Shown here piece after piece: positions 1 through 53,203 of a stretch of 53,203 nucleotides of DNA; positions within the stretch are counted from its first letter, which is position 1; each line of letters starts with the position of its first letter. The DNA is from Oscillospiraceae bacterium (GTDB taxonomy: Bacteria > Bacillota > Clostridia > Oscillospirales > Oscillospiraceae), in the NCBI GenBank assembly GCA_017617795.1, contig JAFZVM010000043.1, positions 1 to 53,203 on the forward strand. Reading direction: 5' to 3'. A program made the translations under genes and the position numbers. The notes beneath the pieces were generated by a model. It saw only the letters and a list, made by a program, of their open reading frames with translations. It made no database searches and was not told the DNA's origin.

Positions 1-1377
1 CCCGTCCTCGTTGTAATCCCAGCTGATGCCCTGGACGCCGTAGCCGTAGAGGAAGGAGCCCTCCTCGCCGTAGTGCCAGTCGATCCAGGTGCAGGCCAGC
101 TCGATGTTCTCGCACTTGGTGGAAACAGCGGCGCTGCCCCAACCCACGCGGGAGGTCTTGAAGCCCAGGTGCAGGACCTGATCCTTGAACTCCGTGGGCT
201 TGTGCAGGGGAACCCAGGGATCGGTGCCGGCGGGGAGCCGGGCATTGTGGGTGCCCATGGCGACGCCGCCGTCTATGCAGTAGCCCAGGGTGCCGTCATC
301 CAGCATGGCGTCGATATCGGTGAAGCCGGAGTAGGAAGCCCAGTTGGGATCCATGATGCCTTCCTTCACCCAGTTGTACAGCAGGGTGACCATCTTCAGG
401 TCGTTGGATTCGGTGTTGGCCAGGTAGACCTTGCCGTCCCGAACGACATAGTACAGGCCGGAGGTGGTGCAGTAGGTATCATAGCCAACGAAGGAGGCGC
501 AGCCGCCGACCTCCAGGTTCTGGAACAGGGTGAAGGGGTGTGCGCAGCCGCACTCCACCTGGAAGGCCTTGAGCAGATCATGCAGATCGTCGAAGGTGAT
601 GATGTCTTCCTGGTTCATGCCCACCTTCTTCAGCCAGTCGCCCCGGCAGAAGGGACCCTCGGTGAGCTTCGGATCCGCGTTCAGGCAGACGAAGCTGGTG
701 ATGAGGTTCTTCTCGGTGAAGATGGAGCGGATGGTGTCCTTGTCATCGGGGTCCTTGACGACCTCGTAGATGAAGTTGGGGCAGTAATCCTTGTAGTCGT
801 ACACGTTGATGAAGTACTCTTCCTCAAGGATGGCGTCCTTGAAGATGCCGGGGTAGTAGCTCCGGGCGCCGCAGGTGATGTCGCACAGGTCGTCGGAGGC
901 CAGGAGCACGCCGAAGTTCTCCCGCAGGGCGCTGGGGTCGATGACCACGTATTCGATGTGCACGCCGGTGCGGTTCTGTACTTCCGTGGGCAGAGGCAGC
1001 TCAGCAAAGCCGCCCTCGGGCAGGTACTGGGAGACGTAGCAGGTCATCCAGTAGGTGAGGACTTCGTCCGTGGTGGTGAGGGGCAGCTCGTAATCGTACT
1101 TCTCAGCGGCGAGGCCGTCGGCGTCCGTCTTGAAGTTGCCCTTGGCAAAGTGATAGGGGGACTCGGGTTCGGGTTCCGGAGTGGCTTCGGGGGCCTCGGT
1201 GGCCGCGGGAGCCTGGGTGGCAGCCGGAGCTTGGGTCGCCGGAGCCTTTGTCGCTGCGGGAGCCTGGGTGGCAGCCGGAGCGTCGGTGGCCGCAGGAGTC
1301 GTGCCGTTATTGCCGCAGCCGGCAAACATGGCAGCGATCAGGAGGACCACGAAGATCAGCGCGAAGGTTCTTTTCAT
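1..1377 (-). CDS. Extracellular solute-binding lipoprotein, 3' end cut by window edge
   Basis: 459 codons are visible with no stop, so the C-terminus lies left of position 1. The start is ATG behind AAGGAGG. The N-terminus is a lipoprotein signal (basic MKR, hydrophobic stretch, lipobox AGC near residue 21), followed by a low-complexity Ala/Pro/Thr linker built on APAAT units and then a long mixed domain rich in aromatic residues. It is a clear paralogue of the next gene over the whole visible length; shared blocks include SPYHFAKGNFK, ELPLTTTDE and WIDW. By family this is a type-1 ABC-importer solute-binding protein, probably for a sugar or oligosaccharide, anchored outside the membrane. No permease or ATPase gene is visible; they could lie to the left. 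The ligand is unknown. Confidence 0.85.
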   Translation of the reverse strand, partial: MKRTFALIFVVLLIAAMFAGCGNNGTTPAATDAPAATQAPAATKAPATQAPAATQAPAATEAPEATPEPEPESPYHFAKGNFKTDADGLAAEKYDYELPLTTTDEVLTYWMTCYVSQYLPEGGFAELPLPTEVQNRTGVHIEYVVIDPSALRENFGVLLASDDLCDITCGARSYYPGIFKDAILEEEYFINVYDYKDYCPNFIYEVVKDPDDKDTIRSIFTEKNLITSFVCLNADPKLTEGPFCRGDWLKKVGMNQEDIITFDDLHDLLKAFQVECGCAHPFTLFQNLEVGGCASFVGYDTYCTTSGLYYVVRDGKVYLANTESNDLKMVTLLYNWVKEGIMDPNWASYSGFTDIDAMLDDGTLGYCIDGGVAMGTHNARLPAGTDPWVPLHKPTEFKDQVLHLGFKTSRVGWGSAAVSTKCENIELACTWIDWHYGEEGSFLYGYGVQGISWDYNEDG

Positions 1378-1408
1378 ACTTACCCTCCTTAGGAGTATTT
1401 ACCCGGAA

Positions 1409-1437
1409 ATAGTACTGCAGCAAGCCGTGATTGTCAA
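1409..1437 (-). promoter_or_regulatory. SigA-type promoter of the first lipoprotein gene
   Basis: On the minus strand TTGACA (1432-1437) and TACTAT (1409-1414) are separated by 17 bases, and the ATG follows 31 bases further on. The paralogue at 1541-3343 has a similarly placed promoter that also begins TTGACAAT. Confidence 0.7.
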
Positions 1438-1492
1438 GGTTTTCCCGCTCCGCTTCCGGCTCGTTCAGTCCGAATTTCGGCAGTTTTCAGCA

Positions 1493-1524
1493 AAAACGGG
1501 ACCCGGCACAACATGCCGGGTCCC
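1493..1524 (-). terminator. Rho-independent terminator after the second lipoprotein gene
   Basis: An 11-bp perfect stem GGGACCCGGCA/TGCCGGGTCCC (1498-1508 and 1514-1524) with a 5-base loop is followed on the minus strand by GTTTTTG. It separates the two paralogous genes, so each is probably its own transcription unit. Confidence 0.85.
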
Positions 1525-1540
1525 TTGTTCGGATCCGTGT

Positions 1541-3343
1541 TTACTTCACCCGTTCGTAAGCGCCCTGATAGATCGCCAGGTAATCGTTCAGACCGATCTC
1601 CTCCAGGCCCTTCACGTAGGAATCCCATTCGCTCAGGGGCTTGGAGCCGTCCACAAAGGCCAGGTAGTTTTCAGAGATATACGTCCCCAGCTCAGCGCCC
1701 AGGGTCGAAGAGGCGGAACGCTCGTCGTCCGTCAGCTTCAGGCTTCTGGGCAGGAGGAAGGAGCCGTCAAAACCGGCCTTCTTGTAGGCGGCGAAGGTGT
1801 CGTAGGTCTCGATGATTCGGTCGCCGCCGTCATACCAGTAATGCTGATAGTTCTTGTCCAGACCGGGGTCCACCATGCTGTCCAGCGCGTACAGAAGAAT
1901 GTGCATGGAGTACACGTAGAGCGGATTGCCGCGCACGAACTCGCTGACCCGCTTTTCGCCCTTTTCATTGTACTCAAAGCCGTAGCCTTCGACGCCCATG
2001 GTGCAGAAATCGGATCCCTCTTCGGAGTAACGCCAGTCGATCCAGGTAAGCGCCAGAGGGATATTCTCGCATTTTGCGCTCACGGCAGCGGAGCCGTAGT
2101 ACAGGCGGCTGTCGTTGGTACCCACGTGGAGGATCTGGCCTTCATACAGGACCGGGTCGGGCATGGGGAGCATCTGCGCTCCGGGGGTGTCCAGGATGAT
2201 CTCCTGCTCGATGCCGGTGCTGGTGGACTGCACGGAGTAGCCGATCTGATCCCCCACCCAGCGGTCCATGTAACCGGCAGCGGTCATGGTGTCGAAGCTC
2301 ATCCACATGGGATCGAAGATCCCGTCCATAAACCAGCGGTTGATCTCCGTCATCAGTTCCTTATCCCGATAGGTGGTATTCGCGCCGAAGACCTGACCGT
2401 TCTCATCCACCAGCATCATCATGCTGGAGCCGGTGTAGCAATAGGTATCGAAGCAGTCCCAGTGATAGCCGCCGGATTCCAGGGTGGTGAACAGGATGCA
2501 GGGATAGGTCGCGGTGGGGATCTGGGTCTTGAAGGCCATCAAGCCGTCGTAAATTCCCTGCCAGGTCTTGAACATATCCGGATCCAGTCCCAGCTGATCG
2601 ATCCAGTCGCCCCGGACGAAAACGCCGTTCTGCACATAGGCCCGGTCTCTGAGGCAATAGAAGCAGCCGATCAGATCGTTCTGCAGGTATACGGAATTCT
2701 GCAGTCCCTCGTCCTCGGGGCTCTTGTTCACTTCATAGAGGTAATTGGGGATATATTCCCGCCAGTCGTACAGGTTGACAAAGTAGCCTTCTTCCGTGAT
2801 GCCCTTGCGGAAATCGCCGTTGTAGAAATAGTTCGCCTGGCTCATCACGTCCGGCAGCTCATCGGCGGCCAGCATGACGGAGAAGTTGTCCGACCGGGTG
2901 GCGGAGCTGACGACGTTGTAGGCGATGTGCACGCCGGTGATCTTTTCCAGTTCGATGGGATAGGGGCTGTCCTCATACTCCGTCTCCAGCCACTGGGGGG
3001 TGTACAGAGTGGTCCAGCAGGAAATCTCTTCGTCCGTGGTAGTCAGGGGCAGCTCGTACGTGTACTTCTCCAGCGGCATCCCGTCTGCGTCCGCCTTGAA
3101 GTTGCCCTTGGCAAAGTGATAGGGGGAATCGGGTTCCGGTTCCGGAGTGGCTTCAGGGGCCTCCGTCGCCGCCGGGGCTTCTGTTGCCGCAGGAGCCTGG
3201 GTAGCCGGAGCCTTTGTCGCTTCGGGAGCCTTGGTGGCAGCCGGAGCATCCGTGGCCGCCGGATTTGCTGCCGGTGAGGCACAGCCGGAGAACACGGCAG
3301 CGATCAGCAGGACCACGCAAATCAGAGCGATCGTTCGTTTCAT
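1541..3343 (-). CDS. Extracellular solute-binding lipoprotein (paralogue)
   Basis: 600 residues. The ATG at 3343 was chosen because AAGGAGG sits just upstream and a lipoprotein signal starts there (MKRTIALICVVLLIAAVFSGC, lipobox FSGC); the frame stays open further upstream but lacks these. A roughly 50-residue Ala/Thr/Pro/Glu linker with repeated APAAT units tethers the binding domain. The length and the alternating aromatic/acidic composition fit large sugar-type solute-binding proteins of the ABC-importer family. It has its own promoter and terminator and no transporter membrane genes beside it, so it either serves permeases encoded elsewhere or acts as an orphan binding protein. The substrate cannot be read from the sequence. 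Confidence 0.9.
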   Translation of the reverse strand: MKRTIALICVVLLIAAVFSGCASPAANPAATDAPAATKAPEATKAPATQAPAATEAPAATEAPEATPEPEPDSPYHFAKGNFKADADGMPLEKYTYELPLTTTDEEISCWTTLYTPQWLETEYEDSPYPIELEKITGVHIAYNVVSSATRSDNFSVMLAADELPDVMSQANYFYNGDFRKGITEEGYFVNLYDWREYIPNYLYEVNKSPEDEGLQNSVYLQNDLIGCFYCLRDRAYVQNGVFVRGDWIDQLGLDPDMFKTWQGIYDGLMAFKTQIPTATYPCILFTTLESGGYHWDCFDTYCYTGSSMMMLVDENGQVFGANTTYRDKELMTEINRWFMDGIFDPMWMSFDTMTAAGYMDRWVGDQIGYSVQSTSTGIEQEIILDTPGAQMLPMPDPVLYEGQILHVGTNDSRLYYGSAAVSAKCENIPLALTWIDWRYSEEGSDFCTMGVEGYGFEYNEKGEKRVSEFVRGNPLYVYSMHILLYALDSMVDPGLDKNYQHYWYDGGDRIIETYDTFAAYKKAGFDGSFLLPRSLKLTDDERSASSTLGAELGTYISENYLAFVDGSKPLSEWDSYVKGLEEIGLNDYLAIYQGAYERVK

Positions 3344-3374
3344 ACTAACCCTCCTTACTATAAATTTTAAGTAA

Positions 3375-3403
3375 ATGTTACACCAGCATTTTTTAATTGT
3401 CAA
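3375..3403 (-). promoter_or_regulatory. SigA-type promoter of the second lipoprotein gene
   Basis: TTGACA (3398-3403), a 17-base spacer and TAACAT (3375-3380) read on the minus strand toward the ATG at 3343. Confidence 0.75.
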
Positions 3404-3424
3404 GTCCGGCGTCCCGGATGCCGG

Positions 3425-3453
3425 TTGTGCCTCCGCTTTGGCTATGGTATAAT
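3425..3453 (+). promoter_or_regulatory. Extended -10 promoter of the peroxiredoxin operon
   Basis: TTGTGC (3425-3430), a 17-base spacer and TATAAT (3448-3453). The -10 is preceded by TGG, giving the extended TGnTATAAT form. The first gene starts 72 bases further on. Confidence 0.75.
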
Positions 3454-3524
3454 GCCGTTGCGGGCTTCTGCCCCGCACAGACGGGGCGGAATGCCGTAAA
3501 CCACTGATAAAAGGAGTGTGTCCC

Positions 3525-3980
3525 ATGCTGGAACTGGGAAGCAAAGCCCCCGCCTTCTCCCTGGCGGATCAGGACGGAAAGCTCGTCAGTCCGGAAGATT
3601 TCCCGGGAAAGAAGATCATCCTGTATTTTTACCCCAAGGACAATACCTCGGGCTGCACCCGTCAGGCCCAGGCCTTCGCCGCCCTGAACGACGCATTCGC
3701 TGCGAAGAATGCCGTGGTCATCGGCGTCAGCAGGGACAGCGTCGCTTCCCATCGAAAGTTTGCGGATAAGTACGCCCTGCCCTTTACCCTGCTCTCCGAT
3801 CCGGACCGGCAGGCGATCGAAGCCTACGGAGTCTGGCAGGAGAAAAAGAACTACGGCAAGGTGACCATGGGCGTGGTGCGCAGCACTTACGTGATCGACG
3901 AAAACGGGATCATCATAAAAGTCCAGTCCAAGGTGAAGCCGGACACCAATGCCGCCGAGCTTCTGGCCTGGCTGGGCTGA
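3525..3980 (+). CDS. bcp: Bcp/PrxQ-type peroxiredoxin, single cysteine
   Basis: 151 residues, a normal length for bacterioferritin-comigratory (PrxQ) peroxiredoxins, which reduce hydroperoxides in the cytoplasm. The ATG at 3525 is used because AAGGAG lies 8 bases upstream; an in-frame GTG at 3516 overlaps that site. The thioredoxin-fold active site reads FYPKDNTSGCT, with peroxidatic Cys44. In classical Bcp the resolving cysteine is five residues later; here that position is Gln49 and there is no other cysteine in the protein, so it should work as a 1-Cys enzyme needing an outside thiol. It is the first gene of a tight operon with the next three genes. Confidence 0.93.
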   Translation: MLELGSKAPAFSLADQDGKLVSPEDFPGKKIILYFYPKDNTSGCTRQAQAFAALNDAFAAKNAVVIGVSRDSVASHRKFADKYALPFTLLSDPDRQAIEAYGVWQEKKNYGKVTMGVVRSTYVIDENGIIIKVQSKVKPDTNAAELLAWLG

Positions 3981-3983
3981 ACC

Positions 3984-4364
3984 ATGGACCAGGCGGAGCT
4001 GGCCCGGTACGCCCGGGAGACCTGGGGCACGGAGGCGGAGCATCTGTTTTCCGAAACGCCGGAGACCTATATCCTCCGGCACCGGGAGAACCGGAAGTGG
4101 TACGCCGTGGTGATGTCCGTTCCCCGGTGCAGGCTGGGACTGGAGGGGGAAGACCCCGTCTTCCTGCTGGACGTGAAATGCGGCCCTCTCCTCAGCGGCT
4201 CCTATATCGGGAAGCCCGGAGTGGTCCCCGCCTGGCATATGAACAAGACCCACTGGATCGGCGTGCTTCTGGACGGCTCCGCGGAGGAGGAGACGGTGCG
4301 GGAGCTGCTGGAGATCAGCTATCGCCTCACTGCAGGAAAGAGAAAGGAGCGCGGCGGAAAATGA
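3984..4364 (+). CDS. MmcQ/YjbR family protein
   Basis: 126 residues starting three bases after the peroxiredoxin stop. The family has a CyaY-like fold and is often annotated as DNA-binding, but its cellular role is not established. Supporting blocks are the central region around RKWYAVVMSVPR and the C-terminal half with LLDVKCGP and AWHMNKTHWI, which match the usual pattern of a basic strand followed by a conserved HMNK-W segment. The C-terminus is basic. Its stop overlaps the start of the next gene (ATGA), indicating translational coupling. Confidence 0.85.
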   Translation: MDQAELARYARETWGTEAEHLFSETPETYILRHRENRKWYAVVMSVPRCRLGLEGEDPVFLLDVKCGPLLSGSYIGKPGVVPAWHMNKTHWIGVLLDGSAEEETVRELLEISYRLTAGKRKERGGK

Positions 4365-5026
4365 GCGGATCGGATCATATCCTGTACCCGGCGGAAAGGG
4401 AGCGGGAGACCGCGCCGGTTTTCCTTCTCCTGGGAGAGGAAAAGGCGGACCGGGTCCTGGAATGTCTCAGGGATCTGACGGATGCCTCCTTCTCCCTGGC
4501 GGCCTGCCCGGTGGAGGACTGGGACCGGGAGCTATCCCCCTGGCCCGCAAAGGCGGTGTTCAAGGGCGGGGAGGATTTCGGCGGAGGCGGAGACGCCTTC
4601 CTGGAACGGGTCGAGCAGGCGATCCTTCCCGCGGTTCGGGAGGGGTTGGGCGCTCCCGCTGCGCCGGTGTACCTTGCAGGGTATTCCCTTGCGGGGCTGC
4701 TGGCAGCCTACGCCCTTTTCCGGCTCCCCTGGCTGACCGGGGCGGTCTGCTGCTCCGGCTCCCTCTGGTTCCCGGGCTTTATTGAATACGCGGAGGCCCA
4801 TCCCCTTGCGGGCAAGCCGGAGCGGGTGTACCTCTCTCTGGGGGATAAGGAAAAAAAGAGTCGGAACCCGGTGCTGAGCCGGGTGGAGGATCATTCGACA
4901 GCCTTCCGGGACCTGCTTCTGTCCCGGGGGATCAAAAGCACTTTTGTGTCGAATCCGGGCAACCATTTTCAGGAACCGGACCGGCGCATGGCCCTTGGCA
5001 TCGCCTGGTGCCTGGAGCGGAACTAG
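4361..5026 (+). CDS. Alpha/beta-hydrolase, esterase-like
   Basis: 221 residues. The ATG overlaps the previous stop (ATGA). The nucleophile elbow is GYSLAG with Ser109, the G-x-S-x-x-G form of alpha/beta hydrolases, and His202 in NPGNHF is a plausible catalytic histidine near the C-terminus. There is no signal peptide, so it should be cytoplasmic. It resembles the esterase family that includes enterochelin-esterase-like proteins, but nothing nearby suggests siderophores. Substrate unknown. Confidence 0.75.
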   Translation: MSGSDHILYPAERERETAPVFLLLGEEKADRVLECLRDLTDASFSLAACPVEDWDRELSPWPAKAVFKGGEDFGGGGDAFLERVEQAILPAVREGLGAPAAPVYLAGYSLAGLLAAYALFRLPWLTGAVCCSGSLWFPGFIEYAEAHPLAGKPERVYLSLGDKEKKSRNPVLSRVEDHSTAFRDLLLSRGIKSTFVSNPGNHFQEPDRRMALGIAWCLERN

Positions 5027-5035
5027 AGGCCGGCC

Positions 5036-5575
5036 ATGCTGCAGGAACTGGATGTCTCCATTCTGTACTGGATACAGGCAAACCTCCGCTGTCCCCTCCT
5101 GGACGGGCTCATGCCCTTTGTCACCGCCCTGGGGGAATACGGCGCCGTCTGGATCCTTGCGGCTCTGGCGCTCATTGCGGCGAAGCCTCACCGCCGCTGC
5201 GGGATCACCCTGGCCCTGGGCCTGATCTGCAGCCTTCTCCTGGGCAATCTGCTGCTGAAGCCCCTGGCTGCCCGCCCCCGGCCCTGCTGGCTGGATGAGA
5301 CCGTGACCCTGCTGGTGTCCATGCCCCGGGACTTTTCCTTCCCCTCGGGCCACAGTCTGAGCGGCTTCATCGCCGCTGTCATCCTGCTGCGGTATGACCG
5401 GCGCTTCGGCATCCCGGCCCTGATCCTGGCGATCCTCCTTGCCTTTTCCCGCCTGTATCTCTTCCTCCATTTCCCTTCAGACGTTCTGGCCGGCATTCTC
5501 CTGGGCATAGGCGTCGGCCTGGCGGTGAGCCTGCTGGGGGATCGTTTCATTCGGAAAAAGGAGGACTGGGTATGA
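5036..5575 (+). CDS. PAP2-family membrane phosphatase
   Basis: 179 residues with about five hydrophobic segments. All three signature motifs of the PAP2 superfamily are present: K75-x6-R82-P, P-S-G-H at 103-106, and S138-R-x5-H145-x3-D149, where His145 is the expected phosphorylated nucleophile. Such proteins dephosphorylate lipid phosphates, for instance undecaprenyl pyrophosphate or phosphatidic acid, at the outer membrane face. It follows the hydrolase gene by 9 bases and is the last large gene of the operon. Confidence 0.93.
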   Translation: MLQELDVSILYWIQANLRCPLLDGLMPFVTALGEYGAVWILAALALIAAKPHRRCGITLALGLICSLLLGNLLLKPLAARPRPCWLDETVTLLVSMPRDFSFPSGHSLSGFIAAVILLRYDRRFGIPALILAILLAFSRLYLFLHFPSDVLAGILLGIGVGLAVSLLGDRFIRKKEDWV

Positions 5576-5646
5576 CCGTCCTGCGCCGCGGCCGTTCGAC
5601 AGACCCGGAGGCAACTGCGCTTCGAAACAGGAAGAGGACCCGCTGA
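5572..5646 (+). CDS. Candidate 24-residue basic small protein
   Basis: An ATG overlaps the PAP2 stop as ATGA and is preceded by AAGGAGG with an ideal 7-base spacer (5558-5564). The 24-residue product is strongly basic, with seven Arg and one Lys. The stop codon lies in the loop of the terminator hairpin. The ribosome binding site is better than many in this window, but the sequence is short, and its purine-rich stretch also encodes PAP2 residues RKKED, so chance is possible. Confidence 0.3.
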   Translation: MTVLRRGRSTDPEATALRNRKRTR

Positions 5647-5669
5647 TGTGCGGATCCTCTCTTTTTTTA
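5634..5669 (+). terminator. Rho-independent terminator of the peroxiredoxin operon
   Basis: A 10-bp stem with one mismatch (GAGGACCCGC with GCGGATCCTC) and a short loop is followed by TCTTTTTTTAT. Confidence 0.88.
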
Positions 5670-5757
5670 TAATTTTCGCCCGTTGAGGCAATATCCGGCG
5701 AAAAAACGGTACTTCTTCAATGAAGGGCCCTCACCAAATGCGGAAAGGAGGCAGGCC

Positions 5758-6315
5758 ATGGAGGACGCGGGCATCATCACCCTGTATTGGGAGCGTGACG
5801 AACGGGCTATTGAGGAGACCCGGGAGAAATACGGCGGCTACTGCTACGGCATCGCCATGAACCTGCTGCATATCCCCGAGGACGCAGAGGAGACCGTCAG
5901 CGATACCTGGCACGCCGCCTGGAACGCCATGCCCCCGGAAAGGCCGTCAAGCCTCCGGGCCTGGCTGGGGCGGGTGGTGCGGAACCTCTCCCTCAGCCGC
6001 TGGAACCGGGAGCACCGGAAGAAGCGGGATCCGGGCATCACGGAGCTGCTCAGCGAGCTGGAGGACTGCCTTCCCTCCTCCGTTACGGTAGAAAGCGCCA
6101 TGGAGGAAAAGGAGCTGGCGGCAGCTGTGGACGCCTGGCTGAGGCAGCTGAGCCGGGAGGACCGGCGCCTCTTCCTGCGCCGGTACTGGTACGGCGTGCC
6201 TCTGCAGGAGCTGGCAAAGGAGCGGGGCCTTTCCCCCGCCCGCCTGGCTCAGAAGATGCTGCGGCTGCGCCGAAGCCTGAGAGCCGCCCTGGAAAAGGAG
6301 GGGATCAGCCTGTGA
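5758..6315 (+). CDS. RNA polymerase sigma-70 family (ECF-like) sigma factor
   Basis: 185 residues. The ATG at 5758 has AAAGGAGG just upstream; the frame extends further 5' without such a site. Region 2 is recognisable around residues 25-75 (YCYGIAMNLLHIPEDAEETVSDTW, then RAWLGRVVRNLSLSRW), and region 4 around 120-180, with a helix-turn-helix in LQELAKERGLSPARLAQKML. It probably directs RNA polymerase to a small regulon. The next gene overlaps it (GTGA) and encodes a single-pass membrane protein, the usual arrangement for a sigma factor and its anti-sigma factor. Confidence 0.85.
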   Translation: MEDAGIITLYWERDERAIEETREKYGGYCYGIAMNLLHIPEDAEETVSDTWHAAWNAMPPERPSSLRAWLGRVVRNLSLSRWNREHRKKRDPGITELLSELEDCLPSSVTVESAMEEKELAAAVDAWLRQLSREDRRLFLRRYWYGVPLQELAKERGLSPARLAQKMLRLRRSLRAALEKEGISL

Positions 6316-7817
6316 ACAAGGATAGAACCCTGGTTTTATATGACGCCATCACGGCGGTACGGGAGGAGTATATCGAGGAAGCCGCCGCGCCCTGCCGAAA
6401 GGTCCGGCGCTGGGGGGCGTGGGCCGCCGCGGCCGCCTGCCTCTTCCTCCTCATCGGGAGCTGGTCTTTCCTGCAGCCCCTGGGCTTTGCGATTGCAAAC
6501 CCCTTCCTCGGTTACTTCGCAGGCCGCGGCGACGGCACCGGCGGCGGTGGAAGCAGCCAGGACGATACAGCCTACCACTGCTACGCCGGACCGGTGCTCC
6601 CCCTCACGGCGGAGGAAACGGGACTGACGGTGGAACGGAGCGTGGAATATGACTTTTCCCTTTACGATGTGGGCCTGAGGGACGACGGAAGGTACGCCTA
6701 TCTGCGCAGCCGCCAGGCCTGCCTGGTGACGGACAGTTACACGCTCACCGCCGGGGAGGCCGGGACCTATACTCTATATTATCCCTTCGCAGCCGCCCTT
6801 GCGGACGACACGGTGCTGATCCCCTCCGTCACGGTGAACGGAGAGGCGGTAAAAGCGGAACTGCTGGCAGGCCCGGGAGGAGATGCGGTCTTTTCCTGGG
6901 AGGATATGAAAGCCTTGATGGGAGACGACTATCTGGGCCGCAGTCTGGAAGCCCTGCCCCGGCTGGAGGAAAGGGTGACGGTGTACGCCCTGAGCGATTT
7001 CCGCGGCCAGGAAAGCGAGACGGCGAAAAACCCGACGGTGGAGTTCGCCTACGTCCTGGATCCGGCCCGGACCGCCGTGACCACATGGGGCTACAACGGC
7101 GGGTCCAATGATCTGCAGGGCGGCAAGGGCACCCGGCAGGTGGGCATACGGGACACACGCGGGAGCGCGGTGTATCTCCTGGTGCTGGGGGAGGACCTAA
7201 CGGACTGGTCGATCCGGGGCTATGCCGACGGCGCCTGCGAGACCCTCCTGGAGAGCGTCGGGGCCACGGTGACCCGATATGAGAGCACCCTTGGGGAGAT
7301 GCTGGCCCTGTTCTGGAAGAACTATCGCGAGGATTATCTGGCAGATAAGCTGCAGGTCCTGCTGGATAAGGACACCCTTGTGGGCCTGAGCTGCCAGGTC
7401 CTGCTGGAACGGTCCTCCAACCTTCTCGCAGCCGTCAGGACCCTGCCCTTCGGCCTGGAGGACGTCTTTGATGAGGTGCTGCACCGGAGCCGGGTGCTGT
7501 ATCTCCGGTTCACGGTGGTCATCCCCGCCGGGGAGGCCGCGGATATCCGTGTCAGCCTGGTCAAGTATCCCAGTTATGACCACACCAGCCGGGGACGGGA
7601 ACGGCGGGGCTTCGACCTGGCCGGAAAGCTGGGGAGCAATATCGCTGTCACCAGGCTGGAGGCCTCCGTCACCGGGGCAGAATATATCGTCATCTACTGC
7701 CAGAATTTCGGCTTTGAAACGGCATACGGCGTTCTGAAAACGACCCGGGTCACCCTGGATCCCAACGGGGAACACTGGTATATGGACGTGGGCACTGCGC
7801 CAATGAAGGAGAAATAG
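6312..7817 (+). CDS. Membrane anti-sigma factor candidate with large outer domain
   Basis: 501 residues starting at GTG, which overlaps the sigma-factor stop. Residues 1-30 (ending EEAAAPCRKVRRW) form a short cytoplasmic segment, 33-52 a single transmembrane helix (WAAAAACLFLLIGSW), and the remaining 450 residues an extracytoplasmic beta-rich region after a Gly-rich linker. The cytoplasmic start, with an acidic helix followed by a KVRRW-type basic motif, is common in clostridial proteins paired with ECF sigma genes. There is no zinc-finger anti-sigma motif, so the role rests mainly on gene order and topology. The outer domain is not one I recognise. Confidence 0.65.
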   Translation: MNKDRTLVLYDAITAVREEYIEEAAAPCRKVRRWGAWAAAAACLFLLIGSWSFLQPLGFAIANPFLGYFAGRGDGTGGGGSSQDDTAYHCYAGPVLPLTAEETGLTVERSVEYDFSLYDVGLRDDGRYAYLRSRQACLVTDSYTLTAGEAGTYTLYYPFAAALADDTVLIPSVTVNGEAVKAELLAGPGGDAVFSWEDMKALMGDDYLGRSLEALPRLEERVTVYALSDFRGQESETAKNPTVEFAYVLDPARTAVTTWGYNGGSNDLQGGKGTRQVGIRDTRGSAVYLLVLGEDLTDWSIRGYADGACETLLESVGATVTRYESTLGEMLALFWKNYREDYLADKLQVLLDKDTLVGLSCQVLLERSSNLLAAVRTLPFGLEDVFDEVLHRSRVLYLRFTVVIPAGEAADIRVSLVKYPSYDHTSRGRERRGFDLAGKLGSNIAVTRLEASVTGAEYIVIYCQNFGFETAYGVLKTTRVTLDPNGEHWYMDVGTAPMKEK

Positions 7818-7836
7818 AACGCAGGCGGAAAAGATG

Positions 7837-7877
7837 CGCTGTCTCAATACGGTCAAAGCGGCCGGGGAGAGACAGCG
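7837..7877 (+). terminator. Probable terminator after the first sigma/anti-sigma pair
   Basis: A 9-bp perfect stem CGCTGTCTC/GAGACAGCG with a 23-base loop is followed by TCTCTTGTTTC. The U-run is weak, so termination may be partial. Confidence 0.5.
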
Positions 7878-8135
7878 TCTCTTGTTTCATCGCAAAGCAC
7901 GGAGACGAGGCAGACGGCCCGTAGGATGATCGCTCATTTCGCAGGATCATCTGTGCCCGGGGCCTGATCTCACCCACACTTCGTTCTTCCGGGCAAAAAT
8001 TTCCTCATCGGCTGCAATAAACGGGCGATCCTCTGCATTATACGGGTGAAGGGAGAAATTCGGGATGTTGAATACAACAGGCACAGCAGCCCGAAGAACA
8101 ACGAACAAGACCACAAATAAAGGAGGAGACGAACA
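7878..8135. other. Intergenic region between the two sigma cassettes
   Basis: No convincing gene on either strand. It holds a small inverted repeat GATGATC/GATCATC (7925-7951) and an A-rich segment leading into the AGGAGGAG ribosome binding site of the next gene. I see no clear TTG-17-TA promoter; an ECF-type promoter is possible but I cannot define one. Confidence 0.4.
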
Positions 8136-8759
8136 ATGAAGAAACGTTTTGCAGCCATGATCCTCGCATTTGCGATCCTGCTCAGCATCTCGGTCCCTGT
8201 TATGGCGGCCTCGCCGGAAATCCGGAAGGTAAAATACGAAGGCCGAGGCTATGTGGATGTAGCGTTCAGCACCAAGGTCCAGTATAAGAACGCATCTGTG
8301 ACCGTAACAGATCCGGAGGGGAACGAGCTCCCGGTCAGGTTCACGGAGAAGGACGATGACGACGTCACCTTCCGTGTCGACGGTTTGAAGCCGAGCACGA
8401 AGTATACGTTCACCATTTCCGGCATCCGGAGAGGACGGAGCGGCGCATACGGCACGGTCACCGGCACGTTCAAAACGCCCCGAAGCGAGCTCTCCGTAAG
8501 GAAAGCCAAATATGACTCCAAGGACGGCGAGCTGGACCTGGATTTCTATGGACTGGTCCAGTATAAAAACCCCAAGGTCGTCATTAAGGACGCAGAAGGC
8601 AGGACCTATTCCTGCCGGATCTCCGAACGGGACAGGGACGGGATGGAGATCGCAGTGAAGGGGCTCGCGAGCGGCAAGTATACGGTGAAGATAAGCGGGA
8701 TCCGGCTCAGGGGGGATACGGCTTACACGTCCATCACCGCTTCCTTCCGGGTGAAATAA
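8136..8759 (+). CDS. Secreted protein with two Ig-like repeats
   Basis: 207 residues. The ATG follows AGGAGGAG. A classical signal peptide ends near VMA-A (residue 24). The mature protein is two tandem domains of about 90 residues that align with each other: VQYKN, then V-x-D-x-E-G, a charged DD/RD turn, the motif KYTFTISGIRR or KYTVKISGIRL, and a final beta strand. They look like fibronectin/Ig-type beta sandwiches. There is no lipobox or cell-wall anchor, so the protein is probably released or held by another factor. It sits immediately before a sigma/anti-sigma pair and is a candidate target or ligand of that system. Confidence 0.75.
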   Translation: MKKRFAAMILAFAILLSISVPVMAASPEIRKVKYEGRGYVDVAFSTKVQYKNASVTVTDPEGNELPVRFTEKDDDDVTFRVDGLKPSTKYTFTISGIRRGRSGAYGTVTGTFKTPRSELSVRKAKYDSKDGELDLDFYGLVQYKNPKVVIKDAEGRTYSCRISERDRDGMEIAVKGLASGKYTVKISGIRLRGDTAYTSITASFRVK

Positions 8760-8805
8760 CGCAGTCATATCCGGAAAAGGAGATAATTGGGCGCAGAGGC
8801 GGAAA

Positions 8806-8870
8806 TCGGTTGCAAACCGGCCGGTTCTCGGACATAATGGAGAAAAGGAAGAGGATACCGTCCGGTTTGC
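8806..8870 (+). promoter_or_regulatory. Promoter of the second sigma gene with clustered CCGGTT half-sites
   Basis: TTGCAA (8810-8815), a 17-base spacer and CATAAT (8833-8838) form a SigA-like promoter. The spacer begins inside a perfect 12-bp palindrome AACCGGCCGGTT (8815-8826). GCAAACCGG (8812-8820) recurs in inverted form as CCGGTTTGC (8862-8870), and a related CGGTT lies at 8807-8811. The arrangement looks like a multi-site operator around the start point. Confidence 0.5.
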
Positions 8871-8932
8871 GCCGAGGCCGCATGCGTTCAGTCTTGTTTG
8901 CCTTGCGCTGACATACGGAAAAGGTGGCAGAT

Positions 8933-9517
8933 ATGCTGATATTCGAAGCGGTAGTATATGAGACGCCGGTTCAGCAGGCTGGGATCCAGCTTGATGAATC
9001 TCTGTTTCCACGCATTGCCGCGGACGATAAAGCAGCATTCTGCGAACTGTATGAGACCTGCTCGTCCGCCGTTTTTGCCTATGCGCTTAGTATTCTCCGC
9101 AACCGGACCGATGCCGAAGACGCCATGCAGGACACTTTTTTGAAAATACGAAGCGCCGCTCATCTGTATCAGCCCCAGGGGAAGCCCATGGCATGGGTCT
9201 TTACGATCACGAAGAATATCTGTCTGATGATGTTCAGAAGCAGGGCCCGCTTCGTTCAGATGACGGAAGAAACGCGCGAACCGGCCGAACCAGATCTGGG
9301 GCTGGATCGGATCGAAGACGCCTTAGACCGGATCACGCTGGAAAAAGCCTTTGCCGTTCTCTCGGAAGATACATGTCAGATCATTATGCTGCATGCTGTG
9401 AGCGGCATGAAGCACCGGGAGATCGCTAGCCTGTTAAGAATGCCGATATCGACCGTGCTGTCAAAATACCACCGGGGCATCAAACGACTCCAGCTGGAAT
9501 TGGAGGAGATGCAATGA
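8933..9517 (+). CDS. ECF-type sigma factor of the Asp/His-rich cassette
   Basis: 194 residues. The ATG at 8933 is preferred over the GTG at 8924 because AAGGTGG lies at the right distance. Region 2 spans about residues 30-100 (FCELYETCSSAVFAYALSIL, the DAEDAMQDTF core-binding block, then KPMAWVFTITKNICL), and region 4 about 125-190, with a helix-turn-helix in MKHREIASLLRMPISTVLSK. It should recruit RNA polymerase to specific promoters when released. The 3' end overlaps the start of the next gene (ATGA), so the sigma factor and its presumed anti-sigma partner are translated together. Confidence 0.88.
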   Translation: MLIFEAVVYETPVQQAGIQLDESLFPRIAADDKAAFCELYETCSSAVFAYALSILRNRTDAEDAMQDTFLKIRSAAHLYQPQGKPMAWVFTITKNICLMMFRSRARFVQMTEETREPAEPDLGLDRIEDALDRITLEKAFAVLSEDTCQIIMLHAVSGMKHREIASLLRMPISTVLSKYHRGIKRLQLELEEMQ

Positions 9518-10872
9518 ACAGTCTGGAAGAAAGGCAAGTGAACGAGCGTCTCCGCCGGGCAGTTTCCGGCATTCCTGCCGACCATGCGGAAAAACTCTGG
9601 AACACTTCGGTAGAAAAGGCCGACAGAGGCGCTTGGTTCCTTGAAGAAACAAAGCTGAGGCCAAGGAACACCGCCCATTTTTTCCGGTTGGCCGGGCTGG
9701 CTGCCGCATGCTTCGCAATCATCCTTCTCGGATGGTTCCAGGTATTCCGTCTGACCGACGCGACCGTTTTTCTGGATGTCAATCCAAGCGTCGCGCTGGA
9801 CGTCAACCGCATTGGGAGGATCGTCAGCGCCGAGGCCGACAATGAGGATGGCCGGATCATCCTGGATGACATGGATCTGTACGGCATGAACGTTGATGAC
9901 GCCATGAACGTGCTCTTGGGATCCATGGTCAAAAACGGTTATCTGTCACAGGAGCAAAACACACTATTGATCTCCGTCAACGGGAAGAATGGGAGCAGGA
10001 CAACGGCGCTCAGAAAACGGCTTACCGCAGATGCCGGGCATACGCTGGAAACACTTCTCGGGAACGGAGTCATCCTGGGGCAGACCTTAGACAGAGATGA
10101 CGAAGCGGAAGACATAGCCGCACATTATGGCATTACCCCAGGAAAAGCGGTGTTGATCCAGCGTATCATAACTGATCAGGCTTCCTGGAACGTGCAGGAA
10201 TTGGCATCCATGTCGATGACTGCCCTGATCCGGTACTTTGAAGCAGCTGGGATCGATTCATCTCAATACCTGGGAGAAAACGGTGAGATCATAGGCGATC
10301 TGAACTCCCTTTTGGATGAGGACGACCTTGACGACCTAGATGACGGCAATGATCGGGACGATGACGAGGGCCGGGACGATGACGATGACCTCGACACCGA
10401 TGATAATCTGGACGATGACGATGACCGCGACGATGTCCATGACCTAAACGATGACGATGATCACGACGATGTCGATGATAACGACGACGACGATGATCGC
10501 GATGACGACGATGATCACGATGACGACGATGATCACGACGACGACGATGATCACGATGACGACGATGATCACGACGACGACGATGATCACGATGACGACG
10601 ATGATCACGATGACGACGATGATCACGACGACGACGATGATCACGACGACGACGATGATCACGATGACGACGATGATCACGACGACGACGATGACCGCAG
10701 CGATATGACCGGCATTGGTGCCGGGGCAGACACCTATTACGAGCACAGACAGGAAGACCCCGGTTACTACGGCGGGAACGACCGTGACGACGACCGCGAC
10801 GATGACCACGACGACGACCGCGACGATGACCGCGACGATGACCGCGACGATGACCGCGACGACGACGATTGA
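9514..10872 (+). CDS. RsgI-like transmembrane anti-sigma factor with Asp/His-rich tail
   Basis: 452 residues. Residues 1-55 are a cytoplasmic helical segment, presumably the sigma-binding part; about 57-78 is one transmembrane helix; about 82-180 matches the conserved outer domain of RsgI-family anti-sigma factors (ATVFLDVNPSVALDVNRIG, then a Gly-Ser-Met-Val-x-x-Gly-Tyr block). In RsgI proteins the Asn-Pro bond of this motif is cleaved spontaneously as part of signalling; Asn90-Pro91 is intact here. Residues 180-260 are mixed. From about 268 to the end the chain is nearly all Asp, with His335 to His389 exactly every sixth residue (ten His), then an (Arg/His)-Asp3 repeat to the C-terminus. The tail should lie outside the cell and bind cations; that is inference. 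Confidence 0.85.
   Translation: MNSLEERQVNERLRRAVSGIPADHAEKLWNTSVEKADRGAWFLEETKLRPRNTAHFFRLAGLAAACFAIILLGWFQVFRLTDATVFLDVNPSVALDVNRIGRIVSAEADNEDGRIILDDMDLYGMNVDDAMNVLLGSMVKNGYLSQEQNTLLISVNGKNGSRTTALRKRLTADAGHTLETLLGNGVILGQTLDRDDEAEDIAAHYGITPGKAVLIQRIITDQASWNVQELASMSMTALIRYFEAAGIDSSQYLGENGEIIGDLNSLLDEDDLDDLDDGNDRDDDEGRDDDDDLDTDDNLDDDDDRDDVHDLNDDDDHDDVDDNDDDDDRDDDDDHDDDDDHDDDDDHDDDDDHDDDDDHDDDDDHDDDDDHDDDDDHDDDDDHDDDDDHDDDDDRSDMTGIGAGADTYYEHRQEDPGYYGGNDRDDDRDDDHDDDRDDDRDDDRDDDRDDDD
10498..10695 (+). repeat. Eleven 18-bp coding repeats, (Arg/His)-Asp5
   Basis: The unit is CAC followed by five Asp codons ending GATGAT, repeated in phase. The first unit carries CGC (Arg329) and the next ten CAC (His335-His389). 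The second Asp codon after His and its neighbour alternate GAT and GAC between units, so the copies are close but not identical. A tract like this can change length by replication slippage without breaking the frame. Confidence 0.95.
10783..10866 (+). repeat. Seven 12-bp coding repeats, (Arg/His)-Asp3
   Basis: Units of CGC (once CAC) plus three Asp codons end the anti-sigma gene. They are separated from the 18-bp array by a 29-residue segment containing Tyr pairs and Gly (DTYYEHRQEDPGYYGG). The period change from 18 to 12 bp shows two independent expansions. Confidence 0.9.
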
Positions 10873-10883
10873 CGTCATGGATA

Positions 10884-10926
10884 CAGTTTCCGCGGTTCGC
10901 AAACTGACAGATCTGCAGATCTGTCA
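10884..10926. other. Two adjacent palindromes just after the anti-sigma gene
   Basis: The first is CAGTTTCCG/CGCAAACTG (10884-10906, one mismatch, 5-base centre). The second is a perfect 22-bp palindrome with half-site TGACAGATCTG (10905-10926). No T-run follows on the plus strand, so they do not look like ordinary terminators. CGGTTCGCAAAC within the first resembles CGGTTGCAAACC at the sigma-gene promoter (8807-8818). Confidence 0.5.
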
Positions 10927-10968
10927 AGGACCCGGAAAAACTCAATCGGAAACCCCTTTTGCGAAACA

Positions 10969-11013
10969 GGAAAAAAAGATCCCGGATTGTTCCAAGCAGG
11001 ACAGTCCGGGATC
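10969..11013 (-). terminator. Terminator after the M42 peptidase gene
   Basis: A long hairpin whose outer stem is GATCCCGG/CCGGGATC (10978-11013) is followed on the minus strand by TTTTTTTCC. It faces the end of the peptidase gene. Confidence 0.8.
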
Positions 11014-11114
11014 CTTGTCATTCATTGTCGGCGGACCGACTCCGCCGGTTGATTTCTGACCGCAAATCGAGCATCGGCTTACGCCGGGGAGTCGCGGTCT
11101 CTTCCTCGGAAAGC

Positions 11115-12149
11115 TTACAGCTCCAGATACGCCGCCAGCAGATCGTGGGTGGCCTTCAGGCCTTCCATATGGGTGCGCTCGTAGCCGTGGCTGTTGGCGG
11201 TACCCGGGCCGATGGCCCCGTGGCGCACGTCGTACCCCGCTGTGATCACCGGGTCGCAGTCCGTGCCGTAATGGGGGGTAAAAATGTCCATCACGAAGGG
11301 GATACCCGCCCGGATCGCCGCCGCCCGGAGTTCGCTGGTCAGATCCCAGTGGTAGGGGTAGCGGGAGTCCTTGGCAAATATGGAGACCTTCCGCTCGTCG
11401 GAATTCTGGTCCGGCCCGGTGGGGGCGATATCGATGGCGATCATGTCCTCCACATCCCGGGGCAGCACCACAGTGCCGTGGCCGATCTCCTCATATACGG
11501 CGAAATAGGCGTAAACCTTACGCCCCGGGGTCTTCCCGCTCTCCTTCATTCCCTTCAACAAGGCCAGGAGCAGGGCGGCGCAGGCCTTATCGTCGATGAA
11601 CCGGCTCTTGATATAGCCGCCGGAAACGGTCATGCGCGGCTCCAGGGCGATGACGTCCCCGGTATCCACCCCCAGGGCCTTCGTCTCCTCAGCGCTGCGG
11701 GTATCCGCATCCAGGACGACGCATACGTTGGTGCGGAAATCCGGCAGCACGGCACGCAGCTCCTCCTCCGTCACATGGATGGAGTTGGGGGTCCGGCAGA
11801 CGGTGCCCGTATACACCTTTCCGTCCCGGGTATACACCCGGACGTTTTCCGTCACGCAGTAGAAGGGATAGAGGCCGCCCACGGGGCAGACGTTCAAGGT
11901 CCCGTCCCCGTTCACATGCCGCACCATCAGGCCGATATCGTCCACATGGGCGGTGAGGCACAGGGCGTTCCCCTCGCCCCCCAGGTCAGCGATGACGCCG
12001 CCCTTGCGGGCAACGTTGTACGGATAACCCAGCTCATCCAGGATGGCGCACAGGAGCTTCTGGATCTCCTCATACTGGCCGGTGGTGCTGTCCACCGCCA
12101 GCAGACGCCGGAAGGTATCCAGACAGTATTTCTCGTCAAAAGGGATCAT
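11115..12149 (-). CDS. M42-family metallo-aminopeptidase
   Basis: 344 residues; the ATG at 12149 follows AAAGGAG. Expected metal and catalytic residues of M42 (glutamyl aminopeptidase/PepA-like) enzymes are visible: His68-x-Asp70 in TAHVDDIG, Asp186/187 in FIDDKAC, Glu220-Glu221 in VYEEIGHG, Asp240 in IAIDIAP, and a C-terminal His in NSHGYERTH. These are cytoplasmic di-metal peptidases that trim short peptides as large tetrahedral oligomers. It lies downstream of the nitrogenase-like genes on the same strand but has its own promoter 96 bases away from them, so a functional link is doubtful. Confidence 0.92.
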   Translation of the reverse strand: MIPFDEKYCLDTFRRLLAVDSTTGQYEEIQKLLCAILDELGYPYNVARKGGVIADLGGEGNALCLTAHVDDIGLMVRHVNGDGTLNVCPVGGLYPFYCVTENVRVYTRDGKVYTGTVCRTPNSIHVTEEELRAVLPDFRTNVCVVLDADTRSAEETKALGVDTGDVIALEPRMTVSGGYIKSRFIDDKACAALLLALLKGMKESGKTPGRKVYAYFAVYEEIGHGTVVLPRDVEDMIAIDIAPTGPDQNSDERKVSIFAKDSRYPYHWDLTSELRAAAIRAGIPFVMDIFTPHYGTDCDPVITAGYDVRHGAIGPGTANSHGYERTHMEGLKATHDLLAAYLEL

Positions 12150-12187
12150 GGGATGCACTCCTTTGCAGGCACAGGCTGATTGGCCGC

Positions 12188-12220
12188 ATTTTACACCCCT
12201 TGTGGGATTCCGGCAAGGGG
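12188..12220 (-). promoter_or_regulatory. Promoter of the M42 peptidase gene with inverted repeat
   Basis: TTGCCG (12211-12216), a 17-base spacer and TAAAAT (12188-12193) on the minus strand. An inverted repeat CCCCTTG/CAAGGGG (12196-12220) spans the spacer and the -35 box and could be an operator. Confidence 0.6.
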
Positions 12221-12245
12221 AAACGGGCAAAAGAATCTGCACCCT

Positions 12246-13472
12246 TTATATTTTGCTCATCAGTCCGTTCAGCACCTGCTCGATGAGGAACAGGGCCCCG
12301 TTTACCCCCAGGTGGGTCTTGGGGATCAGGTCCGTATAGCCCATGCTGGGCATCCTCGCCTCGATCCCGCAGAAGGTCCGGTTCTCCAGCATGAGCTCCG
12401 CGATCACGTTGGCGTCGGAGAATACCAGCTCCGCTTCCTGCGCCGGGGACGGGATCATGGCCAGGTAGTCCCGGAGAAAAGCGGTATAAGCCCTGTCCGC
12501 GGAGGGGCCGATATCCACGTGGAACTTCACACCCCGGGGCCTGCCGTAGCTCTGCTCAAAGTCCCGGAGCTTGTACCAGGCCAGGGCCCGGGCCCGGCGG
12601 CTCTCCTCCAGGGCGGGGGCAGGATCCTTCCCCAGTCGGCGGCACACATCCTCTACGAATCGCTCCGAAGCGGAAAAGCCCACGGGCAGGTCCGGGCAGA
12701 GATACGGCGTGCCCCAGGCCTCCTCCAGATATTTCGCGCAATCCAACCCCAGTTCCGGGCAGACCACCAGATTCAGCTCCGCCTCCGGGAGCCGCTCCAG
12801 CTCGGGCACCGAAGTCCCGGCGCAGAGTACCGCCCCGATCCCGACGCCGCAGAGGGCGAGCAGGCGCTTCAATTCCAGCACGTCTCCCTCATGGTATCGC
12901 TGCCAGAGGTTCACCCCCAGGAGGTTCACCCGGCCCGGGACTTCCCTGTCCTTCCGCAGTTTCAGGCCTTTCAGGACCTGGAGAGCGGCGGCGGAGGCCC
13001 CATCCTCCCAGGAGGCGGACCAGCCCGGCGTCTCCAGCAGAATGACCTTCTCACCCAGCAGGGCCCTGGCTGGCTCCAGAAGAGCGTCTCCGATGAGGGC
13101 TGCCCCGGGGGAATTCACGATGGCCAGCAGATCGAAGGCCACGTGATCCCGGATGTACGCCAACGCCTCCAGCACCTTCTCCCGGGTGCCGTATACGTAG
13201 TCCTCTCCGTCCAGCCAGGTGCAGGGTACCCGCTCCTGACGGAAAAACCAGTTGTTCAGCGTATTGTAATCCACCGGCCTGGCTTCTCCTCCCTCCTCCT
13301 GGGGCAGGCGCAGCAGGGGGCGGATGGTGAGGAAGCGGGAGGTGGTGCTGTGGTAGAAGCGGCAGCCCATGGGTCCGTTCAGCAGCACCACGGCGTTCCG
13401 GATGCCTTCCATGGCGAAAATGGCCCCGGTGGTGCAGTCAGGCGTAATACTCTTGGAACCAGCGTTCGTCAT
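12246..13472 (-). CDS. Nitrogenase component 1-like protein, NifK-type partner
   Basis: 408 residues. The start at 13472 overlaps the upstream fusion gene by 35 bases and is needed to include Cys13 in the conserved DCTTGAIF block. The second conserved cysteine is Cys37 in NGPMGCRFYH. Where NifD/NifK proteins carry the third cluster cysteine before IGDD, this protein has IVNSPGAALIGDA, with Asn/Ser and no Cys. The rest follows the component 1 fold: NLLGVNLWQRY, CPELGLDCAKYLEEAWG, PVGFSASERFVEDV. By family such proteins form a heterodimer with a NifD-like subunit and carry Fe-S centres used for multi-electron reductions. The substrate is unknown; there is no sign of FeMo-cofactor genes. Confidence 0.85.
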   Translation of the reverse strand: MTNAGSKSITPDCTTGAIFAMEGIRNAVVLLNGPMGCRFYHSTTSRFLTIRPLLRLPQEEGGEARPVDYNTLNNWFFRQERVPCTWLDGEDYVYGTREKVLEALAYIRDHVAFDLLAIVNSPGAALIGDALLEPARALLGEKVILLETPGWSASWEDGASAAALQVLKGLKLRKDREVPGRVNLLGVNLWQRYHEGDVLELKRLLALCGVGIGAVLCAGTSVPELERLPEAELNLVVCPELGLDCAKYLEEAWGTPYLCPDLPVGFSASERFVEDVCRRLGKDPAPALEESRRARALAWYKLRDFEQSYGRPRGVKFHVDIGPSADRAYTAFLRDYLAMIPSPAQEAELVFSDANVIAELMLENRTFCGIEARMPSMGYTDLIPKTHLGVNGALFLIEQVLNGLMSKI

Positions 13473-15627
13473 TCTTCCACTCCCCCTCGCTTTCGTTTTT
13501 GTTCAGCTGGGCCCAGCGGCGGAGGACCGTGAGGCCGGAGCCGAAGCCGATGGGCTGGGTCATGGGCAGGGTGTCCGTCAGATAGTCTCCCTCCCCCTTC
13601 CCGGCGGTGAAGTTCCCCAGGACCAGGTCCGGCTTCAGCTCCCGGATCTTTTCCTCCACCTGCCTGGCCCCGGTGATCTCTTCAATGGCGGAGAAGCGTT
13701 CCTTCCGGTCCGTGACATGCAGCTCCCGGCGCAGATAGTTCAGCACCCCGATCCACACGAACTCCATGCCGCAGTCCTCCGCCGCGTCCAGGAGCCAGTC
13801 CTGGTTGGCGTTGATGGTGGTCATGAGCACCCGCTTCCCCCGGAGCAGCGGGCGCAGGACTTCGATCTCCCGCCGGTAATCCGCCTCCTCCCGGGCGATC
13901 AGGGCCTCAGCTTCCTCCCGGCAATCGAAGAAATCTCCCAGTTCCAGGAGGAAGTCCCGGGTGGCGCGGAAGCCGATGGGCAGCGTACCGGGCTTGAACC
14001 GGCAGCCATACTCCGATTCCAGCCAGGCCTTCAGCTCCAGGTTATCCTGGCTGTCCGTGGCCAGGAGGTTCAAAGGGGCGGCGGTGAGGTTCCTGAGCTC
14101 CTCAGCCGTGCAGTCCCCCAGGAAACGGCAGCCGATGGAGATCCCCATGCCCTCCAGGAGGCGGCGCAGGGTCCGGTAATCCGACTCGGTATAGTAGCTC
14201 ACCCCCACCTCCCCGATGAGGTTCACCGTCCGGGGCTGCGTCGGCGCGTCCCGGCGCACCAGCTTTTCCGCCAGGGTATGGAGGCAGAGACGGATCCCTT
14301 CCATATAGTCTCCGCCGATCACCCCGTCCGCCGGAACGGCGATCACCGGGGTCTCGGGGGTGGACAGGCGCTCCAGGCTCAGCAGGTCGTCCCCGATGAT
14401 GCCGCTGACGCAGGAGCTGATCACCACCACCGCTCCGGGCTTTCGCTCCAGAGCCTTTTCCACCCGGGCCCTCAGCTTTTCCGCACCGCCGAACACGGCC
14501 TCGGCGTGGCCCAGCTCCGTTGTCTCATAGTTGGGGCTGAGAGCGGAGGGCATGACGATGCCCCGGTTGAAGATGTTCTTTCTTCCCGGCGAGCTGATGT
14601 TCTGCCAGGTATAGAAGGCGCAGGATCGGGGGGACTGGGCGATGACGACGGCGTCCGTCAGATGGATGGCCGTGGTGGAGGCTCCGTTGAAGGCACAGCC
14701 GTACAGAGGCATGCGGGACTCCCCGGCCTCCGGGGCCGGGACAGGGGTCGGTCTTTCCGCCGCTCTCTCCTCCGGCTTTTCCGGAATGCGGACCGGTATC
14801 CCTGCGCTTCCGCCCCGGAACACCGCGTCTTCCAGGACCTCGTCCTCCAGAGGTCTCGCCTCATAGAGGGTGAGACCCTGCCGGATCTTATCCGCCAGGT
14901 GGGTGAACACGGTCTTTTCCTCCTCAAAGCCCTCCAGGGCCAGAAGAGGCTTCCCCTCCTCCTCGCCCCGGGAAAAGGCCTCGCTCCGGGGTACCCGGGC
15001 CACGATGGGCAGTCCCGTCGCCCGGGCGAAGCGTTCCACCCGCTCCGCCTCCCCGGCCATATTGCGTTCATTGAAGATGATCCCAGCCGTCCGGCGGCAA
15101 TCGCCGCCGTCGAAATTCCGGATGCCCCGGAGGATATTGTTGGCGGCGTAAAGCGCCATAAATTCCCCGCTGGTCACCAGAAACACCCCGTCGGCGTACT
15201 CCCGGCGGATGGGTACGGCGAAACCGCCGCAGACCACGTCCCCCAGCACGTCATAGATCAGGATATCGTAATCGGACTTGGCCCGGTGCCGCTCCAGGAA
15301 CTCAAAGGCGGTGATGATGCCCCGGCCGGCGCAGCCCACGCCGGGCTTCGGACCGCCCGCTTCCACGCAGCCGACGCCGCCCCAGCCTATCCGCAGCACC
15401 GCCTCCAGCTTTTCCTCCTCTTTGGACACGGTACGGAGATAGTCCAGCACCGTGGGAAGGCTGCCGCCCCCCAGCAGCAGGCGGGTGGAATCATGCTTGG
15501 GGTCGCAGCCCACCTGCAGCACCCGGCTGCCCGCCGCCGCCAGGGCGGCGGAGAGGTTCGCGCTGACGGTGGATTTGCCGATGCCCCCCTTGCCGTACAG
15601 GGCCAGCTCCAGTCGTTTTTGCTCCAT
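13438..15627 (-). CDS. NifH-NifD-like fusion: Fe-protein plus component 1 subunit
   Basis: 729 residues in one unbroken frame; ATG behind GAGGAGAG. Residues 1-260 are a complete NifH-type Fe-protein: P-loop GKGGIGKST (12-20), Cys99 in GVGCAGRGI and Cys133 in GDVVCGGF, the two ligands of the bridging [4Fe-4S] cluster. A Pro/Glu-rich linker (about 280-304) joins it to a NifD-like component 1 domain (305-710) with Cys311, Cys336 and Cys406 (SSCVSGIIGDD), the usual three-cysteine set. The Fe-protein normally is a separate homodimer that docks and leaves each cycle, so covalent fusion is unusual. The following gene overlaps and supplies the NifK-like partner. The enzyme should use ATP hydrolysis to drive low-potential reduction of an unknown substrate. 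Confidence 0.88.
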   Translation of the reverse strand: MEQKRLELALYGKGGIGKSTVSANLSAALAAAGSRVLQVGCDPKHDSTRLLLGGGSLPTVLDYLRTVSKEEEKLEAVLRIGWGGVGCVEAGGPKPGVGCAGRGIITAFEFLERHRAKSDYDILIYDVLGDVVCGGFAVPIRREYADGVFLVTSGEFMALYAANNILRGIRNFDGGDCRRTAGIIFNERNMAGEAERVERFARATGLPIVARVPRSEAFSRGEEEGKPLLALEGFEEEKTVFTHLADKIRQGLTLYEARPLEDEVLEDAVFRGGSAGIPVRIPEKPEERAAERPTPVPAPEAGESRMPLYGCAFNGASTTAIHLTDAVVIAQSPRSCAFYTWQNISSPGRKNIFNRGIVMPSALSPNYETTELGHAEAVFGGAEKLRARVEKALERKPGAVVVISSCVSGIIGDDLLSLERLSTPETPVIAVPADGVIGGDYMEGIRLCLHTLAEKLVRRDAPTQPRTVNLIGEVGVSYYTESDYRTLRRLLEGMGISIGCRFLGDCTAEELRNLTAAPLNLLATDSQDNLELKAWLESEYGCRFKPGTLPIGFRATRDFLLELGDFFDCREEAEALIAREEADYRREIEVLRPLLRGKRVLMTTINANQDWLLDAAEDCGMEFVWIGVLNYLRRELHVTDRKERFSAIEEITGARQVEEKIRELKPDLVLGNFTAGKGEGDYLTDTLPMTQPIGFGSGLTVLRRWAQLNKNESEGEWKNDERWFQEYYA

Positions 15628-15654
15628 ATCCGGCTCTCCTCTCTTTCTGAGGAA

Positions 15655-15683
15655 ATTCTATGCTTTTGCCCCCCTCTGTGCAA
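15655..15683 (-). promoter_or_regulatory. Promoter of the nitrogenase-like operon
   Basis: TTGCAC (15678-15683), a 17-base spacer and TAGAAT (15655-15660) read toward the fusion gene. The -35 overlaps the inverted repeat at 15681-15695. Confidence 0.7.
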
Positions 15684-15695
15684 TACCCCGTATTG
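15681..15695. promoter_or_regulatory. Candidate shared operator between divergent promoters
   Basis: A perfect inverted repeat CAATAC-CCC-GTATTG. Its left arm overlaps the -35 of the minus-strand promoter and its right arm overlaps the -35 of the plus-strand promoter. One bound dimer could control both directions. Confidence 0.5.
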
Positions 15696-15721
15696 TATAT
15701 TTTCCCGCTTTCACGTATAAT
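15693..15721 (+). promoter_or_regulatory. Promoter of the sanA-nhaC operon
   Basis: TTGTAT (15693-15698), a 17-base spacer and a consensus TATAAT (15716-15721), 24 bases before the first start codon. Confidence 0.75.
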
Positions 15722-15745
15722 GAAAAGATCCTGGAGGGCATATCC

Positions 15746-16420
15746 ATGAAGAGAAAGAAAAAGGGCCTGCGGATCGCCCTGGTCTCGATCCTCTGTCTCC
15801 TGCTCCTGCTGGGCCTGGGGCCCAATGCGGTCATGCTCCTGCATGCCCGAAACCGGATCCTGTCTCCGGAGGACCCGGTATCCGGGGACTGGGACTGCAT
15901 CCTGGTGCTGGGGGCAGGCCTGATGCCGGACGGCAGCCCCAGCCTCATGCTCCGGGAGCGGATCGATACGGGGGTGGCGCTCTATGAGGCCGGAGCCGCC
16001 CCGAAGCTCATCATGAGCGGGGACCATGGCCGGGAGGATCATGACGAGGTGAACGCCATGAAGGACGCGGCCATGGCAGCGGGCGTCCCCTCGGAGGACG
16101 TGTTCATGGATCACGCGGGCTTCAGCACCTACGACAGCCTGTATCGGGCCGAAGCGATCTTCGGGGCGGAGCGGGTGATCATCGTCACCCAGGCCTATCA
16201 TCTGCCCCGGGCGCTGTACATTGCCTCCCGGCTGGGGCTGGAGGCGGTGGGCGTCTCCTGCGATACCTGCCGGTACGCAGGCCAGACCCTGCGGGATATA
16301 CGGGAGATCCTGGCCCGGGACAAAGACTTTTTCCAGTGCGTCTTTCTGCCGGAGCCTACCTATCTGGGGGAATCCATCCCGCTGAGCGGCAGCGGAGACG
16401 CCACCAACGACCGTGGCTGA
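15746..16420 (+). CDS. SanA/YdcF-like DUF218 membrane protein
   Basis: 224 residues; ATG behind GGAGGG. The N-terminus has a basic KRKKKG stretch and one hydrophobic helix (about 10-32), so the domain should face outward. The DUF218 core is clear: DCILVLGAGLMPDGSPS, LMLRERIDTGVALYEAGAAPKLIMSGDHG and IIVTQAYHLPRALYIASRLG. Relatives (SanA, YdcF, ElyC) influence envelope barrier function or polysaccharide lipid-carrier use, but the reaction is not settled. It is the first gene of a five-gene operon that ends with a MATE transporter. Confidence 0.88.
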   Translation: MKRKKKGLRIALVSILCLLLLLGLGPNAVMLLHARNRILSPEDPVSGDWDCILVLGAGLMPDGSPSLMLRERIDTGVALYEAGAAPKLIMSGDHGREDHDEVNAMKDAAMAAGVPSEDVFMDHAGFSTYDSLYRAEAIFGAERVIIVTQAYHLPRALYIASRLGLEAVGVSCDTCRYAGQTLRDIREILARDKDFFQCVFLPEPTYLGESIPLSGSGDATNDRG

Positions 16421-16455
16421 AGCTGAGCCCCTGTGAAACAAGAAAGTGTGGATGA

Positions 16456-18105
16456 ATGAGAGGCAAAAAGTTAGTTTACAATCTTCTGGCCCTGGCCGCC
16501 GCAGCGGTCCTGGTGGTCCTGACCATACTCACCCCCGGCCAGGCGGCGGAGGAATACACTCCCGGGGTATACGCCACGGTCCCGTCCCTGCTGCCCCCGG
16601 TGATCGCCATCGCCCTGGCCCTGATCACAAAAGAAGTTTACAGTTCCCTTTTCGTCGGCGTCGCGGCAGGCGCGCTGCTCTATGCCGGAGGAAACGGGGA
16701 GCTGGCCCTGAATACCCTGCTCTTCCATGAGGATGCGGGTCTGGTCTCCGGCATCGCAAACTCCTCCCATGCCTGCATCCTGGTCTTCGTCACCCTTCTG
16801 GGTACCCTGGTGGTGCTGATGAACCGGTCCGGCGGGGCCGCCGCCTTCGGCCGCTGGGCGCAGAAGCGGATCAAGACCCGGATGGGAGCTCAGCTCCTCA
16901 CCATCGTCATGGGCCTGCTGATCTTCGTGGACGACGGCTTCAACTGCATGACCGTGGGCAGCGTCATGCGGCCCATTACCGACGGGCATCAGGTCTCCCG
17001 GGCCAAGCTGGCCTATCTGCTGGACTCCACCGCCGCCCCGGTGTGCATCATCGCCCCCATCTCCTGCTGGGCCGCCGCCGTGAGCTATGCGGTGCCCGAG
17101 GGGATGGAGATCAACGGGTTCCATATGTTCATCCGCACCATTCCCTATAACCTCTACGCTCTGGCCACCCTGGTGATGCTCCTGCTCCTGGTGCTGCTGA
17201 AGCTGGATTACGGTCCCATGCGGCTGCACGAGGCCAACGCCCGGAAGGGGGACCTGTTCACCGCCGGGGATCAGCCCTACGAGGAGGCGGAGGAGGCTCC
17301 GCAGGAAAACGGCCGGATCTCCGACCTGGTGATCCCCGTGGCGGTGCTGATCTTCACCTGCCTGCTGGGCATGGTGTATACCGGCGGTCTCTTCCGCGGG
17401 GCCGGTCTCATCGACGCCTTTGCGGACGCGGATTCCGCCCGGGGCCTGGTGATGGGGAGCCTGGTCACCGTGATCGTCACCTTCTGGCTGTACATGGACC
17501 GGGGCGTCCTCAGCTTCAAGGATTTCATGGGCTGCTTCGCAGCGGGCTTCCGCTCCATGTGCGCCCCCATGATCATCCTCATTCTCTCCTGGAACCTGTC
17601 CGGAGTCACCGGCCTCCTGGGGGCGGCGGACTTCATCCATGGCCTCATGGCCTCCTCCGCCGAAGCGGTGCAGATGCTGATCCCCGCCATCGCCTTCGTA
17701 GTCTCCGTCTTCCTGGCCTTCTCCACAGGCACCAGCTGGGGCACCTTCACCATTCTGATCCCCATCGTCTGCGCCGTGTTCCCCGGGGAATCGGAGATGC
17801 TGGTGATCTCCATCGCCGCCTGCCTGGCCGGCGCAGTCTGCGGGGACCACTGCTCCCCCATATCGGACACCACCATCATGTCCTCCGCCGGAGCCAAATC
17901 CAACCATATCAACCACGTGACCACCCAGCTGCCCTACGCCCTCACCGCCGCGGCGGTGTGCGTGCCGGGGTATATTCTGGCGGGGATCATCGGTTCCCGC
18001 ACGAACAGTTCAGCCGCCGCCCTGGCCGCCCCCGTGACCCTGGGGATCCTTCTGGCGGTGCTGCTGATCATCCGGCGGCGGGAAGGCCGCCGGGAGGAGG
18101 AATGA
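16456..18105 (+). CDS. nhaC: NhaC-family Na+/H+ antiporter
   Basis: 549 residues with about 12-13 hydrophobic segments. Blocks expected in the NhaC/ion-transporter superfamily are present: FVDDGFNCMTVGSVMRPITD, DSTAAPVCIIAPISCW, FSTGTSWGTFTILIPI and GDHCSPISDTTIMSSAG. Such proteins exchange cytoplasmic Na+ for H+ or move organic acids or amino acids by a related mechanism. A hydrophilic loop at about 265-290 is rich in Glu. The start follows the preceding stop by 35 bases; the ribosome binding site is weak, and an ATG four bases earlier is out of frame. Confidence 0.9.
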   Translation: MRGKKLVYNLLALAAAAVLVVLTILTPGQAAEEYTPGVYATVPSLLPPVIAIALALITKEVYSSLFVGVAAGALLYAGGNGELALNTLLFHEDAGLVSGIANSSHACILVFVTLLGTLVVLMNRSGGAAAFGRWAQKRIKTRMGAQLLTIVMGLLIFVDDGFNCMTVGSVMRPITDGHQVSRAKLAYLLDSTAAPVCIIAPISCWAAAVSYAVPEGMEINGFHMFIRTIPYNLYALATLVMLLLLVLLKLDYGPMRLHEANARKGDLFTAGDQPYEEAEEAPQENGRISDLVIPVAVLIFTCLLGMVYTGGLFRGAGLIDAFADADSARGLVMGSLVTVIVTFWLYMDRGVLSFKDFMGCFAAGFRSMCAPMIILILSWNLSGVTGLLGAADFIHGLMASSAEAVQMLIPAIAFVVSVFLAFSTGTSWGTFTILIPIVCAVFPGESEMLVISIAACLAGAVCGDHCSPISDTTIMSSAGAKSNHINHVTTQLPYALTAAAVCVPGYILAGIIGSRTNSSAAALAAPVTLGILLAVLLIIRRREGRREEE

Positions 18106-18107
18106 GT

Positions 18108-18929
18108 ATGGAAAACGGATTCTCTCTCATCCGGACCCGGCGCAGCGTGCGCACCTATGACGCCTCTCCCCTGAAGCCGGAGCACCGGGAGGCGATCGCC
18201 TCCTTTATGGCGGATATCCCCACTCCCTGGGGGATCGCTCCGGAATTCCGACTGCTGGATGCAAAGGAGCATGGTCTGAAGAGCCCCGTGGTCACGGGTG
18301 AGAGCCTGTATTTCGCGGCAAAGCTCTCCCGAACGGAACACGCCGAGGAAGCCCTGGGCTATGCCTTTGAAAAGCTGGTGCTCTATGCCTGGTCCCTGGG
18401 GATCGGCACCGTATGGCTGGGGGGCACACTGAACCGGGATGCCTTCCAGAAGGCCATGGACCTGGGCCCCGGGGAGTTCATGCCCTGCGCCAGCCCTCTG
18501 GGCTATCCGGCAAAAAAGCCCTCCCTGCGGGAGAGCCTCATGCGGAAGGGCGTGGGGGCTGATACCCGTCTGCCCTTCGGGGAGCTGTTCTTCCAGCGGG
18601 ACTTCGGCCATTCCCTCAGTCCCGAGGCCGCCGGAGCCCTGGCCAGGCCGCTGGAGGCGGTGCGTCTCGCCCCCTCGGCGGTGAACAAGCAGCCCTGGCG
18701 GGCCGTGGTGCAGGATGGGGCGGTCCATTTCTGCCTGAAGCGGACGAAAGGTCTTGCCGGGGATGCTTCCACCGGGGATCTGCAGAAGATCGACCTGGGC
18801 ATCGCTCTCTGCCACTTTGCCATAACGGCGGAGGAGGATGGGCTGAAGCCCACCTTCATCCTGAATGATCCCGGCCTGGAGACGGAGACGGATATGGAGT
18901 ATATCGCTTCATACCGGGTCGACCTTTGA
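18108..18929 (+). CDS. Nitroreductase-family protein
   Basis: 273 residues. ATG18108 is chosen over ATG18102 because GGAGGAGG needs at least the 7-base spacing. RTRRSVRTYDASPL is the typical FMN-phosphate-binding start of nitroreductases, and LYAWSLGIGTVWLGGTLNR and APSAVNKQPWRAVV are the matching middle and C-terminal blocks. The family uses FMN and NAD(P)H for two-electron reduction of nitro compounds, quinones or flavins. It overlaps the next gene at its stop. Confidence 0.88.
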   Translation: MENGFSLIRTRRSVRTYDASPLKPEHREAIASFMADIPTPWGIAPEFRLLDAKEHGLKSPVVTGESLYFAAKLSRTEHAEEALGYAFEKLVLYAWSLGIGTVWLGGTLNRDAFQKAMDLGPGEFMPCASPLGYPAKKPSLRESLMRKGVGADTRLPFGELFFQRDFGHSLSPEAAGALARPLEAVRLAPSAVNKQPWRAVVQDGAVHFCLKRTKGLAGDASTGDLQKIDLGIALCHFAITAEEDGLKPTFILNDPGLETETDMEYIASYRVDL

Positions 18930-19840
18930 GCCGGAGATACCTGATCCTGGGAAGCGGGGGCACCGGCGGCGCCCTGGGCGCCCACCTCCTCCGGGGTGGG
19001 CTGGACGCCGCCTTCATCGCCCGGGGAAAGCAGCTGGAAGCGCTGACCCGGGAAGGTCTGCTGGTGGACAAGCCCTCGGGCTCCTTCTCCCTGGGGCCCG
19101 TCCAGGCCTGGGATACAGAAGCTTATTCCGGTGTCCCGGACGTGATCTTTCTCTGCGTCAAAGGGTATTCCCTGGAAGAGGCCCTTCCCTTCCTCCGGCG
19201 CACCGCCGGGAAGGATACGGTGATCGTTCCCATCCTGAACCTGCCGGAGACCGGGGAATGGCTGCGGGCACGGCTGCCCGATCCTCTGGTGACGGACGGC
19301 TGCATCTACATTGCCTCCGAGCTTGCCTCCCCCGGCCGTATCCTCATGCGGGGGGATATCCTCCGGGTGTTTTTCGGCCTACCGGGGGGAGAGACGCCTC
19401 CCGTCCTGGAGAAGATCCGGGAGGACCTGGCCGCCTGCGGCGTGGACGCCAACCTCTCCCGGAACATCCGGCGGGACTGTCTGACGAAGTTCTCCTATGT
19501 TTCCCCCCAGGGGGCCTGCGGCCTGTACTATAACGTCAGCGCCGGGGCCATGCAGAAGCCCGGTGAGATCCGGGACTGCTTCGCCGCCCTGGTGGGAGAG
19601 ATCGTCCTCCTGGCCCGGGCGCAGGGGGTGGAGCTGGACCCGGACCTGCAAGCCCGGAACCTGGCCATCCTGGACGGGGTGGAACCGGAGATGACCACCT
19701 CCCTCCAGCGGGATATCCTCCGGGGCGGGGCCTCGGAGCTGGAGGGCCTCATCCTGGATGTCCCCCGTCAGGGGGCAAAGTATGGCGTATCCCTCCCTGT
19801 CTATGAAAAAATCGCAGCGGCGCTGCGTACAAAGGACTGA
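18926..19840 (+). CDS. Ketopantoate reductase (ApbA/PanE)-like dehydrogenase
   Basis: 304 residues. It appears to start at TTG overlapping the previous stop (TTGA). The N-terminus is a Rossmann fold, YLILGSGGTGGALGAHL, followed by DVIFLCVKGYSLEEAL. The C-terminal helical domain contains CLTKFSYVSPQGACGLYY and an ending with SELEGLILDVPRQGAKYGV that resembles the conserved SMxxDxxxGxxTE region of 2-dehydropantoate reductases, but altered. It is an NADPH-dependent 2-oxoacid reductase of uncertain substrate; pantothenate synthesis is only one possibility, since no other pan genes are nearby. Confidence 0.8.
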   Translation: MSRRYLILGSGGTGGALGAHLLRGGLDAAFIARGKQLEALTREGLLVDKPSGSFSLGPVQAWDTEAYSGVPDVIFLCVKGYSLEEALPFLRRTAGKDTVIVPILNLPETGEWLRARLPDPLVTDGCIYIASELASPGRILMRGDILRVFFGLPGGETPPVLEKIREDLAACGVDANLSRNIRRDCLTKFSYVSPQGACGLYYNVSAGAMQKPGEIRDCFAALVGEIVLLARAQGVELDPDLQARNLAILDGVEPEMTTSLQRDILRGGASELEGLILDVPRQGAKYGVSLPVYEKIAAALRTKD

Positions 19841-19846
19841 CGCAAA

Positions 19847-21322
19847 TTGACGAAAGAAGAACGGCTGCTCCGGGCAGCCGACCGGCGGGACCTGACCTGC
19901 GGTCCCATCACCCAGAAGATCCTCCGCTTCTCTCTGCCCATCATCCTGGGGAATCTGTTCCAGCAGCTGTACAACGTGGTGGACAGCGTGGTGGTGGGGA
20001 ACTTTGCCTTCGACGGGACCCACTGTCTCGCCGCCGTAAACGCCAGCTTCGCCATTATGCTGGTGTTCAACGCCCTGTACATGGGAGTGAGCATGGGGGC
20101 GAACATCGTGATCGCTCAATACCGGGGCGCCGGAAATACCAGGCAGCTGGAGAGGGCCATGACCACCACCTTCCTGCTGAGCATGCTGGCGGGAGCCTTC
20201 ATCACCGTTGTGGGCTTCCTCTGCTCCAAGCCCATCCTGGTCCTCCTGGGTACCCCGGCGGATATTCTGGATGACGCGGCCCTGTATATCCGCATCATCT
20301 TCCTGGGCACCTGCGGGAACGTGCTGTACAACAACATGAACGGCATGGTCCAGGGCCTTGGGGACGCGAAATGGCCCATGTACGCCCTCATCATCTCCAG
20401 CCTCATCAACATCGCCCTGGACCTGCTCTTCGTCTGCGTCTTCCATTGGGATGTGGCAGGGGTAGCCATCGCCACCATCCTGGCCCATATCCTCAGCGGG
20501 CTGCTCATGCTGCGGCGGCAGGCCACGGGGGTATACGGGGCGAAGGTGGATTTCCGGCACCTGCGCATGGACAAAACCATCGCCGGGCAGATCCTCCGGC
20601 TGGGCCTCCCCTCCGCCCTCCAGAGCATGTGCTTCGCCGGGGGCAGCCTCATCAACCAGACCTTTTCCAACCGCTTCGGCACGGAATTCATCGCCGCCCA
20701 TTCCATGCTCATGAAGCTGGACGGCTTCGTCCTCCTGCCCCTCATGGGCTTCTCCACCGCCGTCACCACCTATGTGGGCCAGAACGTGGGGGCCGGAAAC
20801 CTGGACCGTACGGAAAAGGGCATCCGCACCACTCTTTTCCTGGCCTGCGGGGTGACCCTGGTCCTCTCCGTCCTCCTGTATATCTTCTGCCCGGCCATCA
20901 CCCTCATCTTCGGGGCCAGCGAAAGCGCCCGGAGCATGGCGGCGGCAGGCATCCGCTTTGTGTGCTTCTTCTACATCTTTTACGGGGTCCAGAACGTGCT
21001 GGCGGGCGCTCTCCGGGGCGCGGGTGCGGCCCTTACCGCCTCTCTCTGCGTCATCGGCTCCACCATCCTCAAGGTGCCCATCGGCTGGGCCCTCTCCGCC
21101 CGTCCGCTGGATCTGGATCTGGACGCCGCCGTGGCCGCGGGACAGTACGCCGACCGGGCTGCCGCCCAGGCCGCCGGGGTGGGGATGGAGCACAACATCG
21201 GCATCTTCATGGCCTGGGGCCTGAGCATGCTGGTGGGGATGCTCATCATCCTCCCCTGCTTCCTCTTCGGCCATTGGCGGGAGAAAGGGATCACGGAAAA
21301 AGCGAAGCAGCTCAAAGGGTAA
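19847..21322 (+). CDS. MATE-family efflux transporter
   Basis: 491 residues starting at TTG, with AAAGGA 10 bases upstream. Twelve hydrophobic segments are arranged as two homologous halves. The first half begins FSLPIILGNLFQQLYNVVDSVVVGNF, a standard MATE/MatE opening (shown here in part by LPIILGNLFQQLYN), and the second half GLPSALQSMCFAGGSLINQTF. These proteins export drugs, metabolites or lipids with Na+ or H+ gradients, which fits the NhaC antiporter in the same operon. The gene ends the five-gene unit. Confidence 0.92.
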   Translation: MTKEERLLRAADRRDLTCGPITQKILRFSLPIILGNLFQQLYNVVDSVVVGNFAFDGTHCLAAVNASFAIMLVFNALYMGVSMGANIVIAQYRGAGNTRQLERAMTTTFLLSMLAGAFITVVGFLCSKPILVLLGTPADILDDAALYIRIIFLGTCGNVLYNNMNGMVQGLGDAKWPMYALIISSLINIALDLLFVCVFHWDVAGVAIATILAHILSGLLMLRRQATGVYGAKVDFRHLRMDKTIAGQILRLGLPSALQSMCFAGGSLINQTFSNRFGTEFIAAHSMLMKLDGFVLLPLMGFSTAVTTYVGQNVGAGNLDRTEKGIRTTLFLACGVTLVLSVLLYIFCPAITLIFGASESARSMAAAGIRFVCFFYIFYGVQNVLAGALRGAGAALTASLCVIGSTILKVPIGWALSARPLDLDLDAAVAAGQYADRAAAQAAGVGMEHNIGIFMAWGLSMLVGMLIILPCFLFGHWREKGITEKAKQLKG

Positions 21323-21345
21323 GATCCCACTTCATTTACAGATCC

Positions 21346-21369
21346 GGAGGACGGCAGTTGCCGTCCTCC
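21346..21369. terminator. Hairpin between convergent MATE and lipoprotein genes
   Basis: A perfect 11-bp stem GGAGGACGGCA/TGCCGTCCTCC with a 2-base centre lies midway between the two converging genes. T-runs are poor on both sides, so it is a weak bidirectional terminator at best. Confidence 0.5.
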
Positions 21370-21374
21370 GTGCT

Positions 21375-23858
21375 TTACTCCCCGCTGTCCGCAACCGCGA
21401 ACTCCACCCAGAATTTGTCGTTGATATACAGGCGGTAGAGGCCAGGCCCCAGTCTGGACAGGAGATATACTTGCAGGGTCGTTTCCCCCTGCTCCAGGGT
21501 GCGGGACTGCAAGCTTCCGATATAGACAGGGCATACGTACCGCCATTCTTCATCCACGTACTTTTTGCAGCTCAGCGAGTCCAGCGCCAAGGGCTTTTCG
21601 CAGCTCACCGTCACCTCCACATACTCGGGATACGGGGGATAGACCGCCGAAGCCATGTTGAAATCCACCGTTCCCCAGTTCTTTTCCCACTCCGGCTCAT
21701 GGGGGCAGGGGTGGGCTTCCTTTTGGTTGAAGGGGCTTTCCAGCCACTTGAGCACCACCTCTTCCGGCAGGTAGCCGGAGGTCTCCAGAGTCGGGATATC
21801 CGCCCCATGGCAGCTCACCGCCAGGTATTCTTTGCCCTCCTCCAGGCGATCCAGGCCCCAGCTGTCCAGCCATACGTCCATATCCGGGTGCTGCTCCCGG
21901 TATGCCTGAAACAGGCCGGGGATCTCCTTCTGCAGGTTTTGGAGATAGGCCCGCTGCTGCAGGTCATAGGCGCTCTGCCGATCGTTCCGGGCGCTCACCA
22001 CCCAGGTCCGAACCTCCCCGGAGGCCGTCTCTGCCAGCATCCGCCAGGCGGGAATGAGGGTTCCCTCCTCCTGCCCGGGGATGAGCACGTAGTCCATCCG
22101 GGTGAGGCGCAGTTCCTCCTCCCCCTCCATCAGGGGGAGGAATTTTTCAGCCTGCTCCATGGGGGAAATGGTCTCCCAAACGTCCTCCGGCTCCAGGCGG
22201 TAGCCAAGATACCGGGCGCTGAGGGCAAGGATCTCCTGACTCTCCCTGTCATACAGGAGCCAGGCCGCTCCGTCCAGTTCCCCCCAGGGGGAGACATAAG
22301 TATAGTCGAAGGCGTTCCTCCCCAGCCTTGCCCGGATGGGCACATGCACCAGACACAGCTGCGCCAGGTCCTCCGGTCGGAATGAATACCCCGCCAGGTC
22401 CCCGTATTCCGCCAGGAAGGCCTCCTCCCCCAGCGCGGTGCGTTTTTCCGCGAGAAGCGCCTCCAGCCGGTCGGTCAGGACTGCACAGTTTGGGAGATAT
22501 TCTATGCATCCCCAGCCGCTCACCAGCTCCGCTGTGCGCAGGATCCCCGCCTGATCCGTTACGCCGATCTCCTCTATCCGGGCGTCATAGAGGCTGAGGA
22601 AGGGGACGTCGGAGCTGGTGAAGATGCCGTTCCGCACCCAGCCTGCCTCCGCCAAAGCGGGAATACTGCGGGGATCCTGGGTATCCGCCCCCCGCGCCGG
22701 GACCAGCAGCGTCAAAGCCCGGACCAGCGGATCCTCCGCCGTGAGTTCGGCTCCGTCCTTCAGATCAAGGGTCCGGTTTCCGGCCCTCCAGAGTTCCGTC
22801 TTCGGATCGTATTCCGCTCCCGTCCCCAGCAGCAGCTCCGCCAGCTCCGGGTCCGAAAGTCCACAGTCCTCCTCCAGCCTCCAGGTATGGCTCACAGCCG
22901 GCCACTGGGTGGGGACCTGCAGCCCGCTCTCCACTCCCTCCGGCAGCTCCGCCAGAAGAAGAGCTGCCTCCGGATAGCTCCTGCGCACCACCGGCGTCAG
23001 GTCCAGGGGTTCCGCATCACGCTGGACAACGAATTCCGCCCAGTCCCAGCCGCCGGTGTAGACGATCCCCACCCGATACAATCCCTCCCCCAGGGGAAGG
23101 CACTCCGTCAGGGGAAACAGGTAGCTATGGGAGGAATGGGGTGAAACCGAATAGCCGATGGCAAGGACCATCCCCGGAAAGCGGTAACTCTGCCAGCTCC
23201 CGTCCACATACTTTTCCAGACGCTGCTTGGCTCCATATTCCAGGGAATCATCCGTCTCGTTTGTATAGGTGAAGCGCACGTACTCCGCGCCCACGGGCCA
23301 GACCGCCCGGTCCATGGTGATGCGCATGCCCCGTTCCGAGACCCGGTCGGTCTCCGGCTCCCGGGGGATGGGTAGATCCTGCGGAAAAGCGGGACCGCCT
23401 CTTTTCACCGGAGAAACGGTGATCCGGTCGCTGAAGATCCCCGCCTCCGCGAAGGCCCGGGCGTCCTCCCCGGCCACCTCCACGGAGATCTCCTTCGCCC
23501 CGATGCCTCCTCCGATGATCTGCACGTCCGCCCCGGGATGGGTCAGCCTGTAGAGCTCCTGGTAGGTACCCATGTGCGCAGTCACATAGTTCCAGTCCTT
23601 ATCCCGCAGCCGGAGGTAGGCCAGGGCCCGCTCCAGGGGGGTCTGAGGCTCCTGCGGCTCCGGAGCGTCGGTGGGTTCAGCCGTCGGAACGGCGGCGGGC
23701 TCCGGCTCTGGCTCCGGTGTCTCCGGCGCTGCTGCCGGGGTCGACACGGGGACTGCCGTGGAGCTGGGCTCCGGCGCGGGGGCCTTCGGCTCCCGGCTGC
23801 AGGCGGCCAGAGACAGAATCATGGTCAGAATCAGCGCAAAACAAAGTGTCTTTTTCAC
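21375..23858 (-). CDS. Large lipoprotein with Ig-like domains (paralogue 1)
   Basis: 827 residues. A GTG at 23858 lies 7 bases after GGAGGT and begins VKKTLCFALILTMILSLAAC, a lipoprotein signal with lipobox LAAC; an in-frame GTG at 23867 is too close to the site. A Pro/Glu-rich linker follows (about 25-75). Residues 165-285 hold an Ig-like block (YVRFTYTNETDDSLEYG, VDGSWQSYRF, LGEGLYRVG), which recurs at the C-terminus (YVDEEWRYV, LGPGLYRLYI). It is paralogous to the next gene but has one extra Ig-like insertion. It is an outward-facing lipoprotein of unknown function, controlled by a promoter duplicated in both genes. Confidence 0.8.
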   Translation of the reverse strand: MKKTLCFALILTMILSLAACSREPKAPAPEPSSTAVPVSTPAAAPETPEPEPEPAAVPTAEPTDAPEPQEPQTPLERALAYLRLRDKDWNYVTAHMGTYQELYRLTHPGADVQIIGGGIGAKEISVEVAGEDARAFAEAGIFSDRITVSPVKRGGPAFPQDLPIPREPETDRVSERGMRITMDRAVWPVGAEYVRFTYTNETDDSLEYGAKQRLEKYVDGSWQSYRFPGMVLAIGYSVSPHSSHSYLFPLTECLPLGEGLYRVGIVYTGGWDWAEFVVQRDAEPLDLTPVVRRSYPEAALLLAELPEGVESGLQVPTQWPAVSHTWRLEEDCGLSDPELAELLLGTGAEYDPKTELWRAGNRTLDLKDGAELTAEDPLVRALTLLVPARGADTQDPRSIPALAEAGWVRNGIFTSSDVPFLSLYDARIEEIGVTDQAGILRTAELVSGWGCIEYLPNCAVLTDRLEALLAEKRTALGEEAFLAEYGDLAGYSFRPEDLAQLCLVHVPIRARLGRNAFDYTYVSPWGELDGAAWLLYDRESQEILALSARYLGYRLEPEDVWETISPMEQAEKFLPLMEGEEELRLTRMDYVLIPGQEEGTLIPAWRMLAETASGEVRTWVVSARNDRQSAYDLQQRAYLQNLQKEIPGLFQAYREQHPDMDVWLDSWGLDRLEEGKEYLAVSCHGADIPTLETSGYLPEEVVLKWLESPFNQKEAHPCPHEPEWEKNWGTVDFNMASAVYPPYPEYVEVTVSCEKPLALDSLSCKKYVDEEWRYVCPVYIGSLQSRTLEQGETTLQVYLLSRLGPGLYRLYINDKFWVEFAVADSGE

Positions 23859-23893
23859 GAAAAACACCTCCGTTTCCGGTTTTCCGCCTCCAC

Positions 23894-23922
23894 CCTACAA
23901 TTTGACGCCGCGTCAATGTCAA
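23894..23922 (-). promoter_or_regulatory. Promoter with palindromic operator, copy 1
   Basis: TTGACA (23917-23922) and a weak TGTAGG (23894-23899) are 17 bases apart. The spacer holds the perfect inverted repeat TTGACGC-G-GCGTCAA (23902-23916), placed exactly where a repressor would block polymerase. An almost identical arrangement precedes the paralogue at 26154. Confidence 0.65.
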
Positions 23923-23985
23923 GAGGTTTTTGCAAAATAGTTGGAAATTCTTTGGAAACCGAACCTTGCACATTCCCGGAGCGGA

Positions 23986-26154
23986 TCAGGACGCAGGCAA
24001 AGGTACTTCGTCGCTGACCTGGAACTCCACCCAGTACTCCTGATTGAGGTACAGGCGGTAGAGGCCGGGGCCCAACCTGGACATGGTGGGGGCCTGGAGG
24101 GTGGTCTCCCCCGCCTCAACGTAGAGGAACTGCAGTGTCCCGGAGAGGATTCGGTAGACGTCCCGCCACTCCCCGTCCACATACTTGCTGAAGCGGTACC
24201 AGTCCCGGTCGAAGGTCTTTTTGCATTTGACCGTCACCTCCACGTACTCGGGATAGAGGGGGTACACCGGCTGGGCCATGGTGAGGGTGACGGCGTCCTC
24301 CCGCTCCTCGCTCCAGTATTTCTTCTCCCATTCCGGCTCATGGGGGCAGGGGTGGGCTTCCTTCTGGTTGAAGGGGGCTTCCTGGTAGCTCAGCGCCATC
24401 CGCTCCGGGAGAAAGCCGGAGGCCTCCAGGGTGGGGAGGTCCACTCCATAGCAGGATACCTCCAGGTATTCCCCGCCGTCCTCTCCCCGTAGGACGGACC
24501 AGCCGTTTACCCACACGTCCGCATCCGGGTGCTGTTCCCGGTAGGCCTGGAAAATGGCCGGGGTCCTTCTCCCCAGGAGCTGGATATAGCAGCGCTCGTA
24601 AAAGTCATAGCCGTACTTATTGCTCACGTCGACAGCGCAGCTCCAGGCCTCCCCATCGGCGGGTTCCACCTCCAGCAGCCAGGCCGAGGACAGGACGCCG
24701 TTCTCAGCGATGGCCCGAAGGTCCCGGAAGCTGTCGTTTCCGGCGGTGAGCACATAGCGCAGAGACGTGAAGCGCGTTCCCCCCTCCGGGGAGAGCTGGA
24801 AGCGGTAGCTCTCCTCCCCGCTGAAGACTACCCCGCGCCAGGGGAAGCGGGTCTCGAACCAGGGTGCGCCGGTGGTCTCGAATTCCCAGGGCTCCAGGGT
24901 ATAGCCGATGAGGGGAGCCTCCAGGGCAAGAAGCCCCAGGCTGCGGCTGTACAGGCACCAGGCCGCCGCTTCCTCCAGTTCTCCCCAAGGGGAGACATAT
25001 TCGAAGTCGAAGCCTCCCAGGCTTGCCCGGATGGGGGCACGGATCAGAAAGAGGTCCGCAAGGTCCTCCTGGCAGAAGGTGAAGTCCGTCAGGTCGCCGT
25101 ATTTCTCCAGGAAGGTCTCCTCCCCCAAATCATCCCGCAGTTCCGTCAGCACTGCCGCAAGGCGGGTATTCAGGATCTCCGCCTCCGGGCGGTAGGTATC
25201 AAAAATCCCGCCGGTGACCAGAGTTCCGCGCAGCTCCTCTCCCTCCCCGACGGAGAGGGTCACCTCCTCCTGACGCTGTGCGTAGAGATACAGGATGGGT
25301 ACTTCCTCAAAATAATCCACGCTCGCGTCCGGTTCAACCCGCCAGCCCGATTCCTCCATGCTGGGGATGTCCCGTGGGTCCAGCGTATCCGACTGCCGCA
25401 GGGGCAGGGTCAGTTCCAGGGCACGGGCAATTTTGCTTTCCTTCTTGAGCCGAGCCCCGTTCGTCACATCCAGGCGCAAATCGCCCGTCCGCCAGACCCC
25501 TGCCTCCTCATCGTAATTTGCCCACTCCCCAAGGAGCTGATATACCCAAAACTGCTCCTGAAACGCCGGGTCCTCCGGGAGCCGTTCCTTCAGCCGCCAG
25601 CGGCAGCTCAGGGTGGGCCAGCACACCTCCCCCACGGGGGCGGCCTCCACGTTCTCCGGCAGGCCCTCCAGGAGCAAGGTCGCCTCCGGGTAACCACGGC
25701 AGGCCAGGGAGGGGGTATCCCCGTCCTCCAACGGTGGGTCGACGACGCGCAGGGTCACGAAATCCGGCAGCAGGCCGGAATCCCCGAAGGCTTCCGCATC
25801 CGCCCCGTACACGTTTGCAATCAGGGAGCGGGAATCTTCGGTACAGCCCGCACAGTCCAGCTCTGCCTCCGGGTGGGTGAGGCAGTAGTACTCAATATAG
25901 ACCCCCAGGTTGTTCAGCACATAGTCACGATCCCGGCTGCGGAGGTATTCCGCCGCCCGTTCCTCCGTGATCGACTTCCGGGCGTCAGCGGGCTCCGGGG
26001 TCTCCGGCTTGGCGGTGGGAGTCTCTGTCAAGGCCGGGGCATCTGTTGAAGCAGGGACCGCCGCAGGCGACGGATCCGGATCTGTCTTCCGCCCGCAGGC
26101 GAAAAGAGGAATAAGCAGAAGCAGCGCCAAGATGACGCACAGGGCCTTTTTCAT
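23986..26154 (-). CDS. Large lipoprotein with Ig-like C-terminal domain (paralogue 2)
   Basis: 722 residues. The ATG at 26154 follows GGAGGT and starts a lipoprotein signal with lipobox LFAC. A Pro/Thr/Glu linker follows, then the same succession of blocks as paralogue 1: AYLRL/EYLRS-RD, the HPGAD/HPEAE region, FYRPEDL/FCQEDLA, SPWGELE, FQAYREQHPDADVWV, NQKEAHPCPHEPEWEK and LGPGLYRLYLN. The central Ig-like insertion of paralogue 1 is absent. Both likely arose by tandem duplication of gene and promoter. Function unknown; exported and membrane-anchored. Confidence 0.8.
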   Translation of the reverse strand: MKKALCVILALLLLIPLFACGRKTDPDPSPAAVPASTDAPALTETPTAKPETPEPADARKSITEERAAEYLRSRDRDYVLNNLGVYIEYYCLTHPEAELDCAGCTEDSRSLIANVYGADAEAFGDSGLLPDFVTLRVVDPPLEDGDTPSLACRGYPEATLLLEGLPENVEAAPVGEVCWPTLSCRWRLKERLPEDPAFQEQFWVYQLLGEWANYDEEAGVWRTGDLRLDVTNGARLKKESKIARALELTLPLRQSDTLDPRDIPSMEESGWRVEPDASVDYFEEVPILYLYAQRQEEVTLSVGEGEELRGTLVTGGIFDTYRPEAEILNTRLAAVLTELRDDLGEETFLEKYGDLTDFTFCQEDLADLFLIRAPIRASLGGFDFEYVSPWGELEEAAAWCLYSRSLGLLALEAPLIGYTLEPWEFETTGAPWFETRFPWRGVVFSGEESYRFQLSPEGGTRFTSLRYVLTAGNDSFRDLRAIAENGVLSSAWLLEVEPADGEAWSCAVDVSNKYGYDFYERCYIQLLGRRTPAIFQAYREQHPDADVWVNGWSVLRGEDGGEYLEVSCYGVDLPTLEASGFLPERMALSYQEAPFNQKEAHPCPHEPEWEKKYWSEEREDAVTLTMAQPVYPLYPEYVEVTVKCKKTFDRDWYRFSKYVDGEWRDVYRILSGTLQFLYVEAGETTLQAPTMSRLGPGLYRLYLNQEYWVEFQVSDEVPLPAS

Positions 26155-26191
26155 GGAAAACACCTCCGTTTTTCCGGTTTTCTGCCTCCAC

Positions 26192-26220
26192 CCTACAATT
26201 TGACGCCGCGTCAATGTCAA
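26192..26220 (-). promoter_or_regulatory. Promoter with palindromic operator, copy 2
   Basis: TTGACA (26215-26220), a 17-base spacer and TGTAGG (26192-26197). The spacer carries the same TTGACGC-G-GCGTCAA palindrome (26200-26214). The sequence from the ribosome binding site to the -35 is nearly the same as in copy 1. Confidence 0.65.
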
Positions 26221-26239
26221 GGGGGTTTTGCGAAAAAGG

Positions 26240-26573
26240 TGAAAAAAGTACGTTTGGAGATGAAAAAACCTCTCCACCGCTTCGCGATTCTTCCCCTTTC
26301 ATGGAAGGCAACCCTCCGTCTCCCGTCCCCGGGAGGGGGAATCCAATGGGGGCACCCTCGCAAGGGTGCCCCCGTTGGCCGTGAGGAGGGGGTCGCAGGG
26401 GAGCCTTTCGGAAGGTTCCCCCGCGCGGTTTTTCTTTTTCCGATTTCTTTTTGACGAGCAAAAAGAAATCGGGCCGCCGGAGGCAAACTAACGTGAATGT
26501 CGGCAGATACGATGTTATTCTGCATCCCAGCAGAAATCGCGCCCGCAGGCGCGAAATTCCCTCGTTCCCATAT
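26240..26573. other. Hairpin-rich intergenic segment, no gene seen
   Basis: No convincing open frame. It contains three strong inverted repeats in a row: GGGGGCACCCT/AGGGTGCCCCC (26348-26373, 4-base loop), GGGGAGCCTT/AAGGTTCCCC (26398-26421, loop TCGG) and a 14-bp perfect pair CCGATTTCTTTTTG/CAAAAAGAAATCGG (26440-26472). A GC-rich CCCGTCCCCGGGAG element sits before them. It may be an intergenic repeat family or a structured RNA. Confidence 0.6.
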
Positions 26574-26603
26574 GAAAAACCTCCGGGCCTTTCGACCTGG
26601 AGG
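26574..26603 (-). terminator. Terminator after the UDP-sugar pyrophosphorylase gene
   Basis: The stem CCTCCAGG/CCCGGAGG (one wobble pair, read on the minus strand) is followed by TTTTTCAT just downstream of the gene end. Confidence 0.75.
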
Positions 26604-26617
26604 CAAATCGTGATTGG

Positions 26618-27847
26618 TCAAAGCACTATGCCATTCAGCTTCAGCAGTTCTCTCGCGCTCTCGATGGAGTCCACACCGGTTTTGTTTTTGATGGGGGCAA
26701 ATTCCTTCTCCCGCACCACCTCGAAGGGCAGGCAGGAATCCATTTTCTCCACCAGGTCCAGGATCAAGGTCTCCAGCTTATAGCCGTTCTCGGTCTCCGG
26801 CTGGATGACCTCCCCTTTCTCATCCAGGCAGGGCACCTTTTTCTTCGCCAGGTGCAGGATGGGCTTATCCCCCAGGAACTTGTCCAGGGCGTCCACCCGG
26901 AAGAGGTAGTTGAGGATGACCCCGAAGTTATAAGCCAGGTCTCCGCTTCCATTCCGCTCCTCCAGCATCTCCGGGGTGAGCTCATAATATTCCACCACGC
27001 TGGCCCGGCCGTTCCGGCGGCACATGACCCCCACCTTCTCCTCCGGGAAGGCCTTGCGGATGACCTTGGCGCCGCTGTCGCAGCCCCGGTCCAGCACAGC
27101 CCCCAGGAAGCAGGGGTCCGCGATGCGCTGGAGGACGTTGTCCACGGCGAAGGCGTTGAGCCACTGGATCCCCGCCCGGCGGAGCTCCTCCGTGATCCCC
27201 GCCCGGGCCATGGATTTATACCAGCCCCCGTTGCCGTTGGGGGCCATGAACATGGCGGAACGGGAGGCCATGAGGATCTTTCCCTCCGGGCTGACGGCGG
27301 GGCAGGTCTCCTGCTCGAAGAAGCGCACCTCCTCCGCAGGATAACCGAAGTAATCCTTCTCCCGCAGGAAGTCCCGAATGGCCTGGTCGTTGATGGCGCT
27401 GGTCATGACGTACAGAGGCAGGGTGCACCCCGCCTGCGCCGTCACCTCCATGAGGTTCCGGAACAGACACTCGAAGATGTAGAGAGGATGGGTCAGGCCG
27501 ATATCCACCAGCCCCTTGGATTTATCCACCCCCAGTCGGGTCCCCTGGCCTCCCGCCAGGAGGACGGCGGCCAGCTTCCGCCGCCGGATCGCCTCCAGCC
27601 CCCGGGCGGTGAACCGTTCCCGGTTCGCCCCGATCTCCTCCAGCTCCATGGCTGCCAGGGGCTCGATCTTCTCCCCCGCGGGTCTGGGCTCCAGTGCGGC
27701 CCGGAAGCCAAGCAGGGGGGAAAGATCCGTCTTTTCGATCTCCCGCAGCAGGGCGGCCTTTTCCGCCTCCCCCAGACCATCGTACCAGGCCAGGACCTGC
27801 TCCTGGCCGTACCGCTTCAGCTTATTCAGCGCTTCTTCAAAGTTCAT
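26618..27847 (-). CDS. UDP-sugar pyrophosphorylase (UDPGP/AGX family)
   Basis: 409 residues; ATG behind AAAGGAG. The nucleotidyltransferase signature LAGGQGTRLGVDKSKG (about residues 98-113) is followed by PLYVMTSAINDQAI, PNGNGGWYKSM and NAFAVDNVLQRIADP, the pattern of eukaryote-like UDP-GlcNAc/UDP-glucose pyrophosphorylases. The enzyme joins UTP and a hexose-1-phosphate to make an activated sugar for wall or capsule synthesis in the cytoplasm. It follows hflC on the same strand, separated by a hairpin. Confidence 0.92.
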   Translation of the reverse strand: MNFEEALNKLKRYGQEQVLAWYDGLGEAEKAALLREIEKTDLSPLLGFRAALEPRPAGEKIEPLAAMELEEIGANRERFTARGLEAIRRRKLAAVLLAGGQGTRLGVDKSKGLVDIGLTHPLYIFECLFRNLMEVTAQAGCTLPLYVMTSAINDQAIRDFLREKDYFGYPAEEVRFFEQETCPAVSPEGKILMASRSAMFMAPNGNGGWYKSMARAGITEELRRAGIQWLNAFAVDNVLQRIADPCFLGAVLDRGCDSGAKVIRKAFPEEKVGVMCRRNGRASVVEYYELTPEMLEERNGSGDLAYNFGVILNYLFRVDALDKFLGDKPILHLAKKKVPCLDEKGEVIQPETENGYKLETLILDLVEKMDSCLPFEVVREKEFAPIKNKTGVDSIESARELLKLNGIVL

Positions 27848-27863
27848 GTCTTCTCCTTTATAA

Positions 27864-27904
27864 ACCGCTGATCCGATCATGGCTTTGGCGATCGGATCAG
27901 CGGT
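27864..27904 (-). terminator. Hairpin between hflC and the pyrophosphorylase gene
   Basis: A perfect 15-bp stem ACCGCTGATCCGATC/GATCGGATCAGCGGT with an 11-base loop. The minus-strand T-run is short (TTTATAAA), so it may reduce rather than stop transcription into the next gene. Confidence 0.5.
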
Positions 27905-27925
27905 CCTTTTCTGGTTCAGATTCGC

Positions 27926-28804
27926 TCAGTTGAACAGCTCCGCCAGGGGGCTGTCCTCCCCCAGGATCAGGGTCTTCTCCCCGGTCATGGATTTCTTCAT
28001 GGCGTCCAGGGCGATCATAAAGGTATAGAATTCCGCCTTCTGCTTGCTGTTGTAGGCTTCGCTGAGGATGCGCATATACTCCGCGTCCCCTTCCGCCTTG
28101 ATGATCTCCGCCTGGCTCCTGGCCTGGGCGACCTCGATCTCCACGTCCCGGTCCGCCCGGTTGCGGATCTCCTTGGCCTCCCGCTCGCCCTCCGCCAGGT
28201 AGCTGGCGGCGATGTTGTTCCGTTCGCTGATCATGCGGGTGTACACGGCGCTCTTGTTGTCGTCCGGCAGGTCCAGCTTCTTGGTCTCCACGGCGATGAG
28301 CCGGATGCCGTACCGGGTGAAGGAATCCCCGATGTTGGCCATGATGGCCTCCACCACCGCGCCGCTGCGGCCGCTGATGATCGCGTCCCGGGTCATGGAG
28401 CTCATGACCACCTTCAGGGCGTTATACACGTTCACGTTGATGCGGCTCTCCGCGTTCTCTACGCTGCCGGAAAGGGTCTCGATGAACTTTCTGGGCTCCT
28501 CGATGCGCCAGATGGCGAAGCAGTCCGCGATAAGGCTGGTCTTGTCCGCCGTGAGCAGGTCGCTCACGGGCAGGTCATAGAGCAGCACCGTATTGGGCAG
28601 CTTCTCCGAGGACTGGACGAAGGGGATCTTCAGGTAGAGCCCGGGCCTGGATTTCACGTCCACCACCGCGCCGAACTGGCGGACCACGCCGTATTCGTTC
28701 TGCCGCACCACGAAGCAGCTGCTGAGGATCAGGATCAGCAGGACCACGATGACGACGACCAGGGCGATGAGGCCGCCGCGCCGTTTCTTTGCGTTCGCCG
28801 CCAT
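27926..28804 (-). CDS. hflC: HflC-like SPFH membrane protein
   Basis: 292 residues. One N-terminal transmembrane helix (about 11-30) is followed by an SPFH/band-7 domain (NEYGVVRQFGAVVDVKSRPGLYLKIPF) and a long Ala/Glu/Arg-rich coiled coil with ERNNIAASYLAEGEREAKEI and VAQARSQAEIIKAEGDAEY. HflC pairs with HflK to form a large membrane cage that, in other bacteria, surrounds the FtsH protease and limits its access to membrane proteins. It starts one base after the hflK stop. Confidence 0.93.
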   Translation of the reverse strand: MAANAKKRRGGLIALVVVIVVLLILILSSCFVVRQNEYGVVRQFGAVVDVKSRPGLYLKIPFVQSSEKLPNTVLLYDLPVSDLLTADKTSLIADCFAIWRIEEPRKFIETLSGSVENAESRINVNVYNALKVVMSSMTRDAIISGRSGAVVEAIMANIGDSFTRYGIRLIAVETKKLDLPDDNKSAVYTRMISERNNIAASYLAEGEREAKEIRNRADRDVEIEVAQARSQAEIIKAEGDAEYMRILSEAYNSKQKAEFYTFMIALDAMKKSMTGEKTLILGEDSPLAELFN

Positions 28805-28805
28805 A

Positions 28806-29855
28806 TCAGTCCGCCCCCTTTCCGGTAAAGTCGTCCAGCGGGAGCACGGTCTGCATGCTGCCGTCCGCCCCCTGGATGATGACCTTCACGTCCGGGAAGA
28901 CCTCGGTGATCATTTCATAGTACAGCCGCTTCCGGGTGATCTCCGGGTATTTGGCGTATTCCTCATACAGCTCCCGGAAGCGGGACGCCTGGCCCTCCGC
29001 CTCCGCGATGCGGGACTGCTTGTAGGCCTCCGCCTGCTGCAGGATCTCGTCCGCGTCCGCGTCCGCCGCGGGAAGCACCTCGTTTGCGTACTTGTTGGCG
29101 TTGTTGATGGCGGTCTCCGCCTCCTGCTTGGCGGTCTCCACCGCCTTGAAGGCCTGCTGGACCTCCACCGTAGGCGGCTCCGCGTCCTGCATGGCGATGT
29201 TCACAAGGGCGATGCCCAGGTCCTCCTGCTCCAGCCGCTGGGAGATCTTCTCCTTGATGATCGACTGGATCTCGCTCTTGCCGGTGGTGATCACATCGTC
29301 CACCTTGTACAGGCCGATGGTGTCCCGGATATAGCTCTGGCAGAGCATTTTCAGGATGCCCACCGGGTCCTGGCTGTTGTACAGATACTTCACCGGGTCC
29401 ACCACCCGGTATTCCACGTAGAAGTCCACGTTCACGAAGTTGAAGTCCACGGAGATCATCACGGACTCCTCCTCCACGCTGGCGTTGGTCCTCAGGTCAT
29501 AGCCGATGGCCAGGCCCTGCACCGCTTTGCTCACGATGGTCTTTTTCTGGATGAGGGGGAGCTTGAACTTCAGGCCGGGATTGCTCACCACGCCGGGCCT
29601 GCCGAAGGTGGTAATCACGGCGAACTGATCCTCCTGGAGCTGGTACATGGAGCTGAACACCAGCGCCGCCAGCACCAGGATCGCCACCGCAGCAAGGATC
29701 CACTTGACGCTGCCCTTGTTCACGTTTTTCGCGGGCTTTACCGGGATGGGCCCGTCGCCCGCCGCCTGTTCGGCCTTCTGCTGCTTCATCTTTCCCGCCA
29801 GGGAATAGACGATGAAGGCGGCGACTATGACGGCAAGGGTCACAAACACTTCCAT
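28806..29855 (-). CDS. hflK: HflK-like SPFH membrane protein
   Basis: 349 residues; ATG behind AGGAGG. It has two hydrophobic stretches (about 3-20 and 50-68) instead of the single helix common in HflK, then the SPFH domain (QFAVITTFGRPGVVSNPGLKF) and a coiled coil ending with ADADADEILQQAEAYKQSRI. It is the partner of HflC and is encoded directly upstream of it. The lysozyme gene ends 18 bases before this start, so the three genes may be one transcript. Confidence 0.92.
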   Translation of the reverse strand: MEVFVTLAVIVAAFIVYSLAGKMKQQKAEQAAGDGPIPVKPAKNVNKGSVKWILAAVAILVLAALVFSSMYQLQEDQFAVITTFGRPGVVSNPGLKFKLPLIQKKTIVSKAVQGLAIGYDLRTNASVEEESVMISVDFNFVNVDFYVEYRVVDPVKYLYNSQDPVGILKMLCQSYIRDTIGLYKVDDVITTGKSEIQSIIKEKISQRLEQEDLGIALVNIAMQDAEPPTVEVQQAFKAVETAKQEAETAINNANKYANEVLPAADADADEILQQAEAYKQSRIAEAEGQASRFRELYEEYAKYPEITRKRLYYEMITEVFPDVKVIIQGADGSMQTVLPLDDFTGKGAD

Positions 29856-29873
29856 ACTGCTGTTTCCTCCTGA

Positions 29874-31745
29874 TCACGGGATCTGGGCGGGCTCGGACAT
29901 GGGCCCGCGATATTCTGTGCCGGCATGGGAGATATATGCGCAGACGATGTATCGGTATCCTGCGGATGCCCGCCGATCGGTCCAGCTCAGGATCCCGGCG
30001 CCGGTCACCCGGGCGACTTCCGTGTAGCCGCTGCCCTCCGCCGTGCTGCGGAGGATGATGTAGCCCAGGGCGCCGGGGATCTTGTCCCAGCGCAGGGTGC
30101 AGCCGGAGCCGTGCTTCTCCGCCGTGAGCCCGGTTACCTGCTCCGGCCGGACAATGTATCGGATATCCTGATCCACCGCGCCGGTGATGCCCGCTGCGCT
30201 GCCGCTGCCGCTGTACTGCCAGTAGGCGAAATCCCCGTTGTATCGGGTCTGCACCGTCCAGTTGGCCAGCCAGACGGGGAAACCGCCCGCCTCCTCCAGG
30301 ACCTGGGCGACACCTTCCTCCAGCATGCTCCTGCCCGCATAGACCCCGGCGGTGTATCCCGCTTTCTCCACGGCCATGCAGAAGGCGGCGCAGATCCTGC
30401 CGTATTCCTCCCCGGTGAGGCCCGCTTCGTACAGCCGGCCCACCATACTCCCGTCCGCCGTGGTGGCGAGCTCATAGTCCATGATCACGGGCAGGGTGAG
30501 AGAATAGGGTTCCAGCGCCTCCAGCACAAAGTCCGCCTCCTCCAGGGCTTCGGCCTCATTGGTGGCCTGGGAGAAGAAGTAGACCCCCACATCCAGCCCG
30601 GTTTCCAGGGCGGCGTCCATATTCACAGTGAAATTATCGTCCAGATTCAGGGTGCCTTCCTCGCCGTACCCCCGGAAGCCCAGGCGGATAAAGACGAAGT
30701 CCTGGGTCTTCGCTACGGTCTCCCAGTCGATCTCCCCCTGGTACCGGGCCACGTCCAGGCCCTGGCCCACTGCCTCCGCCTGGCGCTGCCATTTGGCGTA
30801 TACCGTACGCTCATAAGCTACGGCCAGGTCGAAATCGTAGGGATTCTCCAGATCCCGGTCTGAGTACCAGCCCACGAAGTCCCAATACTGACGCTCCGTT
30901 TCCTTCGGCAGGGGGCAGGTATCCCCCCAGGCCACCTGGATATCCGGCACCGGGGTCCCGCCCCAGGTATCGAAATGGACGGTCACGATCTGGATCCAGC
31001 GGAGGTACAAAGTGGTGTCCTTCGTGACGGGAAGATTGAAATCATACTCCTCCGTCAGGTCCGGATCGGTATACCAGCCGCCGAACCAATACCCCTCCCG
31101 CTCCGGCTCCTCCGGTACGGGCAGGGCGCTTCCCATGGGCAGGAGGAATGCTGGGTATTCCGCCCCATCCTCGGGCAGGGGATGACTGGCGGCGTCATGC
31201 CGCCCATCCTCCTGGGTCACCCAGCAGGGCGGGAAGGCCTGGTACAGCCCGTTCTCCCGGACCTGCACCACGTTTGGGGCAGCGTGGATCTTGCCCCAGA
31301 GAAGGGGCTTGTCCCGATTGGAGACCAGGGTGAGCATGGGCCGATCGAAAAGCGTGACACAGCCCCGGACCGCCGCACCGGCATCATGTCCGGAGAAGGT
31401 GATCCGCCCCTCCCCCGTCAGGGTAAGGTCTCCCAGGACCGTGGCTCCCCGGCGGTAGCCCTTCAGCAGGTTTTCTCCCTCCAGCCGCAGGAGGAGGTCC
31501 CCCTCGGCATACAGCGCGGCGCCGCGGAAATCTCCCTCCACCACCGCGCCGCGCAGGGTGAGGGTCCCGCTGTCCGGATCGTACTCCGCCGTACCTTCCC
31601 CATAAGGGTATACACCCCCCTGGGTGATCTCCTCGCCGCCTAGCCACAGCCGGGGACGGGGGGACCAGGGCCCGGAGGCCCGGAGGAGCAGTACGCACAG
31701 GAGGCCCAGGATCAGCAGGGCAAAAGCATTTCTCAATTTATTCAT
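29874..31745 (-). CDS. Secreted or membrane-anchored GH25 lysozyme with InlB-type repeats
   Basis: 623 residues. An N-terminal hydrophobic segment (5-22) exports the protein. The middle holds a beta-rich region and two InlB/Listeria-Bacteroides-type repeats (YWFGGWYTDPDLTEEYDF and WDFVGWYSDRDLENPYDF). The GH25 domain starts at GLDVARYQGEIDW, continues with FVFIRLGFRGYG and VGVYFFSQATNEAEA, and includes LPVIMDYE with the expected catalytic Asp/Glu region; GH25 enzymes cut peptidoglycan between MurNAc and GlcNAc. A C-terminal fibronectin-III-like domain follows (VTGLTAEKHGSGCTLRWDKI). The ATG has no good ribosome binding site, and the -10 box lies only six bases upstream. Confidence 0.9.
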   Translation of the reverse strand: MNKLRNAFALLILGLLCVLLLRASGPWSPRPRLWLGGEEITQGGVYPYGEGTAEYDPDSGTLTLRGAVVEGDFRGAALYAEGDLLLRLEGENLLKGYRRGATVLGDLTLTGEGRITFSGHDAGAAVRGCVTLFDRPMLTLVSNRDKPLLWGKIHAAPNVVQVRENGLYQAFPPCWVTQEDGRHDAASHPLPEDGAEYPAFLLPMGSALPVPEEPEREGYWFGGWYTDPDLTEEYDFNLPVTKDTTLYLRWIQIVTVHFDTWGGTPVPDIQVAWGDTCPLPKETERQYWDFVGWYSDRDLENPYDFDLAVAYERTVYAKWQRQAEAVGQGLDVARYQGEIDWETVAKTQDFVFIRLGFRGYGEEGTLNLDDNFTVNMDAALETGLDVGVYFFSQATNEAEALEEADFVLEALEPYSLTLPVIMDYELATTADGSMVGRLYEAGLTGEEYGRICAAFCMAVEKAGYTAGVYAGRSMLEEGVAQVLEEAGGFPVWLANWTVQTRYNGDFAYWQYSGSGSAAGITGAVDQDIRYIVRPEQVTGLTAEKHGSGCTLRWDKIPGALGYIILRSTAEGSGYTEVARVTGAGILSWTDRRASAGYRYIVCAYISHAGTEYRGPMSEPAQIP

Positions 31746-31751
31746 GCCCTG

Positions 31752-31780
31752 ATTATACAGATACCGGCACACTTCTGCAA
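31752..31780 (-). promoter_or_regulatory. Promoter of the lysozyme gene, possibly leaderless
   Basis: TTGCAG (31775-31780), a 17-base spacer and consensus TATAAT (31752-31757) on the minus strand. The start codon ATG (31743-31745) lies where transcription should begin, so the message may have no leader. Confidence 0.65.
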
Positions 31781-31837
31781 GGGGCGGGAAAAAATTCACC
31801 GCGCTTCCAAAGATGCGTGGTAATTTTCCTGCGGATA

Positions 31838-31846
31838 TGTTATGAT
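31838..31846 (+). promoter_or_regulatory. Extended -10 promoter of the zinc-ribbon/TPM operon
   Basis: TG-T-TATGAT upstream of the 31904 start; the -35 region (TGGTAA) is weak, as is common for extended -10 promoters. Confidence 0.45.
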
Positions 31847-31903
31847 GATGTGTATGGAAATAACCATATCGGAATCGGCCGGTCTCCCGGCCGGAAGGAG
31901 GTA

Positions 31904-33019
31904 ATGGATTTGCCCTCCCAGGTCACCAATTATCAGTGCCCCGCCTGTACGGGTCCGCTGAAGTACGATCCCCAGTCCGGGAAACTCGTCTGCGAATACT
32001 GCGAGTCCGTTTACGATCCCAAAGAGATCGAAACCCTGTATGCCCAAAAGGAAGCCGAGGCGGAGGCCGCCAAGAAGAAGGCGGACGCCCAGTATGCCCA
32101 GGCCGTCGCCCAGATGCCTGAGGGTTCCCCCTGGAGCGAAGCGGAGGCCAACGGACTGAAGGTCTACAACTGCCCCTCCTGCGGCGCGGAGATCATCTGC
32201 GAGGCGACCACCGCCGCCACCAGCTGCATCTACTGCGGCAACCCCACCGTGGTGCCGGGTCAGCTGGGGGGCATGCTGAAGCCGGATTTCGTCATTCCCT
32301 TCCAGAAAACCAGGGAAGACGCCCTGGCCGCCCTGAAGCAGTTCTACCAGGGCAAGAAGCTCCTCCCGAAGGCCTTCAGCCAGGCTTCTCATATGGAGGA
32401 GATCAAGGGTCTGTACGTCCCCTTCTGGCTCTTCGACGGCAAAGCCGAAGGCCGGGCCATATTCAACGCCTCCAATTCCCGCTCCTGGACCGAGGGCAGC
32501 TACCGGGTCACGGAGACGGAGTATTTCCAGCTCGACCGGGCCGGCACTCTGAATTTCCAGCATGTTCCCGTGGACGCCTCGAAGAACATGAAGGACGACT
32601 ACATGGAGTCCATCGAGCCCTATGATTACGGGGAGCTGAAGCCCTTCTCCACCGCATACCTTCCGGGCTTCCTGGCGGATAAATACGACGTGGACGCAAA
32701 GGAAAGCGCCCCCCGGGCTTCCGACCGGGCGAAGCAGAGCTTCATGGACGCTCTGGCCGGCACCGTGAACGGATACGCCTCCGTGGGCATGCGGGAAGGC
32801 CGGGCGGACTTCTATCCCAGCAAAGCCTCCTATGCCCTGCTGCCCGTGTGGATGCTCCATACCAAATGGCAGGATAAGGACTATTACTTCGCCATGAACG
32901 GCCAGACCGGAAAGCTGGTGGGCGACCTGCCCACCTCCAAGGGCCGCTTCTGGGCCTGGTTCGGCGGGATCTGGGCGGCGGTGTTTGCGGTGATCGAGAT
33001 CATCAGCAGGCTGCTCTGA
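31904..33019 (+). CDS. Double zinc-ribbon membrane-associated protein
   Basis: 371 residues; ATG behind AAGGAGG. Two zinc ribbons are visible: CPAC-x18-CEYC at about 11-34 and CPSC-x16-CIYC at about 90-114, joined by an Ala/Glu/Lys-rich helix. A central globular region follows (VIPFQKTREDALAALKQFYQ, then GLYVPFWLFDG) and a single hydrophobic helix at the very C-terminus (FGGIWAAVFAVIEIISRLL). Proteins of this type are often found beside TPM-domain genes in Firmicutes, as here, but the role is unknown. The next gene follows after 26 bases. Confidence 0.85.
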   Translation: MDLPSQVTNYQCPACTGPLKYDPQSGKLVCEYCESVYDPKEIETLYAQKEAEAEAAKKKADAQYAQAVAQMPEGSPWSEAEANGLKVYNCPSCGAEIICEATTAATSCIYCGNPTVVPGQLGGMLKPDFVIPFQKTREDALAALKQFYQGKKLLPKAFSQASHMEEIKGLYVPFWLFDGKAEGRAIFNASNSRSWTEGSYRVTETEYFQLDRAGTLNFQHVPVDASKNMKDDYMESIEPYDYGELKPFSTAYLPGFLADKYDVDAKESAPRASDRAKQSFMDALAGTVNGYASVGMREGRADFYPSKASYALLPVWMLHTKWQDKDYYFAMNGQTGKLVGDLPTSKGRFWAWFGGIWAAVFAVIEIISRLL

Positions 33020-33045
33020 GCAGGCGGAAAGGCAGGGATAACGAG

Positions 33046-34092
33046 ATGAAACGAATTCTTCTGTTCCTGGCGGCAGCGGTGCTGCTGCTCGCCTTCCTCC
33101 CCGGCTTCACCGCACTGGCGGCGGACGAGGACACGCTGCCCTACGTGACGGACGCGGCCAATCTTCTGTCGGAATCCGAAGCGGAAACGCTGCAGCAAAA
33201 GGCGGCTGAGCTGACGGAAAAGTACGGCATCGCCGTGCGCATCCTCACCGTGAGTTCCATTGGCCAGAACAACATTGAGGATTTTGCCGAGGCCGTTTTC
33301 GATCAGTACCATCTGGGCTACGGCGATCGGAACAGCTGCATCATGCTCCTGCTGAGCATGGAATACCGGGACTACGATATCTTCGCCCATGGCTACGGCA
33401 ACGACGCCTTTACGGACTACGGCAAGGGATTGATCGCAGACGACATCATCCCCGAGCTGAAGGTCAACGACTGGTACGGCGCCTTTGGCGTCTTCCTGCA
33501 GGACTGCGACGAATACCTGGCCAAAGCCGCCCAGGGCGAGCCGGTGGATATTCCCTTCGTGCTGAACAGCTTCGACTATTCCTTCACCGATCCGGGAGAT
33601 ACCTTCCAGCTGTATGCCGCCACCCTCTCCGGCAAGCCCGTCAGCGTCAGCTGGCGCTCCTCGGATCCCGGCGTGGCCACGGTGGACGAGAACGGCCTGG
33701 TCACCGCGGTAAACCGCGGCAGCGCCAGGATCATCGCCTATGGGGACGGCTTCAGCAACGAGTGCTGCGTCTGGGTGGAAAACAGCGCCAACGCCGCTGC
33801 CACCCGCACCCTGCTCCACGGGGTCATCGCCCTCATCCCGGCGCTGATCGCCACGCTGACCATGAAGGGCAAGATGAAGACCGTGCACAGGCAGCGGACG
33901 GCCGCCCAGTATACCGGCTGGGACCAGCTGAACCTGCAGATCAATGAAGACCGGTTCCTCCACCGCAGCGTGCATCGGACGAGGATCGAAAGCAACAGCG
34001 GCCCCCGCGCCGGAGGCGGAGGAGGCGGCGGCAGCCATGGCGGGACCTCCGTCAGCTCCCATGGCAGCTCCCACCACAGCGGAAAGTTTTGA
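33046..34092 (+). CDS. TPM-domain (YgcG-like) protein with Ig-like insert
   Basis: 348 residues. Signal peptide (1-25), then a TPM domain (about 30-165) starting YVTDAANLLSESEAETLQQK with IAVRILTVSSIG and NSCIMLLLSMEYRDYDI. Next is a bacterial Ig-like (Big_2-type) module (about 175-245: DPGDTFQLYA, VSWRSSDPGVATVDENGLVT), a transmembrane helix (about 255-273) and a Gly/Ser/His-rich tail. TPM proteins usually go straight from the TPM domain to the helix and Gly-rich tail, so the Ig-like module is an insertion; the same module type is in the protein at 39624-40514. Function of TPM proteins is unclear. Confidence 0.87.
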   Translation: MKRILLFLAAAVLLLAFLPGFTALAADEDTLPYVTDAANLLSESEAETLQQKAAELTEKYGIAVRILTVSSIGQNNIEDFAEAVFDQYHLGYGDRNSCIMLLLSMEYRDYDIFAHGYGNDAFTDYGKGLIADDIIPELKVNDWYGAFGVFLQDCDEYLAKAAQGEPVDIPFVLNSFDYSFTDPGDTFQLYAATLSGKPVSVSWRSSDPGVATVDENGLVTAVNRGSARIIAYGDGFSNECCVWVENSANAAATRTLLHGVIALIPALIATLTMKGKMKTVHRQRTAAQYTGWDQLNLQINEDRFLHRSVHRTRIESNSGPRAGGGGGGGSHGGTSVSSHGSSHHSGKF

Positions 34093-34520
34093 AGCCCTTT
34101 CTCTGGTACCTGCTCCAGTTCACCTGGGGCCTGCCCCAGAACCTGGGGGGATTGCTCTGGTTCCTGTTCTACCTGCGCAAGCCCCATCGGATCTGGAACG
34201 GAGCCGTTGTTACACGCATCCGGCGGAAACGCTTCTCCGGCGGCTTTACCCTGGGCATCTTCATTTTTCTGACGGAGCCCCTTAGCGAAGAAGCGGAGCA
34301 CGATCTGCTCATCCATGAATACGGGCATACGATCCAATCCCTCTACCTGGGTCCCTTTTGGAGCCTGAGCATCGGTCTTCCCTCCATGCTCTGGTGCAAC
34401 CTTCCCCCATTCCGTCGGCTCCGGCAAAGGCGGCGCATCTCCTACAGTGCCCTGTACTGCGAGAACTGGGCGGATAGGCTGGGGCAAAAGAGCACGGGAG
34501 AGCGGTTCATGCGGGAGTAA
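34089..34520 (+). CDS. Small HEYGH metallopeptidase-like membrane protein
   Basis: 143 residues, starting at TTG that overlaps the TPM gene stop. It has a hydrophobic N-terminal half, then the zinc-peptidase signature H76-E-Y-G-H80 and a downstream E125-N-x-A-D in LYCENWADRLG that could give the third zinc ligand, as in M48-type enzymes. At 143 residues it is much smaller than typical M48 peptidases. A Trp/Pro-rich segment lies between. The overlap suggests a functional tie to the TPM and zinc-ribbon proteins. Activity is not proven; it could be a degenerate family member. Confidence 0.65.
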   Translation: MKPFLWYLLQFTWGLPQNLGGLLWFLFYLRKPHRIWNGAVVTRIRRKRFSGGFTLGIFIFLTEPLSEEAEHDLLIHEYGHTIQSLYLGPFWSLSIGLPSMLWCNLPPFRRLRQRRRISYSALYCENWADRLGQKSTGERFMRE

Positions 34521-34545
34521 TCTGCGGTCAGTGATCATAGAGTCT

Positions 34546-34580
34546 TCGGCGCGCTGAAATCAGCGCGCCGATCTTTTTTC
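34546..34580 (+). terminator. Terminator of the TPM operon
   Basis: A perfect 11-bp stem TCGGCGCGCTG/CAGCGCGCCGA with loop AAAT is followed by TCTTTTTTC. Confidence 0.9.
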
Positions 34581-34582
34581 CT

Positions 34583-35155
34583 TCAGTTCGGCGGGAGCAG
34601 CAGGGGCTGGAGCTGCCGTCCCTCCAGCGCCGCCCGGATCGTCTCCGGCAGCAGCGTGAAATCCGCCACCAGGCTGGTGGGCTTTCCCCGGGGATCATCC
34701 TGGCGGAAGGGGACGAAATAATAATTCTTCCGGTTCAGCAGCAGGCCCAGGTTTGCCGCTCCCGCAGCCAGGCCGTCGTTGGTGCTCACCCCCAGGACGA
34801 TGGGCCTGGCATTGCGCAGATGCGCCTTGCAGGCGAAGGTCACGGCGGTGTCCGCCACCCCGGCGGCCAGCTTTGCCAGGGTGTTTCCCGTGCAGGGTGC
34901 CACAGCCAGGATATCCAGCAGCCCCTTGGGCCCGATGGGCTCCGCCTCCTCCGGCCGGAGGATGGGCTCCCGGCCGCAGATCTCCCGTACTTCCGCCAGA
35001 AAACGGGAAGCCAGGCCGAACCGGGTATCCGTCTCCGCCGCCGCGAGAGAGAGGATGGGAGTGATCTCACAGGTCTCCGCCAGCTCCCGCATCACCGGGA
35101 GCACCGCATCAAAAGTACAGAAGGAACCGCACAGGGCAAAACCCAGACGGATCAT
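34583..35155 (-). CDS. dpaB: Dipicolinate synthase subunit B
   Basis: 190 residues; the ATG overlaps the dpaA stop (ATGA). It is a flavoprotein-like fold: GFALCGSFCTFDAVLPVMREL at the start (matching the usual SpoVFB opening), ILAVAPCTGNTLAKLAAGVADTAV in the middle and RPIVLGVSTNDGL. With DpaA it makes dipicolinic acid from the lysine-pathway intermediate dihydrodipicolinate in the mother cell; the product is loaded into the spore. This is the best evidence in the window that the organism sporulates. Confidence 0.93.
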   Translation of the reverse strand: MIRLGFALCGSFCTFDAVLPVMRELAETCEITPILSLAAAETDTRFGLASRFLAEVREICGREPILRPEEAEPIGPKGLLDILAVAPCTGNTLAKLAAGVADTAVTFACKAHLRNARPIVLGVSTNDGLAAGAANLGLLLNRKNYYFVPFRQDDPRGKPTSLVADFTLLPETIRAALEGRQLQPLLLPPN

Positions 35156-35856
35156 AGCTGATTCTCCTCCTTCAGGATCCGGTCTATGGAGGCCTTCAGC
35201 ACCCTTGCCGCCGTAAACGGAGCGGTCTTCCCCGGCAGGCCGGGACAGGGCAGCACGCCTCGGAGATCCCGGAAGCCCCCGGGCTTTGAAGCCAGCTCCA
35301 GACACACCGTTCCCTTCGGCGCCCGATCCAGGATCGGCTCCGGCACGGTATTGAACAGATAATCGAATCCCATTCCCTCTCCCGGCTCATCCAGGACCCG
35401 GCAGCCCTCGGCCCGGGCCTCTGCCCGACTCTCCTCCCGGCGGGCGCAGACGGTCACCCGGCAGCCCAGGCCCCTGAGACGGGACGCCAGCGCCCTGCCG
35501 ATGCGGCCGTAACCCAGGATCAGGACGTCGGAATCCCACAGGGTCCGATCTGACGCCCGGATGGCCTCCCCGATGGCGCCTTCCGCCGTGATGGCGGCGT
35601 TCAGCACCTGCACTGCCTCGGAATCATAGTAATCCCGGAGATACAGATCGGGCCACCGGCCTGCCGCACCCCCCGCCAGCACCCGGCTTCCGGGCCGCAG
35701 GGTCCCCAGCAGGGGATGGGCTGCCGTGGGCAAGGGAAAGATAAACCAGTCCGCCTCCAGCCCCGGGCTGTATACGGGGGTCTTATGCCCATCCGCCCGA
35801 AGCAGATCGGCCAGGGCCTCCTGCCGGGCGTCTCCGGGGATCATGGCAAGGATCAT
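35152..35856 (-). CDS. dpaA: Dipicolinate synthase subunit A
   Basis: 234 residues using the ATG at 35856, which follows GGAGGTGA and begins MILAMIPGDARQEAL, equivalent to the GGDARQ start of known SpoVFA proteins. The frame stays open another 58 codons upstream but that stretch has no likeness to the family and crosses a terminator. LILGYGRIGRALASRLRGLG is the NAD(P)-binding Rossmann motif and FNTVPEPILDR plus LELASKPGGF are family blocks. The protein is shorter than the B. subtilis enzyme (about 297 residues), mostly in the N-terminal half. Confidence 0.9.
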   Translation of the reverse strand: MILAMIPGDARQEALADLLRADGHKTPVYSPGLEADWFIFPLPTAAHPLLGTLRPGSRVLAGGAAGRWPDLYLRDYYDSEAVQVLNAAITAEGAIGEAIRASDRTLWDSDVLILGYGRIGRALASRLRGLGCRVTVCARREESRAEARAEGCRVLDEPGEGMGFDYLFNTVPEPILDRAPKGTVCLELASKPGGFRDLRGVLPCPGLPGKTAPFTAARVLKASIDRILKEENQL

Positions 35857-35906
35857 GCCGCTCACCTCCAGGCCAGTATACGCAGGGAGCGGCTGGTCGG
35901 TGCAGA

Positions 35907-35938
35907 CAAAAAGACCGCCCGGCGCGTCTGCGCCGGGC
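35907..35938 (-). terminator. Terminator between ybaB and dpaA
   Basis: Stem GCCCGGCGC/GCGCCGGGC with a 4-base loop is followed on the minus strand by GGTCTTTTTGTC. It should stop read-through from dnaX-ybaB into the sporulation genes. Confidence 0.8.
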
Positions 35939-36034
35939 AATCTCAGACTGCAGACAAACCCGTAAACGGCACGATATCGGAGAGGAAGATAGTGTGAAAA
36001 AAACCCATCAGGGGTGTCTTTCGCGTTCAATCAT

Positions 36035-36142
36035 AAGTTTTTCGAACGATCTTTTCCTTATTCCATGTTCGAAAAACTTGCTTCAGCGTGTCAACAAGAC
36101 TTTGTCGACACGCTGACCGCCCGGCGCAGATGCGCCGGGCGG
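36035..36142. other. Three consecutive hairpins after ybaB
   Basis: Perfect 13-bp pair AAGTTTTTCGAAC/GTTCGAAAAACTT (36035-36079); CAGCGTGTC/GACACGCTG with a further inner stem (36084-36115); and CCGCCCGGCGCA/TGCGCCGGGCGG (36117-36142). The last resembles the terminator at 35917-35938 over some 25 bases. Together with that terminator they fill the 305-base gap between ybaB and dpaA, in which I see no gene. Confidence 0.6.
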
Positions 36143-36161
36143 CATGATACGGGGATCGTGT

Positions 36162-36521
36162 TCAGAAGCCCAGATTCAGTCCTCCGGTAAGCTTGTTCAT
36201 GTTGTCTGCCTTGGCGGAATCCGCCTTCCGCAGCGCCTCGTTCACCGCGGCAACGATCATATCCTGCAGCATTTCCACGTCCTCTGGATCCACCGCTTCG
36301 GGATCGATGGTGAGGCTGAGAAGCTCGTTCTTCCCGCTGACCTCCGCCTTGACCACGCCGCCTCCGGCGGTGGCCTCATAGGTCTGCTTTTCCAGCTCCT
36401 CCTGCATTTTCAGCATTTCCTGCTGCATCTTCTGGGCCTGGCGGACCATATTCATGTTCATCCCGCCGGAAAACCCGCCGCCGCCCCCGTAGGAGCCGCC
36501 GCGAAACGCACCCTTAGCCAT
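36162..36521 (-). CDS. ybaB: YbaB/EbfC nucleoid-associated protein
   Basis: 119 residues starting immediately after the dnaX stop. The N-terminus is Gly-rich (GGSYGGGGGFSGG), followed by the family core: a helix MVRQAQKMQQEMLKMQEELE, a beta segment EATAGGGVVKAEVSGKNELL and DPEDVEMLQDMIVAAVNEAL. The protein binds DNA as a dimer. The dnaX-ybaB order is the standard Firmicutes arrangement, but recR, which normally follows, is absent here. Confidence 0.95.
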   Translation of the reverse strand: MAKGAFRGGSYGGGGGFSGGMNMNMVRQAQKMQQEMLKMQEELEKQTYEATAGGGVVKAEVSGKNELLSLTIDPEAVDPEDVEMLQDMIVAAVNEALRKADSAKADNMNKLTGGLNLGF

Positions 36522-38060
36522 TTATTTCTCCTCCTTGAACCCAAATTGACTGAACAGATCGTTTACCGCCGCGAAACGGTCTCCGCCGACGCCCTCCGCA
36601 GCCTGTACCCTCACAGGTACGGGACGGCCGGCCAGCTTCTCCGCCGCGGACCGGATCAGATCCAGGTTTTGCTCCATCGTCTGCAATGCCGCATCGTTCC
36701 GGGCGGTGAGGAGCAGCATCTCCCCCTCCTGCTTTCCGGTAACGTTGGCCTGGTCCGAAAGCATCACATAGTCCCCCATGAACAAGCTGTCCTCCAGCCG
36801 GTTCAGGATCGCCTCCCAGCTCACTTCCGGGGCAGCGGGGTCTTCCTCCGGCTGAACAGGCTCCGCCGGCTGCGGAGCAGGAGGCGCTGTCTCCCTCTCT
36901 GCCGCAGGCGCGGGCTGAGGGGCTGTTTCGGGCGCCGGGGCGGGGACACGGGCCGCGGGCTGAGGCGCCGGGATATAGGCGGCAGGCTTCAGTCCGCAGA
37001 GGCGCACCAGACAGAGCTCCGCGCAGAGCCGCCGGTCGCTGCTGCGGTCCAGGGCGGCGTCCGCCTCCTCCAGCACATCCAAGGCGGCCAGAAGGCTGCC
37101 CACGTCCGTATTCCGGGCAAGCTGTTCCAGCGTGCCGTCTCCATAGCCGCCGGACATGAGCGCGCCGCCGGAACCCGGGGCTACGAAGCGCAGGAGAAGA
37201 TCCCTGTGCAGGGAGGCCAGCTGCTCCAGTACGGAGGCAACGTCCTTCCCCGCCTGATACAGGCTGTCCAATATTTCCAGGGCGGAATCGCTGTCTCCCC
37301 GCTGAAGGGCTTCCAGAAGGCGGCAGATCTCATCGTTCTCCGCCAGACCGATGGCGGAAAGCACCCGCTCCCGGTCGATCTTCGCCCCGGAGCACTGATC
37401 CAGCAGGCTCAAAGCATCCCGAAGAGCACCGTCCGCCAGACGGCTCAGAAGACCGGCCGCTTCCTCATCCAGCTCCAGCCCCTCCGCCTGCGCCACCTGC
37501 AGCAGCCGGGTCCGGATCAGCTCCGGCGGCACCCGGTGGAAGGAATAGCGCTGGCAGCGGGACAGGATGGTCGCCGGCACCTTGTACAGCTCCGTGGTGG
37601 CCAGGATGAAGATCAGATGCTCCGGCGGTTCCTCGATGGTCTTCAGCAGGGCGTTGAACGCAGCCTTGGAGAGCATATGGACCTCGTCGATGATGTACAC
37701 CCGTCTCCTTGCGGCAACGGGGGCGTATACCGCCTCGTCCCGGATGGCCCGGACGTCGTCCACGCCGTTGTTGGAGGCGGCGTCCATCTCCGTCACATCC
37801 AGGATGGCGCCGCTGTCGATCCCCCGGCAGATCTCGCACTGGTTGCAGGGATTGCCCCCCACCGGGTTCAGACAGTTCACCGCCTTGGCCAGGAGCTTGG
37901 CGCAGGTGGTCTTCCCCGTGCCCCGGGTACCGGTGAACAGATAGGCATGGCTCGGCCGATCCGTCAGCACCTGTTTTTTCAGGATCTCGGTAATATGCTC
38001 CTGGCCCACCACCTCGTCAAAGGTCTTGGGTCTCCACTTGCGGTACAGCGCCTGATACAT
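36522..38060 (-). CDS. dnaX: DNA polymerase III subunit gamma/tau
   Basis: 512 residues. ATG38060 (MYQALYRKWRP) is preferred over ATG38066 because GAGGAG needs the 7-base spacing. Walker A GTRGTGKT, zinc-binding CLNPVGGNPCNQCEICRG, the DEVHML Walker B and the SRCQRY sensor are present, giving a complete AAA+ clamp-loader ATPase. After about residue 365 a Pro/Ala/Glu-rich linker leads to a C-terminal tau-type domain. The protein loads the sliding clamp and links the polymerases at the fork. The SRP RNA gene ends about 38 bases upstream, so they may be cotranscribed. Confidence 0.97.
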   Translation of the reverse strand: MYQALYRKWRPKTFDEVVGQEHITEILKKQVLTDRPSHAYLFTGTRGTGKTTCAKLLAKAVNCLNPVGGNPCNQCEICRGIDSGAILDVTEMDAASNNGVDDVRAIRDEAVYAPVAARRRVYIIDEVHMLSKAAFNALLKTIEEPPEHLIFILATTELYKVPATILSRCQRYSFHRVPPELIRTRLLQVAQAEGLELDEEAAGLLSRLADGALRDALSLLDQCSGAKIDRERVLSAIGLAENDEICRLLEALQRGDSDSALEILDSLYQAGKDVASVLEQLASLHRDLLLRFVAPGSGGALMSGGYGDGTLEQLARNTDVGSLLAALDVLEEADAALDRSSDRRLCAELCLVRLCGLKPAAYIPAPQPAARVPAPAPETAPQPAPAAERETAPPAPQPAEPVQPEEDPAAPEVSWEAILNRLEDSLFMGDYVMLSDQANVTGKQEGEMLLLTARNDAALQTMEQNLDLIRSAAEKLAGRPVPVRVQAAEGVGGDRFAAVNDLFSQFGFKEEK

Positions 38061-38097
38061 GCTCATTCTCCTCAACGATAAAAGCTCCGCCCGGCAT

Positions 38098-38405
38098 AGG
38101 GCAGAACCGCACACCCGCCTTTGACCGCTTTGATCCGTTCGGAATCCCTGCAGCCGGCTCGGGACCGGCTGCCTCGCGGCACACGTGGCGCACCGCTTAA
38201 TGCTGCTCGGTCTCCCGCCTGACATGGTTCACGGGGCCGCGTTGCGCAAGACCGATCCGTCATTACTGCTTACAGGGAGCAGACAACACACCAAAGGGCC
38301 GGGGGCGGGGATTCATCCCTGCTGTAGCGGTTTGCAGGTACAGGGCACCGCTAACTCCCCGACTAGTGCGGCTCTGCCCCGCGTCGGTCGGGGCTTTGCC
38401 GATAT
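38098..38405 (-). ncRNA. ffs: Large-type signal recognition particle RNA
   Basis: The minus strand carries the core GTGAACCATGTCAGG ... GAGCAGCATTAAGC (about 38192-38232) and an Alu-domain part matching Bacillus scRNA, including GGGGAGTTAGCGGTGCCCTG and TACCTGCAA-CCGCT. The ends pair: GGGGCAGAGCCGCAC near 38366-38380 with GTGCGGTTCTGCCCT near 38098-38112. The apical helix 8 loop is CGG-GAGA-CCG (38208-38217), a GNRA tetraloop replacing the usual GGAA. The 5' end is estimated from the promoter and may be processed to about 38380. It partners Ffh to target membrane proteins. Confidence 0.93.
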
Positions 38406-38411
38406 GCAGAT

Positions 38412-38440
38412 ATTTTACAATACTTCCGCGCCGGAATCAA
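38412..38440 (-). promoter_or_regulatory. Promoter of the SRP RNA gene
   Basis: TTGATT (38435-38440), a 17-base spacer and TAAAAT (38412-38417) on the minus strand, placing the RNA start near 38405. Confidence 0.75.
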
Positions 38441-38471
38441 CCCTATTTTGCGCCGATCCGGTCTCCTCCAT

Positions 38472-39470
38472 TTAGGTCACCAGCAGGCTCAGGACCATCT
38501 GCAGAGCGGAGGCCAGGAGAAACACGGCGAAGCCTCCGGTGAGGAAAACCGTGCGGAACGCCGTCCAGGGTTCCGGCAGCCTGTCCTCCGGCGTGCGCCG
38601 ACGCAGCCGGGGAAACCGCTTCACCAGCAGGAAGATCCCGGCTACGGTGCAGCAGAAGATCACAAGGCTGAACAGGCTCATGCCCAGCAGAGAGGGGAGA
38701 TTCTCCACCAAATCGGGCATCGCCTCCCGGCCGTTGGTCAGAAGTTCTTCCAGGCTGACGGAGTCTCCGTCTCCCAGGATCAGCATGGGGGCCAGGGAGC
38801 CGATGGCGTTCACCAGGATATGCAGGATGATCGTATAGCGAAGCCTGCCGGTGCGGACATAGATGCTGCCGAAAACAAGGCCGACTCCGAAGGCATAGAA
38901 AAACTGACTCAGATTGCCATGGAAAAGGCCGAAGGCCAGGGCGGAAAACAGGATCGCCGTGGGCCGGTCGATGGTGCGCATCCGGTCCAGCAGGAGCTTC
39001 CGGAAAATGAGTTCCTCCATGATGGGGGCCAGGATCACCGCAAACAGGGTTACGGACCAGAGATCCAGGCGGCTCAGCATCTGCTCCAGCGGATTATCTC
39101 CCGTGCCGCCCAGGAACCGTCCCAGGAGGCCGGTGATCCCCTGCCCCAGCAGATTGCAGGGATAGAGTACGCCCATGCACATGAGCAGACAGATCATCAG
39201 TTCCCCGGATCCCCCCAGGCCTGCCTTCTCCGGAAGGCTGGCCGGCGCTTTGGGCAGGAGCAGGAGGAAAAGGGGGAAGCCCACCAGGTACATGCAGACG
39301 AAGCTGAGGGCGGTGATGAACCAGCCTTGAAGCAGAAGGCCCGGCGCCAGCAGTCCCAGCACCAGCGCGGCGGCATATTGCGCCGCCACCGCCGCTGCCA
39401 GGAAGACGAAACAGGCCAGGGCGATGCGGGAATAATGTTTTCTCATGGCCGGGGATACGGATGCTTCCAA
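38472..39470 (-). CDS. CPBP-family intramembrane metalloprotease
   Basis: 332 residues. A TTG at 39470 is used because GGAGG lies 8 bases upstream; the first ATG is 24 bases further in. About eight membrane segments. The three CPBP (Abi/CAAX-like) motifs are present: Glu152-Glu153-x3-Arg157 (MEELIFRKLL), F-x-x-x-H184 (FGLFHGN) and H217-x-x-x-N221 (HILVNA). These are membrane-embedded glutamate proteases; in bacteria some mature peptides or give bacteriocin immunity. No partner gene is evident. Confidence 0.92.
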   Translation of the reverse strand: MEASVSPAMRKHYSRIALACFVFLAAAVAAQYAAALVLGLLAPGLLLQGWFITALSFVCMYLVGFPLFLLLLPKAPASLPEKAGLGGSGELMICLLMCMGVLYPCNLLGQGITGLLGRFLGGTGDNPLEQMLSRLDLWSVTLFAVILAPIMEELIFRKLLLDRMRTIDRPTAILFSALAFGLFHGNLSQFFYAFGVGLVFGSIYVRTGRLRYTIILHILVNAIGSLAPMLILGDGDSVSLEELLTNGREAMPDLVENLPSLLGMSLFSLVIFCCTVAGIFLLVKRFPRLRRRTPEDRLPEPWTAFRTVFLTGGFAVFLLASALQMVLSLLVT

Positions 39471-39548
39471 AGGTCAGTCCTCCTCTCCCGTACAGCAAGA
39501 AACGGGACGGCGATCCGAAGAATGTAAACAGTCGTCCGGCTGTCTATG

Positions 39549-39604
39549 GAAAAAACGGGACCGTCTGCGGCTGCCGTGATCCGGCATGGACACAGACGGT
39601 CCCG
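39549..39604 (-). terminator. Terminator after the zinc-ribbon/Ig-like gene
   Basis: A perfect 12-bp outer stem CGGGACCGTCTG/CAGACGGTCCCG encloses a second small hairpin and is followed on the minus strand by TTTTTTCC. Confidence 0.88.
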
Positions 39605-39623
39605 CATATTGCGGTTTTTCTGC

Positions 39624-40514
39624 TCAGCTGACGACCCGGACGGTGCAGTCCAGCTTGGTCTCCTTCCCGTCCGCCGTCTTCACCGTGACGGTGATGGTGG
39701 CGGTGCCGGGAGAAACGGCCTTGACCCGGCCGTTGCTCTCCACGCTGGCTACGCCGCTCTTATCGCTGGCGTAGGTGACGGTCGCTCCGTCGCCCGCTCC
39801 GTTCACCTTCAGCATGAAGGTCTCGCCGGTGCCGCTGTGGATGGTGACGTCGCTGTGGCTCAGGCTCAGGCTGCCGCTGGCGCTGCCGTTGCCGGTATTG
39901 GCGGGGGCGTAACCCGACACCCGGACGATGCACTCCCTGGTGACGCCGCCCGCGGTGGCGGAGACCTTGGTGGAGCCATGGTTCACGGCGGTGACCAGAC
40001 CATTCTCGTCAACGGTGGCCACATCGGTATCCTCGGAGATCCAGATGATCTTCGCAGTGGTCTGGGCCGGGGAGATGGTTGCGACCATCTGGAAAGTATC
40101 GCCGGGGTTGGCCAGGGTGAAGTCCTCCCGGTTCAGCACGATGGAATTCACCACCGGCTCGGGAGTGGGCTCGGGAGTGGGCTTGGGAGTATGGGTCGGG
40201 GCAGCGGGAGTGGAAGAAGGATTGGCGGTTACCGTGGATACGCCGTTGCTGGGAGACGCCGAGGCCGCCGGTTTGCTCGTATGGCCGGGCTCCGGATTGC
40301 GGTCCTTCAGGCTCATGGCCAGCAGGACCACCACGGCGACGATGATCAGGATCAGCACCACCAAACCGACGATGACCTGCCAACGGGTATTGTTGGCGCC
40401 GGAAGCGGTTTTCCCGTCCCGGTTCTTCTTTGCTCCGCAATAGGGGCATTTGCTGTGGATCGACGAGTAATGTTTGTCGCAGCGCCCGCATTTTATGTCT
40501 TGAAACAGTGCCAT
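39624..40514 (-). CDS. Zinc-ribbon single-pass protein with two Ig-like domains
   Basis: 296 residues; ATG behind GGAGGG. Cytoplasmic zinc ribbon CGRC-x9-CPYC (about residues 9-25), one transmembrane helix (about 43-65), a Ser/Thr/Pro-rich linker (TPKPTPEPTPEP) and two bacterial Ig-like (Big_2) domains outside (about 120-205 and 215-296). The first contains ATVDENGLVTAVNHGS, nearly the same as the insert in the TPM protein. The topology links an inner zinc-binding head to an outer adhesive part. Function unknown. Confidence 0.85.
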   Translation of the reverse strand: MALFQDIKCGRCDKHYSSIHSKCPYCGAKKNRDGKTASGANNTRWQVIVGLVVLILIIVAVVVLLAMSLKDRNPEPGHTSKPAASASPSNGVSTVTANPSSTPAAPTHTPKPTPEPTPEPVVNSIVLNREDFTLANPGDTFQMVATISPAQTTAKIIWISEDTDVATVDENGLVTAVNHGSTKVSATAGGVTRECIVRVSGYAPANTGNGSASGSLSLSHSDVTIHSGTGETFMLKVNGAGDGATVTYASDKSGVASVESNGRVKAVSPGTATITVTVKTADGKETKLDCTVRVVS

Positions 40515-40554
40515 CCCATTCCCTCCGTTCCGATGCATCTGTTTTGCTGTTTAC

Positions 40555-40595
40555 ATCATACGCCACAAGAGACTGTTCGTCAATGACTTTTGACG
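40555..40595 (-). promoter_or_regulatory. Promoter with inverted repeat, zinc-ribbon/Ig-like gene
   Basis: TTGACG (40578-40583), a 17-base spacer and TATGAT (40555-40560) on the minus strand. The -35 is one arm of the inverted repeat CGTCAA-N6-TTGACG (40578-40595). Confidence 0.6.
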
Positions 40596-40649
40596 AAAGA
40601 TCCCGGAATTTGTTCCCAAAAAGGGTGACATAATATCTCCTTTCCTCCG

Positions 40650-40678
40650 TTGCGCCGACGCTTCGCTTGTGGTAGACT
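40650..40678 (+). promoter_or_regulatory. Promoter of the glycosyltransferase operon
   Basis: TTGCGC (40650-40655), a 17-base spacer and TAGACT (40673-40678), 24 bases before the start codon. Confidence 0.5.
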
Positions 40679-40702
40679 GGCACGGAGAAGGGAGGGACGG
40701 AC

Positions 40703-42241
40703 ATGGAGCTGCGGCGGGAACCCGCGGGACGGCGGGAGCTGATCTTTGCCCTGGCGCTTCTGTGCCTGGGAGCCGTCCTGCGAATCCTGGGTCTGGGTTT
40801 CTTCCCTCCCGGTCTGAACCAGGACGAAGCTTCCACGGGCTGCGACGCCTGGGGCCTGCTGGTCTCCGGCATGGACCGGAACGGGGACAGCTGGCCGGTG
40901 CTCTTCACCAGCTGGGGCAGCGGGCAGAACGCCCTGTATGCCTATGTGGTGCTGCCGCTGATGGCTGTATTCGGGCGCAGCGTGACGGTGCTCCGGCTCC
41001 CTGCCGCCATTCTGGGCACCCTGTCCCTGTTCCTGTTCTGGCGAATGGGCAGAAGGCACGGCGGCCCGGTCATGGGACTGTGCGCTCTGGGGCTGCTGGC
41101 GATCGATCCCTGGCATCTGCTGATCAGCCGCTGGGCGCTGGAGAGCAACCTTCTCCCCTTCTGCCTCCTGCTGGGCGTTTTCTTTCTGGACCTGGCGCTG
41201 GCGGATCGCCCATGGTGTCTCCTTCCCGCCGCCGGCGCCCTGGCATTGGGTCTCTACGCATATGGCACGGCTTTCCTTTTTCTCCCCCTGTTCCTGCTGC
41301 CCTGCTGCTTCCTGCTCCTGCGGCGGCGCTTCCCCCTTCTTCCTTTCCTGGCCGCTCTGGGGCTGTTCATCCTGATGGCTCTGCCCATCTTCCTGTGCAA
41401 TCTGCGGAACCAGCTGGGGCTGGAGAGCATGAAGCTTCTGTGCTTCTCCCTCCCCCGTCTCACTCAGACCCGGCAGACGGCCACCATGTCCTTTTCCCTG
41501 CAGAACCTGCTGAACGCCCTGAAGCTACTGTGGAAGCAATCGGACGGTCTGCCCTGGAACAGCGCCGGTCCCTTCGGTCTGCTCTGGGGGCTTCCCGGCC
41601 TGGCACTGTCTCTGGGCGGGCTTTCCTGTTCCGTATACCGGATCGCCCGCCGTCGGGGAGAGGACACGGACTATATCGCCCTTTTCGCCCTGGCCGCAAG
41701 CCTGATCTCCTGCCTGTTCATCCATGTCAATGTGAACCGGGTGAACTTTCTCTTTCTCCCCCTGGTGTGGTTCCAGGCGGCGGGGCTCAGGGCCCTGCTG
41801 GAAGCGCTGCCGATCCTGCGGATCCCCGTCTGCGTCCTGCTGCTCTGCGCCCTGGTCTTTCTCTGCCGGTACTGTCTGACCCAGCAGCGCGCCGTCCTGG
41901 AGCCCGCCTTCCACACGGGGCTCCTGGAGGCCGTCTCCTCCCTGGAGGAGGGAGATGAGCCGGTGTGGATCACGAACAAAGTGAACATGCCCTATGTATA
42001 CGTGCTCTTTGCCCGGGGAACGCCCCCGGAGGAGTTCCAGGCAGACCTGGTCTATGCGGATCCGGATGCCCCGTTCCGCCGCGTGACCCGTTTCGGCCGC
42101 TGGCGCTTCGGCAGCGTGCTGCCGGAGACGGGGATCTGTATCCTGCCCCTCTCGGAGGCCCGGAAGTACGAGGAGGACGGTTATCTCCGCATCCGGGCGG
42201 CTTTCGGTCTTTATGCCGTTGCGGAGGCGGGAGATTTCTGA
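40703..42241 (+). CDS. GT39/ArnT-like membrane glycosyltransferase
   Basis: 512 residues; ATG behind GGGAGGGA. About 11-12 hydrophobic segments. The first outer loop carries LNQDEASTGCDAWGLL, an acidic Asp-Glu motif typical of GT-C enzymes, which move a sugar from a polyprenyl-phosphate donor on the outer face of the membrane. AIDPWHLLISRWALESN matches the conserved Trp/Arg region of this family. The final 100 residues form a soluble domain. The acceptor (lipid, wall polymer or protein) cannot be told. Confidence 0.83.
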   Translation: MELRREPAGRRELIFALALLCLGAVLRILGLGFFPPGLNQDEASTGCDAWGLLVSGMDRNGDSWPVLFTSWGSGQNALYAYVVLPLMAVFGRSVTVLRLPAAILGTLSLFLFWRMGRRHGGPVMGLCALGLLAIDPWHLLISRWALESNLLPFCLLLGVFFLDLALADRPWCLLPAAGALALGLYAYGTAFLFLPLFLLPCCFLLLRRRFPLLPFLAALGLFILMALPIFLCNLRNQLGLESMKLLCFSLPRLTQTRQTATMSFSLQNLLNALKLLWKQSDGLPWNSAGPFGLLWGLPGLALSLGGLSCSVYRIARRRGEDTDYIALFALAASLISCLFIHVNVNRVNFLFLPLVWFQAAGLRALLEALPILRIPVCVLLLCALVFLCRYCLTQQRAVLEPAFHTGLLEAVSSLEEGDEPVWITNKVNMPYVYVLFARGTPPEEFQADLVYADPDAPFRRVTRFGRWRFGSVLPETGICILPLSEARKYEEDGYLRIRAAFGLYAVAEAGDF

Positions 42242-42283
42242 TACAATAACGCAGTCATTCCGACGAAGAAAGGTGGTGAAATC

Positions 42284-43165
42284 ATGACGAACGAGATCAA
42301 AAACCTGCGGCTTGCGGTACTCATCGACGCGGAGAACGTACCCCGGAACAGCATGAAGGCGATCATGGAGGAGGCGGCCATCTACGGCACGCCCACCATC
42401 AAACGCATCTATGGGGACTGGACCTCTCCCAACGTGGCCTCCTGGAAATCCCTGCTGCTGGAAAATGCCGTGACCCCCATCCAGCAGTACAGCTACACCA
42501 CGGGAAAGAACTCCACCGACTCCGCCATGATCATCGATGCGATGGATATTTTGTACGAGGGGAAGACCGACGGTTTCTGCATCGTCTCCAGCGACAGCGA
42601 CTTCACCCGCCTGGCCATCCGTCTCCGGGAAGCCGGCATGAAGGTCATCGGCATGGGAGAGCAGAAGACCCCCGTCGCCTTCCGTGTTGCCTGCGACAAG
42701 TTTATCTATATCGAGGTGATCCGCTCCGCCAGCCAGACGAAGCAGAAGGAAGCTTCCTCCAAACAGGAAAAGCAGAAGCCCGCGGCCCGGAAAACCGCCC
42801 GGCAGAAGACGGAAAAGGAACCGGCAGAGGGAGAGAAGACTGCTCAGGCCAAGGGCAGCCAGGCCAAAGAGGAGCATCCCCCGAAGGAGGATCACGGCAG
42901 CGTCAAGAAGGATCAGAAGATCCCGCCGGAGACCGTGAAGCTCATCGTGGATTCCGTTTCCGATATCGCGGACGAGGATGGCTACGCCTTCATGGGCGAG
43001 CTGGGAAATCTGCTGCTGAAGAAACAGCCGGATTTCGACCCCCGGAACTTCGGCTTCACCAAGCTCACCCAACTGATCCGCTCCATCGGCCGTTTTGAGA
43101 TCGACGCCCGGGTGACGGACGCTACGGGAACGAAGCACATCTATCTGCGGGATAAGGAAGCCTGA
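42284..43165 (+). CDS. NYN-domain protein with C-terminal LOTUS/OST-HTH domain
   Basis: 293 residues; ATG behind AAAGGTGG. Residues 8-150 form a PIN-like NYN domain with the expected acidic residues: VLIDAENVP, TTGKNSTDSAMIIDAMDIL and CIVSSDSDFTRLAIRLRE. A Lys/Gln/Glu-rich linker (about 150-205) leads to a LOTUS (OST-HTH) domain (about 210-293). This two-part layout is a known class of likely RNA-processing endonucleases. It is encoded between a glycosyltransferase and a phosphoesterase in one operon. Confidence 0.9.
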   Translation: MTNEIKNLRLAVLIDAENVPRNSMKAIMEEAAIYGTPTIKRIYGDWTSPNVASWKSLLLENAVTPIQQYSYTTGKNSTDSAMIIDAMDILYEGKTDGFCIVSSDSDFTRLAIRLREAGMKVIGMGEQKTPVAFRVACDKFIYIEVIRSASQTKQKEASSKQEKQKPAARKTARQKTEKEPAEGEKTAQAKGSQAKEEHPPKEDHGSVKKDQKIPPETVKLIVDSVSDIADEDGYAFMGELGNLLLKKQPDFDPRNFGFTKLTQLIRSIGRFEIDARVTDATGTKHIYLRDKEA

Positions 43166-43167
43166 TT

Positions 43168-44010
43168 TTGAAGAGACGAAAAAGACGGAGGACCGGATGG
43201 CGGCCCCTGGTCATCCTGCTGCTCCTGATCCTGGCAGCCCTTCTCTGCCGGGATAATCTGCAGGTCCGCACCGTGGACTATGACCTTTCCTTCCCGGATC
43301 TGCCGGAGGCCTTCGACGGGCTGAAGATCCTGCAGATCTCGGACCTCCATGGAAGGGACATCCTCACGAAGCAGCTGCTGACCCGGGCGGAAGCCGCCTC
43401 GCCGGACCTGATCTTCCTCACAGGGGATCTGGCAGACGGCGAGGGACAGCTGACCCGGCTGGAGCCGCTGATCCGGGGGCTTGCCGAGATTGCTCCCCTG
43501 TACTACGTCACCGGGAACCATGAATGGGCTCTGGCGGATACGGAGGGCTTCCTGCGGGACCTTTCCGGGCTGGGGATCACTCTGCTGCGGAACCGCTTCG
43601 TGACCCTGGAGCGAAACGGGGACCGGCTGCTTCTGGCCGGGGCGGAGGACCTCAACGGCTATGCGGATATGAAAACGCCGGAGGAACTGGCCCGGGAGAT
43701 GGAGGCCGCCGGAGGCGGTTTTTCCCTCCTCCTGGCCCATCGGCCCGAGTTTTTTCCGGACTATGCCGCCCTGGGCTTCCGGGTGATATTCAGCGGACAC
43801 GTACACGGCGGCATGCTCCGTCTCCCCCTTCTGGGCGGCCTCCTGGCCCCCGGCCATGTGCTTTTTCCGAAGTATGACGGCGGCCTGTTCACCCTGGGAG
43901 ACAGCGCCATGATCCTTTCCCGGGGCCTGGCGGGGGTAAACGGCTTCCCCCGGATCTTCAATCCCATGGAGGTCCCCGTGGTCGTGCTGCACAGGGGCGA
44001 AAACGGATAA
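43168..44010 (+). CDS. Membrane-anchored metallophosphoesterase
   Basis: 280 residues starting at TTG two bases after the preceding stop, with AAGGAA upstream. A basic KRRKRRR start and a single transmembrane helix (about 13-27) place the catalytic domain outside. The calcineurin-like metal motifs are complete: ISDLHG, LTGDLADG, TGNHEW, LAHRPEFF and FSGHVHGG. Relatives (YaeI/YkuE type) hydrolyse lipid phosphates or UDP-sugars. Last gene of the operon. Confidence 0.93.
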   Translation: MKRRKRRRTGWRPLVILLLLILAALLCRDNLQVRTVDYDLSFPDLPEAFDGLKILQISDLHGRDILTKQLLTRAEAASPDLIFLTGDLADGEGQLTRLEPLIRGLAEIAPLYYVTGNHEWALADTEGFLRDLSGLGITLLRNRFVTLERNGDRLLLAGAEDLNGYADMKTPEELAREMEAAGGGFSLLLAHRPEFFPDYAALGFRVIFSGHVHGGMLRLPLLGGLLAPGHVLFPKYDGGLFTLGDSAMILSRGLAGVNGFPRIFNPMEVPVVVLHRGENG

Positions 44011-44019
44011 GAAAAGCAG

Positions 44020-44055
44020 AAGGATCAGAGCTCGGATGGAGCGCTGATCCTTTTT
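44020..44055 (+). terminator. Terminator of the glycosyltransferase operon
   Basis: Stem AAGGATCAG/CTGATCCTT with a 15-base loop is followed by TTT after the stem's own terminal TT, giving TTTTT. Confidence 0.8.
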
Positions 44056-44071
44056 GCATGATTTGATCGGG

Positions 44072-44108
44072 AAAAAGGCCCCGGGGACGGCGTACCGTAC
44101 CCGGGGCC
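44072..44108 (-). terminator. Terminator after the transglutaminase-like gene
   Basis: A 14-bp stem with one mismatch (GGCCCCGGGTACGG/CCGTCCCCGGGGCC) is followed by TTTTTCC on the minus strand. The terminator after the LRR gene (47660-47693) is very similar, another sign that the two gene ends are related. Confidence 0.82.
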
Positions 44109-44143
44109 CCGGTTATCTATGCTTTTGCTTTGCTGCGTGTCTC

Positions 44144-46297
44144 TCAGGAGACCGTGACCGCCGCACTGGTCTTATTGACCTTCGCTTCAGAGGCGTCCTT
44201 CACATAGACCTTCACCTTGTAGCTCCCGGCCTTCGTGGGAGTATAGCTGAAGGTCTTCGTCGTGCTGTAGGACCGGGTCTTGATTTTGACCCCGTCCTTG
44301 TACAGGACGAAGTAGTACTGCAGCGGCTGTTCGCTCCCCACCGCCGTGACGGTCCAGGTGATCTTCTCCCCTGTGACCGAGCTGGTCTTTCCCGCCTTGA
44401 CGCTGATGATGGCCGGGGGTCCCAGGGTCACCGCGATCTTGCCGCTGGTCTTGCTGACCTTATTGCCGGCGGTGTCCTTCACATAGACCTTAACCTTGTA
44501 GCTTCCGGCCTCTGTCGGCGTATAACTGAAGGTCTTTGCGGTGCTGTAAGACCGGGTCTTGAGCTTGACGCCGTCCTTGTACAGGATGAAGTAGTACTTC
44601 AGCGTCCCGGTGCCGCCGGAGGCTGTCGCCGTCCAGGTGATCTTCTCCCCCGCATAGGCGCTGGTGATGCCCGCCTTGACGCTGGAGATCGTGGGGCCGG
44701 CGGCAGTGACCGTCACGGCAGTGCTGGTCTTATTGACCTTATTGTCGGCGGCGTCCTTCACATAGACCTTTACCTTGTAGCTTCCGGCCTCCGTCGGCGT
44801 ATAACTGAAGGTCTTCGCCGTGCTGTAAGCCCGGGTCTTGATATTTGTCCCGTCCTTGTACAGGATAAAGTAGTACTGCAGATTGCCGGAGCCGCCGGAA
44901 GCTGTCGCCGTCCAGGTGATCTTGTCACCGACAGCGGCGGTGGTCACATTCGCCTTGACGCTGCTGATAACGGGCTTGGAGGTCGTCCCCGCGGGGATGT
45001 TCAGCGTGCCGGATGCCACGCTGGGCTGCAGAGGATCCTGTCCGATATAATAGGTAAGTCCGTCGGCGCCGCCCTGGATCCCATAGATGTATCCCTTTTT
45101 CTGTTCAGCGGAAGAAAGGGTATAGGCAAGAGTCATTTCGCCGCCGGTGGTGAGCTTCCAGATCTGGGTGGGGGTGCTGTAGTAGTACGCGCCTCCCTGG
45201 GCTGCGACCGTGATAAAAGACTCGGTCCAATAGCTGCCGTCTCCCCAAACATACCACTTGTTTCCGCCGCCCTGGATCGTTACGGCCGTTTCGGAAGTCG
45301 CGCCGGTGCTGCGGAAATAGACATGGGAAAAGTCAGTGGATCTCGCATAGCACATCTGTGTGCCGACCCACTGCACCGACCGGTTGAGGTCTTTCCACCA
45401 GTAGTTATCATATTTCGTCGAGGTTGCCCGATCATATACGTATTCCTGCCTGCCGTTTGTCCAGTCGCTGGATTGGTGGGACGCCGCGCACGCTTTCTTG
45501 CTGAGCAGAAAATTCACATGCTCGCAGCAGCTTTCACACCCATTTATGGGATCATCCCAAGTGCAGTCGATATAATACCAGACTGTGGCTCCGCTGCTCA
45601 ACCGGACCATGTTCCAGGAATGATTGATATCATTGCTGGATACGAATTCGCAGGTCAGACCGGCCAGGTCGCAGAGATACTTGAAGGCCTTCGAATACCC
45701 GTCGCACACGGCGCTGCCCTCCACCAGGGCGTTGAAGGCGCTTGACTTCTGGTACGTTTTGTCATACTCGCAGTGGGTGACCAGATAGTCGTGGAGATAG
45801 AGGAGCTTTTCGACGTTCGTGCCCTGAGGGAGCCCGGCAATGACGGCAGAGCAGATATTGTTGAACGCGGTGACGTCGCTGCTTGTATAAGCGGTGTCGT
45901 AGACCGGCTTGATCGAGGTGATCGTGTCGCCTGAATAGGCCCAGCTGAATCCGTTCTGCACATAAAAGAACTCATAGTGGGCGTCCAGCACTTCGTAATA
46001 CAGGCTGTAGCCTTCCTGAACGGAGAGCCCGTAGGAACTTACGTCGATCTCAGCGGAACGGTTTTTCAGTCCCGTCACGATCTTGCTGGTGACGGCTTTT
46101 CGGGTCGTTTCGCTGATCTCGTAGGTCTCCGTCCGGATCAGACCGCTCAGGCGGGTCAGCTTCCCCCGGGCCGCATCCAGGATCCCTCCGCCGCTTCCTT
46201 CCGCCGGCACCGCAGGCTCCGCGGCAAAAACGGCGCCCGGCAGCACGGAGAACATGAGCGCCAGGGTCAGCAGAAGCGCAAACACTCTTTTTTTCAT
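44144..46297 (-). CDS. Secreted transglutaminase-like protein with three Ig-like repeats
   Basis: 717 residues; ATG behind AAAAGGAGG. A signal peptide ends near VFAA (about 26). The transglutaminase-like core has the catalytic triad Cys198 (EGSAVCDGYSKAF), His226 (DINHSWNMV) and Asp244 (YYIDCTWDD). Additional cysteines (CESCCEH) may bind metal or form disulfides. Residues 441-717 are three tandem repeats of about 92 residues (ISSVKA, GEKITWTATASGG, YYFILYKDG, KTFSYTPTEAGSYKVKVYVKD). There is no sortase motif. It could remodel peptides at the surface or act as a protease. Confidence 0.88.
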   Translation of the reverse strand: MKKRVFALLLTLALMFSVLPGAVFAAEPAVPAEGSGGGILDAARGKLTRLSGLIRTETYEISETTRKAVTSKIVTGLKNRSAEIDVSSYGLSVQEGYSLYYEVLDAHYEFFYVQNGFSWAYSGDTITSIKPVYDTAYTSSDVTAFNNICSAVIAGLPQGTNVEKLLYLHDYLVTHCEYDKTYQKSSAFNALVEGSAVCDGYSKAFKYLCDLAGLTCEFVSSNDINHSWNMVRLSSGATVWYYIDCTWDDPINGCESCCEHVNFLLSKKACAASHQSSDWTNGRQEYVYDRATSTKYDNYWWKDLNRSVQWVGTQMCYARSTDFSHVYFRSTGATSETAVTIQGGGNKWYVWGDGSYWTESFITVAAQGGAYYYSTPTQIWKLTTGGEMTLAYTLSSAEQKKGYIYGIQGGADGLTYYIGQDPLQPSVASGTLNIPAGTTSKPVISSVKANVTTAAVGDKITWTATASGGSGNLQYYFILYKDGTNIKTRAYSTAKTFSYTPTEAGSYKVKVYVKDAADNKVNKTSTAVTVTAAGPTISSVKAGITSAYAGEKITWTATASGGTGTLKYYFILYKDGVKLKTRSYSTAKTFSYTPTEAGSYKVKVYVKDTAGNKVSKTSGKIAVTLGPPAIISVKAGKTSSVTGEKITWTVTAVGSEQPLQYYFVLYKDGVKIKTRSYSTTKTFSYTPTKAGSYKVKVYVKDASEAKVNKTSAAVTVS
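44147..44977 (-). repeat. Three tandem modules of about 280 bp, shared with the LRR gene
   Basis: Each module encodes about 92 residues of an Ig-like fold. The module order, including the final one ending in KTFSYTPT-x-AG and VTVS, matches the last three modules of the gene at 47727-50312 with high similarity at DNA level. Confidence 0.85.
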
Positions 46298-46367
46298 GGG
46301 AAGTCCTCCTTTTCTCAATACGCAATGGATCGATCATTTCCGGCTCCGCCGGCAGTCGGCATACGGC

Positions 46368-47492
46368 TCAGTCCGGTCCGGGAAGCTCATCCGCGCTGCC
46401 CTTCCAGAGGATATCCGCGATGCGGCGGCTGGCAAAACCGTCTCCATAGGGATTGGAGGCATGAGCCATGGCGTCGTAAGCGGCCCGGTCCTCCAGCAGT
46501 TCCTTGAAATTGCGGTAGATGGGATCCTCGTCGGTCCCCACCAGCCGCAGGGTCCCGGCGGCGATGCCCTCCGGCCGCTCCGTGGTATCCCGCATCACCA
46601 ACACCGGTTTTCCCAGGCTGGGCGCTTCCTCCTGGATGCCGCCGGAATCCGTCAGGATCAGGTAGCTGCGGGCCAGGAAATTATGGAAATCCAGCACGTC
46701 CAGGGGCTCGATGATACGGATCCGTTCACAGCCCCGGAGCTCCTCTTCCGCCACCCGGCGGACGGCGGGATTCATGTGGATGGGATAGATCGCCTTCACA
46801 TCCGGATACTCGTCCATGATCCGGCGGATCGCCCGGAACATATGGTGCATGGGCTGACCCAGGTTCTCCCGCCGGTGGGCGGTGATCACCACCAGGCGGC
46901 TCCCCTTCGCCCACTCCAGCTCGGGATGGGAATAATCCTCCCGAACGGTGGTCTTCAGGGCGTCGATGGCCGTATTGCCGGTGACGAAAATGGACTCCGG
47001 CCGCTTTCCCTCCCGCAGCAGGTTCTCCCTGGAACGGGCCGTCGGCGCGAAATTATAGCGGGCAATGATCCCCACGGCCTCCCGGTTGAATTCCTCCGGA
47101 TAGGGGGAATCGATATTATAGGTGCGCAGGCCGGCTTCCACATGTCCCACGGGGATCTGGAGATAGAAGCAGGCCAAGGCTGCGGCAAAGGTGGTGGACG
47201 TATCCCCGTGGACCAGCACCACATCCGGCTTTTCCTTCTCCAGCACTGCCTTGATCCGCTCCAGGATATTCACCGTGATGTCGAACAGGGTCTGCTTTTC
47301 CTTCATGATGGAGAGATCGTAATCCGGCGTCACCCGGAAGGTCCGCAGCACCTGGTCCAGCATCTCCCGGTGCTGACCGGTAACGCAGACCACCGTTTCA
47401 AACTGCTCCGGTCTGCTCTTCAGTTCCAGCACCAGGGGGCACATTTTGGTGGCCTCCGGCCTGGTGCCGAAAACCAGCATGACTTTTTTCAT
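46368..47492 (-). CDS. wecB: UDP-N-acetylglucosamine 2-epimerase (non-hydrolysing)
   Basis: 374 residues. MKKVMLVFGTRPEATKMCPLV is the standard start. Blocks for substrate and UDP binding are present: VTGQHREMLDQVL, VHGDTSTTFAAALACFYLQIP, VGHVEAGLRTYNIDSPYPEE, ITAHRRENLGQPM and ILTDSGGIQEEAPSLGKPVL. The enzyme makes UDP-ManNAc for cell-wall polymers such as teichoic-acid linkage units. It lies between the two surface-protein genes on the same strand. Confidence 0.97.
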   Translation of the reverse strand: MKKVMLVFGTRPEATKMCPLVLELKSRPEQFETVVCVTGQHREMLDQVLRTFRVTPDYDLSIMKEKQTLFDITVNILERIKAVLEKEKPDVVLVHGDTSTTFAAALACFYLQIPVGHVEAGLRTYNIDSPYPEEFNREAVGIIARYNFAPTARSRENLLREGKRPESIFVTGNTAIDALKTTVREDYSHPELEWAKGSRLVVITAHRRENLGQPMHHMFRAIRRIMDEYPDVKAIYPIHMNPAVRRVAEEELRGCERIRIIEPLDVLDFHNFLARSYLILTDSGGIQEEAPSLGKPVLVMRDTTERPEGIAAGTLRLVGTDEDPIYRNFKELLEDRAAYDAMAHASNPYGDGFASRRIADILWKGSADELPGPD

Positions 47493-47576
47493 GGGCTTTT
47501 CTCTCCCGTATTCCCGCCCGTTTCGGCGTCTTTCCGGCTGCCGGACGCCGGCGGAAAGCCGTTTTGCTTTGCTTAG

Positions 47577-47605
47577 ATTATAGCATAGGGACGGGAAAAG
47601 CTCAA
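47577..47605 (-). promoter_or_regulatory. Promoter of wecB
   Basis: TTGAGC (47600-47605), a 17-base spacer and TATAAT (47577-47582), with an extended TGC just before the -10, read on the minus strand. Confidence 0.75.
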
Positions 47606-47659
47606 CAGGAATACGCTCTCCGCCCCAATATGACGCAGTGGGATCCGGCCCCGGGCAGG

Positions 47660-47693
47660 AAAAGCCCCGGGGGCGGCATACCGTCCCCGGGGC
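47660..47693 (-). terminator. Terminator after the LRR surface-protein gene
   Basis: A 13-bp stem with one mismatch (GCCCCGGGGACGG/CCGCCCCCGGGGC) is followed by TTTTCC on the minus strand. Confidence 0.82.
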
Positions 47694-47726
47694 CCTGTCA
47701 GTCCGTATCTTGCTGCGGCGGATCTC

Positions 47727-50312
47727 TCAGGAGACCGTGATCCTGGCGCTCAGCTTGCAGACCTTCGCGCCGGAGGCGTCCTTCACGTAGACCTTCACCC
47801 TGTAAGTCCCGGCCTCCGTGGGGGTATAGCTGAAGGTCTTCGTCGTGCTGTAGGACCGGGTCTTGATCCTGGTCCCGTCCTTGTAAAGGACAAAGAAGTA
47901 CTGCAGCGGCTGTTCGCTCCCCACCGCCACGGCGGTCCAGGTGATCTTCTCCCCTGCAGCGGCGGAGGTTTTGCCCGCCTTGACGCTGATGACGGCGGGA
48001 GGTCCCAGGGTCACCGTGACTGCCGCGCTCAGCTTGTTGACCTTGTTTTCGGCGGCGTCTTTCACGTAGACCCTGACCTTATAGGTCCCGGATTCTGTGG
48101 GGGTATAGCTGAAGGTGTTTGCGGTGCTGTAGGCCCGGGTCTTGATCCTGACTCCGTCCTTGTACAGGTTAAAGTAGTACTGCAGAGTACCGGAGCCGCC
48201 GGAGGCTGTCGCCGTCCAGGTGATCTTATCCCCCGCATAGGCGCTGGTGACGCCTGCCTTGACGCTGGAGATCTTCGGCCCGGCGGCGGTGACCGTCACG
48301 GCGGAGCTGGTCTTGTTGACCTTCGTCCCGGCGGTGTCCTTCACGTAGACCTTCGCCTTATAGCTCCCGGCCTCCGTGGGGGTATAGCTGAAGGTCTTCG
48401 CAGTGCTGTAGGACCGGGTCTTCACCTTGACTCCGTCCTTGTACACGATGAAGTAGTACTGCAGGGCGCCGGAGCCGCCGGCAGCTGTCGCCGTCCAGGT
48501 GATCTTCTCCCCCGCAGCGGCGGAGGCCTTGTCCGCCTTGACGCTGCTGATGGCGAGGGTGGGCGCCGTCGTCGATACCGTCACGCTGCCGCCGGTGGTT
48601 TTCAGGCCCTGCGTCGCGTTGCTGTACTTCACGAAGACCTTCACGTAGTATGTCCCCTCAGCAGCAGGGGTATAGCTGAAGGATGCCTGTGCAGTGTACG
48701 TGCCGTTGTTGCTTTGTGCGATCTTCGAGGTCGTCCCTTCCTTGAAGACGTGGAACAGATATACGATCGTATCCTCATTCCCCTGAGCGGAGACGGACCA
48801 GGTGATGGTGTCCCCGGGACGGGCGCTGGTCTTGTCCGCAGAAACGCTCTTGATCTTCAATGGGATCACCGCGATGCCCGTGGCCTGCAGTCCCACCGTA
48901 TCATACTCGCTGGAAGTATCCGCTTTTACCGTATAGCAGTAGACCGTACCCCCGGTGACCGACTCGTCCACATACTGAAGTCGGGCTGTCGTGAACAGAT
49001 TCTGCCAGGCTGTCCACCCGCTGCTTTTCTTCTGTCTGCGCATGACCGTATAACTTGTCGCATTGGCTACGCCTTCCCAGGTCACGGTGACCTTGCCGGG
49101 GGTCGCCTCTGCACTGACCATGACCGGGATCGTCGCAGGCAGCGGGTCGTCCCCCGCGTTCAGCGTCACGTTGGCCAGAGGAAGATTGCCCTCTGCGATA
49201 TCGATTTTCTTCCAGTCTTCCCGTTTGCCGGCGTAGACCACCTTTGTCAGCTTTCCGCAGCCGGAAAAGGCAGAGAATCCGATTTTGGTCAGACTGGCAG
49301 GCAGACTGATCGACTCCAGCGAACTGTCGTTAAAGAAAGCGTTTGCGGGGATCTCGGTCACGCCTTCCGGAATCGTCACGGTCTTCAGGCTGGTACAGTT
49401 GGCGAAGGCATCGGAGCCGATCTGCGTGACCCCGGCGGGCAGGGACAGTTCCTCCAGACTGGCGCATCCGTCAAAGGCACTGATCCCGATGGTTTTTACC
49501 CCGTTCGGGACCGTCAGCTGCAGCAGGCTGCTGCAATCCAAGAAGGCAGAATTGCCGATAGCCGTGATCCCGGCCGGAAGCGTCACCTTTTTCATTCCGG
49601 AGCAGCCGCTGAAGGTATAGTCATTCAATACGGTTACCCCTGACGGAACGACCACCCCGTTGATCGGATCCAGTTTGCCGCAGTCCCGGAAGGCGCCGCT
49701 GCCGATGCTGGTCACGGTGCTCGGGATTTCGATGCTCGAAAGTCCGCGGCAGCCCCGGAACGCTTCATTCCCGATGGAGATCGCTCCCGAGGGAAGGCCG
49801 ATGCTCGAAAGGTTGGTGCAGCCCTTGAACAGGCCCTCGCTGATCACAATCACCTCGGACGGGAACGAAAAGCCCTTCAGGCTGGTGCAGTTTTCAAAAG
49901 CATAACTGCCGATGCTGTGGACGTTGTTCAGTTTTCCGCTGAACTGACTCTCATCCAGGCGGCTGCAGCCGAAAAAGGCGTGGCTCCCAATCCGGGTCAG
50001 CCCCGACGGCAGCTGCAGAAACCCCAGATTGGTGCAGTTATAAAACGCGTAGTCTCCTATGTTGGTCACGCTGTCATTCGCGAATATCACGTTTTTGATC
50101 TGGCTGCTCTGATTCGTTTTGACCCAGGGCGCCGGATTTGACGGGGAGTAATCAGGCATATCTCCGGTGCCGGAAATGGTCAGCGTGTATCCGTCAGAGG
50201 ACACGTTCCACGTGATGCCGGCCGCGGACGCTTCCCCGGGCAGCAGGGCCAGGACCAGCACCAGTGCCAGGCACAGGCTCAGGAGTTTTTTCCCGCTCAT
50301 CGGTTTCTTCAT
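47727..50312 (-). CDS. Secreted LRR (BspA-type) protein with FnIII and Ig-like repeats
   Basis: 861 residues; ATG behind AAAGGA. Signal peptide to about residue 31. Residues 70-370 are BspA/LRR_5-type repeats of about 23 residues (I-G-x-x-A-F-x-x-C-x-x-L-x-x-V-x-L-P). An Ig/FnIII-like domain follows (about 395-490), then one divergent (about 493-587) and three typical Ig-like repeats (588-861), the latter closely matching those of the transglutaminase-like protein. No anchor motif is visible. Such proteins usually mediate binding to host or other bacterial surfaces. Confidence 0.9.
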   Translation of the reverse strand: MKKPMSGKKLLSLCLALVLVLALLPGEASAAGITWNVSSDGYTLTISGTGDMPDYSPSNPAPWVKTNQSSQIKNVIFANDSVTNIGDYAFYNCTNLGFLQLPSGLTRIGSHAFFGCSRLDESQFSGKLNNVHSIGSYAFENCTSLKGFSFPSEVIVISEGLFKGCTNLSSIGLPSGAISIGNEAFRGCRGLSSIEIPSTVTSIGSGAFRDCGKLDPINGVVVPSGVTVLNDYTFSGCSGMKKVTLPAGITAIGNSAFLDCSSLLQLTVPNGVKTIGISAFDGCASLEELSLPAGVTQIGSDAFANCTSLKTVTIPEGVTEIPANAFFNDSSLESISLPASLTKIGFSAFSGCGKLTKVVYAGKREDWKKIDIAEGNLPLANVTLNAGDDPLPATIPVMVSAEATPGKVTVTWEGVANATSYTVMRRQKKSSGWTAWQNLFTTARLQYVDESVTGGTVYCYTVKADTSSEYDTVGLQATGIAVIPLKIKSVSADKTSARPGDTITWSVSAQGNEDTIVYLFHVFKEGTTSKIAQSNNGTYTAQASFSYTPAAEGTYYVKVFVKYSNATQGLKTTGGSVTVSTTAPTLAISSVKADKASAAAGEKITWTATAAGGSGALQYYFIVYKDGVKVKTRSYSTAKTFSYTPTEAGSYKAKVYVKDTAGTKVNKTSSAVTVTAAGPKISSVKAGVTSAYAGDKITWTATASGGSGTLQYYFNLYKDGVRIKTRAYSTANTFSYTPTESGTYKVRVYVKDAAENKVNKLSAAVTVTLGPPAVISVKAGKTSAAAGEKITWTAVAVGSEQPLQYFFVLYKDGTRIKTRSYSTTKTFSYTPTEAGTYRVKVYVKDASGAKVCKLSARITVS
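47730..48551 (-). repeat. Three tandem modules of about 275 bp, shared with the transglutaminase gene
   Basis: Modules encode KITWTA, QYYF-x-x-YKDG and KTFSYTPTEAG-type blocks. The last module, with ISVKAGKTSA and AVGSEQPLQYFFVLYKDG, has a counterpart in the same position of the gene at 44144-46297. Confidence 0.85.
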
Positions 50313-50395
50313 CTTGTTTTCCTTTCCGGAGCCGGCCGTTCCCCGTCCGGGCTCCCCGATCTTGGAATAGGGGCGATCCTATGCTTAACTGATTG

Positions 50396-50424
50396 ATTAT
50401 ATCACATCTTTTCCCCTTCGACAA
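50396..50424 (-). promoter_or_regulatory. Promoter of the LRR surface-protein gene
   Basis: TTGTCG (50419-50424), a 17-base spacer and TATAAT (50396-50401) on the minus strand; the message would carry a leader of about 80 bases. Confidence 0.7.
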
Positions 50425-50444
50425 ATCTTTGTCCATAAGGGAAA

Positions 50445-50468
50445 CGCCGATCCGGAATCGGACCGGCG
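50445..50468 (-). terminator. Weak terminator after the FprA gene
   Basis: Interrupted stem CGCCG-x-TCCG/CGGA-x-CGGCG followed by GTTTCCC on the minus strand. Confidence 0.45.
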
Positions 50469-50478
50469 AGGGTTTTCG

Positions 50479-51627
50479 TCATTCCGCCAGGGAGGCAGCC
50501 AGGGCTTCCAGCGCTTCCCGGCTGTCCCTGTCCAGGGCGGAACGGATGGTCACCTGGGGTTCCGCCCAGGTCAGGTTTTTGCAGCCCTCCAGCTTTTCCC
50601 GGAGGGTCTTTGCCGCGCAGGGAGCCCAGCTGCCGTTTTCCACGATCCCCACCTTCCGGTTCTGGAAGCCGTGCTCCGCCAGCTCCTCGGCAAACTGCCG
50701 CATCCGGGGGAATACGCCTCCGTTGTAGCTGGTGCTGGCCAGGACCAGGCGGTCATACCGGAAGGCCTCCGCCACCGCTTCCGCCGGGTCGGACCGGGCC
50801 AGATCCATGAGCCGTACCTTCTGCCCTTTTGCTGCGAGCCTGTCTTTCAGAAGCTCCGCCGCCGCCCGGGTATGGCCGTACACGGAGGTATAGGCGATCA
50901 GGACGCCCTTTTCCTCCGGCCGGTAGGCGCTCCAGACGTCGTACAGGGCGAGATATGTACCCAGGTCCTCCTTCAGCACCGGACCATGGAGGGGGCATAC
51001 GGCGGCGATATCCAGCCCAGCCGCCTTTTTCAGCAGCGCCTGCACCGGGGCGCCGAATTTACCCACGATGCCGATGTAATACCGCCTGGCCTCGTCGGTC
51101 CAGGGCTCCTCCGTATCCCAGGCGCCGAACTTGCCGAAGGCGTCCGCGGAAAACAGGACCCGATCCCGATCGTCATAGGTCAGGGTGACCTCCGGCCAGT
51201 GGACCATGGGAGCGGGGATGAAATGCAGGCTGCGGCTCCCCAGGGCCAGAACGGTGTCGGCTTTGAGCTCCACCCGGGCTTCCGGATCCACGCCGTAGAA
51301 GTTCTTCAGCATGGGAAAGGCCTTGGAAGTCGCCGCCAGGGTGACCTTGGGGTACTTCTCCAGGAAGCGCAGGATGCTGCCGGAGTGGTCCGGCTCCACA
51401 TGCTGGATGATCAGATAGTCCGGCTCCCTGTCCCCCAGGGCGGCGGAGGCCTTTTCCAGCCATTCCCCGGCGAAGCGGGCGTCCACCGTATCCATCACCG
51501 CGCATTTTTCGTCAAGGATCACATAGGAGTTGTAGCTCATGCCGTTGGGCACGGCATACTGCCCCTCGAACAGGTCGATGGCGTGGTCGTGCACCCCCAC
51601 CCAAAGGATGCTGTCGGTAATCTTCAT
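50479..51627 (-). CDS. FprA-type flavodiiron protein
   Basis: 382 residues; the ATG at 51627 follows AGGAGG, and the longer open frame upstream is not family-like. The N-terminal metallo-beta-lactamase domain has the diiron ligands H76-x-E78-x-D80-H81 (QHVEPDHSG), and later His and Asp ligands in VHWPEV and LFSADAFG. The C-terminal flavodoxin domain begins near residue 246 (LIAYTSVYGHTRAAAE) and contains STSYNGGVFP. These soluble proteins reduce O2 or NO to protect anaerobes. No rubredoxin gene is next to it. Confidence 0.95.
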   Translation of the reverse strand: MKITDSILWVGVHDHAIDLFEGQYAVPNGMSYNSYVILDEKCAVMDTVDARFAGEWLEKASAALGDREPDYLIIQHVEPDHSGSILRFLEKYPKVTLAATSKAFPMLKNFYGVDPEARVELKADTVLALGSRSLHFIPAPMVHWPEVTLTYDDRDRVLFSADAFGKFGAWDTEEPWTDEARRYYIGIVGKFGAPVQALLKKAAGLDIAAVCPLHGPVLKEDLGTYLALYDVWSAYRPEEKGVLIAYTSVYGHTRAAAELLKDRLAAKGQKVRLMDLARSDPAEAVAEAFRYDRLVLASTSYNGGVFPRMRQFAEELAEHGFQNRKVGIVENGSWAPCAAKTLREKLEGCKNLTWAEPQVTIRSALDRDSREALEALAASLAE

Positions 51628-51716
51628 AGTCGGCCTCCTGTCATATTGATGAAAAAGCCTCGCGGGACGTTCTGCGGGCGAAGCGTGATCTTTCTGCGGA
51701 TGCAGCGGGTCGGATG

Positions 51717-52370
51717 CTAGCACAGGCACCGGCAGAAGCGGATCAGAAGATTGAAGGCGCAGATGCCCGCCACCAGCCGTCCGATGCCGGAGAGGGCGGG
51801 GGCATGGCTGACGCTGCGGTAGCGCTGGTCCGCCCACTGGATGCGGCCCAGGAACTGCTGATACTCGGCGTTGTACGGATCCATCTGCACCGCCGTACGG
51901 GCATAGCGCAGGGCGGTGACCTGGTTGTTCAGGCCGTAGTGAGCCACGGCCGCCAGATAATACCACTCCGCTCCCCGGATGGCAGGATCGATCTGCTCCA
52001 GCACCCGGATGGTCTCATGGAACTGACGGCTCTGGTTGAAGGCCCGGGCGGAGCGGATCCGGGGATCGGTCTCCACCCCGGGATCGGTCCTCCTGTTCCC
52101 GTAGGTATAGGTGTTGTAGCTCCAGCCGCTGAAAGGATCCCGATAAGTCTGCTGCTGCGTCTGGCTTGCCGTTCCGGCGGCGCTCTGCCAGGCATCGGGA
52201 TTCTTGATCTGATCGTAGGCCGCGTTGATCTCCTTCATCTTCTGGGCCGCGTCGGCGTCTCCGGGGTGCAGATCCGGATGGTACTGCTGCGCCAGCTTCC
52301 GGTAAGCCGCCTTGATCTCCTCGTCGCTGGCCGACCTGGATACGCCCAGCACCTGATAAGGGTCGTTCAT
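51717..52370 (-). CDS. J-domain protein with C-terminal TPR-like region
   Basis: 217 residues. The first 60 residues form a J-domain with HPD at 31-33 ([11 protein letters not shown]), able to stimulate an Hsp70 ATPase. A Gln/Tyr-rich linker follows (about 65-100), then a helical region ([21 protein letters not shown]) resembling a TPR pair, and a final hydrophobic stretch (about 195-217, rich in Cys) that may anchor it to the membrane. It lacks the zinc-finger domain of true DnaJ. It follows the zinc-ribbon gene by 33 bases. Confidence 0.88.
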
Positions 52371-52403
52371 CGTTCCGGATTCCTTTCCGTCTTTGCTTCC
52401 TGG

Positions 52404-52817
52404 TCAGGTCTTGCGGGTGAACCGCTCGCCGCACTGACGGCAGGTGATCTGCAGGCGGCCTTTATCCCGGGGGACCCGAAGCCAGGTCCCGCAGGAGGGG
52501 CAGCGGTAGAAACGATAGTCCTTCCGCTGGCGGAACCGGCTCATGGCGCCGCCAAAGCGTCCGCGCACCTTTCCGGTGAGCCGAAGATAGGCTTCGTTTT
52601 CCGCCCGCCGCCGGGTCAGATTCCGGGAAAAGCTCCGGAAAACGCCCCAGAAGAAGCAGAGAAGCCCCAGGACCCAAAACAAACTGCTAAGGCCCGTGCC
52701 CCGAATGAGAAGGGATAGCAGCAAAAAGACTATGGTGGAAACAGACAGGAACCGGCACAGCTGATCCGTGCCGTTTCTCCCTGCCATCACTTTGATCAGC
52801 CATTCACGAAACTTCAT
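52404..52817 (-). CDS. Zinc-ribbon membrane protein
   Basis: 137 residues. Two hydrophobic segments (about 22-40 and 44-62) are followed by a basic stretch and a C-terminal zinc ribbon CPSC-x15-CRQC (about 111-130). The first gene of a pair with the J-domain protein; in several clostridia such small zinc-ribbon proteins accompany J-domain proteins, though a function is not known. Confidence 0.75.
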   Translation of the reverse strand: MKFREWLIKVMAGRNGTDQLCRFLSVSTIVFLLLSLLIRGTGLSSLFWVLGLLCFFWGVFRSFSRNLTRRRAENEAYLRLTGKVRGRFGGAMSRFRQRKDYRFYRCPSCGTWLRVPRDKGRLQITCRQCGERFTRKT

Positions 52818-52978
52818 ATGGACCGTCCTTTCGCGCTGGTTGCCGCTCCCTTTCGGATGCGGCTATTTTCACTTCGGACATTATATCGACAGAATGTGAA
52901 TAGTTCATGAATTTCCCGCAATTTCAAGGAAAAACTCCGCTGCTGACCGTTTTGGGGAATTCAGCGCTTAACTATGAT

Positions 52979-53007
52979 ACTATATCAGAGGCGGAGATCG
53001 ATGTCCA
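52979..53007 (-). promoter_or_regulatory. Promoter of the zinc-ribbon/J-domain gene pair
   Basis: TGGACA (53002-53007), a 17-base spacer and TATAGT (52979-52984) on the minus strand, leaving a leader of about 155 bases. A second TATAAT lies at 52880-52885 but without a clear -35. Confidence 0.5.
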
Positions 53008-53044
53008 GCCTTTCCCCTTTCCGCTTCCCGGCGGCAGCCGGGGA

Positions 53045-53203
53045 TCACAGGCTCTCCTGGCCCTTCCGCCCCACGCCCGCGGGAAACTCATGCACCCGGT
53101 TGACCTTTCCGGCCTCCTCCCGGGTGGTCCCGGTCTCCTCCCAACGGATCTCCTTCTCCATCCAGGCGTAGTCGCTGATGCGGATGCTGATGAGCCGTCC
53201 GTC
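53045..53203 (-). CDS. 3' end of an unidentified gene, cut by window edge
   Basis: 53 codons (52 residues) run in from the right edge and end at TGA. The sequence is charged (WMEKEIRWEET, EEAGKVNRVHEF) and has the codon use of neighbouring genes. I do not recognise a family from this tail. A short GC stem (CCCGGC/GCCGGG) follows the stop. Confidence 0.5.
   Translation of the reverse strand, partial: DGRLISIRISDYAWMEKEIRWEETGTTREEAGKVNRVHEFPAGVGRKGQESL

Follow-up and report, generated by a model that had tools for sequence, protein, structure and literature searches.

A conserved NifH-NifD fusion in gut Clostridia and methanogens, a candidate corrinoid reductase of the nitrogenase superfamily

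Gut bacteria and gut methanogens share a two-gene nitrogenase-like system in which an Fe protein (H) is fused in frame to a component 1 subunit (D) and is accompanied by a NifK-like partner (K). Our best reading, evenly balanced between right and wrong, is that this HD-K pair would be a tethered ATP-driven reductase of the tetrapyrrole-reducing type, with a B12-type corrinoid as its most likely substrate. The substrate is suggested by corrinoid genes and a riboswitch beside some relatives, and not by the window, the whole 53,203-nucleotide Oscillospiraceae stretch analyzed here. Somewhat more tentatively, HD-K may fill a B12 gap in the nitrogenase superfamily, as an enzyme dedicated to corrinoids that makes a cob(I)-level corrinoid with a permanently tethered Fe protein, and it may derive from a single fusion exchanged between methanogens and Clostridia of the gut.

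To our knowledge, B12 metabolism has no nitrogenase-like enzyme, although such an enzyme is present in each of three other branches of tetrapyrrole metabolism. If the corrinoid reading is true, HD-K would add a corrinoid branch after those of chlorophyll (DPOR), bacteriochlorophyll (COR), and F430 (CfbCD). The nitrogenase mechanism has long been taken to include donor dissociation in every cycle, and a tethered Fe protein would offer a natural test of whether that step is needed. Because the system consists of two genes of its own and is carried by a cultured acetogen, Acetitomaculum ruminis (L091), it is open to experiment.

The fusion gene and its conservation

The fusion gene HD lies on the minus strand at 13438..15627 and encodes 729 aa, as defined by its open reading frame and Pfam matches. 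K, on the same strand at 12246..13472, encodes 408 aa and adjoins the fusion in relatives as well. A sequence-only reading had described one uninterrupted frame carrying both an Fe-protein and a component 1 domain, overlapped over 35 bases by a NifK-like gene, and both the coordinates and the Pfam matches agree with it. Searched against Pfam, the H half (residues 8-268, 14824..15606, P-loop at 12-20) matched Fer4_NifH at E 2e-87, and the D half (residues 306-729, 13441..14712) matched Oxidored_nitro over residues 311-675 at E 1e-65. Between them runs a Pro/Glu/Ala-rich linker (residues 271-305, 14713..14817). K matched Oxidored_nitro over residues 15-339 (E 6e-42), and the overlap falls at 13438..13472. 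All of these features are on the minus strand.

The same reading had left conservation across genomes to be checked. We compared 46 further loci in genome contigs from 45 genomes, and in 41 of them H and D are read in a single open frame. The five exceptions comprised three loci cut by a contig end (L084, L093, and L095) and two in which the frame is broken between H and D (L090 and L094), and several of the 41 single-frame loci were interrupted or truncated at other places (L075, L092, L098, L101, and L102). Compared with its relatives, the window copy gave dN/dS values of 0.13 (vs. L057) and 0.19 (vs. L058). Because of this shared frame and these low ratios, the fusion is genuine and not an artefact. 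The linker on its own has more relaxed dN/dS values (0.30 and 0.55 against the same two loci) and varies in length from 34 to 62 aa among the 18 loci listed. The 35-base overlap was exact in all seven fusion loci of a first, family-level sample and in 27/40 of the larger 45-genome sample, with six genomes common to both; the remaining 13 values, 34 to 257 plus one broken, hinge on the start codon taken.

The window genome (G000, 77% complete) appears to hold a single copy. Its only other PF00142 match above the cut-off was a P-loop stretch of 44 positions (36 bits). The profile search of this 77% complete genome returned no further PF00148 match above the cut-off and no second component 1 pair. 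An M42 peptidase gene begins 3 bases after K (11115..12242, minus strand). Of 47 loci compared, just three (the window, L057, and L058) have it next to HD-K, and it is probably a neighbor outside the HD-K system. Across the bacterial loci, no neighboring cluster was common to more than 5 of 47.

Distribution and phylogeny

The fused family is rare in Clostridia, with 5 carriers among 391 class genomes, the window genome counted in, and common in Methanomassiliicoccales, where 87 of 147 genomes had a best match running from H across into D. Fusions in this archaeal order are already mentioned, as NifH-NifD/E, in passages of PMC4153887 and PMC11237513, and our literature searches found no bacterial NifH-NifD fusion. 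The sequence-only reading had presented the fusion as a departure from systems with separate Fe proteins; it is real and conserved, but the archaeal fusions in those passages are a precedent.

Trees placed the window protein with these archaeal fusions already in print, and a tested function was found in the literature for neither the archaeal nor the bacterial ones. For H, bacterial and archaeal fusions formed one clade with support of 100/99 in a 61-row tree and 91/93 in an 85-row tree. The fusions likewise formed one clade for D (100/96) and for K (100/99) in 90-row trees that excluded unfused same-family rows, and a quick tree that included those rows recovered fused D and K clades with support of 98 and 98. 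The fused H clade stands apart from NifH, MarH, CfbC, and BchL, among reference rows of which none was labelled group VI, and MarH fell in another supported clade in both the 61- and the 85-row tree. In the latter, the bacterial fusions were not one clade, and L173 branched separately.

The archaeal and bacterial loci have the same gene order, and those compared were 53-57% (H), 26-30% (D), and 25-30% (K) identical. By contrast, Methanomassiliicoccales often carry several fusions per genome, some adjoining FecCD, CbiZ, ChlI/D, or CobN, whereas the window copy is bacterial, the sole copy found in its genome, and has none of these neighbors. The unfused same-family H-D-K clusters L043-L056 and Treponema saccharophilum L138 also have a similar H (44-57% identical) but differ in having separate genes and in falling outside the fused clade. 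A Hyp link of these unfused relatives was not extended to the fusion, as HypD was not found in the window genome.

Cluster ligands and comparison with known reductases

We aligned 40 fused proteins (30 bacterial and 10 archaeal, picked for complete frames) and 37 K proteins. The P-loop and the five cysteines named by the sequence-only reading were correctly placed, and all five were invariant in the 40 fusions. Cys99 (codon 15331..15333) and Cys133 (15229..15231) are Fe-protein [4Fe-4S] ligands by homology. Cys311 (14695..14697), which aligns with a BchY cysteine, and Cys336 (14620..14622) and Cys406 (14410..14412), from the alignment comparison, are predicted ligands of a D/K cluster. The predicted fourth ligand is Cys37 of K (13362..13364; all six codons on the minus strand), the only cysteine invariant in 37/37 K proteins, which aligns with a cysteine in BchZ and with an aspartate in BchB. 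Because the invariant cysteines number three in D and one in K, they predict a single [4Fe-4S] cluster as in chlorophyllide reductase. The six-cysteine P-cluster ligand set was not found, K having one invariant cysteine, and at the FeMo-cofactor ligand position, Thr in the window, neither the window nor the nine fusions compared had a cysteine. The earlier description of a nitrogenase-like system distinct from nitrogenase was borne out, and the fusion retains its nucleotide-binding and cluster motifs.

COR (BchXYZ) is similar in having three cysteines in its D-type and one in its K-type subunit around one bridging [4Fe-4S] cluster, and we take the 3 + 1 aligned cysteines to correspond to the BchYZ cluster ligands. 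It differs in that BchX is a separate protein, and the H domain scored 194 bits against a BchX cut-off of 331; scores for the NCBIfam BchZ model were 32 and 41 of 529 bits. DPOR (BchLNB) also pairs an ATP-driven H with an N-B pair, but BchL is separate and in BchB an Asp takes the place of the K residue Cys37. Still, BchB was the best NCBIfam model for K, at 80 of 490 bits, far below its cut-off. CfbCD of F430 synthesis is, likewise, a nitrogenase-like tetrapyrrole reductase of anaerobes, but CfbC and CfbD are separate proteins and the HD-K H domain does not fall within CfbC in the tree. Its score with the NCBIfam CfbC model was 297 bits, below the cut-off of 402. Mo nitrogenase and NifEN differ from HD-K, which has one invariant K cysteine and lacks the FeMo-cofactor cysteine. 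HD-K scored far below all NCBIfam nif cut-offs, with H at 298 of 394 bits for NifH and D at 101 of 654 bits for NifD.

Corrinoid genes beside relatives and the proposed function

The sequence-only reading left the substrate open. Our searches of the window found no corrinoid gene or riboswitch, but the substrate is not wholly open, as genes beside relatives suggest chemistry on corrinoids or tetrapyrroles. In L173, a cobalamin riboswitch just above threshold (34.6 bits vs. a gathering score of 31.5) sits 88 bases before an unbroken gene run with gaps of -32 to +18. This run encodes a 295-aa protein (no Pfam match; ECF T by place), an ECF ATPase, an SLH surface protein, a DUF4430 protein, HD, K, and an ECF S protein. 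The surface protein has a toroid match below the Pfam cut-off (21.3 of 26.5 bits), and DUF4430 occurs C-terminally in animal B12 carriers, according to a passage of PMC4350170. No B12 carrier was named among the PDB matches of the toroid protein or the DUF4430 protein, and the likeness to transcobalamin therefore rests on Pfam domains. In L078, HD and K are followed 25 bases on by cbiG (Pfam CbiG_N and CbiG_C above cut-off, NCBIfam CbiG models below theirs), and hemL, cbiF, hemA/cbiH, and hemC, all over cut-off, are near. A 117.5-bit cobalamin riboswitch in this locus is on the opposite strand and does not drive HD-K. L184 (= L106) has HD, K, and a cbiF truncated where the contig stops, with divergent cbiA and cobO.

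We looked at 51 bacterial fused loci (loci of 3-19 kb plus the window), drawing each gene query from one or two relatives, and 49 of them had no cbiF, cbiG, or cobalamin riboswitch. Two riboswitches in 51 loci may be a chance number, and it is their placement that carries the weight. Among the archaea, HD-K lies downstream of CbiZ in five loci. Operons L188, L189, and L190 encode a binding protein, FecCD, an ABC ATPase, CbiZ, ChlI, ChlD, HD, and K, with CobN near, and CbiZ directly precedes HD in L120 and L202.

Under the corrinoid reading, the two H domains of an (HD)2K2 assembly would pair, bind ATP, and dock on a D-K half. Low-potential electrons would then pass singly from the H-domain [4Fe-4S] cluster to the predicted D-K cluster (Cys311, Cys336, Cys406, and K Cys37) and on to the substrate in a D-K cavity, with the 35-residue linker keeping the donor tethered. 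With the donor held in this way, two genes of its own would suffice and no conserved cofactor-assembly neighbor would be needed. In the likeliest step, a corrinoid, whether imported or freshly synthesized, would be brought to the cob(I) state that adenosylation requires, and the window copy would act as its relatives do. In canonical component 1, each of two sites takes an Fe-protein dimer, so that a D2K2 core is served by four H. With H and D fused 1:1 there would be just two, and H could then dock on a single half of (HD)2K2 at any moment, barring larger assemblies. Several points count against this reading. Cob(II) reduction is usually flavin-driven. FecCD beside the archaeal loci is partly to be expected, G248 having 43 matches, and CobN-type proteins can be heme dechelatases (PMC12583661). 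In its favor, the nitrogenase-like DPOR, COR, and CfbCD all act on tetrapyrroles as reductases, according to passages of PMC7242693.

The foremost alternative, which we consider rather unlikely, is that HD-K reduces tetrapyrrole ring double bonds and not cobalt, either as a step of anaerobic corrin synthesis or on scavenged gut tetrapyrroles such as chlorophyll or heme products. The COR-like cysteine set, the ChlI, ChlD, and CobN neighbors in several archaea, and cbiF or cbiG in L078 and L184 are all consistent with it, and ring reduction is what the nitrogenase-like DPOR, COR, and CfbCD do, all of them reducers of tetrapyrroles according to passages of PMC7242693. However, CbiZ and the importer operon headed by a riboswitch suggest that finished corrinoids are salvaged, and the ring of these needs no further reduction. 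CobN was also found in just 2/45 bacterial carrier genomes and not in the window genome, and we rejected it as a partner for the bacterial branch.

Reduction of an iron chelate (heme or a siderophore) imported by FecCD for iron supply is improbable. FecCD lies near 27/41 archaeal loci and 5/14 unfused same-family loci, and the gut CobN-like HmuS frees iron from heme (PMC12583661). Yet a tblastn search with one archaeal FecCD query found no match in the 51 bacterial fused loci, and CbiZ, CbiG, CbiF, CobO, and cobalamin riboswitches are corrinoid genes or elements.

A direct role in carbon fixation by acetogenesis, in which HD-K might, for instance, use ATP to reduce the Wood-Ljungdahl corrinoid protein, is more doubtful again. 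The carriers include the acetogens A. ruminis and TWA4, and acetyl-CoA synthase (PF03598, E 1e-15 or better) was present in 6/7 family-sample carriers vs. 58/193 other genomes and in 29/45 carriers of the larger sample, with two more weak matches and six genomes in both sets. By contrast, in the class sample it was present in 1/5 carriers (the window genome) vs. 21/386 others, and the four carriers without it are 99-100% complete. All of these synthase counts, in every sample, ignore kinship. We rejected acetogenesis as a general role on these class-sample counts. Least probable of all is a small-molecule reductase built around an 8Fe-type cofactor, be it a nitrogenase, a sulfur-scavenging Mar/Nfl enzyme, or some other one. 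Superfamily membership would suggest such an enzyme, but the nif scores, the cysteine set, and a clade separate from NifH and MarH argue against it.

Rumen surveys that count NifH homologues as nitrogenases, as in passages of PMC6776011, could misread HD-K as nitrogen fixation or hydrogen production. Beyond the genomes, we found no relative of HD-K in viral contigs, and two phage records without annotation matched the H half only. With the H half as the only query, 264 plasmid records matched, and among the 50 matches listed H was 42-52% identical to plasmid NifH, in keeping with a superfamily shared with Mo nitrogenase and NifEN.

The fusion and its distribution

The 729-residue fusion of an Fe-protein (NifH-like, H) and a component-1 (NifD-like, D) domain, and the 408-residue NifK-like partner (K) that follows it, had been proposed in a sequence-only reading, and both frames were borne out when we read them. 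Pfam matched the fusion (HD, 13438-15627, minus strand) to Fer4_NifH at residues 8-268 and to Oxidored_nitro at 311-675, while K (12246-13472, minus strand) matched Oxidored_nitro at residues 15-339. Both proteins scored far under the NCBIfam cut-offs for NifH, CfbC, BchL, BchX, NifD, NifE, and BchB, which places them, by profile score, in none of these families. Elsewhere in the window's genome (2.32 Mb in 155 contigs, 77% complete), PF00142 had two matches, each a short P-loop stretch: one scored 36 bits, above the cut-off, and covered 44 positions of the model within a 525-aa frame; the other, at 24 bits, fell below it. The single further PF00148 match (21 bits) was also below its cut-off.

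Conservation across genomes, which the same reading had left to be checked, was found: the fusion occurred at full length, without a stop and at 60-100% identity, in 7 of 200 genomes of the same family, and it was present in 5 of 391 genomes of the class (the window's counted in both). Scanning the genome contig collection with the D half returned 78 loci, the close ones (L057-L102) being 46 loci from 45 genomes, six of them shared with the same-family sample. These carriers were MAGs of Lachnospiraceae and Oscillospiraceae from rumen and gut, one Eggerthellaceae MAG, and isolates including Acetitomaculum ruminis DSM 5522 and Lachnospiraceae TWA4. H and D shared a single frame at 41 of the 46 loci; three of the others were truncated by a contig end and two had a break between H and D. 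Several HD or K genes, conserved in other respects, have a broken frame (L090, L092, L094, L098 from the acetogen isolate TWA4, and L102), through either real decay or sequencing error. The H-D linker varied freely in length (34-62 residues among the 18 loci listed), with dN/dS of 0.30 and 0.55 vs. 0.10-0.17 in the halves; such length variation and faster evolution are what a tether should look like.

Distant matches of the D scan included Methanomassiliicoccales with the same layout, a 712-782 aa fusion followed by K, with broken frames in a few archaeal copies (L104, L108, and L114). A NifH-NifD/E fusion has been described there (PMC4153887, PMC11237513); in the literature searched, which mostly lay outside subscription papers, we found neither a bacterial HD fusion nor a B12 role for the fusion. 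A whole-fusion model matched 119 of 147 genomes of one archaeal order (that of G247) at E 1e-60 or better. The best match spanned the H-D junction in at least 87 of the 119, with one internal stop in 14 of these 87. The best E was only about 1e-80 to 1e-107 in 29 genomes, matches that we read as separate H proteins, and intermediate in three. Some genomes had five to seven matches at E 1e-60, halves included, among the best candidates scored (up to seven per genome).

Phylogeny and predicted cluster

The sequence-only reading had looked to a tree of groups I-VI to place the protein. H, D, and K were each placed, in trees whose references included none labelled group VI. Fused proteins of bacteria and archaea formed one clade in the H trees (support 100/99 with 61 rows and 91/93 with 85), separate in both from NifH, MarH, CfbC, BchL, and unfused relatives. 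In the 90-row analysis, which omitted unfused proteins of the same family as well as some long rows, support for the fused clade was 100/96 for D and 100/99 for K; a quick 121-row tree that included the omitted rows gave 98 for each. On the 61-row H tree, a single change accounts for the fused state, and an old transfer of the fusion between bacteria and archaea, in either direction, is implied. Closest to fused D were Selenomonas/Centipeda component-1 proteins (100/97, 90-row tree). No NifH was found at the loci of these D-K pairs (L119, L121, L123, L124, L127, and L130); L119 has an apparent FecCD importer adjoining, by reading alone, and in L130 the pair is preceded, at a distance of about 1.2 kb, by a molybdenum riboswitch (RF01055, 6378-6528).

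Cys99, Cys133, Cys311, Cys336, and Cys406 of HD were invariant across 40 aligned fusions, and Cys37 was the sole invariant cysteine among 37 aligned K proteins, Cys13 of the window's K not being conserved. Cys37 aligned with a BchZ cysteine and a BchB aspartate, both of which are cluster ligands, the aspartate in dark protochlorophyllide reductase (DPOR). Together, Cys311, Cys336, and Cys406 of HD and Cys37 of K predict one four-Cys [4Fe-4S] cluster, the same set as in chlorophyllide a reductase. By contrast, DPOR has the BchB aspartate at the position of K Cys37, and the FeMo-cofactor cysteine of nitrogenase is replaced by Thr in the window and is not Cys in nine other fusions compared.

Gene neighbourhoods and likely substrate

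HD-K, as an ATP-driven reductase with a tether and a single bridging cluster, would fit among the tetrapyrrole reducers of the superfamily; its likeliest substrate would be a corrinoid because corrinoid genes recur beside some relatives. No neighbour was common to the bacterial fused loci (47 clustered); of these, besides the window, just its two closest relatives had the M42 peptidase that adjoins the window's pair. At 49 of 51 bacterial fused loci (3-19 kb each, plus the 53-kb window), no cbiF, cbiG, or cobalamin riboswitch was found, and two riboswitches across 51 loci may simply reflect how densely such elements occur. The point is instead the shared transcription unit at one locus (L173) and the position of cbiG just after K at another (L078). 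At L173, on a 1.76-Mb contig of G287, a cobalamin riboswitch (3037-3152) heads a run of genes on the same strand, the gaps in which range from -32 to +18. The run encodes a 295-aa protein, an ECF ATPase, an SLH surface protein that matched the toroid family weakly, a DUF4430 protein, HD, K, and an ECF S protein. The 295-aa protein had no Pfam match; we label it ECF T from its position in the run. At L078, HD, K, and cbiG are consecutive, and beside them on the opposite strand lies hemL-cbiF-hemA/cbiH-hemC, preceded by a strong cobalamin riboswitch. A Cys-rich small protein (PF04071) lies directly upstream at L170 (Pfam) and L171 (tblastn).

Among 41 archaeal HD-K loci counted by tblastn (L106/L184 and L116/L202 each being one locus entered twice), neighbours included FecCD (27), CobN (12), ChlI (6), ChlD (5), CbiZ (6), CobO (3), CbiA (2), and CbiF (2). 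Three loci (L188, L189, and L190; L189 from tblastn alone) share the order binding protein, FecCD, ATPase, CbiZ, ChlI, ChlD, HD, K; CbiZ, a family name from our search, cleaves cobinamides as part of corrinoid salvage. However, FecCD is plentiful in some of these archaea, which counts against it as a clue: G248, a 1.9-Mb genome of the same order (L114, L151-L157), had 43 matches. This genome also had 12 CobN matches and seven fusion-model matches among its best seven candidates scored, an apparent large expansion of tetrapyrrole or chelate handling.

HD-K would reduce the corrinoid to cob(I), a step we favor because adenosylation ends salvage and needs cob(I), and because the required potential could come from a Fe protein powered by ATP. 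Ring reduction by HD-K instead of cob(I) formation is the main rival. For the window's own copy, we infer a corrinoid role by homology. Acetogenesis was rejected as the common factor of carriers because only one of five class-level carriers had acetyl-CoA synthase; strong scores for this enzyme occurred in 29 of 45 carriers from the genome contig collection, and it was present in 6 of 7 same-family carriers vs. 58 of 193 non-carriers.

Unfused relatives and other observations

Unfused H-D-K genes at L044, L045, L047, and L055 adjoin HypF, HypD, and a HypE-like (AIRS) protein, the proteins that make the cyanide ligands of [NiFe]-hydrogenase, and some of these loci also hold a radical SAM or TM1266-like protein (Pfam on L045 and parts of L044; clustering and tblastn for the rest). 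L045 carries two H-D-K sets, with no hydrogenase subunit recognised among the genes listed. If this is a nitrogenase-like enzyme with cyanide/CO-ligand chemistry, it would be new. Unfused H-D-K genes also occurred with FecCD-type importers (L046, L048, L049, L051, L053, and L138) both in Clostridia of the gut and on a plasmid of Treponema saccharophilum.

The window itself carries a Bacterial large signal recognition particle RNA (RF01854, 190.8 bits; 38107-38371, minus strand) and a 452-residue frame (9514-10872, plus strand) whose C-terminal part is a long Asp-Asp-Asp-His type repeat; the gene before this frame reads like a sigma-factor gene. An unannotated faecal phage record (MT836848, "Bacteriophage sp.") contains a NifH-like stretch with 49.6% identity to the H half.
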